Assembly: GCF_000336675.1 (NCBI RefSeq)
Contig: NZ_AOMB01000025.1
Coordinates: 27,971-60,310 of the forward strand
Direction of reading: 5' to 3'
DNA length: 32,340 nucleotides
Source: Halococcus hamelinensis 100A6
GTDB taxonomy: Archaea > Halobacteriota > Halobacteria > Halobacteriales > Halococcaceae
Shown: positions 1-32,340 of the stretch, piece after piece
How the letters are laid out: each line of letters begins with the position of its first letter
How positions within the stretch are numbered: the stretch's first letter is position 1
The notes under the pieces: generated by a model
Told to the model about the DNA's origin: nothing
Databases searched by the model: none
What the model saw: the letters and a program-made list of their open reading frames with translations, nothing else
Position numbers and translations under genes: made by a program

Positions 1-3
1 CAG

Positions 4-134
4 CGAGGGACCTTCGGTCCCTCGTGCTCTTGGAAAGCGAGGCTTTCCAACGGTCAGGAAATCGGAGATTTCCTTCGACGTGCGAACGGGCGCTTCGCGC
101 CCGTGAGCAGAGAGTGGTTCGCCGAAGGCGAACC
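4..134. repeat. Array of five consecutive short perfect hairpins
   Basis: Five inverted repeats follow one another: 4-24 (9-bp arms, loop TTC), 30-50 (8-bp arms, loop CGAGG), 56-74 (7-bp arms, loop CGGAG), 86-104 (8-bp arms, loop TTC) and 116-134 (8-bp arms, loop GAA). Centres are 25-30 bases apart. Arm sequences differ between hairpins, so this is a structural repeat and not a sequence repeat. The first hairpin has the stable C(TTCG)G tetraloop form. One frame stays open from base 1 to a TAG near 199, so the array could encode the tail of an upstream gene, but no start is in view. It is probably cut by the window edge. The function is unknown. Confidence 0.85.
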
Positions 135-320
135 CGACGAGGAAAAAAGTGGGTGCGGGAGGTGTGTGGCCGTCGCGGGGCGGGTGCGGTAGCGGGGCGG
201 TCTCTCGTTTGCGTCGGGATCCGGTAGCTGTCCCTGTCGCCGTTCGATACAAGATCACTCGGCGTTTCGACCGCGGCGCGCTTTTCTCCTCCGTCGACGT
301 GGTCTCCTCGTCGTCGGAAT
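135..320. other. Non-coding stretch between hairpin array and GNAT gene
   Basis: About 185 bases lie between the last hairpin and the stop codon of the leftward acetyltransferase gene. I see no credible gene, promoter or clear terminator here. Confidence 0.4.
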
Positions 321-815
321 TCAGTGCTCGCGCATCAGGAGGTCGCCCCACGGCTCGAAGCCGTGTCGCCGGTAGACCCCGTTCGCGGGTCCGTTGTCGG
401 GGTCGACGTCGAGCGCGACCCGATCGAGCGGGAGGTCTTGGCCCTCGACGCACGCGAACGCCGCGTCGAGCAGGTCGTCGACCAGTCCAGTCCCCCGATG
501 GGCCTCGTCGACGTAGAGTTCGTTCACCACGGCCGCGTCCCAGATCATCGAGAGCTCCCCCGGGAGGACGAAGACGTAGCCCGCGAGTTCGTTCCCCCGC
601 TCCGCCGGGTCGGCCACCGCGATGCAGTCGGGGTCGTGTTCGATACACCACTCCACCCAGTCGAGGTAGCGCTCGCGATAGCCCTCGGTGAGCTTGCCGT
701 CGTAGGTCTCGGCTTTCCCTCCACCGCCGAGCCCACCGAGTTCCCGCTCGAAGTCCTCCTTCAGCCCCCACAACGACCCCTCGTCCCGCGACGGGTCGTA
801 TCGTCTGACATCCAT
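321..815 (-). CDS. GNAT-family N-acetyltransferase
   Basis: A 164-residue cytoplasmic protein of the GCN5-related acetyltransferase fold, which transfers an acetyl group from acetyl-CoA to an amine. The acetyl-CoA pyrophosphate loop is visible as R-G-T-G at residues 107-110, after the beta-strand VVNELYVD. The late motif with N, A and VYRRHGFE near the C-terminus is typical of motif B. Length fits a single-domain GNAT. The gene is divergent from the small membrane-protein gene at 895, with about 80 bases between the starts. The substrate cannot be told from sequence; families like this acetylate proteins, antibiotics or metabolites. The GNAT assignment is firm. Confidence 0.88.
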   Translation of the reverse strand: MDVRRYDPSRDEGSLWGLKEDFERELGGLGGGGKAETYDGKLTEGYRERYLDWVEWCIEHDPDCIAVADPAERGNELAGYVFVLPGELSMIWDAAVVNELYVDEAHRGTGLVDDLLDAAFACVEGQDLPLDRVALDVDPDNGPANGVYRRHGFEPWGDLLMREH

Positions 816-863
816 GCCGACCCGTGGTCGAGGGTGTAGTTACGCGTTCCGAGACCGACGAAA

Positions 864-871
864 CGATTATG
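864..871 (+). promoter_or_regulatory. Box A (TATA-like) for the 895 gene
   Basis: GATTATGC is centred about 27 bases before the GTG at 895. This supports a leaderless transcript and the choice of that GTG as start. Confidence 0.5.
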
Positions 872-894
872 CGAGCCTCGTTCGAGCGTCCGTC

Positions 895-1305
895 GTGTCT
901 CGACTGACCGAGCTCGTCCGGTTCGTCCTCGCCCTGGTGGCGTTTCTCTGGCTGTCGGCTCCGTTCGCGGGGTTGCTCACCCCGCCGGATCCGTTCACTC
1001 AGATCATCGCGCTGGGCGTCGGTGCGGTCGGCGCGGTGCCGGCTGCGGTCGTGTTCGTCCGTCGGTCGCACTCGCTCGAACGGCTCTACGGCTACCTGCT
1101 CGCTGCAAACGTACTGGTGATCCCCGTTGCGTTCATTGGTGCGGGCGTGCTCTTTCTCCTCCGAACCGCACTCCCCGTCTCGGTTTCATCGTCCGGCCTC
1201 GTCCAGACGATCGAAGGTGCTCTCCTGGTGTCCGCCGCCTATCTCCTCGCCTTCCACCTCGTCTACCGTGGCGGCTACGCCCGACTGAAGACTCGATTCG
1301 CGTAG
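895..1305 (+). CDS. Small multi-pass membrane protein
   Basis: A 136-residue hydrophobic protein with about four membrane segments: roughly residues 7-27 (LVRFVLALVAFLWL), 36-55 (IIALGVGAVGAVPAAVVF), 66-88 (LYGYLLAANVLVIPVAFIGAG) and 105-125 (EGALLVSAAYLLAFHLVY). I chose the GTG at 895 over the in-frame ATG at 814 for two reasons: a TATA-like element lies 27 bases upstream, and the extra 27 residues are basic and overlap the promoter of the divergent acetyltransferase gene. I do not recognise a family, and no catalytic motif is visible. Downstream comes an unrelated HTH regulator with its own promoter, so it is probably monocistronic. Confidence 0.75.
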   Translation: MSRLTELVRFVLALVAFLWLSAPFAGLLTPPDPFTQIIALGVGAVGAVPAAVVFVRRSHSLERLYGYLLAANVLVIPVAFIGAGVLFLLRTALPVSVSSSGLVQTIEGALLVSAAYLLAFHLVYRGGYARLKTRFA

Positions 1306-1346
1306 CTTCGTCCACCGACCCAGTCGGTTCGTCGAGGCCAGTAGGG

Positions 1347-1352
1347 TTTTAT
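1347..1352 (+). promoter_or_regulatory. Box A for the HTH regulator
   Basis: TTTTAT lies about 25 bases before the ATG at 1375, consistent with a leaderless mRNA. It argues for that ATG over the GTG codons at 1366 and 1369. Confidence 0.5.
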
Positions 1353-1374
1353 TCGGGCCGTAGGTGTGGTGGGT

Positions 1375-2085
1375 ATGACCGACCGCGGCCCGCGCCGGGA
1401 GCTCGCGAGCAAGATCGCCGGCGACGTGGTGCTGAGCGACGACCCCGGCGCGACGATCCGGAAGTGGCGCACCGACTTCGACGTCCCCCAGACCGCGCTC
1501 GCGGAGGAACTCGACATCTCGGCCTCGGTGGTCTCCGATTACGAGAGCGGTCGGCGACAGAGCCCCGGTATCGGCGTCGTCAGGCGCATCGTGACCGGCC
1601 TGCTCGACATCGACGAGGCGCGCGGCGGTGAACACCTCCGTCAGTACGCCCGCCTCCTCTCGGCGGGGTTCGACCGCGAGGTCGTCCGCGACCTCCGGGA
1701 GTACCCGACCCCGGTGCGGCTCAACGGCTTCTACGACGCCATCGACGCGACGGAGGTCGTCGCGGGCTCGCACGACACCGTCGCGGGCCACACGGTCATC
1801 AACTCGATCGAGGCGATCGTCCGGCTCTCCACCGAGGAGTTCTATCGGCTCTACGGCCAGAGCACGAACCGGGCGCTCGTCTTCACCGGGGTCTCGAACG
1901 GCGAGGGGGCGCTGGTCGCCCTTCGGGTCGTCACCCCGACCCCGACCGCGGTGGTGCTCCACGGTATCGACACCGAGGACCTCTGGGAGCACGCCCCGGC
2001 GCTCGCACGCGCCGACGGCTTCTCGCTCGCGGTGGCCGACGGCGACCTCGAAACGATGCTCGACGCCCTCGGCGGGATGACCTGA
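1375..2085 (+). CDS. HTH (XRE-like) transcriptional regulator
   Basis: A 236-residue DNA-binding protein. A helix-turn-helix lies at about residues 24-75 (the IRKWR..., PQTALAEELDISASVVSDYESGRR stretch), of the XRE/Cro type. The rest is a longer archaeal domain containing LNGFYDAIDATEVVAGSHDTV and a pattern seen in predicted archaeal regulators of the COG1709 type. The start is placed at the ATG with a box A 25 bases upstream. In methanogens a related regulator neighbours HMG-CoA synthase; here HMG-CoA synthase lies 1.3 kb downstream on the other strand, so control of lipid-precursor synthesis is a possible role, but this is inference. No ligand-binding residues can be named. Confidence 0.82.
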   Translation: MTDRGPRRELASKIAGDVVLSDDPGATIRKWRTDFDVPQTALAEELDISASVVSDYESGRRQSPGIGVVRRIVTGLLDIDEARGGEHLRQYARLLSAGFDREVVRDLREYPTPVRLNGFYDAIDATEVVAGSHDTVAGHTVINSIEAIVRLSTEEFYRLYGQSTNRALVFTGVSNGEGALVALRVVTPTPTAVVLHGIDTEDLWEHAPALARADGFSLAVADGDLETMLDALGGMT

Positions 2086-2132
2086 GTCCACGACCCGACT
2101 CCGACCCTGGGCCCGGGCCCCGCATGGCGAAT

Positions 2133-2140
2133 CGTTAAAC
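2133..2140 (+). promoter_or_regulatory. Box A for the PAC2 gene
   Basis: CGTTAAAC is centred about 26 bases before the ATG at 2163, the usual spacing for a leaderless haloarchaeal transcript. Confidence 0.45.
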
Positions 2141-2162
2141 CGGGTTCCCACGAACGCGGGGC

Positions 2163-2906
2163 ATGGCCGCACACCAGCGCGAAGGCCGGTCCGTTTTCGA
2201 TATCAGCCACACGGAAGCGCCCGACTCCGAGACGCTCGTCGTGGGCTTCGCGGAGTTCGGGCTCGCGGGGCTCACCGCCGCCGATTACCTCGTCGACCAC
2301 CTCGAACTCGAGGAGATCGGCCACGTCACCACCGAGGGGCTGCCGGCCGTGACGCCGTTCGAGAACGGGGCTCCGCGCCACGCCTCGCGGCTGTTCTCGC
2401 GACCCGACCTCGACATCACGGTGTTCATGAACGAACTCTTCGTGCCGCCGTGGGCCACCGACGCCGTCGCGGAGTCCGTCCTCGACTGGACCGAGGCGAA
2501 CGACGTCGACGAGGTCGCGGTGCTCTCGGGCGTCCCCTACCAGCACGGCCCCGAGGAACACCGGACGTTCTACGTCGCCACCGATGACTACCGCGACCAT
2601 CGGTTGACCGACACCGAGATCCCGCCGATGCCGGGCGGTTTCTTCAACGGCCTCAACGCCAAGCTCGTCGCCCGCGGCATGGAGTCACCGCTCCGGACGG
2701 GCGTGTTCGTCACGCCGGTCCACGCTCAGGTCCCCGACATCGAGGCCGCGATCCGACTGCTGGAGGCGGTCGAGTCGGTCTACGACCTCACGGTCGACAC
2801 CGACCCGCTCCGGGCGTACGCCGCGAACCTCCAGCAGTACTACGCCGGGCTCGCCGAGCAGCTCGCCCCCGAGACGGACGACTCGCCCGACTGGATGTTC
2901 GGCTGA
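2163..2906 (+). CDS. PAC2 family protein (proteasome assembly chaperone-like)
   Basis: A 247-residue acidic cytoplasmic protein of the PAC2 family. Seen in the sequence: an early strand and turn with VVGFAEFGLAGLTAADYLVD (about residues 23-42); a middle block GLPAVTPFENGAPRHASRLF; a strand ITVFMNELFVPP; and the segment VAVLSGVPYQHGPEE. The later MPGGFFNGLNAKLVARG and TGVFVTPVHAQVPDIEAA are also typical. Family members in eukaryotes help assemble the 20S proteasome; the archaeal members are not well defined, so a chaperone role is only a suggestion. It sits between the HTH regulator and a small hypothetical gene, both on the same strand but with separate promoter-like elements. Confidence 0.85.
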   Translation: MAAHQREGRSVFDISHTEAPDSETLVVGFAEFGLAGLTAADYLVDHLELEEIGHVTTEGLPAVTPFENGAPRHASRLFSRPDLDITVFMNELFVPPWATDAVAESVLDWTEANDVDEVAVLSGVPYQHGPEEHRTFYVATDDYRDHRLTDTEIPPMPGGFFNGLNAKLVARGMESPLRTGVFVTPVHAQVPDIEAAIRLLEAVESVYDLTVDTDPLRAYAANLQQYYAGLAEQLAPETDDSPDWMFG

Positions 2907-3000
2907 ACCGGCGCGAGATCGGTTCGGTCCGACGGTCGAGTCGCATTGTCGCCCATGCTAGCGGCGACAGAACTATCCTTTCGCTCCGCCGACCGGAAGT

Positions 3001-3369
3001 ATGATCAGCCGCCGAACGCGCGCCCGATTCGAGTTCCTCGTCAGCCTCTGTTCGATCCCCGTGCTGGTAGCGTGGGGGAACCTCGTGACGGACGAGGAGG
3101 AATCGAGCTTTCCGGACCCACGCTGGGTGGGCGTCGGCTTCGTCTACCGGGTCGCGTACTCGCGGGCCTACGACACCGACCGTGGTGGCCTCCGGACGTC
3201 GCGAGTGCGGCGAGCCGGCGTCAAGTGGGCCGTGAACGCGTTCGCCCGCCGACTGCCGCAGGGCCGGTCGGCGGCGCGCTGGAGTTTCTCGCTGGGAGCG
3301 CGGCTGGGCCGCGTCGTCTACCGACTCCGCTACGGCGTTCTCGGTCCCGTTCCCGACGGCGAGGAGTGA
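3001..3369 (+). CDS. Hypothetical protein, basic C-terminal half
   Basis: A 122-residue protein with high G/C at third codon positions, which supports it as real. One hydrophobic segment (FLVSLCSIPVLVAWGNL, about residues 12-28) could be a signal anchor, followed by an acidic patch DEEESS and a long Arg-rich part. The C-terminal half is unusually basic for a haloarchaeal protein and may touch nucleic acid or membrane lipids. I recognise no family. A possible box A (ACTATCC) lies about 25 bases before the ATG. It is convergent with HMG-CoA synthase, whose stop lies 33 bases away. Confidence 0.65.
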   Translation: MISRRTRARFEFLVSLCSIPVLVAWGNLVTDEEESSFPDPRWVGVGFVYRVAYSRAYDTDRGGLRTSRVRRAGVKWAVNAFARRLPQGRSAARWSFSLGARLGRVVYRLRYGVLGPVPDGEE

Positions 3370-3402
3370 GAGGTCGGTCGGACTTCTCGAACGACGCGTC
3401 GA

Positions 3403-4740
3403 CTACTCGACGTACTCGTAGACCCGTTCGTCCATCGGGCCGCGCCCGCTCAGGACGAACTCCGATTCGGGCGTCGTGAACGCCTCGAAGTCGGTCTCCT
3501 TGTCGTGGTTGTGGACGTCGTGGACCTGCTCGTACTCCTCGTAGGAGATGTCGTAGCGCGCCGCGAGCTGGTCGTCGATGTCGAGGGCACCGATCTCCTC
3601 GGTCCAGCCCTCGCGGACGGTCTCGGTGTGGATCTCGGCCTGCGCGCCGCTGCCGTAGGAGCCCACGAGGAGTTTCTCGTTCGTCATGTCGATATCGTCT
3701 TCGAGGGCGCGTTTGAGCGCGCTCGCGCGGGCGACGTGCACGGAGCCGGTGTACCAGTTGCCGACGTGGCGCGCGATGTCGAGGGTCGGCTCGATGGCCC
3801 CCTCGTACCACCCGCGGTACGCCTCGGTCTCCTTCAGGTCGTCCATGTAGTCGCGAACCGCGTCCATGAACTGCTCCTCGTCGTCGAACTCCTCGATCCG
3901 GGGCTGTCGACCGATCTCGCTCGCGAGGTCGTCCTCGATCGAGGAGTCGCGGATCATGTGGCGGTAGCCGAGCATCGCGGCCTTGCGCACCATGCCCGGG
4001 AACGGCGTGTGGAACGGAATGTACCGAAACTGGTCGGGGTGCGTGGGTTCGGCGACCGACTCGTAGTCCTCCAGCGCCTCCCGCATCCGGGCGAGGTAGA
4101 CCTGGACCGAGCGTTTGCCGTCCACGCTCGGGAACTGCTGGTTGGGCTTGAGGAAGTCGGTCTCGTCGGCGCTCCCGAAGCCCTGTTCGGGGCTGAGTTC
4201 GACGAGATTCGGGTCCTCGGTCACGAGCATCGCCACCGCGCCCGCGCCCTGGGTCGCCTCGCCGGCGTCGCCGCGGGCATAGAGCGCGGTGTCGGTCGCG
4301 ATCACGAGCGCCGCGCGGCCACGGTGACGGCCCGCCCGGATCCAGTTGTAGGCGTCGTCGAGGCTCTGGGTACCCGAGATGCACGCGAACTTGCGCTCGC
4401 CCTTGTTCGCGTGGTGGAAGTCCCCCTCGTAGACCTGTTCGAGACAGCCCGCGATGTAGGTCGAGACGGGTTTCGAGTTGTCGAACGCGCTCTCGGTCGC
4501 GACGTCGATCCGGCCGATGTCGTCGGGTTCGAGCCCCTTTCGGTCCATCAGCCGATGGGCGGCGTTCGCCCCCATCGTCACGATGTCCTCGTCGACGTCG
4601 GGGAACGAACTCGCGTGCAGCCCGAGGCCTTTGGTGTACTTCTCCGGCGCTTCGTCCATCGCTGGTGCGAACGTCTCCACGAGGTCGAGCTTGAGCTTCC
4701 CGGCGTGGATCGCGACCGCATCGATGCCGACGCTGTTCAT
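3403..4740 (-). CDS. hmgB: Hydroxymethylglutaryl-CoA synthase
   Basis: A 445-residue enzyme that condenses acetyl-CoA with acetoacetyl-CoA to HMG-CoA, the entry to the mevalonate route that makes archaeal isoprenoid lipids. It has the thiolase fold. The catalytic cysteine is C120 in FACISGTQSLDDA, the general acid/base glutamate is probably E83 in ATESAFDNSK, and the conserved histidine is H244 in IPFHTPFPGM. The region AGEATQGAGAVAML (from about 159) is also typical. Length matches the longer haloarchaeal form. A box A (4761-4770, CATATG on either strand) sits about 26 bases before the ATG. It is a single gene; the nearest same-strand gene is the transporter at 4815-5837 upstream, which ends 74 bases before this start. 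The symbol varies between databases (hmgB, mvaB, mvaS). Confidence 0.95.
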   Translation of the reverse strand: MNSVGIDAVAIHAGKLKLDLVETFAPAMDEAPEKYTKGLGLHASSFPDVDEDIVTMGANAAHRLMDRKGLEPDDIGRIDVATESAFDNSKPVSTYIAGCLEQVYEGDFHHANKGERKFACISGTQSLDDAYNWIRAGRHRGRAALVIATDTALYARGDAGEATQGAGAVAMLVTEDPNLVELSPEQGFGSADETDFLKPNQQFPSVDGKRSVQVYLARMREALEDYESVAEPTHPDQFRYIPFHTPFPGMVRKAAMLGYRHMIRDSSIEDDLASEIGRQPRIEEFDDEEQFMDAVRDYMDDLKETEAYRGWYEGAIEPTLDIARHVGNWYTGSVHVARASALKRALEDDIDMTNEKLLVGSYGSGAQAEIHTETVREGWTEEIGALDIDDQLAARYDISYEEYEQVHDVHNHDKETDFEAFTTPESEFVLSGRGPMDERVYEYVE

Positions 4741-4762
4741 GGACCCCGGTGGGACGAGCGGT

Positions 4763-4768
4763 CATATG
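4763..4768 (-). promoter_or_regulatory. Box A for HMG-CoA synthase
   Basis: CATATG lies 23-28 bases before the ATG whose first base is 4740, consistent with a leaderless transcript. Confidence 0.45.
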
Positions 4769-4814
4769 CCTCTGTCGATTCGAATATCGTCGATCGTCGA
4801 AGTAGCGGGTCGGG

Positions 4815-5837
4815 TCAGTCGGAGGTCGAGCCCTCGCCCGAGGTGGTGGTCGTCGGTTTGCCGATGTAGTTCCCGAACAGCCACTCGTTCCAGTCGAGGT
4901 TGCTCCGGTTGTAGGCGCGGCTCTCGTGGGTGTGGCTGTAGTTCAACAGCGCGACCAGCACCACGCCGCCGACGGTGTTGCCGAGCGTCGCCGGCACGAG
5001 GAACTGGGTGAAGAAGGCGAGCAGCGACTCGCCGCCGGAGAAGACCACGTAGAGCGTCTCCCCCGCGCCGACGATGCAGTGAGCGAGTTCGGCGGCCCCC
5101 ACGGCGTACGTGAGCGCGAAGATGACCAGCACCCGGGCGGCGGTGTCGCGCGCGGCGTGGATCAGCCAGACCATCCCGGCGATGAGCACGCCGGCGAAGA
5201 CCCCCTTCCAGAAGATCGCCCCCCACGAGAGTTCGAAGAAGTGGTGGCCGATCTGGCTGGCCATTGCGGCGGCTTGCGGTTCGAGGACGTGGGTGTTGGC
5301 GAGGACGTACGCGCTCGCCGCCACCCCGAGGATGTTCGCCGTAAAGACGACGACCCACACGCGGAGCATGGCGGGGATCGACGCGACCCGGGTCATCACC
5401 AACGTCACCGGCGTCAGCGTGTTCTCGGTGAACAGTTGATAGCTCCCGAGCACCACGAACATGAATCCGACCGGGTAGAGCAGGTAACCCGCGGCCGAGG
5501 AAGCGCCGTTCTCGCCGGGTATCAGCCCCGAGAGCGCGGCGACGCCGATGAACGAGAGGCTCATCGCGAACCCCGCCGCGAGCCCGCTCAAAAAGAGCAA
5601 CCGAAAGCTCCGGTTGAACTCCTCGTCGGCGGTCGCGAGAATGCGTTGGAAGATCTCGTCGGCGGAGAACCGGTCGCGAACCGCCGACCCCGCGGCCGGT
5701 GCCCCCTGCTCCGACCTGTCGATCGTGCTCCGGAGCGCGTCTTCAGTGGTGTCTTCGCCTCCGTTCCGGTCTTCCTCGTCGTCGAGTGCCGGTTCGGAAT
5801 CGTCGGTCGTGTTCGGCGGGCGCTCGCGGTCGTTCAT
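4815..5837 (-). CDS. Formate/nitrite transporter (FNT) family protein, copy 1
   Basis: A 340-residue membrane protein of the FNT family, channels for small monovalent anions such as formate, nitrite or hydrosulfide. Residues 1 to about 75 form a very acidic, probably cytoplasmic N-terminal extension (runs of D and E). Six membrane segments follow, starting with FRLLFLSGLAAGFAMSLSFIG. The second FNT half-motif is visible as LGNTVGGVVLVALLNYSH near the end, and the central pore histidine is probably in AELAHCIVGAGE. A second, shorter copy lies at 10394-11245. The acidic tail is longer than in the bacterial family. The anion carried cannot be assigned. Confidence 0.9.
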   Translation of the reverse strand: MNDRERPPNTTDDSEPALDDEEDRNGGEDTTEDALRSTIDRSEQGAPAAGSAVRDRFSADEIFQRILATADEEFNRSFRLLFLSGLAAGFAMSLSFIGVAALSGLIPGENGASSAAGYLLYPVGFMFVVLGSYQLFTENTLTPVTLVMTRVASIPAMLRVWVVVFTANILGVAASAYVLANTHVLEPQAAAMASQIGHHFFELSWGAIFWKGVFAGVLIAGMVWLIHAARDTAARVLVIFALTYAVGAAELAHCIVGAGETLYVVFSGGESLLAFFTQFLVPATLGNTVGGVVLVALLNYSHTHESRAYNRSNLDWNEWLFGNYIGKPTTTTSGEGSTSD

Positions 5838-6088
5838 TCGCCGTCTTCCCCGCCGGTCCGTGTCCAGAACATCGTGTGCGGATCTCGTGATCAGCGCATC
5901 TAAGCGTTGGGTTTCCGGGCGATCCGGGTCTGACCGGACGCGGCAAATGCAGGCACTACAATCAAGGATATTCGCTTTCTCCTCGGCTCGTCTCTCAGCG
6001 ACCCCGGATACCGGGCGTTCGAGAACTCCACTCCGGGTGAAGCGGTGTTACAACGGCGACGACCACGCTCGGAGCGTGGAGAGTCACC
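5838..6088. other. Intergenic region with a short stem
   Basis: About 250 bases lie between the FNT start and the GH26 stop. A 7-bp stem with a CGG loop (CCACGCT/AGCGTGG, 6063-6079) lies ten bases after the GH26 stop on the minus strand and may help end that transcript, though no T-run follows. I see no gene here. Confidence 0.4.
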
Positions 6089-7606
6089 TCACAGGTCGCC
6101 ACTGAACTCGCGGTCCGTCAGGCGAGCCCCCGCGTCGGCGTCGCCACGAACGACCGACGGCGAGTTCACCGTCGCTCGATACGCGTCGTAGGTGGCGTAG
6201 GAGTCACCGTCGATCTCGTGGGTATCCGTCCCTCGCTCGCCGCCGAACACCGCCCAATCGGATTCGTCCTGGCCGGATTTCTCGGTGTTGAACCAGTTCA
6301 CCATCCGGATATCGCGGTCGTCGGCGAACGAGAACAACCGCCTCACCCACCGTGCCTTCGCCGAGGGCGTGAAGTCGTCACCCTTGAACGACGACGAGGC
6401 GACCTCGGGGAGCGCGACCGGTTTCCCGGTCAACTCCCGCATCCGTTCGAGCATGGGGCCGAATATCTCCTCGGGCGTCCGCCACTCCGAGTACGACTGC
6501 GAATCCCCGAAGTTGAAGCCATCGAGGCCGACCCAGTCGACGTAGTCGTCGCCCGGATAGTAGGCTTCGGCCCGCACACCCCCGATCTCGTCGGCGTTCG
6601 GCGACCACATCCACTGTATCGTCGTCTCGTCCAGCCCGCTCTCCGTGAAGACCGCGTGGATCTGCCGCCACATCTCGACGTAATCGTTCGTCGTCGACGA
6701 CGAGTCGGCGCTCCAGGGGAACCAGTTGCCGTTCATCTCGTGGCCGGGCCGGAAGTAGAACCGCCGCTGGGTGCCGTCGTCGGTGGTCCAGTCGTTGAGT
6801 CGTGCTGCCCACGTCTCGAGGAGCGCGTCGTGGTCCCCGTCGGCGATCTCGCGTGCGATGTCGTCGGCGGTGTCGGTGGTGCTGCCGGTCGACGGAAGCC
6901 ACGTGATGACGGGGACGGAGCCGGCCTCCCAGATGGGCGTCATTCGATTGGGAACGAATCGGCTCACGACGTCCTCCGACCGCAGTCCTTCGACGAACTC
7001 CATCGTGAGTGCGGGTGGATGGCCGAGCCAGCTCTCGAAGAGTTCGAGGTCGTCGGTGTACGACCCCGACCCACCGATGTAGGCCCCCGTGAGGAGCGGG
7101 TCCGAGGGAGACGAGGCCACGTCCGCTGTCGATGTCGCCGTCGGTGTCGACGTGGCCTCCGAGGTGGTCGTCGACCCGGCCGTCGAAGTGGAGACGGATG
7201 TCGTAGAGGAAGCGCGAATCCCGGTCCCGGTGGGACACGCCGCAGATCCGGAGCGCGTCCCCGTCGGAGACGATGTTTCGGCCGTCGACGGAGAACACGG
7301 ACCGCTCGTTCGACGGGCCCCGTTTCGGACCGTCGCGTCGGTTCCGGAGGACCGGCTCGACGGCGTACCGGCTCGCTGTGGGACGGTCGTCGGTCCGACG
7401 GCGTCGGTAGTGATGACGGATTGCTGGCGCGGGTCGGTCGTGACCTCGGTCACGACACCCGTCTCCGGCCGAGTCTCGGTCGGTGGGGTCCCACCGTCGT
7501 CCGACGAACAGCCAGCACTCATCACGAGCGTCCCCGCCCCCATACATTTCAGCAGTCCTCGACGCGAAAACGCCGCTCCTCGGCTATTCGGCCCGAGTGT
7601 AGTCAT
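6089..7606 (-). CDS. Secreted GH26-type glycoside hydrolase lipoprotein (frame anomaly inside)
   Basis: A 505-residue predicted beta-mannanase-like enzyme acting outside the cell. The N-terminus has a Tat signal (SRRGLLK, residues 14-20) and lipobox SAGC with C33 as the lipid anchor. A Ser/Thr-rich linker (about 134-165) leads to a GH26-like barrel from about residue 170. The acid/base glutamate is probably E290 in FRPGHEMNG, and the nucleophile E401 in ALPEVASS; WMWSPNADE and VDWVGLDGFNF also fit. Residues about 79-135 look wrong: Cys- and Arg-containing, with about 64% G/C at third positions, whereas an overlapping frame there has about 95%. A pair of compensating frameshifts is suspected. 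An element like CACTTAATGG about 30 bases upstream may be the promoter. The substrate is inferred from the family only. Confidence 0.82.
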   Translation of the reverse strand: MTTLGPNSRGAAFSRRGLLKCMGAGTLVMSAGCSSDDGGTPPTETRPETGVVTEVTTDPRQQSVITTDAVGPTTVPQRAGTPSSRSSGTDATVRNGARRTSGPCSPSTAETSSPTGTRSGSAACPTGTGIRASSTTSVSTSTAGSTTTSEATSTPTATSTADVASSPSDPLLTGAYIGGSGSYTDDLELFESWLGHPPALTMEFVEGLRSEDVVSRFVPNRMTPIWEAGSVPVITWLPSTGSTTDTADDIAREIADGDHDALLETWAARLNDWTTDDGTQRRFYFRPGHEMNGNWFPWSADSSSTTNDYVEMWRQIHAVFTESGLDETTIQWMWSPNADEIGGVRAEAYYPGDDYVDWVGLDGFNFGDSQSYSEWRTPEEIFGPMLERMRELTGKPVALPEVASSSFKGDDFTPSAKARWVRRLFSFADDRDIRMVNWFNTEKSGQDESDWAVFGGERGTDTHEIDGDSYATYDAYRATVNSPSVVRGDADAGARLTDREFSGDL

Positions 7607-7632
7607 CGTATAAAAGTCAGCCAGCAGGTTCC

Positions 7633-7641
7633 ATTAAGTGT
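7633..7641 (-). promoter_or_regulatory. Possible box A for the GH26 gene
   Basis: On the minus strand ACTTAATGG is 27-35 bases before the start at 7606. A nearer TTTTATA at 7608-7617 is too close to the ATG for a leaderless start. A perfect 12-bp palindrome GTTCGATCGAAC lies just upstream at 7649-7660 and could be an operator. Confidence 0.35.
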
Positions 7642-7793
7642 TCGGCTTGTTCGATCGAACGTATCCATCGCCGACCGAAGCGGCTGTACGAACCGACCGG
7701 CAGCCCCTGAAAACACGAAGTCATCACCGATCCGAGAGCGATAACTGCCGTGCGGTGTAGTCCTACCGATCTCGGTGGTGGATACTGACACGG

Positions 7794-8990
7794 CTAGCCG
7801 GTTTCGGCCGGAAGTCGAAACGTGAGCAACGTGACGACGGCCATGAGGAGTGCCAACGAGAGATAGCCCTCGTCGAAGAAGCCGCGTTCGGCTACAGCGC
7901 CGAAGAGCACCGGCCCCATCGACGCCAGCAAGGACGCGCTCGATCTGACGGCCCCCAACCCGGTGCCCTCTATCTCCGGTGGGATCGTCTCGGAGAGGTA
8001 CGACTGGGTGATCGCACCCGACCCCAACATCGAACTGATGAGAACCGTGTCCGCGGCGAGCAACCAGAACCCATCGAGGAAGGGGAGGAGGGCGAAACCG
8101 GCGATCGCCCCGCCGAGTATGGCCGGGAGCGAACGCCGGATCCCGATCACGTCGTACGCGACCCCGGCGAGCGGTTTCGCGACGATACCGAACGCGAAGA
8201 ACAGGCTGAACAGCGCGCTCGCCGTCGTCGAGGAGAACCCCTTCTCGTCGATCAGATACGTCGGGTAGAACGCCGAGAACGTCTGCAAAACCCCGATGTA
8301 CAGGGTCAGGATGACGACCATTATCACCAACGTCGGGTGATAGAGTTCTCGGAGAACGTCCGTCGCCCGCTGGAGGGTCAACTCCGTGTCCGCCGTGTCG
8401 GACGGAGCGGTCGACGGGAGCGACCGCCAGACGGCGACCGCAACCACCACGAGGAGGGGGACGACGAAGACGAGGCCGGCCTGCCACGCGAGACCGATGA
8501 GAACGCCAGCGACCAACGGGAGGACCGTCTGACCGGTATCACCTGCTGCCATCGTTATCCCCAGCACACGACCGATCCGGTCGGGATAGAGGTCCGAGAG
8601 AACGGTGATCCGGGCAACGGGGTAGAGGGAGAGTCCGGCACCGATCAGCCCGGTTGCCGCGAACAGACTCCACGTCGTCGGGGCGAGAACGACCAACGAC
8701 ACAGCACCGGCGACGGTCACCAGTCCCGCCGTCAGTATCGTCCGCTCACCGTACCGATCGGCCAGCACGCCGCCCGGAACCTGCCCGATCGCGTAGGTGA
8801 TCCAGATGAGGGTGACCAACAAGCCGGCAGTGGTGAGCGTGAGGTCGAAGCTCTCGCTCAACGAGGGCAACAACACCGGATAGATCATCCGCGTCCCGTT
8901 CAGGAGGCCCCATCCGAGCGCTATCGCGATTAGTTGCTTCCCTTTTCCGCCGGCCCACAGTCTTCCTATTTCCTGTCGGAGAGAGATCAG
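7794..8990 (-). CDS. MFS transporter, start codon unclear
   Basis: A major facilitator superfamily membrane transporter of about 400 residues with 12 predicted membrane segments. The loop-2 motif is visible as GGVLADRYGERTIL. The first ATG in frame is at 8888, but the frame stays open upstream to a TAG near 9026 and encodes what looks like the missing start of membrane segment 1 (KQLIAIALGWGLLNGTRMIYPVLLP), preceded by LRQEIGRLWAGGKG, a usual haloarchaeal MFS N-terminus. No ATG, GTG or TTG exists in that extension. A CTG at 8990 would give an N-terminus of normal length. The gene therefore either uses CTG, lost its start by mutation, or carries a frameshift further up. The substrate is unknown. 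A TATA-like GTTATTGA (9033-9040) may be the promoter. Confidence 0.82.
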   Translation of the reverse strand: MISLRQEIGRLWAGGKGKQLIAIALGWGLLNGTRMIYPVLLPSLSESFDLTLTTAGLLVTLIWITYAIGQVPGGVLADRYGERTILTAGLVTVAGAVSLVVLAPTTWSLFAATGLIGAGLSLYPVARITVLSDLYPDRIGRVLGITMAAGDTGQTVLPLVAGVLIGLAWQAGLVFVVPLLVVVAVAVWRSLPSTAPSDTADTELTLQRATDVLRELYHPTLVIMVVILTLYIGVLQTFSAFYPTYLIDEKGFSSTTASALFSLFFAFGIVAKPLAGVAYDVIGIRRSLPAILGGAIAGFALLPFLDGFWLLAADTVLISSMLGSGAITQSYLSETIPPEIEGTGLGAVRSSASLLASMGPVLFGAVAERGFFDEGYLSLALLMAVVTLLTFRLPAETG

Positions 8991-9269
8991 CGTGTTTGAC
9001 GACCCCAGTTGCTCGCTTCTACCCTAGTCGGGTCAATAACGCTTGCAGTGCCAGCACGAAAATCCGGTTACTGAGACAGAATGATGGGATTTCGAAGGGT
9101 GGTAGCACCGTGGTTGGTCGCGGATATGGCCGAGCGTGCGGGACCAGTCGTCACGTGACTGCTGACGAGCGGTGCTCAGGACCCTCTCGAATTCCGGCTG
9201 CCGACCGACTCGATAGCTGGACGGCGCGAGAGCGGTACGACACTCGGATACCCGCTTGTCGTCGAGACC

Positions 9270-9275
9270 TTTTAT
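9270..9275 (+). promoter_or_regulatory. Box A for the zinc-ribbon/UspA group
   Basis: TTTTAT lies 25 bases before the ATG at 9298. This supports the short zinc-ribbon reading frame as the first gene of the transcript. Confidence 0.6.
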
Positions 9276-9297
9276 GCGACGAGCGCCAAGCGAGGCT

Positions 9298-9411
9298 ATG
9301 GGTGAGCGTGCGTGTTACCTGGCCATCTGTCCCCGCTGTGACCTCCGGGTGTCCATCGCGGAGACGGAGTGCCCCGACTGTGGGGCCGAGATCGACGAGG
9401 GGAATCCCTGA
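9298..9411 (+). CDS. 37-residue zinc-ribbon protein
   Basis: A very short gene encoding MGERACYLAICPRC and onwards, with two CxxC knuckles: C11/C14 (CPRC) and C25/C28 (CPDC). That is the layout of a single zinc ribbon. It has a box A at the correct leaderless spacing and ends 19 bases before the UspA gene, so the two are probably co-transcribed. Small zinc-ribbon proteins are common in haloarchaea; some act in regulation or protein contact, but the role here is unknown. Confidence rests on the paired motifs, promoter and acidic composition. Confidence 0.75.
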   Translation: MGERACYLAICPRCDLRVSIAETECPDCGAEIDEGNP

Positions 9412-9430
9412 GGATCGTGTACTCGTATCT

Positions 9431-9850
9431 ATGACGGAACGGGTACTCGTCCCGCTCACGGACTCGAATCACGCATGGCCGGGGCTCGAGTACGCACTCG
9501 AACTGTATCCGGAGGCGGACGTCACGGTGATAAACGTCGTCGACCCGGCGGGAGCGGGCTATGGAGAACGTTCGTCCGGCGACGAAAACGAACGAGGGAC
9601 TCCGGAGGATCAAGCAGCGGAGTTGTTCACGGCGGCGACCGACCTGGCGAACGAATCCGGGAGGGAACTCACCACGACCCTCATAGAGGGTCGCCCCGCA
9701 GCGGCGATCGTCGACCACTCGGAGGACCACTCCTTCGATGCGATCGTAATGGGAAGTCGCGGGCGGTCCGGCGTTTCCCGCGTCCTCCTCGGAAGCGTCG
9801 CCGGAACCGTCGTAGAGAACGCTTCGGTGCCGGTCACCGTCGTACCGTGA
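9431..9850 (+). CDS. Universal stress protein UspA family
   Basis: A 139-residue single-domain Usp. The N-terminal strand ERVLVPLTDSNHAWPGLEYALEL is typical. The ATP-binding signature G-2x-G-9x-G-S is complete in MGSRGRSGVSRVLLGSVA, so it is probably of the ATP-binding type. The upstream in-frame reading to 8996 was not used because that stretch is Arg/Ser-rich and contains the zinc-ribbon gene and its promoter. It follows the zinc-ribbon gene by 19 bases and precedes the HPP gene by 19 bases, forming a likely three-gene transcript. Usp proteins are linked to stress survival and often to the control of neighbouring transporters. Confidence 0.93.
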   Translation: MTERVLVPLTDSNHAWPGLEYALELYPEADVTVINVVDPAGAGYGERSSGDENERGTPEDQAAELFTAATDLANESGRELTTTLIEGRPAAAIVDHSEDHSFDAIVMGSRGRSGVSRVLLGSVAGTVVENASVPVTVVP

Positions 9851-9869
9851 GTCCCCGTTGGCCGGAGCG

Positions 9870-10379
9870 ATGAACGACCGGATAGCGACGAGCCTTCACA
9901 CGGGACTCCTGATCGCGATTCTGGGGATGCTCACGTGGGCGAGCGGGTTGCCGACGTTGTTCCCGAGTTTGGGCCCGTCGGCGTTCGTTCTCGCGATGTT
10001 CCCCGAGAGCGAAGCGAGCAACCCGAAGCGGGTGATAGGAAGCCACGTCCTCGGGGTGGTCGCTGGCTTTCTCGCGTACCATCTGTTTGCCCCGGGAATC
10101 GTCGTGACGGGCCCCATTCCCCCGTTTTCGCTCGTTGGACTTCGATTGGCCGTGAGCAGCGTCGTCGCGATCGTCTTGACCGTGACCGGTATGCTCCACT
10201 TCGGGATCCGTCATCCGCCAGCCTGTGCGACGACGCTCATCGTCGCACTCGGGTTGCTCCCGACCGTTTCCGACGGGGTGGTCATCGTCGTTGCCGTCGT
10301 CGTCATCGTCGCCGTTCAGTTGCTCCTGCTTCGTATCGACGAGTTCCTCGGAGACGTCACGAACACGAGCCTCTCGTAG
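9870..10379 (+). CDS. HPP family membrane protein
   Basis: A 169-residue integral membrane protein of the HPP family. The family blocks are visible as LFPSLGPSAFVLAMFPESEASNP with RVIGSHVLGVVAG, and the name-giving motif in GIRHPPACATTLIVALG. Four to five membrane segments are predicted, including a strongly hydrophobic C-terminal one (VVIVVAVVVIVAVQLLLL). The ATG at 9870 was preferred over a TTG at 9858. The family has been linked to nitrite transport in cyanobacteria and chloroplasts; since FNT genes lie on both sides, a role in nitrite or similar anion movement is a reasonable inference, not shown. It is convergent with the second FNT gene, only 14 bases apart. Confidence 0.9.
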   Translation: MNDRIATSLHTGLLIAILGMLTWASGLPTLFPSLGPSAFVLAMFPESEASNPKRVIGSHVLGVVAGFLAYHLFAPGIVVTGPIPPFSLVGLRLAVSSVVAIVLTVTGMLHFGIRHPPACATTLIVALGLLPTVSDGVVIVVAVVVIVAVQLLLLRIDEFLGDVTNTSLS

Positions 10380-10393
10380 GCCGGAACGAACTG

Positions 10394-11245
10394 TCAGGAG
10401 TCGCCGGTCGTCTCGGCCTCGAAGTCCACGTCCTGTTGTTCGCCGGCGAGTTCGATATGGCCGTAGTTGAGCAACCCGACGAAGACGGCTCCCCCGATGA
10501 TATTCCCGACCGTCGTCCAGAGGAGGAAGTGCACGAAGTCCCCGATGGTCACTCCCTGGCCCAGGAAGATCGCGGAGACCACCTCGGTCGTTCCGAGGAT
10601 GGCGTGATGGAACGGGCCGAAGCCGATCGCCCCGGTGACGAGTAGTGTGAACACGATCCGTCCGACCGTATCACGGCTCGCCGCGACGAGCCAGGTGGTC
10701 ATCCCCATGAGCCAACCGGCCACGACGCCGCTCAGGAGGATCGTCCACCACGGCAGTGGCACTAACGCATCCGCGAGCGTTCCGAACGCCGATGGCGACA
10801 CGATCCCCATCGACGGTCCGAGAGTGGCGATGAGACCGGCAAATATCACGCATCCAAGCAGGTTCGAAACGTACGTTGCACCCCAGAGCCCGCCGAGGTC
10901 GCCGAGCGATGCCCGGCGGTCGAGAACCGGGAGCACAGCCATCGTGGAGTGGGCGGTGAACAACTCCGTTTGCCCGAGAACCACGAACAGGAACGCTATC
11001 GAGGAGAGGCTTCCCAGCGCGATCTGCTGGACCAACTGGGATTCGAACCCACCGGAAAACGTCAGTGCCATCCCCATGAACAGCGCACCGAAACTCAGAT
11101 TCAACCCCGCCGCGAGCCCGGACAGGAAGACTCCCGTCACTGGGCGAGCGATCTCCTGGAGCGCTTCTTCCATCTCCCGTTCGAGGATGTTCTGATACGA
11201 GAGGGACCCACCGGAGGGCTCGTCGCTTCCCGTCTCAGTACTCAT
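10394..11245 (-). CDS. Formate/nitrite transporter (FNT) family protein, copy 2
   Basis: A 283-residue FNT family anion channel. Membrane segments begin after a soluble helix (LEREMEEALQEIARPVTGVFLSGLAAGLNLSFGALFMGMAL). The pore histidine is probably in GPFHHAILGTTE, and the end motif TVGNIIGGAVFVGLLNYGH matches copy 1. It lacks the long acidic N-terminal extension of copy 1, so the two are diverged paralogues and not a recent duplication. The 3' end faces the HPP gene. A possible small reading frame overlaps its start by ATGA (11242-11460). The anion is unknown; formate, nitrite and hydrosulfide are all carried by family members. Confidence 0.9.
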   Translation of the reverse strand: MSTETGSDEPSGGSLSYQNILEREMEEALQEIARPVTGVFLSGLAAGLNLSFGALFMGMALTFSGGFESQLVQQIALGSLSSIAFLFVVLGQTELFTAHSTMAVLPVLDRRASLGDLGGLWGATYVSNLLGCVIFAGLIATLGPSMGIVSPSAFGTLADALVPLPWWTILLSGVVAGWLMGMTTWLVAASRDTVGRIVFTLLVTGAIGFGPFHHAILGTTEVVSAIFLGQGVTIGDFVHFLLWTTVGNIIGGAVFVGLLNYGHIELAGEQQDVDFEAETTGDS

Positions 11246-11460
11246 TCAACGACACCAACACGGTTTGGCGACGATACCGGTCCCGACGGTAAGTCGGTTG
11301 GGCTTGCTGGGGACCACCTCCGGGCAATTCCCCGGTCGAATCCGGCCGTGAGCCAGAACACGAGGTAGGATGTCACGAGAACGAGTGTCCGGTGGCATCG
11401 CTGCAGCAAGGCGACCGAACCCCGTTCGAGAACGGTGTGCTCCGTCGCCCTCACTAGCAT
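11242..11460 (-). CDS. Possible small membrane protein upstream of FNT copy 2
   Basis: A 72-residue reading frame with one hydrophobic stretch (TLVLVTSYLVFWLTAG) whose TGA overlaps the FNT start as ATGA, a common layout for coupled genes. Against it: G/C at third codon positions is only about 60-65%, the C-terminal half is P/S-rich, and I recognise no family. It may be a chance frame in the FNT leader region. Confidence 0.25.
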   Translation of the reverse strand: MLVRATEHTVLERGSVALLQRCHRTLVLVTSYLVFWLTAGFDRGIARRWSPASPTDLPSGPVSSPNRVGVVE

Positions 11461-11619
11461 GTGACGTCCCAAATACGAACGTATTGAGCACGGTCAGGGA
11501 GCCGAGCGAGTTGGGAACCGAGTGAATTCGTCGTTAGCGTGCCGAATCCGGGTCCTCGTTTTCGAGGTGTGGCGAGAAGCCCACTCCGTGTTCGCGTAGC
11601 TGTAAACGAACCAGAACCA
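11461..11619. other. Remainder of the 11246-11648 intergenic region
   Basis: Apart from the palindrome and the iron-type operator/promoter near 11620-11643, I see nothing gene-like here. Confidence 0.35.
11472..11485. promoter_or_regulatory. 14-bp palindrome, possible operator
   Basis: AATACG-AA-CGTATT is a perfect inverted repeat in the 400-base gap between FNT copy 2 and the substrate-binding protein gene. It may bind a dimeric regulator. No partner can be named. Confidence 0.35.
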
Positions 11620-11627
11620 CTATAACG
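11620..11627 (+). promoter_or_regulatory. Box A for the iron-type substrate-binding protein
   Basis: CTATAACG lies about 26 bases before the ATG at 11649, directly followed by the DtxR-like palindrome. Confidence 0.6.
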
Positions 11628-11629
11628 TT

Positions 11630-11643
11630 TTAGGCGAGCCTAA
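11630..11643. promoter_or_regulatory. DtxR/SirR-like iron operator
   Basis: TTAGGC-GA-GCCTAA is a perfect palindrome matching the core of DtxR/IdeR-type metal-regulator sites (TTAGG...CCTAA), which haloarchaeal SirR/Idr regulators also use. It sits between box A and the start codon of a leaderless gene, so a bound repressor would block transcription start. This predicts repression when iron (or manganese) is plentiful. Confidence 0.7.
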
Positions 11644-11648
11644 TAATC

Positions 11649-12905
11649 ATGGGCCACGAGTCCGCTCGGCGAACGGAACCGGCACGACGCGATTACCTCC
11701 GATATAGTGGCGCGATACTCGGCGGTGGCGTGCTCGCGGGTTGTACTGGCGGTGGGACCGATGGGAACGCTTCGAATGCCAGTAGCGGCGGGGCGAACGG
11801 GTCGGACGCCACTGCGAACAACTCCGGGACGAGCGGTTCGAACGCATCCGACGATTCGGGTGCGCAAGCAGGTGATGGACGAAATTCGTACAGCGTCGAG
11901 ATGGCCCCGATGGGAACGGTCGAATTCCAAAGCCCGCCGGAGAGCGTGTTTACGGTCCTCCTTCACCACGCGGACATGGCGCTCGCACTCGGCTACGGCG
12001 ACTCGCTCACCGGGATGTACAACCCGGAGGGGTTCGAGGAGAGCTACAACACGCTTCTCGAACGGCTCGATGGGGTCTCGGTCGACTGGTCGGACCTCGT
12101 CGATACGTACAATCCCGACAAGGAACTCCTCTACGAACTCGATAGCGACATCCACCTCGAAGACCCCGCGAACATGGTCCTGATGGACGCGTGGGAGACC
12201 GAAGACGTCGAGGAGATCCGGACGAACGTCTCACCGTGGTTCGGTAACTCGCTCAGCCGTAATCACAGCGAGCCACCGAAGGGATGGGCCGACCGGTATC
12301 GGTACTACACCCTCTGGGAGATCTTCGGTAAGGTCGCGGAGGTCTTCCAGGAAGGGACACGGTACGAGGCTCTCTCCGAGATCCACACGAACCTCCTCTC
12401 GACTATCGAATCCGGTCTTCCACAGTCCGACGACCGGCCGCGTACGGCACGAGTGCTCCTGCGAAAGGGGATCTGGGTCTATCAGATGAACGGGCCGGGC
12501 ACCGTTCGAGCGCATACTCGCGTGTTCGACGTCGAGGATGCGCTTGCCGACGTGCCGAACGCGAGCCAGATCGACATCGAGGGGCTTGCCGAAGCCGACC
12601 CGGAGGTCGTCCTCGTCGACGGTGGGTTGGGCCCGGAGTGGACGTCGACCAAACAGCAGCTCACGGACGAACCGGCCGCCCAGAGCATCACGGCTGTGGA
12701 AAACGACCAGGTCTATCCGATCGGTGTCCGATACGGCGGCCCGGTGATGAACGTCTTCCAACTCGAAACGATCGCCAAACAGCTGTTCCCGGAGCAGTTC
12801 GGCGAGTGGCCAGCCTACGACGGTGGCCCGTATCCGGAGTTTCCGGAGGACGAACAGCTCTTCGACCGCCAGCGCATGGTGGACGTCATCAACGGGGACC
12901 TCTAG
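11649..12905 (+). CDS. Iron/siderophore-type ABC transporter substrate-binding lipoprotein
   Basis: A 418-residue secreted binding protein. The N-terminus has a Tat-type RRDYLRY (13-19), a hydrophobic core, and lipobox LAGC with C32 as anchor, then a Gly/Ser/Asn/Asp-rich linker to about residue 75. The binding domain has the class III (BtuF/FhuD-like) look: PPESVFTVLLHHADMALALGYGDSLTGM, IDIEGLAEADPEVVLVDGG, and the closing VMNVFQLETIAKQLFPEQF. Positions of ligand residues cannot be assigned. It starts six bases after a DtxR-like operator and is probably induced by low iron. No permease or ATPase gene is adjacent, so it must work with subunits encoded elsewhere. Ferric siderophore is the likely ligand by regulation; haem or cobalamin remain possible. 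Confidence 0.82.
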   Translation: MGHESARRTEPARRDYLRYSGAILGGGVLAGCTGGGTDGNASNASSGGANGSDATANNSGTSGSNASDDSGAQAGDGRNSYSVEMAPMGTVEFQSPPESVFTVLLHHADMALALGYGDSLTGMYNPEGFEESYNTLLERLDGVSVDWSDLVDTYNPDKELLYELDSDIHLEDPANMVLMDAWETEDVEEIRTNVSPWFGNSLSRNHSEPPKGWADRYRYYTLWEIFGKVAEVFQEGTRYEALSEIHTNLLSTIESGLPQSDDRPRTARVLLRKGIWVYQMNGPGTVRAHTRVFDVEDALADVPNASQIDIEGLAEADPEVVLVDGGLGPEWTSTKQQLTDEPAAQSITAVENDQVYPIGVRYGGPVMNVFQLETIAKQLFPEQFGEWPAYDGGPYPEFPEDEQLFDRQRMVDVINGDL

Positions 12906-12975
12906 CGACGGGTTTCCGATCGCCCCGGAAAACACACCCTTATCCGAATGGCGTCGTTCCACTGCCCACGAACCG

Positions 12976-14127
12976 ATGAGACGTGCCTTAGTGCTGAACG
13001 CCGAACGTCGGCAGGCGTTGGCGGCGATACGTAGTCTCGGCCGGCAGGGGATCGCCGTCACGGCGATGGCCGAACAGCGGTTCACCGCCGGCGGTCTCTC
13101 GAAGTACACCGAGCGTTCGATACGCTACCCGAACCCCCGCGACCACGAAGCGGCCTTCCTCGACGTCCTCCTCGACGAGCTCCAGCGGCGGGAGTACGAC
13201 CTACTCCTTGCGGGGAACAATCAGACGGTAGTGCCCGTCGTAGAGTCCCGTGACCGACTGGAACCGTACGTAACCGTTCCCCACCCCGAGTACGCGACGT
13301 TGATGCGTGGACTGGACAAGGGACGGACGATGATGGCCGCGCGCGAGGCGGGTATCCCCCACCCGACGACGCTGACCCCGGACGAACTGGACCTGGACGC
13401 GGTCGAGTCGGCGCTCGACTATCCGGTCGTGGTCAAGCCACGGACGGCCGCCGGCCGGCAAGGGGTGTCGGTCTGTGACTCCGCCGCTGAACTCGAACGC
13501 GTCTACGAACGGACCCGCCGCCAGCACGGGCCGCTACTCGTACAGGAGTTCATCCCGAACGGCGGCGAATGCGGTGTGTACGTACTCTATGACGGTGATT
13601 CGGAGCGCAGGGCACACGTCGTCCAACGACGTCTACGGACCGTTCCCCCGGAGGGTGGACTGAGCACCTATCGCGAAACGTTCGAGAGCCCCGAACTGGT
13701 CTCGCTCGCGGACGACTTCCTCTCGGCGCTCGACTGGACGGGTGTGGCACACGTCGAGTTCCGCATCGACCCGCGGAACGGCGAGCCGAAACTCATCGAG
13801 ATCAACCCCCACTTCTGGCACAGCCTTCCCCACGCCATCGCCTCCGGCGTCGACTTCCCGTACTTGCTGTACCAGCTAGCGGTCGAGGGGGAGTGCGAGA
13901 CGGTCGAGGGGTACCAGGTGGGCGTACGGAGCCAGTGGCTCATCGGGGAACTCGCACACGTACTGGCGAGCGAGAACGCGCTCGAAGCCGGACGCGGGGT
14001 CGTCCGGGCGGCAGCCACGAACCGAAACTACGATATCGCGTCGGCGAGCGACCCGCTGGCGATGGGCGGGAGTCTGCTGGGCGAGGGCTACAACTTCGTG
14101 AAGCGCCGCCTCCCGAAACCCTTGTGA
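12976..14127 (+). CDS. ATP-grasp domain ligase
   Basis: A 383-residue protein with a pre-ATP-grasp domain (MRRALVLNAERRQALAAIRSLGRQG) and an ATP-grasp core: YPVVVKPRTAAGRQGVSV (ATP-loop lysine), LLVQEFIPNGGE, and the metal site HVEFRIDPRNGEPKLIEINPHFW. Such enzymes join a carboxylate to an amine through an acyl-phosphate using ATP. The ATG at 12976 was chosen because the pre-ATP-grasp strand begins there and the upstream residues belong to another frame of the binding-protein gene. CTTATCC about 33 bases upstream is a weak box A. It follows the iron-regulated gene by 70 bases and precedes a tyrosine phosphatase by 57, so a shared transcript is possible. The substrate is unknown. Confidence 0.87.
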   Translation: MRRALVLNAERRQALAAIRSLGRQGIAVTAMAEQRFTAGGLSKYTERSIRYPNPRDHEAAFLDVLLDELQRREYDLLLAGNNQTVVPVVESRDRLEPYVTVPHPEYATLMRGLDKGRTMMAAREAGIPHPTTLTPDELDLDAVESALDYPVVVKPRTAAGRQGVSVCDSAAELERVYERTRRQHGPLLVQEFIPNGGECGVYVLYDGDSERRAHVVQRRLRTVPPEGGLSTYRETFESPELVSLADDFLSALDWTGVAHVEFRIDPRNGEPKLIEINPHFWHSLPHAIASGVDFPYLLYQLAVEGECETVEGYQVGVRSQWLIGELAHVLASENALEAGRGVVRAAATNRNYDIASASDPLAMGGSLLGEGYNFVKRRLPKPL

Positions 14128-14184
14128 GACCACGGGACCAGCTACGTCCGTGACTCCCGTTCGCGCGGCGTCGACCACCCACCT

Positions 14185-14787
14185 ATGACGCTCCCGATTC
14201 CGACGAACCTCTCCCAGCTGACGACGTACCTCCGACAGGGCAAACGTCGGCTAACGATCGAGGTCTGGCGGCTGTGGCTACAGCGAAAGAACGATGCTCG
14301 GCCCACGAACCCACCCACGCTCGCCTCGTTGCCGCCCGAGCCGACGGTCCTCTTTCTCTGTTTCGGGAACATCTGCCGGAGTCCGATGGCCGAGCGGTTT
14401 CTCAGGAACCGATTGACGGAGATCGGCCGCGAGGGGGGTACGGTGCGTTCGGCGGGGTTCGTCGAACAGGACGGCCGGTCCAGCCCGGACCCGGCGGTCA
14501 CCGTCGCGCGCGAATACGACGTGAACCTCGCCGAACACGGCGCGAAACGCGTGACGCGGGAGATGGTCGAAGACAGCGACGTCGTCTTCGTCATGGACAT
14601 GTGGAACTACTACGACATGAAAGACGCGTTCGCGGACGCGATGGACCGCGTCTACTTCCTCAAGCCCGCCGACGAGAACGGCGGTGGGTTCGAGATCCGC
14701 GACCCACACCACAGCGGCGTCAAGCGGTTCGAAACCGTCTACGGAACCATCGCCGACGCGATCGATCGACTGGTCGAATCGCGGTGA
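14185..14787 (+). CDS. Low-molecular-weight protein tyrosine phosphatase
   Basis: A 200-residue protein. Residues 1-52 are an extension with basic and hydrophobic positions (VWRLWLQRKN). The catalytic P-loop is C59-F-G-N-I-C-R65-S, matching C-x5-R, and the general acid is D173 in the DP motif of FEIRDPHHSG. MAERFLRNRL after the loop is typical. It removes phosphate from tyrosine in proteins, or acts as an arsenate reductase in related lines; the DP loop supports phosphatase. It sits directly downstream of the ATP-grasp gene, a pairing that recurs in cell-surface polymer gene clusters, though no glycosyltransferases are seen here. Confidence 0.9.
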   Translation: MTLPIPTNLSQLTTYLRQGKRRLTIEVWRLWLQRKNDARPTNPPTLASLPPEPTVLFLCFGNICRSPMAERFLRNRLTEIGREGGTVRSAGFVEQDGRSSPDPAVTVAREYDVNLAEHGAKRVTREMVEDSDVVFVMDMWNYYDMKDAFADAMDRVYFLKPADENGGGFEIRDPHHSGVKRFETVYGTIADAIDRLVESR

Positions 14788-14997
14788 GACGCGCCCGTCG
14801 TTCACACTGTGGTCGTTTGCTCCGCTTCCCGATGGCGATTCAGACCGAGCGAGAGGGTCGTACTCACTCCGTTCGCGCACTGTAGTCCCCGTTCGAATCA
14901 GGTCAGTACCGGCCGATGGCAGACGGAGGACATGGCATCCGGAGCGACCACGGAGAACGGTCCCGACGGAGCGAGCGGTGACCTACCCCTGAGCACG
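14788..14997. other. Convergent intergenic gap
   Basis: A 210-base gap lies between the phosphatase stop and the LarA-like stop on the opposite strand. No gene or clear terminator is visible. Confidence 0.4.
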
Positions 14998-16293
14998 TCA
15001 CTCGGTGAACGTCCCGGCTTCGAAGGTGAGCGGTTCGAGTGGGCCGACGGAGAGCCGTTCCCGCTCGGCCAGCTCGTCCGCGACCGGTTCCGAGACGACG
15101 AGCGTGTCCGGCTCCATGGTGTTCTCGATCCGAGCCACCCGGAGGTCGCCCGGGTCGGCAACCCCCGTGGTCGAACAGGCGAGGGTCAGGGCCGTCAGGT
15201 CGTCCGGAACCACGAACGGAAGTCGTGCCCGGGTGGGTTCGCCGCTGGTCACGATGTTGGTGTACAGGTCCTCGAGGTCGAGCGCCTCGACGGCGTCCCG
15301 GTGGGCGAAGTCGGCGAGCCCGATCCCGAGCCCGTTGCCGTGTGAGGCCGGCGTGATCGTGCGAACGTAGATCCGGGTGATACTCGGGGTTTCGGGTTCG
15401 CTCTCGCCGTGAAAGCGCACCCGACCGACCACGTTGGTGTCCATCCCGGTCCCCGAGACGTCCTTCCCGATCTCGTCGAGGACCAACAGGTCGAGGTCGT
15501 CGACCGGAAGCATCGGGAGTTCCTCGCGAGCGCGCTCGAGCAGTTCGGGCTCGCGGTTGGGGATCCGGTCCGGAGGCACGCCCTCGACGACCGTCGCCCG
15601 GTCGGCGGCGTTCTCGACCAGCGCGACCCCGCCGACGACGCACTCGTCGACGATCGCCCGGGCGCGCTCCTCGATGACGTCGCTGAAGTCCGCGGCGAGA
15701 CCCGCGTTGTGGAGCGACTCCGCGCCGCGTCGCTTCCCGAGCCCGATTACCGCCATCTTACAGAGCCCGCTCTCGACGGGCCCGTGGAAGTCGGTGTGGG
15801 GTTTGACGCGGTTCGCGAGCACGACCCCGTCGGCAGCCAGCGCGTCGTCGGCGACGTAGACCGGACGGCCAAGGGAGTCCTCGCCGATTTCGGAGACCTC
15901 CATCGACGACCGGATCGGACAGCCGAGGCGGTCCTCGGTGACCCCGAGCGTTTCGAGCGTCTCGCGCTGGCCGTCGGCGGTCGCGCCGCCGTGTGACCCC
16001 ATCGCCGGCATCACGAACGGCTCGAACTCCCGGCGACCGAGCCCGTCGACGATCCCCGAGAGCAGGGCGGGCATGTCGTGGACCCCACGACTCCCCGCCG
16101 TGACCGCGATCTCCGCACCCGGTGCCAGCGAATCGAGGGCGAGGTCTCCCACCGCCTCCCGGCCCGCGGCTTCGACGTCGTCGATCGAATCGAGGTCGCG
16201 TTCGCGCCGAACGCGGGCGAAGCGGGGGAGGTCATCGCGCGTCACGTCGTTGGCCGCCCGCAGCGTTTCGGCGTCGGGAAAGTCGAGGTTCAC
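14998..16293 (-). CDS. LarA-like (lactate racemase domain) protein
   Basis: A 431-residue member of the LarA/DUF2088 superfamily. Conserved stretches are VTAGSRGVHDM (64-74), MPAMGSHGGAT (95-105), NRVKPHTDFHG (161-171) and GLCKMAVIGLGKRRGA (176-191). The last two carry His and Lys residues in the right area for the nickel-pincer cofactor site of LarA, although exact equivalence needs an alignment. Bona fide LarA racemises lactate; relatives epimerise other 2-hydroxy acids. Its ATG overlaps the PdxA2 stop by four bases (ATGA), so it is the last gene of a coupled operon with a sugar-acid kinase and dehydrogenase. This suggests a 2-hydroxy-acid (aldonate) epimerase. No larB, larC or larE cofactor genes are in the window. 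Confidence 0.85.
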   Translation of the reverse strand: MNLDFPDAETLRAANDVTRDDLPRFARVRRERDLDSIDDVEAAGREAVGDLALDSLAPGAEIAVTAGSRGVHDMPALLSGIVDGLGRREFEPFVMPAMGSHGGATADGQRETLETLGVTEDRLGCPIRSSMEVSEIGEDSLGRPVYVADDALAADGVVLANRVKPHTDFHGPVESGLCKMAVIGLGKRRGAESLHNAGLAADFSDVIEERARAIVDECVVGGVALVENAADRATVVEGVPPDRIPNREPELLERAREELPMLPVDDLDLLVLDEIGKDVSGTGMDTNVVGRVRFHGESEPETPSITRIYVRTITPASHGNGLGIGLADFAHRDAVEALDLEDLYTNIVTSGEPTRARLPFVVPDDLTALTLACSTTGVADPGDLRVARIENTMEPDTLVVSEPVADELAERERLSVGPLEPLTFEAGTFTE

Positions 16294-17318
16294 GCGGGTT
16301 CACCTCGACGTTCGGCACGACCTCGTCCACTCGCCATCTCGGCGGCCACCCCCACCGCATCGACCAGGCTCGCCTCGCTCGCGACCCCGTCGCCCGCGAT
16401 ATCGAACGCGGTGCCGTGGTCGACGCTGGTGCGCACGATGGGGAGGCCGATGGTGACGTTGACCCCGCTCACCGCGCCATCCCCCTGAAAGCCGAGCATC
16501 TTGATCGGGATGTGCCCCTGGTCGTGATACATCGAGACGACACAGTCGGCGGCACCACGGGCGGCCCGAACGTAGACCGTATCCGGCGACTCCGGGCCGA
16601 ACACGTCGATTCCTTCCTCGCGGGCGCGGGAGACGGCGGGTTCGATCTCGAGTTCTTCAGTCTCGCCGAGCAATCCGCCGTCGCTGGCGTGGGGGTTGAG
16701 CCCCGCCACCGCGACGGTGGGGTCGTCGACCCCGAGGTCCGAGAGCGCCGCGTCGGTCACCCGGATCGTCTCCAGCACCGCGGTCTCGGTGACGAGGTCG
16801 CAGGCCTCGGAGAGCGGGACGTGAGTGCTGACGTGGCTCACCCGGAGGTCCGCTTCGATCAGCATCATCGAGTAGTTCTCGGTGTCGGTGGCGTCGGCGA
16901 GCAACCCGGTGTGGCCGGCGTGCTCGCTCCCCGCGAGCGCGGTCGCCTGTTTGTTGATCGGTGCCGTCGTCATCGCGTCGATCGAGTCATCCAGCGCGAG
17001 TTCGATCGCGCGTTCGACGTACGCGAGGCTGGCTCGCCCGTAGGACTCCCGGACCACGCCCCGATCGAGATCCGCGACGTTGTCGAGGTCGATGACGGGG
17101 ATCCGGTCGGCGGTGAAGGCGGCATCCCCCGGCGTGTCGACGCGTTCGATGCCGAGGTCCGACTCACAGACGCGACACGCCGCTTCGAGCACGCTCGCGT
17201 CGCCGATCACGAGGGGGTCCGCCACCTCCCGCAGCGCGCGATAGCCCGTGACGAGTATCTCCGGGCCGATTCCGGCCGGGTCACCCATCGTGACCCCGAC
17301 CGTGGGTCGGTCAGTCAT
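16290..17318 (-). CDS. pdxA2: PdxA2-type 4-phospho-sugar-acid dehydrogenase
   Basis: A 342-residue NAD-dependent decarboxylating dehydrogenase of the PdxA family. Motifs in order: GDPAGIGPE (12-20), TTAPINKQ (117-124), GHTGLLAD, STHVPLSEAC with H166, GLNPHASDGG with H210, MYHDQGHIPIK with H265, and TSVDHGTAFDIAG with H301. H166, H210 and H265 match the metal ligands His166, His211 and His266 of E. coli PdxA almost exactly. Since it lies in an operon with a DUF1537 kinase, the PdxA2 role is likelier than vitamin B6 synthesis: oxidation of 4-phospho-threonate or -erythronate to dihydroxyacetone phosphate and CO2. The start is taken at the ATG overlapping the kinase stop by 8 bases; an ATG three codons earlier (17327) is also possible. 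Confidence 0.9.
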   Translation of the reverse strand: MTDRPTVGVTMGDPAGIGPEILVTGYRALREVADPLVIGDASVLEAACRVCESDLGIERVDTPGDAAFTADRIPVIDLDNVADLDRGVVRESYGRASLAYVERAIELALDDSIDAMTTAPINKQATALAGSEHAGHTGLLADATDTENYSMMLIEADLRVSHVSTHVPLSEACDLVTETAVLETIRVTDAALSDLGVDDPTVAVAGLNPHASDGGLLGETEELEIEPAVSRAREEGIDVFGPESPDTVYVRAARGAADCVVSMYHDQGHIPIKMLGFQGDGAVSGVNVTIGLPIVRTSVDHGTAFDIAGDGVASEASLVDAVGVAAEMASGRGRAERRGEPA

Positions 17319-18567
17319 CGTCGCCACGGAGGGATTCCAGACAGTTAATCACTGTCGACGGGGAGCCGAACCCACCGGCCTTCGTGACGACCGGCAGCCC
17401 GTCGGCGGGGCCGCCCGCGATCCGGCTCCGCGGGATCCCGGTCTCGACTGCCTCACCCGAGAGCACGAGTGCCGCCGCATCGAGCGCGTCGAGCACTGCC
17501 ATCGCCACGTCGCCGCCGGTGACGAACAGCCCGCTCGCGCACTCGATGGCTCGGCGGGCGCTCCCGGCGAGCGCACACGTAACCCTATCACGGACCTCGG
17601 ACTCGGTGAGGTCGGCCTCATGGCCGAGCGCGAGCGTTTGCTCGACCGCCGAGCGATCGCGGGCGGCGGTGACGACCGTCGACTCGCCGTTCGCGAGTCG
17701 CTCCACAGCGCGCTCGCCAATCCGAAAACCTGCTTGGTCGGGGTCGGCGAGCAGCGTTTCGGGGTCGAACGAAAGCACTTGGTCGTCGGGCAGCGCGGCC
17801 AACTGCCGGAGGGTCGTCTCGCTGACGCTGCCGACGATCCCGAGTGCGCCGCCGGTTGGTGGTTCGGTCGCTGGTGATTCGTGGACTAACTCGCCCGGGC
17901 CATCCGGCACCACGACCGCCTCCGCGAGCCCCGCGCTCCCGACGTAGACGACGCGCTCGTCGAGCGACGCGCCCGCGCGAGCGATGGTCGCGAGATGGCG
18001 CTGATGGGTCACGTCACAGACCACGAACGCCCGGTCGGGTTCGACCGCCGCAAACGCCTCGGCGACCGCTTCCGTGCCGCTCGCGACCGTCCCGATGTCG
18101 AGGTGGACCACCGGATACGCCGAACCCGAAAACAGCGTGGGAAGGTGTGTCGTCGTCGGGCCGTTGGCGTCGTCCGCGTACTCGGTGTCGGTGAGGAGTC
18201 GGCCGTCGACGAGGTGCTGGCCACCGGCAGTGACGCGTCCGAGTTCGGGCGCTGCAGGCGCGACGATCCCGAACCGTGCGTCCGTCGCGTCCATGATGGC
18301 GTCCGCCTCGGCGACGACGTTTCCGCGGAGCGTCGAATCGACCTTGTCGTAGACCACTCCATCGAAGCCGTCGACCGCCTCCGTGACTCGTTCGGCGGCG
18401 GTCCGCGGGTCGGCGTACCGCGAGTCGGTGTTGACCACGCGGACGGTCGAGTCGGCGGCGGACTCGGGTCGGACCGCCACGCGGGTCGCCGCACCGCGGA
18501 CCGCGAAGCTGTGACCGGTGTCGGTCGCCCCGGTGAGGTCGTCGGCGACGACCGTGACGCGTGGCAT
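17311..18567 (-). CDS. Four-carbon acid sugar kinase (DUF1537 family)
   Basis: A 418-residue kinase of the OtnK/DtnK/LtnK family, phosphorylating threonate, erythronate or a similar four-carbon sugar acid with ATP. The N-terminal substrate domain begins VVADDLTGATDTGHSFAVRG (6-25), the family hallmark. The C-terminal nucleotide domain carries TGGDVA (350-355), LSGEAVETGIP and LPVVTKAGGFG (391-401). It is the first gene of the operon with pdxA2 and the LarA-like gene, overlapping pdxA2 by eight bases. A box A (AATACTTT on the minus strand, 18590-18600) lies about 28 bases upstream. Which stereoisomer it uses cannot be read from sequence. Confidence 0.92.
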   Translation of the reverse strand: MPRVTVVADDLTGATDTGHSFAVRGAATRVAVRPESAADSTVRVVNTDSRYADPRTAAERVTEAVDGFDGVVYDKVDSTLRGNVVAEADAIMDATDARFGIVAPAAPELGRVTAGGQHLVDGRLLTDTEYADDANGPTTTHLPTLFSGSAYPVVHLDIGTVASGTEAVAEAFAAVEPDRAFVVCDVTHQRHLATIARAGASLDERVVYVGSAGLAEAVVVPDGPGELVHESPATEPPTGGALGIVGSVSETTLRQLAALPDDQVLSFDPETLLADPDQAGFRIGERAVERLANGESTVVTAARDRSAVEQTLALGHEADLTESEVRDRVTCALAGSARRAIECASGLFVTGGDVAMAVLDALDAAALVLSGEAVETGIPRSRIAGGPADGLPVVTKAGGFGSPSTVINCLESLRGDDD

Positions 18568-18589
18568 AGCCCCGTTTCGTAATGGAAGC

Positions 18590-18618
18590 TAAAGTATTCG
18601 GAGGGAGCAAACATTCAT
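18590..18618. promoter_or_regulatory. Divergent promoter pair, sugar-acid operon and SDR gene
   Basis: Minus-strand AATACTTT at 18590-18600 serves the kinase operon (start 18567). Plus-strand AACATTCAT at 18610-18618 is about 28 bases before the SDR start at 18643. The 75-base gap holds both, so a single regulator could control both sides. Confidence 0.5.
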
Positions 18619-18642
18619 GACACGAGCCGGGGTTCGCGTAGT

Positions 18643-19479
18643 ATGGACGTCCTCATCACGGGTGCGGGCGGTGTCGTCGGCGGTGCGATCCTCGAGCACC
18701 TGGGCGAGGATCCGGCGTACTCGTTCACGTGTCTCGACACGGACCCGCTGCCCGACCGTGAGACGGTCGTCGCCGACGTGACCGACTACGAAGCGATCCG
18801 ACCCGCCTTCGAGGGCCACGACGCGGTGGTTCACCTCGCCCTGGTCCCGGGAACCGGTGGAGCCAGCGATCGCGGGCTTGGGTGGTCTGACCCCCTTGCA
18901 GCGAATCTCCGTGGGATCAACAACGTCTACGAGGCAGCCGTCGAGGCCGACCTCGATAGTATCGTCTTCGCCTCGTCGAATCACGCGGTCGGGATGGTCG
19001 AGGTACGGAACGCACCCGAGATCTACACCTCGGACGCCGGCGTGACGGCCGACGAAACCGAGCCACATCGACCGGACTCCGCGTACGGACTCACGAAGTC
19101 GTACGGGGAGGACCTGGGTCGCCTCGCCGCGGAGGCACACGACGTTCGCTTCTATGGGCTCCGCATCGGTGCGTGTCGCGGGCCCGAGTACGACCACCCG
19201 TACGGCGATGCCGAACGCGGCGTCGACGATGGAACCGTCGAACGGGGGAGCGACGAGTACGACGAGCAGGTCGCCCGGATGAAGGGCCTCTGGCACTCCC
19301 GGCGTGACCTCGCGCATCTCGTCGAGTGCTGCCTCCGGGACGACACGGTCGAGTGGGACCACTTCTACGGCGTGAGCGCGAACGACCGCCGGTGGCTCGA
19401 CGACCTCGACCACGCCCGTGAGACGGTCGGCTACGAACCGCAGGACGACGGCGAGGAGTGGAGTTCCCCGCCCGAATAG
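18643..19479 (+). CDS. NAD-dependent SDR, Azf/uronate-dehydrogenase-like
   Basis: A 278-residue extended short-chain dehydrogenase. The nucleotide motif is GAGGVVG (7-13) and the D-V after VVA (DVT, 45-47) is the usual adenine contact. The active site is S111/S112 in FASSNHAVGM with Y148 and K152 in SAYGLTKSYGE. FASSNH and SAYGLTK resemble uronate dehydrogenases and the haloarchaeal glucose-6-phosphate dehydrogenase Azf, both of which oxidise the anomeric carbon of a sugar to a lactone. It is divergent from the kinase-pdxA2-LarA operon, fitting a step that makes a sugar acid feeding that pathway. The exact sugar is unknown; a nucleotide-sugar epimerase is the main alternative. Confidence 0.85.
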   Translation: MDVLITGAGGVVGGAILEHLGEDPAYSFTCLDTDPLPDRETVVADVTDYEAIRPAFEGHDAVVHLALVPGTGGASDRGLGWSDPLAANLRGINNVYEAAVEADLDSIVFASSNHAVGMVEVRNAPEIYTSDAGVTADETEPHRPDSAYGLTKSYGEDLGRLAAEAHDVRFYGLRIGACRGPEYDHPYGDAERGVDDGTVERGSDEYDEQVARMKGLWHSRRDLAHLVECCLRDDTVEWDHFYGVSANDRRWLDDLDHARETVGYEPQDDGEEWSSPPE

Positions 19480-19647
19480 CGCCGGCCTCTCGAAAGCTCA
19501 GAAGTAACCCAGGCTCTGACCCGATCGAGGTCATCCGTCGGGGTCGGTCACGCCACGCTCGCTTCCGGTTTCGAACCTCGTGGGTGCGGCCGTTGAAGTT
19601 CTCCTTATTCTGGAGGATGGATCTCGCGCCTGCCCTTCACGAAAGAG
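19480..19647. other. Intergenic region
   Basis: No gene is visible between the SDR stop and the promoter of the selenium-binding-protein homologue. The reading frame of the latter is open upstream to 19458, but this part is Arg-rich and precedes its box A. Confidence 0.4.
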
Positions 19648-19656
19648 GATTATGTT
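19648..19656 (+). promoter_or_regulatory. Box A for the SBP56-family gene
   Basis: GATTATGTT predicts a transcript start near 19678-19682. This excludes the long upstream extension and leaves ATG codons at 19698 and 19704. Confidence 0.5.
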
Positions 19657-19703
19657 GCCGCTTTCAGCCACCTGATATCGATGTCCGCCGACAGAGTATG
19701 CGC

Positions 19704-21098
19704 ATGAGTGACGCACGAGGACCGAACGAGACGTCGACGGACGGTGCACAGCCGGGCGGTTCGGAGGGACCGGGCTATACGACCCCACAGGCCGCTATCG
19801 AGGAATCCACACCCGAAAAGGTCGCCTATGTGATGGGCCTCTACGTCGGCACGGACGTCGACGCGCCGGATTTCCTCGGCGTGGTGGACGTCGACCCGGA
19901 TTCGGACACCTACACCGAGGTCATCGACCGCGTCGAGATGCCGAACCGCGGCGACGAACTCCACCACTTCGGCTGGAACGCCTGTTCGTCGTCCTGTCAC
20001 ACGGAGGGCCTCGAACGCCGCCATCTCGTCATCCCCGGCCAGCGCTCCTCGCGGATCCACATCGTGGACACGAACGACCGACGAAACCCCGAACTCACGA
20101 AGGTCATCGAACCCGAGGAGGTGTTCGAACACGACCTCTCAGCCCCACACACCGTCCACTGTATCCCGGATGGAAACATCCTCATCTCGATGCTCGGCGA
20201 CCGGGACGGCGACCTCCCCGGCGGGTTCCTCGCGCTCGACGAGGACTTCGAGGTCGAGGGGCGGTGGGAGCCGCCCGGCGAGATCGAGATGAACTACGAC
20301 TACTGGTACCAGCCACGACACGACGTGATGGTCTCCAGTGAATGGGCCGCGCCCAAGACCTACTATCCGGGATTCGACCTCGACGACGTCGAGGCGGGCA
20401 ACTACGGCCAGCGGATCCACGTCTGGGACTGGGAGGACAGAACCGTCGAACAGACGCTCGACCTCGGTGAGGAGGGACTGATACCCCTCGAAGTCCGCTT
20501 CCTCCACAGCCCCGAGGCCACCCACGGGTACGTCGGGGCGGCGCTCTCCTCGAACGTGTTCCACTTCTACGACGCCGGGGACGAGTGGCGCGCGGAGAGC
20601 GTCATCGACGTCGACGCACGGGAGCACGAGGGCTGGGAGATGCCGGTTCCGGGTCTCGTGACCGACCTCCTCGTCTCGATGGACGACCGGTACCTGTTCT
20701 TCTCGAACTGGCTCCACGGCGACGTCCGAATGTACGACATCTCGGACCCATCGAACCCACGACTCGCGGACCGCATCTGGGCGGGCGGGCACTTCGGTGA
20801 CCCAGCGCCAGTTCAGAACCGTGAACTCGCCGGTGGTCCACAGATGCTCCAACTCAGCCTCGATGGGGAGCGCCTCTACTGGACCACTTCGTTGTTCTCG
20901 AGCTGGGATAACCAGTTCTACCCCGAGGAGGCCGAGCGCGGCTCGGTGATGCTGAAGGCCGACGTGAACCCGCGCCGGGGAACCATGCAGCTCGACGAGG
21001 AGTTCCTCGTGGACTTCGGGGAGCTTCCCACCGGCCCGGCCCGTGCTCACGAGATCCGCTGGCCGGACGGCGACTGTACGAGCGATGTCTGGCAGTAG
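19704..21098 (+). CDS. Selenium-binding protein SBP56 family (methanethiol oxidase-like)
   Basis: A 464-residue beta-propeller protein of the SBP56/SELENBP1 family, which in humans and some bacteria oxidises methanethiol to formaldehyde, sulfide and peroxide. The signature NRGDELHHFGWNACSSSCH (81-99) includes the conserved cysteine pair C94 and C98. Further blocks: SSRIHIVDT, PHTVHCIPDGNILISMLGD, LPGGFLALDEDFEVEGRW, YDYWYQPRHDVMVSSEWAAP, YGQRIHVWDW and FFSNWLHGDVRMYDISDP. Several histidines could bind copper as proposed for the family. The start is after box A; the ATG at 19698 is equally possible. The last 14 bases overlap a ferredoxin gene, so the ferredoxin may be its electron partner. Confidence 0.92.
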   Translation: MSDARGPNETSTDGAQPGGSEGPGYTTPQAAIEESTPEKVAYVMGLYVGTDVDAPDFLGVVDVDPDSDTYTEVIDRVEMPNRGDELHHFGWNACSSSCHTEGLERRHLVIPGQRSSRIHIVDTNDRRNPELTKVIEPEEVFEHDLSAPHTVHCIPDGNILISMLGDRDGDLPGGFLALDEDFEVEGRWEPPGEIEMNYDYWYQPRHDVMVSSEWAAPKTYYPGFDLDDVEAGNYGQRIHVWDWEDRTVEQTLDLGEEGLIPLEVRFLHSPEATHGYVGAALSSNVFHFYDAGDEWRAESVIDVDAREHEGWEMPVPGLVTDLLVSMDDRYLFFSNWLHGDVRMYDISDPSNPRLADRIWAGGHFGDPAPVQNRELAGGPQMLQLSLDGERLYWTTSLFSSWDNQFYPEEAERGSVMLKADVNPRRGTMQLDEEFLVDFGELPTGPARAHEIRWPDGDCTSDVWQ

Positions 21099-21414
21099 CG
21101 TCCACGAGACCGTCCTGTCGTGGTCGGCGGGTCACGAAAGGGTGATCGGGGCCCGTGCGGACGAGTCCGTCCTGAGCGCGGCCGAACGCGCGGACCTGGC
21201 GCTTCCCTTCGGCTGTCGAACCGGCGCGTGTGCCACCTGCACCGGACGGGTCGTCGATGGGCGGATCGAGCATTCGCGCCCGCCACGCGCCCTGAAGGAC
21301 CGCCATCTGGCAGCGGGCTACGTGCTACTGTGTATCGCCGAGCCGCGGTCCGACTGCCGGATCGAGGTGGGTTCGGACGTCCAGACCGAGCTAGTGTCGA
21401 ACCCGTGGAAGTAA
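21085..21414 (+). CDS. 2Fe-2S ferredoxin
   Basis: A 109-residue plant-type [2Fe-2S] ferredoxin. Cluster cysteines are C44-x4-C49-x2-C52 and C83 (GYVLLC), the standard spacing. The start is taken at the ATG inside the end of the SBP56-family gene, giving a 14-base overlap that implies coupled translation. Unlike the main haloarchaeal ferredoxin it lacks the long acidic insertion and is rather basic and short, so it is probably a dedicated partner. Transfer of electrons to or from the SBP56-family enzyme is an inference from the overlap. Confidence 0.9.
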   Translation: MSGSSVHETVLSWSAGHERVIGARADESVLSAAERADLALPFGCRTGACATCTGRVVDGRIEHSRPPRALKDRHLAAGYVLLCIAEPRSDCRIEVGSDVQTELVSNPWK

Positions 21415-21461
21415 GCGACCGGTCGAACGCCACACGGAACCCGGCGGACGAGGAGTCCGCG

Positions 21462-22058
21462 TCACTCGGTCGACTTCGTGTCGGCACCGACGACCGTGTT
21501 CTCCCGCAGGTCCGCCTCGATCTCCTCTAGGGAACGGTCCATCGTCTCCGGGACTCGGGCGTAGACGAAGACGAACGCGAGAACCGAGAAGACCCCGAGT
21601 ATCCAGAACGAGAACGCCTCCCCGATCAGGTCGATGAGCGGCAGGAAGGTCAGCCCCACGACGAAGTTCGAACCCCAGTTGAAGACGCTCGCCGTCCCCT
21701 CGGCCGTACCGCGGATACGGAGCGGATAGATCTCGGATATCATGAGCCAGAACACCGGACCGAGGCTGATCGCGAAGAAGGCGACGTAGAGGAGCATGCT
21801 TCCGAGGGTGATGTACCCGATCACGCCGGAGAGTCCCGGGAGGAAGAACCCGAGGCCAAGGACCCCGAGCATCACCGCCATTCCGGCGGTCCCGACGAGC
21901 AACAGCGGCCGCCGGCCGACGCGGTCGACGAGCAGTATCGCGACCCCCGTCAGCACCACGTTGACGACCCCGACGCCGACCGTTCCGACGAGGGACGCGA
22001 TGTCGCCGAAGCCGATGTTGCTCAGGATCGTCGGCGCGAAGTAGCGGATCGCGTTGAT
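21462..22058 (-). pseudogene. Truncated sugar-porter-type MFS transporter (C-terminal half only)
   Basis: The minus strand encodes the C-terminal 198 residues of a sugar/H+ symporter of the MFS sugar-porter family. It begins INAIRYFAPTILSNIGF, matching the family block that follows membrane segment 7 (GINAxxYYAP), then VDRVGRRPLLL (the family's RxGRR loop), ISEIYPLRIRGTAEG and VPETMDRSLEEIE near the end. Directly upstream are two stop codons (TGATGA, ending at 22059), and homology stops. The whole N-terminal half with six membrane segments is missing. A GTG at 21959 could start a 165-residue product, but it would lack the N-terminal bundle. It is most likely a remnant left by a deletion or rearrangement. 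Confidence 0.85.
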
Positions 22059-22073
22059 TCATCAAACTCTACA

Positions 22074-22106
22074 ATCCCGCTCACGCTGTACAAGACGGGG
22101 CGGGAT
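22074..22106. terminator. Inverted repeat after the DUF2171-like gene
   Basis: ATCCCGC (22074-22080) and GCGGGAT (22100-22106) form a 7-bp stem with a 19-base loop. It lies about 20 bases past the stop of the leftward small gene and may stabilise or end that mRNA. There is no T-tract. Confidence 0.3.
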
Positions 22107-22128
22107 CGCAGTCGTCGTCGGCCTCTTC

Positions 22129-22368
22129 TCAGTTGTACTCTTCGAGCCGGATCTCGTCGTCCGTGACGGTTTCGACGGCGTCGTTGTCCAGCTGATAGGT
22201 CTCCTCGTCGGCGTCACCCCAGCCGAGCTCTGCGGCGATCTCGTCGGCGAGTCCGGGATCGGGTTCGACGTGCGCGGTCGAGTTATCGGCGTCGACGACG
22301 GTTCCGACGGTCGTGCCATCGGCGGTTACGACGGTCTTGCCTTCGGTGCTTTCATCAATGGTTACCAT
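22129..22368 (-). CDS. Small acidic PRC-barrel/DUF2171-like protein
   Basis: A 79-residue, strongly acidic soluble protein beginning MVTIDESTEGKTVVTADGTTVGTV. The repeated V-G-x-V strand pattern and the closing DAVETVTDDEIRLEEYN resemble small haloarchaeal PRC-barrel or DUF2171-type proteins that carry PDPGLxxEIxxxLGWGDxDE. I chose the ATG at 22368 because the upstream residues (MPSLRAGG) do not fit the family. The role is unknown; PRC barrels bind RNA or other proteins. It lies between two decayed genes but looks intact. Confidence 0.8.
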   Translation of the reverse strand: MVTIDESTEGKTVVTADGTTVGTVVDADNSTAHVEPDPGLADEIAAELGWGDADEETYQLDNDAVETVTDDEIRLEEYN

Positions 22369-22616
22369 ACCACCCGCCCGTAGGGAGGGCACCCACCAGT
22401 AGGTACTGCCGGCACCTGCCGTTCTCGGGACGAACTGAAAGGCGGCCGGGATAGTGGTCCCGACCGCCCGAGCCCAGAAACGCGTCGCCTAGTACGTGCA
22501 GTCGGCCTATGAGTTATTTGGTTTCATTACTAACAATTTGCTCCTCGGTGCTGAGCGCCGACCGAGAACGACCGAAATCGGGGAAGTAGGCGTACTCGCC
22601 TGCAGCGCAGAAGTGA
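22369..22616. other. Gap without a clear gene
   Basis: This stretch includes a patch of lower GC (22505-22545, TTATTTGG... ATTACTAACAATTTG). An ATG at 22509 opens only a 26-codon frame. No promoter with correct spacing is seen. Confidence 0.35.
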
Positions 22617-22895
22617 GCGGGGACGTTCCGGAGTTTCGGCCCGAGACGAAGATTACAACTCGGTCGGGAACTACCCGTAGGGAAGGATACGGCCTCGCTG
22701 AGAGAGTGGACCGAGATCGAGAGTCCGTGGTTCTACGGGGCGCTCACGTTCGTCACGTGGATAGGCGTCTCGGGGCTCGTGGGACAGCTACTCGGGTTGA
22801 GTCGGGCCGAGGCGGTCGATATCCCGACGGTCTTCTCCGGGCTCGTACTTGCGCTCATGTTCGCTTACCTTCACAGCCGGTCGCTCATCAGGTGA
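22617..22895 (+). pseudogene. Membrane-protein coding remnant without start codon
   Basis: The frame from 22617 to the TGA at 22893-22895 is open, but has no ATG, GTG or TTG at its head. From about 22689 it uses codons typical of the genome and reads TASLREWTEIESPWFYGA and onwards, with two hydrophobic stretches (ALTFVTWIGVSGLVGQLLGL and IPTVFSGLVLALMFAYLH). It looks like a small two-helix membrane protein that lost its start, or one with a frameshift near 22680. An overlapping longer frame (22496-23431) has Arg-rich content and was not accepted. The family is not recognised. Confidence 0.5.
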
Positions 22896-22990
22896 CTGTA
22901 AAGACGCTCTCGGGGCCAAATTCCATACGAAAGCATTGCGCACTCCGGTCGATACCCCGAGCCCCGCTCGCTCCCGACCGAGACGCGCGC

Positions 22991-23293
22991 TCAGGCGAAG
23001 AACTCGAACAGACCAGCCGCCAGTGTGAAAACCGCTACAACGAGCAGTATCCAGACGGCCCCGAGGTTCGGTTCATCTGTTCCACGGGAATCGTTCAAGC
23101 CGATATAAATGCCGGCGAGGGCGAGCAGACCGCCGCCGAGGGTTTCCGCCCAGAGCAAACCAGTAGCACCACCGGCCAGAATCGACGGCACACCGTTCAA
23201 GGATCGCGCTCCACCGATCACGACGACCGAGGCGGCGAAGACGTACTCTCGGGGGACCGGAAACGAGAGCGGCGCTGTGGCGTTCGGGGTCAC
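22991..23293 (-). CDS. Small three-helix membrane protein
   Basis: A 100-residue protein starting at a GTG (V-T-P-N-A-T-A-P-L) with three hydrophobic segments: EYVFAASVVVIGGARSL, the stretch ending WAETLGGGLLALAGIYIGL, and NLGAVWILLVVAVFTLAAGLFEFF. The GTG overlaps the TGA of an upstream remnant as GTGA, the usual form of coupled haloarchaeal genes, which decides the start. The frame is open further upstream but the extra residues are Arg/Pro-rich and not credible. The family is not recognised. It is probably the last gene of a former operon. Confidence 0.65.
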   Translation of the reverse strand: MTPNATAPLSFPVPREYVFAASVVVIGGARSLNGVPSILAGGATGLLWAETLGGGLLALAGIYIGLNDSRGTDEPNLGAVWILLVVAVFTLAAGLFEFFA

Positions 23294-23386
23294 GATGCTC
23301 GCCGCTCCCGGATGCGTCGACCGCACACGCCACCGAGCAGTTCGAGGACGAACAGCGCGTTGAACACACGGTCTCGGAGCGGGCGT
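23290..23386 (-). pseudogene. C-terminal remnant of a membrane protein
   Basis: This 97-base open stretch reads RPLRDRVFNALFVLELLGGV then a basic tail RRIRERRAS and TGA, overlapping the next start as GTGA. The sense frame has third positions rich in G/C. Upstream the frame meets a TGA at 23387-23389 and homology-like character is lost. A GTG at 23368 would give only 25 residues. It looks like the tail of a broken gene, or a very small one-helix protein. Confidence 0.4.
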
Positions 23387-23548
23387 CACCGGCTGTCCGT
23401 AGTCGTCAGTAGTGCGGGAGGGCTGAAATAATTCGGTCTGAGGGACGGTTCTGCACTGGTCCATGGGGTATCGGTGTGGAACGTCATCTTCTTCGAGCCA
23501 GTGAACGGCCGTAAGATTGGTACCGGGCAGCACCCTACGGGACTAGTT

Positions 23549-23800
23549 ATGACGGACGAGGATACCGACCAACCGGCGGACCGCCACGTTCCGCTCATCG
23601 ACACGGCGAACGTTACCCTGAGCGAGGAAGAGAGTGAGCTGGTGGATCGTCTAATCGACGGGACCGAACACGGAACCTCCATCTCTGCCGACGAGATGGA
23701 AGCGGCGCTCGTCGACGCCGACATCGACGATGAACACAGGGAGGCAACGACCGACGACCTGGTTCACGTCTACCGTCGTCGGATCGCCGACGCCGAGTGA
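23549..23800 (+). CDS. Small acidic hypothetical protein
   Basis: An 83-residue protein rich in Asp and Glu, typical of haloarchaeal cytosol. After MTDEDTDQPADRHVPLID come predicted helices SEEESELVDRLIDG and SADEMEAALVDAD, and a basic end DDLVHVYRRRIADAE. The ATG at 23549 is preferred; the upstream extension to 23474 has a different, non-acidic composition. No known domain is seen; the helical layout could form a small dimer or partner-binding protein. No clear box A is visible. Confidence 0.65.
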   Translation: MTDEDTDQPADRHVPLIDTANVTLSEEESELVDRLIDGTEHGTSISADEMEAALVDADIDDEHREATTDDLVHVYRRRIADAE

Positions 23801-24194
23801 TTCGACTCGCCGGTTGGGTAGATGGGAGGTCGATATGCCACTCGACCCCTCCCACCTGTATAAGCCGATAACCACAATATAACACTTTTGTATGTTACAA
23901 TCTATATGATTTTTGATGATAGAGGTCGCGGTCCTGCTTCTTCGCCCACTCCATTGGAACCCACACAAAACTTATTACGAAACGGCATGGAGATCGGTGT
24001 AGGATCGAAGGGGACTCCGTTGCCTGGCATCACCTGTAACACGTCCCGACGATCCTACCCTTCCTCCCCCTGTTTCAACGCACTGGAAAACCCCTGGGTC
24101 GAACTCGAAGCAACTTGCTCCAGCAGATGAGACGACAGGTGGTAGTGCGGGAGCGTCCATCGATGTCCGGATCGAGGATCGAAGGGCTCCACGG
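23801..24194. other. 394-base intergenic region with AT-rich core
   Basis: The stretch at about 23868-23930 is far richer in A/T than its surroundings and contains TTGTA-TGT-TACAA (an inverted repeat) and ATATGATTTTTGATGAT. Several TATA-like elements occur but none fits a downstream start. The rest is non-coding as far as I can see. Small reading frames here are Ser/Arg-rich and not credible. Confidence 0.45.
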
Positions 24195-25478
24195 TCACGG
24201 AGAATCGACGACCGTTCGTTCCGGGATCGATTCGTCCGGTAGAGGGTCACGCGTCAGAAGGGTTTCGAGTCTCGTCAAGTCCTTCGGGTTCTTCTTCTCG
24301 ATGACTCGATACTCGACGACTACGGCACCGTCCTCCTCTGAGATCCGAACGTAGTTCAGCCGGAACGAGGGGTAGAAGACCCACGGGAGCACGCCGAGTA
24401 CGACGGATCGGCGGTGGAGCCGTTTCAGCCACGTCCCCGTGTTCACGACGACGCGGTCGTCGACCTCGGTGACCGAGGCACGGTGGGTGTGGCCGTAGAC
24501 GAAAACGGCGACCTCCGGGTGGGTTTCGAATATCCCCCGTGCGCCTTCCATGTAGGCGTTTCCGGCCGTTCGCGGTTCGTCGAGCCGTATCAACCCGAAT
24601 CGATCGAGCGTCTTCCGAACGTCCCTCGCGAGGAAGAACAGCGGGATCGATACTAGGGCCGAGATCGCGATGACGACGAGGTTGACCACCAACACGACGT
24701 CGAGGAGTTCACCGACGACACCGAACCGGCGGAGCAGCGTGGTCACGACGTCCAGCGGTGCCGACCAGAGTCCCACCCCATCGAGGAAGACCAGGGCGGC
24801 ATAGAGGAGACTGAGGTTGAACAACAGGAGAAACGGGAGCACCGCGTATCGAAGGAACGGGCTCATCTCCCGATAGAAGTACTTGGAGACCATCCAGTTG
24901 GGGATCTCCTCCATCGGTGTCAGCGACTGAATGTCCTTCAGCCAGTTGAACCTGCCGCGGCCGGAGAGCTTCCCGGCCTTGCTCGTGATATGTCGGTTCA
25001 CGAAGTAGCCGGGCGGGTTGGCGTACGGGTTGCCGAAGTCGGGGCTTCGATTGTTCGGGTCGCGCTGTTGGCCGTGTTCGATCCAGACGACGCGGTCGCC
25101 GACGTCGCGCGTGATGGCGACTTCCTGTTCGAGGACGACGTTGTACTCGGCCAGCCGGTCGACGTACTCCGGGTAGCAGGCGAGTTCGTAGTCGTGGTTT
25201 CCGGGGATGAACGTTATCGGTATTCGCTCGCCGGTCGCCCGGAGCTGTTCGAAGAGCGCTGGATACCGGTCGAGAAGCGCGTCGAACTTCTCCATCCCGT
25301 CGAGTTCGGTGAACTCCCACAGCCCGAACGCGTCACCGTTGACGATGAGTTCCGCGTCCTCGTCGCCCGTTTCGAGTTCCCGGAGGAAGCCGAGGAGTTC
25401 GTCCTCGAACTCGACGTCCTGAAGCTGTTCGTCCCCACCGATGTGGAGGTCGCTGATGAAGTAGTAAGCAGTGGTCAT
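24195..25478 (-). CDS. Calcineurin-like metallophosphoesterase with membrane insertion
   Basis: A 427-residue phosphoesterase. Metal-site motifs are complete: D10-L-H12 (SDLHIG), G48-D49 (NGDAFGLWE), G93-N-H-D96 (PGNHD), H135 in IEHGQQ, and G329-H-T-H332 near the C-terminus. Between the last two lie about 170 residues holding two hydrophobic segments (about 211-233 and 259-283), so the enzyme is probably anchored to the membrane in mid-domain. This is longer than soluble relatives such as UDP-diacylglucosamine hydrolase (about 240). The substrate is unknown; a lipid or nucleotide-lipid phosphate would fit the anchor. The plus strand at 25511-25519 (GTAAAAGTC) read in reverse could be box A, about 37 bases from the start. 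Confidence 0.88.
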   Translation of the reverse strand: MTTAYYFISDLHIGGDEQLQDVEFEDELLGFLRELETGDEDAELIVNGDAFGLWEFTELDGMEKFDALLDRYPALFEQLRATGERIPITFIPGNHDYELACYPEYVDRLAEYNVVLEQEVAITRDVGDRVVWIEHGQQRDPNNRSPDFGNPYANPPGYFVNRHITSKAGKLSGRGRFNWLKDIQSLTPMEEIPNWMVSKYFYREMSPFLRYAVLPFLLLFNLSLLYAALVFLDGVGLWSAPLDVVTTLLRRFGVVGELLDVVLVVNLVVIAISALVSIPLFFLARDVRKTLDRFGLIRLDEPRTAGNAYMEGARGIFETHPEVAVFVYGHTHRASVTEVDDRVVVNTGTWLKRLHRRSVVLGVLPWVFYPSFRLNYVRISEEDGAVVVEYRVIEKKNPKDLTRLETLLTRDPLPDESIPERTVVDSP

Positions 25479-25693
25479 CCTCCCTGTTCACGTCGGAAGG
25501 AGGGGACAAGCAGTAAAAGTCGTTTCCTAAGGACGACTTCGCGTCGAGGAACGGACTACGTGTCCGTGAACCAAATTTCCTTCCCTCTGGGACCTTCGGC
25601 ATAGCGATGGGGCTTGCCGTTGGCGAAATTAGCGGGCGTAGTCGTCCGTGGGAGTTCGTCGTCCGAGACCATGACACGGTTCGGACTTGGACG
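25479..25693. other. Divergent intergenic region
   Basis: This 253-base divergent gap holds the promoters of the phosphoesterase (leftward) and of the DUF457-type gene (rightward, box A-like ACCTATGC at 25699-25706). No gene is seen in it. Confidence 0.4.
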
Positions 25694-25731
25694 AAAAGAC
25701 CTATGCGGAGTCTCGGTGTCGATCGATCCGT

Positions 25732-26283
25732 ATGTGGCCATGGGGACATCTCGCGTTCGGTTATGTTCTCTGTTCGATGTATTCCCGACTCGTCTATCGG
25801 AAACCTCCGGATGGGATCGCGGTTCTCGCCATCGTCCTCGGCACCCAGCTCCCCGACCTCGTCGACAAACCGCTCGCGTGGACCTTCCACGTGTTGCCGA
25901 GCGGTCGCTCGCTCGCACACTCGGTGTTCGCCGCCGTTCTCGCGAGTGTGGTCGTCTGGGCATACTGTCGAAGGCGAGGTCGCTCCGACCTCGGAGCGGC
26001 GTTCGCGATCGGCTACGTCTCCCACCTCGTCGCCGACGGCTACACCTACCTCTTCACGGGTGAGTACGTCTACCTCTCGTATCTCGGCTGGCCACTCCTG
26101 CCGCCGCCACCGTTCGGCGACGAGGGCACCTTCCTCACCCACTTACAGAACATCACCCTCTCGCCCGGATTCGCCCTCCAACTCGTCATGGCGGTGGTCG
26201 TGTACGTGGTCTGGATCGAGGACGGAGCTCCCGGACGGGCGGCTTTCGGCGCGGTTCTCGAACGGATCCGATCCTCGTCCTGA
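25732..26283 (+). CDS. Membrane-bound metal-dependent hydrolase, YdjM/DUF457-like
   Basis: A 183-residue membrane protein of the DUF457/YdjM family. Conserved polar residues sit at H6 (WGHLAFGY), D42 (QLPDLVDKP), H63 (RSLAHSVF) and H98/D102 (YVSHLVADGYT), the expected metal-binding set. Three to four membrane segments are likely. The ATG at 25732 is preferred because the family begins with a short stretch before G-H-x-x-x-G, and a box A is 25-30 bases upstream; the frame is open to 25687. The substrate is unknown. It is divergent from the metallophosphoesterase and heads a rightward run of membrane-protein genes. Confidence 0.85.
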   Translation: MWPWGHLAFGYVLCSMYSRLVYRKPPDGIAVLAIVLGTQLPDLVDKPLAWTFHVLPSGRSLAHSVFAAVLASVVVWAYCRRRGRSDLGAAFAIGYVSHLVADGYTYLFTGEYVYLSYLGWPLLPPPPFGDEGTFLTHLQNITLSPGFALQLVMAVVVYVVWIEDGAPGRAAFGAVLERIRSSS

Positions 26284-26391
26284 GACGGTATCCGAACGAC
26301 CCCTTTCCCCGCTCGATTCGCTTGCTGTCGACTCGTTTCGTAGAGGGGAGATGCCGCTTTCGACGGCAGTGGCGTTCTCGATTCGATAGTA

Positions 26392-26400
26392 GATTATTTA
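26392..26400 (+). promoter_or_regulatory. Box A for the 26426 gene
   Basis: GATTATTTA-type sequence lies 26-34 bases before the GTG at 26426. This favours that GTG over the one at 26411. Confidence 0.5.
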
Positions 26401-26425
26401 TCCCGGAAGGGTGCCAGTACGGACA

Positions 26426-27247
26426 GTGCCACTCGCTCTCTTCCAATCGAGCGGAGATATTCTTTCTACCTCGCTGCCGTCCCTCTCGTCCTTGCTCCAG
26501 ATATGTTTCGTCGCGTTCTTCGTCGGGACGGCGTTCGCACTCGCGTTTCACCGGCACCGATACGTCAAGCGGAGTTACATCGCGGGCTTTCTGGTCGTGT
26601 TTCTGGTCGTCAATCTCACGGGACTGGCCGTGCTCCCGATGATGCACTGGCACAAGTTCTCCGAGCCGCGCCCGGAATCACAGACACACCATTCGGTCCG
26701 TCTCGTCACCGCCGAGGGCGAGGAGCTGTCGTATCCGACCGAGGCGACGCTTTCGGCCGATTCCATCTCCTTCTCCGCGGTCACACGGAAGATGCGAACG
26801 GAGTACTCGCCGGCGCAGAACCGTCGCTTGACCCGATACCTCCTCGTTCGGGCGCGCGACCATCGCCAAGCGGCGCGCCATCGCTCGGCATTGCAGTACC
26901 TCCGCTTTCCCCCACACGGCTTTCTCGGCTCGTGGGACGAAGCGACGATCCGATCGGACGTCCCCCTCGTCGGGCTCCGATTGTATCGAACGAACCTGAC
27001 CACCTCTCCCGACGGGACCGAGGTCCGCTCGCGCTCCGAGACCCTCCTCAAGGGGTTCTATCCCGGCTGTGAGGGCACCCAGGCGGCCGCTCACTTCTCC
27101 ACCGCCCCGTGTGCGTTCGACGCTTCCACTCCTTCGACTTCTTCTACCACTTCGGCTTCTTTCGTTATCTCCACATCTTTCGCTCCCTCGACTCCTTCCG
27201 CCCCCACCTCGACACCGCCGCCGACGACCGACGGAGCGGGAGCCTGA
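26426..27247 (+). CDS. Membrane protein paired with HTTM gene (uncertain C-terminus)
   Basis: A 273-residue protein with two N-terminal membrane segments (about 23-42, LLQICFVAFFVGTAFALAF; and 53-71, AGFLVVFLVVNLTGLAVL) and a large soluble domain, probably outside. It ends nine bases before the HTTM gene, so they are co-transcribed and probably form one complex. The last 45 residues in this frame are a Ser/Thr/Pro-rich tail with only about half G/C at third positions, whereas an overlapping frame over 27112-27230 has about 88%. Either this is a low-complexity stalk or there are two compensating frameshifts. The family is not recognised with confidence. Confidence 0.7.
   Translation: MPLALFQSSGDILSTSLPSLSSLLQICFVAFFVGTAFALAFHRHRYVKRSYIAGFLVVFLVVNLTGLAVLPMMHWHKFSEPRPESQTHHSVRLVTAEGEELSYPTEATLSADSISFSAVTRKMRTEYSPAQNRRLTRYLLVRARDHRQAARHRSALQYLRFPPHGFLGSWDEATIRSDVPLVGLRLYRTNLTTSPDGTEVRSRSETLLKGFYPGCEGTQAAAHFSTAPCAFDASTPSTSSTTSASFVISTSFAPSTPSAPTSTPPPTTDGAGA
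27115..27230 (+). repeat. Pyrimidine-rich low-complexity tract
   Basis: The plus strand here is almost only C and T with scattered A/G (TTC, CTC and TCG steps in periods of three). It lies inside the end of the 26426 gene and makes frame assignment hard. Confidence 0.6.
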
Positions 27248-27256
27248 TCGCGGCCG

Positions 27257-28210
27257 ATGGCGCTCTTCATCAACTACGTCCGCGACGAGACCCGTTCGAC
27301 GCCGCTGAACCTCGCGGCGGCTCGGATGATCCTCGCCAGCTACCTGGTCTGGAAGACGGTCTGGTACGATTGGCCTCGGCTGCTCGCGACGCCCTTCACC
27401 GTCGCGGACACCTACACGTTTCTCGTTCCCGCCTCGCCGGCGGTCCTCGTCGTCGAAAAGTGGGTGCTGATCGGTCTCCTGGTCCTGGTCCTCGTCGGCT
27501 ATCGACTCGGCCTCACGACGTTTCTGAGCGCGTTGCTCGTCGGCCACCTCGGTGCGGTCCGCTATACGGTGAACACCTCGGGCGGGACGACGGCGCTGTT
27601 CTTCAGCGTCTACTTCCTGGTCCTCTTCGGACTGTATCGCGACCAGGACGTACTCACGGCGGACGTCCTCTGGCGAGCGCTCCGACGGCGGCTGACTCAC
27701 GACACCGCTGGCGAACGTCGTTCGTCACCTGAAACGGCCATCCCTCGGTCCCCCGCTTTCGAGGGCGCTTCCTACCCGATGACCGCACTGAAGTACGACC
27801 TCGTCGTCATCGCGATCGTCTACTTCGGTGGCGGCGTCGACAAACTCCTCAGCGGGGGACTCGCGTGGGCGGGTCCCGCGAACCTCAGTCGGATCATCCT
27901 CGTCCGTAACGCGCTCTACTCGCAGCCGGTGCCGATCGGACCGTCGTTGCTCCAGTATCCCGTCCTCGTTTCGGCGGCCGCGGTCGGGACGCTGGTTCTC
28001 GAACTCGGGCTGTTGGTGGCGGTGGTGGCGCGGCTTCCGATCGGTCCGTTCGTCGTCGGCGTGCTCGGAATGCAGACCGTGATCGCGGTCGCCATCGGGC
28101 CGTTCTTCTTCGACGTCTTCGTGTTCTTCGCGATGTTCCTCCCCTGGGACACCCTCTATTCCCGACTCGGAGGTCCCCCACCCTACCGAGGGTCGACCTC
28201 GGACGCGTGA
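27257..28210 (+). CDS. HTTM domain protein (vitamin-K-dependent carboxylase-like)
   Basis: A 317-residue integral membrane protein of the HTTM family, named for a horizontally transferred transmembrane domain related to gamma-glutamyl carboxylase. Family features: NLAAARMILASYLVWKTVWY at the start, VGYRLGLTTFLSALLVGHLG, and TALKYDLVVIAIVYFGGGVDKLL around residues 175-198, followed by NLSRIILV and a closing FLPWDTLYSRLG. At least seven hydrophobic segments are visible. It starts nine bases after the upstream membrane-protein gene. Archaeal HTTM proteins have no proven function; carboxylation is not implied. Confidence 0.88.
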   Translation: MALFINYVRDETRSTPLNLAAARMILASYLVWKTVWYDWPRLLATPFTVADTYTFLVPASPAVLVVEKWVLIGLLVLVLVGYRLGLTTFLSALLVGHLGAVRYTVNTSGGTTALFFSVYFLVLFGLYRDQDVLTADVLWRALRRRLTHDTAGERRSSPETAIPRSPAFEGASYPMTALKYDLVVIAIVYFGGGVDKLLSGGLAWAGPANLSRIILVRNALYSQPVPIGPSLLQYPVLVSAAAVGTLVLELGLLVAVVARLPIGPFVVGVLGMQTVIAVAIGPFFFDVFVFFAMFLPWDTLYSRLGGPPPYRGSTSDA

Positions 28211-28387
28211 ACCGTCGCCGAACGATACTCCCCTCTACAGATTCGACGGTTGACGTCTCCCACGCGGGCGAACGGTCGATGGGGTACGAGCGGATACCAG
28301 TGGAACCGTCATGCTAAGAGTCAAATATCTCGTTTTCGTACGTCGTGTCGATGGGAGTTGAGCTAACTCGAACGCGGGCGGCGATAA
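28211..28387. other. Intergenic region
   Basis: No gene is visible. TCAAATATCT at 28320-28329 could be a box A for the small gene at 28388, with a leader of about 30 bases. Confidence 0.35.
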
Positions 28388-28654
28388 ATGTCTGAGGAGA
28401 GCCAGCACCGATATGAGGACGGGTTTCGGGTACGACCAGCGACACCCGATTCGGCCCGGGACGGCATCTCCCGATATCACTTCGTCTCGTCCGCTCCCGA
28501 GGACTGCCGTGCCGTCTTGAGCGCACCCGGAGTCGACGCACAGCACGCGAAACGGACCGTCGCCGACTGTTGTCCGGACCTCTCGACGACCGACCTCCAC
28601 GAGGTCTCCCGGGCCGAAGAGCGCAAGGTCATCGACTGGGGCCGGCCCGTATAG
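28388..28654 (+). CDS. Small hypothetical protein
   Basis: An 88-residue reading frame starting MSEESQHRYEDGFRVRP, with acidic and basic patches and four cysteine-region residues (EDCRAVL, VADCCPDL). Codon use is acceptable for the genome. The AC-C spacing does not form a clear metal site. No known domain is recognised, and expression is uncertain because the best box A is about 60 bases away. Confidence 0.45.
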   Translation: MSEESQHRYEDGFRVRPATPDSARDGISRYHFVSSAPEDCRAVLSAPGVDAQHAKRTVADCCPDLSTTDLHEVSRAEERKVIDWGRPV

Positions 28655-28869
28655 CGACCCAGCGCCACCACGAGCCGAACCCTGTCGAGCCGCCGAACGG
28701 TCGTCGTCGTCGTCATCGTCGAGTCGACAGGTGAGACGTCGGCTCCAGTTCGCCGCGATACACTCGGAGACACGTTCACCACCGGCTTCGACCGGCGACG
28801 ATTCGGAGCCAGACCGCCCAGAAGACACAACCACGACCCGTCAGGCGAGCGGTAGGGCGGGTGAGGACG
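28655..28869. other. Intergenic region with GTC-repeat patch
   Basis: A short run of GTC/GTCATC triplets occurs near 28699-28722. No credible gene is seen on either strand; the gap is convergent. Confidence 0.35.
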
Positions 28870-29151
28870 CTACGTCTCCAACTGCTTGAGCGCGCGTTCG
28901 AGCAGGTCGCCCTCCGAGGCGTCGGTATCGAGCACCTCGCTGCGCCAGTCGCTCCCCCCGTACTCGAACTGCACGATGGCGTCCTCCGAGAGGACGACCA
29001 TGTTCTCGACCGGCGGTTGCTGGGTGTACGTACGGCGGTCGATCGTGTCCACCCCGAGTGCGATGAGCGATTGGACGTCGGGATGCGAGCGGATCCGTCG
29101 AGCGTCCTCGGTCGCGAGTGGGTGATTTGGGAGGGCAGTACAGTGGAGCAT
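28870..29151 (-). CDS. Small hypothetical protein
   Basis: A 93-residue soluble protein with good codon use: MLHCTALPNHPLATED..., then ARRIRSHPDVQSLIALGVDTID, ENMVVLSEDAIVQFEYGGSDW and an acidic end. The ATG at 29151 was chosen conservatively; an ATG at 29187 in the same frame is an alternative, but a TATA-like CATATG at about 29199-29204 would place the transcript start near 29175, after it. The frame stays open far upstream only as a shadow of the neighbouring SDR gene. The family is not recognised. Confidence 0.6.
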   Translation of the reverse strand: MLHCTALPNHPLATEDARRIRSHPDVQSLIALGVDTIDRRTYTQQPPVENMVVLSEDAIVQFEYGGSDWRSEVLDTDASEGDLLERALKQLET

Positions 29152-29240
29152 ACGGTCCTCTCGGGGTCGGTTCCGTACGGGGCTCATCGTTGTGGTTGCA
29201 TATGCCGTTCCGCGCTGCGACCGGCGACGGCGTTCCGGGC

Positions 29241-30206
29241 TCAGGATAGCGGGTCGGTCTCGACCGTTCCGTTCTCGACGAGCCGCGCGACGGACTCCCG
29301 AACGGCCTGAAGCGACGTATAGCGGGGCTGGTATCCCAACGCGTGTCGTGCCTTCTCGATGCTGCAGTTCGGGCTGTGCGCGATGTGGTCCCACGTCGCC
29401 TCCGCCTCCTCGTCCGAGACCCGTTCGCGCCACTCCTCCCACGGGAGATACGAGAGGTCCGCCGACTGGCCGAACCATCCGGCGACCGCCTCGGCATACC
29501 CTCTGAGCGTCAGTGCTGCTGGTGAAACCACGTGGAAGCTCTCCCCGACGGCCCGGCTCCAGTTGTTCAGCGCCGCCTCGAAGGCCTGTGCGACGTCGTC
29601 GGCGTGGACGTGGTGGACGGTTTCCAAACCCAGGTTCGGCAACGCGAGTTCTTCGCCGTTCGCCAGCCGCTCGAACACCTCCGGGGAGAAGTGACCCGCC
29701 GGATTGAGGGGGTCCCACCCCGGACCAACGATGTGGCCCGGGTGGAGAATCGTCACTGGGAAGCCATCACGTCGGGCGACGTCCAGCAGGTAGGATTCGA
29801 TCTCGGCCTTCTTGCGCCCGTACTCGCCGAAGGGCTCCCTGGGCTGGTCCTCGGTCGTGGGGACCTCCGTGCTCGGGCCGTGAACCCAGATCGTTCCACA
29901 GTGGAGCAGGTGCTGGACTTCCCCATCGAGCGCCCGAACCAACTGCTCCGCGCTCTCGGGTTCGAAGCAGATGAGGTCGATGACGACGTCGGGCCGGAGG
30001 TCGCGAATCCGCTCGCCGAACGTCCCCTCCGCCTCGGCGGCCTCGCGGTCGATCGAGACGCGCTCGACTTGCGCCCACGAGCCGGGCGACCGGTAGGGTT
30101 CGCTCTCGCCCCGGGTCACGGACACGACCTCGTGACCCGCAGCAAGCAATCGTGGCACGAGATATGACCCGATGTGGCCGGTGGCCCCGATGACGACGGT
30201 ACGCAT
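29241..30206 (-). CDS. NAD-dependent epimerase/dehydratase (extended SDR)
   Basis: A 321-residue extended short-chain dehydrogenase. The nucleotide motif is G7-A-T-G-H-I-G13, and the active site is Y129-G-R-K-K133 in GEYGRKKAEIE with an upstream T105 in CGTIWVHG standing in for the usual serine. Later blocks VTILHPGHIVGPGWDPLNPAG and VHHVHADDVAQAF are typical of sugar-nucleotide or isoflavone-like members. Box A (TATCATACGC, 30229-30238) lies about 27 bases before the start. The substrate is unknown. It is distinct from the Azf-like SDR at 18643. Confidence 0.9.
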   Translation of the reverse strand: MRTVVIGATGHIGSYLVPRLLAAGHEVVSVTRGESEPYRSPGSWAQVERVSIDREAAEAEGTFGERIRDLRPDVVIDLICFEPESAEQLVRALDGEVQHLLHCGTIWVHGPSTEVPTTEDQPREPFGEYGRKKAEIESYLLDVARRDGFPVTILHPGHIVGPGWDPLNPAGHFSPEVFERLANGEELALPNLGLETVHHVHADDVAQAFEAALNNWSRAVGESFHVVSPAALTLRGYAEAVAGWFGQSADLSYLPWEEWRERVSDEEAEATWDHIAHSPNCSIEKARHALGYQPRYTSLQAVRESVARLVENGTVETDPLS

Positions 30207-30228
30207 GCCGTAGACGTTCGGTGGCGAC

Positions 30229-30238
30229 TATCATACGC
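30229..30238 (-). promoter_or_regulatory. Box A for the SDR gene
   Basis: On the minus strand GCGTATGATA is centred about 27 bases before the ATG at 30206. Confidence 0.5.
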
Positions 30239-30251
30239 TTTCGCATACTGA

Positions 30252-30500
30252 CAATTCGGTTGGCCGGGTCCCGATCGGAAGGTAGGAGGTCACTACTCCA
30301 CCGTTCGATACGACCGATTCGGCGTCGACGTGGTCGATACGGGAAACGAGGTCGAGATCCAGTTCCGAACGGGGATGCCGATGGGACGAACGACCTGCGA
30401 TCTCTGTTCTCAGCGAGATCTCGGATGTGGTTCGCTTCCGACCCCGATCGGACCGCTCCCCTGGTCGTCCATGGGACCCGTATTTGCCGGCTCCACGTGA
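30252..30500 (+). pseudogene. Possible coding remnant
   Basis: An open stretch without ATG, GTG or TTG at its head, reading VGGHYSTVRYDRFGVDVVD and EVEIQFRTGMPMGRTTC in its first half. It has acceptable codon use there and then loses it. It ends at a TGA near 30499, before the zinc-ribbon start. It could be a decayed gene; the opposite strand is also open here, so confidence is low. Confidence 0.25.
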
Positions 30501-30514
30501 CGTCGTCGTCACGT
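30495..30514. promoter_or_regulatory. 8-bp inverted repeat touching a start codon
   Basis: ACGTGACG-TCGT-CGTCACGT ends at the base before the ATG at 30515. With a box A-like GTATTTGC at about 30479-30486, the repeat would lie over the transcription start. It may be an operator or, if transcribed, a hairpin hiding the start. Confidence 0.5.
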
Positions 30515-30652
30515 ATGATTGGCTGTCACGAGTGCGGTCACCGGTTCGAACTCCCCGACGCGAAGTGTGAGGACCCGGAACTCGGGTACGTCTGTCCCGA
30601 CTGCAACTTCTGGACGTGGGGGTACGGCCGAAACGCCGTCGAGCGAGGATGA
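30515..30652 (+). CDS. 45-residue zinc-ribbon protein
   Basis: A short protein with two CxxC knuckles: C4/C7 (CHEC) and C27/C30 (CPDC), plus C18. This is the pattern of a rubredoxin-like or zinc-ribbon fold. The aromatic run NFWTWGYG after the second knuckle is unusual for so small a protein and may be a contact surface. The ATG was chosen because upstream residues in the same frame are Arg/Ser-rich and lie across the promoter and inverted repeat. It is the last gene before the origin region. The role is unknown; regulator or RNA-polymerase-associated small zinc protein are options. Confidence 0.72.
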   Translation: MIGCHECGHRFELPDAKCEDPELGYVCPDCNFWTWGYGRNAVERG

Positions 30653-30730
30653 CCCCGTTTCGTCGCTCGGTGGGAGAACGTCGTGGATCTGGCGATAGCG
30701 GTTCGCTCCCTGTCAGTAAGCATTTAAAGG

Positions 30731-30753
30731 GAGTACGTTTCGTGAGCTTTCGT
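30731..30753 (+). repeat. Origin-recognition-box-like repeat, copy 1
   Basis: GAGTACGTTTCGTGAGC followed by TTTCGT. The reverse complement reads CGAAAGCTCACGAAACGTAC, used here as the consensus. Confidence 0.75.
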
Positions 30754-30821
30754 GACTGGTCCCCGTGTTCAGATACCACCTGGTCCTCTCCGTATAGATA
30801 CCCAGCAGTCGTCTTTCGAGC

Positions 30822-30925
30822 AGTGAGCGGTAGAGAGTGAGTGATAGAGTGTGAGAAGTTGAGTAGTGAGCGGTAGAGAGTGAGTGATAGAGTGTGGGTA
30901 GCGGGTAAGTAGTAGAGAGTGAGAG
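30822..30925. repeat. Purine-rich tandem repeat between origin boxes
   Basis: A 32-base unit beginning AGTGAGCGGTAGAGAGTGAG occurs exactly at 30822-30853 and 30865-30896 (period 43), followed by degenerate copies to about 30925. Inside, shorter blocks of about 13 bases of the form GTGAG-NN-RTAGAG repeat. One strand is nearly free of C. With about half A/T it melts more easily than the rest, so it may serve as the unwinding element. Confidence 0.8.
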
Positions 30926-30945
30926 TGCGTTTCGTGAGCTTTCGT
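30923..30945 (+). repeat. Origin-recognition-box-like repeat, copy 2
   Basis: Matches copy 1 at 22 of 23 positions (GAGTGCG for GAGTACG), same orientation. Confidence 0.75.
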
Positions 30946-31010
30946 CCTCAACGGAGCACTGCATCCGATGAAAGCCACTGTGACATGAATTACGGTAGAC
31001 TGGGGAAGCA

Positions 31011-31030
31011 TACGAAGCTCACGAACCGCG
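31011..31030 (-). repeat. Origin-recognition-box-like repeat, copy 3 (inverted)
   Basis: TACGAAGCTCACGAACCGCG resembles the reverse of copies 1 and 2, with one base missing and a C in place of A. It abuts the box A of the orc1/cdc6 gene. Confidence 0.6.
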
Positions 31031-31031
31031 G

Positions 31032-31040
31032 TTTTAATAT
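31032..31040 (+). promoter_or_regulatory. Box A for orc1/cdc6
   Basis: TTTTAATAT lies about 30 bases before the ATG at 31069, directly after repeat copy 3. Initiator binding to that copy could repress its own gene. Confidence 0.6.
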
Positions 31041-31068
31041 GGGTGCTCCGGATACCGTCCGATAGTGC

Positions 31069-32256
31069 ATGGCAGGACCGTTCAGCGATATCACGGACAC
31101 CCTCTTCGCGAACAAAGAAGTTCTGAACGAGAGTTATCAGCCGGAAGCGATTCTAGAGCGGGACCAGGAGATCGAGGAGTATCGGTACGCGTTGCAGGAC
31201 GTCCTCTTCGGCCGTGACCCCGAGAACATCATGTTGTACGGGAAAGCCGGACTCGGAAAGACCGCCGTAACGACCTATATGATGAACGCGCTGAGTGAAG
31301 AAGTCGAAGCACGGGAGCAAGCGGACGACCTCCACATCCACAAAGTGAACTGTAACGGGAAGACGCTCTTTATCGTGGTCCGGACGCTCGTGAACCAACT
31401 CCTCCCCGAAGACGCGAGTTCGTTCCCGAAACGAGGGCTCGGAACCGGGGATGCCTTCGGGGAACTCTATCAACAACTCGACCGTATCGGTGGAACGCAC
31501 CTGTTCGTCTTCGACGAGATCGACCATCTCGACGAGGTCGACACGCTTCTGTACGAGCTCCCACGAGCGCGGTCGAACGCTCACCTCACAGCGGCGAGAG
31601 TGGGTATCATCGGGATAAGTAACAACTACACGTTCAGAAAATCCCTCTCGCCGAAAGTCAAGGACACCCTCATGGAGGACGAGATCTCGTTCAGCCCCTA
31701 CGATGCGACGGAGCTCCGGACCATCCTCAGGGATAGGGCGGAACGAGCCTTCGTCGAGGAGGGGTGGGACCGCTCCGCGCTCGGAATGGCATCGGCGATC
31801 TCTGCCCAGGACATGGGAAACGCCCGTCAGGCGATCGACCTCCTTCGTGTCGGGGGAGAGGTCGCCGAACGCAGGGACGACAGCTGTGTCACCGACGAGC
31901 ATATCGAGACCGCAAGGGAACTCGTACAGCGGGGTCGGCTCGTCAATCGTATTCGTGACCAGACGGACCATGCACAGTACATCCTCGAGACGATCGCCCG
32001 TCTCGAAGAACGTGGCGACACCCCGGTCCGCTCGAAGGAGGTCCAGGAGCGGTACGAACAGGTCGCACAGTCGTGGGCGACGTCACCACTGACGTCCCTA
32101 AAGAGCATTCAAGACCATCTCTCCGACCTCCACATGTTGGGGTTCCTCCGACGTAACGAGCGAAATCAGGGGCTCAACGGTGGGCAGTACTTCGAATACC
32201 AACTCGATCTCGATTCGGCACTCGTCCTCGAAACCCGTGAGAAGATCGAGGGATAG
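31069..32256 (+). CDS. Orc1/Cdc6 family replication initiator
   Basis: A 395-residue archaeal initiator that binds origin repeats and loads the MCM helicase. The AAA+ core has Walker A G58-K-A-G-L-G-K-T65, Walker B FVFDE with D149/E150, sensor 1 GISNNYTF (N185 or N186), and sensor 2 in MGNARQAIDLLR with R253. The stretch LSPKVKDTLMEDEISFSPYDATEL carries the DNA-contacting initiator-specific part. A C-terminal winged helix (about 295-395, with ETIARLEERGDTPVRSKEVQERYEQV) completes the family layout. Haloarchaea have several paralogues, each linked to its own origin. The repeats on both sides argue that this copy serves a local origin. Numbering (orc1, orc2 ...) cannot be assigned. Confidence 0.96.
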   Translation: MAGPFSDITDTLFANKEVLNESYQPEAILERDQEIEEYRYALQDVLFGRDPENIMLYGKAGLGKTAVTTYMMNALSEEVEAREQADDLHIHKVNCNGKTLFIVVRTLVNQLLPEDASSFPKRGLGTGDAFGELYQQLDRIGGTHLFVFDEIDHLDEVDTLLYELPRARSNAHLTAARVGIIGISNNYTFRKSLSPKVKDTLMEDEISFSPYDATELRTILRDRAERAFVEEGWDRSALGMASAISAQDMGNARQAIDLLRVGGEVAERRDDSCVTDEHIETARELVQRGRLVNRIRDQTDHAQYILETIARLEERGDTPVRSKEVQERYEQVAQSWATSPLTSLKSIQDHLSDLHMLGFLRRNERNQGLNGGQYFEYQLDLDSALVLETREKIEG

Positions 32257-32278
32257 CACACGAAACGTACTCTCTCTC
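32256..32278 (-). repeat. Origin-recognition-box-like repeat, copy 4 (inverted)
   Basis: GCACACGAAACGTACTC then TCTCTC, starting at the last base of the orc1/cdc6 stop codon. It is identical over 23 bases to copy 5, and opposite in orientation to copies 1 and 2. Confidence 0.8.
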
Positions 32279-32312
32279 CACGGTTGCTCACGACCCGCTC
32301 CCTCACTGGTTG

Positions 32313-32340
32313 CGAAAGCACACGAAACGTACTCTCTCTC
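32313..32340 (-). repeat. Origin-recognition-box-like repeat, copy 5 (inverted)
   Basis: CGAAAGCACACGAAACGTAC then TCTCTCTC. It matches the reverse of copy 1 with one change over 22 bases and repeats copy 4 at 62 bases distance. The array probably continues past the window. Confidence 0.8.

Follow-up and report, generated by a model that had tools for sequence, protein, structure and literature searches.

The window, meaning the whole 32,340-nt stretch of Halococcus DNA analysed here (G000:C25:27971-60310), has its right edge at the end of contig C25. Close to that edge lies a gene for an Orc1/Cdc6 initiator, surrounded by copies of a short repeated box, CASACGAAAYGTACTCTC (Table 1). The AAA+ and winged-helix domains of the encoded protein are intact, and its length exceeds the 300 aa expected of the initiator in a replicator-initiator origin. 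We recognized Walker A (GKAGLGKT), Walker B (DEID), the ISM (FPKRGL, aa 119-124) and the winged helix, and its solved structural relatives are Sulfolobus Orc1-1 and Aeropyrum Orc1 (2qby/2v1u). At least four further Orc1/Cdc6-like genes are present in the same genome (on C3, C6, C8 and C9).

Table 1. Features of the orc locus, in window positions except for the last line
Feature	Position	Strand	Details
Upstream box 1 (CGAAAGCTCACGAAACGTAC), outward tract CTCCCTTT	30724..30752	-	pattern search (match 30731-30751)
Purine/G-rich, almost C-free repeat tract	30818..30924	+	4 C in 107 nt; ~14-bp and 43-bp repeats; leads into upstream box 2
Upstream box 2 (CGAAAGCTCACGAAACGCAC), outward tract CTCTCACTC	30915..30944	-	pattern search (match 30923-30943)
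Tandem ACGAA half-sites near the promoter (31012 and 31021, 9 bp apart)	31008..31031	+	tract-less; kept in relatives
TATA-like box (TTTTAATA)	31032..31039	+	30 nt 5' of the orc start; conserved in relatives
orc1/cdc6 initiator gene	31069..32256	+	395 aa; TIGR02928, 397.5 bits; Cdc6_lid, Cdc6_C
Downstream box 1, tract CTCTCTCTC	32252..32278	+	pattern search (match 32252-32272); its start lies just 5' of the stop codon of orc, with which it overlaps
Downstream box 2 with tract	32314..32340	+	pattern match 32314-32334; unit 2 of a 62-bp tandem array running on into C26
Array boxes on contig C26	C26:8-27 and 70-89		62-bp spacing

A search of the window with the pattern GAAAGCWCACGAAACGYACTC, allowing up to three mismatches, returned exactly four matches, all of them around the orc gene, and none in 100 shuffled controls. 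The earlier note, made from the letters alone, had counted five copies: four of them bear a tract (two upstream, two downstream), but the fifth agrees with the consensus at only 13 of 20 positions and is tract-less. It had the orientation right, with the upstream pair on the minus strand and the downstream pair on the plus strand. Both tract-bearing upstream boxes share one direction, which we count against an origin; inverted pairs form solely between the two sides of the gene or with the half-site element as partner. The purine tract described beside the boxes is real; on the strand that carries the CGAAA core, though, it reads as pyrimidines, so that it is no same-strand equivalent of the haloarchaeal G-string. 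Within the 3.4-Mb assembly, the strict form with its tract, CANACGAAAYNTACTCTC, is limited to the window end of C25 and to C26. A perfect 12-bp core was also found at one lone site (C10:21417), with neither tract nor array. We therefore rejected a genome-wide scatter of the box, one of the outcomes that the earlier note had named as telling against its own reading; the tract-bearing box is confined to the orc locus.

A candidate third upstream box (about 31009-31030, plus strand) was rejected as a true ORB: it has neither the second half nor the tract, and is instead a conserved promoter element. Of 28 relatives, nearly all keep this half-site pair immediately 5' of the TATA box of orc, where it is likely an autoregulatory site. 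Farther upstream, the repeat tract at 30818-30924 has the lowest C (or G) count of all 107-nt stretches of the window and is the most strand-asymmetric of them. It is possibly an expanded tract or an easily melted element; no such G/A-rich repeat tract is evident in the two Halococcus relatives that carry the module. AT content around the locus is about 0.53 against a background of 0.35, a modest enrichment that we count against an origin. The AT peak of the window lies elsewhere, at 23826-23905 (near 23.85 kb), and reaches 0.65. The locus has no Rfam match, and a reading as an RNA feature was dropped.

The first 35 bp of contig C26 (5.7 kb) repeat the end of C25 exactly, and extending the sequence past 32340, as the earlier note had advised, yields one further box at the same 62-bp spacing. 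At least three downstream boxes are thus spaced at 62 bp across C25 and C26 (three if the 35-bp overlap is a true join), and this number of units is a minimum, because the assembly broke inside the tandem box array. In a near Halococcus relative (G006), a single contig carries homologs of the left flank of the window and of the C26 genes in the same order, with 6 kb between them. The overlap and this synteny place C25 and C26 side by side, and led us to reject an assembly artefact at the contig end. Several boxes therefore lie directly 3' of the cdc6 gene, the layout of an oriC2D-type cluster. The spacing of the downstream arrays is regular and species-specific (52, 54, 55, 56, 62 or about 67 bp among relatives), which suggests that they arose by tandem duplication of a box plus its spacer. 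By analogy, the downstream tandem array resembles a known titration region rather than an origin proper.

The box CASACGAAAYGTACTCTC flanks orthologs of the gene (at least 68% identity) in about 30 haloarchaeal genera. We surveyed co-occurrence in 146 genomes of the order, taking as a member of the Orc family any protein of at least 52% identity. The strict box pattern is present in 33 of the 146 genomes and the reversed-pattern control in none. Genomes with the Orc family have the box in 26 of 29 cases, against 7 of 117 for those without it (Fisher p 3e-19, a value that overstates independence because of shared ancestry); its exact form is absent from the other 3 of the 29 genomes with the wider Orc family, which we count against the reading proposed below. 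Haloferax volcanii is absent from the hits for this Orc family. Most box matches (82 of 98) fall within 2 kb of the gene, and two more are those on the adjoining C26. The repeats are thus family-specific boxes in the intergenic regions beside orc, and the tract points outward from the gene in 116 of 125 boxes (28 loci). The "private initiator/box pair" of the earlier note holds in so far as the pairing is initiator-specific; it is not private to this genome, given the spread of the Orc family over about 30 genera. As a pair of this kind at an accessory origin, a kind already known (Wu et al. 2012), the locus is well supported. Three boxes in another genome (G135, C4:2309-2955) have no Orc of this family nearby at 52% identity or more, and may mark an orphan or decayed origin. 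In Halobacterium salinarum DSM 3754, a gene of this family is flanked by boxes on either side (L141); in strain NRC-1 of that species, origins have reportedly been mapped by marker frequency.

The earlier note was also correct that the box is not of the main oriC1 type. The oriC1-like locus of this genome is on C8, with an oriC1-type Orc and inverted G-string boxes of the form CGAAAC(A/G)AAGGGGTG (as CGAAACAAAGGGGTG and CGAAACGAAGGGGTG), neither of which is found at the window locus. The two loci are alike in having a CGAAAC core followed by a tract, and an inverted pair; they differ in that oriC1 has TTCCACTCGAAACAAAGGGGTGGGGGG with a G-string, another dyad, and an Orc of another subfamily. 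The orc locus on C3 has yet a different G-string box, CATATCGCACACGGTGGGTGGG. Initiator-specific boxes are established in haloarchaea (Wu et al. 2012, PMC3528665), and the origins described there resemble the window locus in having, next to an Orc1/Cdc6 gene, boxes specific to its family and in inverted orientation (in the window, across the gene or against the half-sites), which can lie on either side of it, and in being patchy, mobile and often chromosomal. Those ORBs were selected for a G-string, whereas the window has its tract on the strand opposite to that of the core; the box is therefore known in kind, but does not conform to the G-string rule of earlier predictions. A parallel in layout is Haloarcula hispanica oriC2-cdc6E with oriC2D, where upstream boxes form the origin and a box cluster lies directly 3' of cdc6 (PMC3936714). 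Origin/cdc6 pairing and negative control by the downstream ORB cluster were shown there genetically (PMC3936714); for the window array titration is only suggested, and the likeness is one of box layout.

The module is patchy even within the genus, being present in 3 of 10 Halococcus genomes. In the near relative G006, similarity to the window extends to 30670 and similarity to C26 begins at 405 (85-93% identity near the junctions); between those flanks G006 holds a 3.5-kb segment with DUF4129- and DUF58-type genes and no box. Because G006 has other genes there, we conclude that the module was inserted or exchanged at this site, on a chromosomal backbone. By tblastn, its DUF58-type genes were not found in the examined stretches of G001 (Halococcus morrhuae DSM 1307), G004, the window and C26. 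G001 and G004 share with the window only 30914-32275, box to box, in another genomic setting; together with the matching G006 flanks, this indicates that the box-orc-box unit itself moved, on chromosomes. The description of the locus as an accessory and probably acquired module is thus borne out by the unrelated genes of G006 at the same site. "Captured replicon" is not: the flanks are chromosomal, and members of the Orc family occur both on chromosomes and on haloarchaeal megaplasmids. Occurrence on megaplasmids, and the insertion relative to G006, would also suit a remnant of an integrated plasmid or virus replicon. We find this unlikely, since the genes to the left and right have syntenic chromosomal counterparts in G006, and since only about 2 kb differs, in which orc is the sole gene recognized. 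A viral source was rejected in particular: a scan of viral contigs gave eight box matches, all isolated and single, and the closest phage Orc is 24% identical.

We interpret the locus as an accessory chromosomal replicator-initiator module in which the Orc encoded at 31069-32256 binds its own box, CASACGAAAYGTACTCTC, and give this reading a probability of roughly 0.8. Binding by Orc, origin firing, titration, autorepression and the role of the ISM residue discussed below are inferred. The winged helix of Orc would read the CGAAAY core and the ISM of the AAA+ domain the tract. Once on the upstream boxes, Orc would load MCM, and the DNA between boxes and gene would open as the place where replication starts. 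The downstream tandem boxes would mainly sequester Orc, as a titration or negative-control array of the type proposed for oriC2D, and expression of orc would be held down by repression at the tract-less half-sites beside the TATA box.

The same features could be given other roles. With half-sites adjoining the TATA box in nearly all relatives, and with some archaeal Orc1 paralogs acting as transcription regulators (PMC9738581), the boxes might be mainly operators and sinks for orc expression, or parts of a selfish, addiction-like module, with no role as an origin. A promoter operator would not need distal arrays, however, and the gene has several tract-bearing boxes facing outward on either side, as proven origins do; we judge this alternative very improbable. 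It is easier to imagine an origin, dormant or decayed, that arrived together with its initiator and is still binding and self-regulating, but silent in wild-type cells. Many such haloarchaeal origins lie dormant, and recently acquired ones may stay silent until the primary origins are deleted (PMC4595724); the module is both patchy and newly placed relative to G006. On the other hand, the boxes, the promoter element and the ORF are intact, and the constraint on the box across about 30 genera suggests a selected function. Dormancy is a possibility to be taken seriously, although we lean away from it.

The tract itself distinguishes the accessory module from its relatives. On the shared core CGAAAC, sister Orcs and the genome's own oriC1 have a G-string (CGAGGGGTG, CAAAGGGGTG), and the window clade a pyrimidine tract (CGTACTCTC). 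C exceeds G in 112 of the 116 outward boxes of this clade (consensus CGAAAYGTACTCTC), so the halophile G-string at the ORB end is not found on its core strand. The sister clade (57-60% identity; for example Halorubrum alkaliphilum, Halobellus captivus, Halohasta, Natronocalculus) shares the core ACAGACGAAAY, and the members inspected also share the outward layout and the promoter half-sites. Its box, GAACAGACGAAACGAGGGGTGTG, differs in having the tract GAGGGGTGT, a G-string on the core strand, together with the ISM FPETG, where the window clade has GTACTCTC and FPKRG. G016 (56% identity) has a C-string as its tract. Five loci with Halocatena/Actinarchaeum-type Orcs and the ISM FPKKG (L149, L153, L157, L164 and L165) show GTACTGT, a tract of mixed type that may be intermediate between the two polarities. 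At one sister-clade locus (L155, Halorubrum salipaludis), a dense array of CACAAGAGCA repeats begins about +23 downstream of orc, just before the box.

The residue before the Gly-Leu pair of the ISM follows the tract: it is Arg or Lys in 41 of 41 reversed-tract rows, and Thr, Ser or another non-basic residue in 36 G-string rows; two G-scored rows with K/R are exceptions, and seven rows are mixed. Since the tree holds only about four polarity changes, with two independent pairs on supported branches, we treat this correlation as a lead and not as statistical proof. The ISM touches the G-track in the Aeropyrum complex, and an ISM mutant of Sulfolobus Orc1-2 targets a Gly-Leu pair (PMC9738581), which in our alignment corresponds to G123-L124 of the window Orc. 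Haloarcula hispanica oriC1 depends on its G-strings, for which the AAA+ domain is the presumed reader (PMC3936714). The main texts consulted on haloarchaeal origins do not mention a tract of reversed polarity. Our tentative proposal is that the ORB tract switched strands, between G-string and pyrimidine tract, within one Orc1/Cdc6 family while the core stayed fixed, and that a basic residue before the ISM Gly-Leu (Arg/Lys122 versus Thr/Ser) may act as the switch by which the AAA+ domain becomes able to read a tract of reversed polarity, so that the origin is insulated from the cell's other initiators. Reversed tracts would bar the window initiator from oriC1, and the oriC1 initiator from the window boxes.

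Haloarchaeal cells have several origins, each with its own initiator, and how origins are told apart has not been worked out residue by residue. Here sister initiator clades share one box core but have opposite tract polarity, matching a difference of one or two ISM residues, which offers a compact, swappable test of specificity. Replacing the tract of the clade with GAGGGGTG is predicted to abolish autonomous replication. The G-string held to be essential in halophiles is not universal, and searches that require it may overlook origins like the one in the window.
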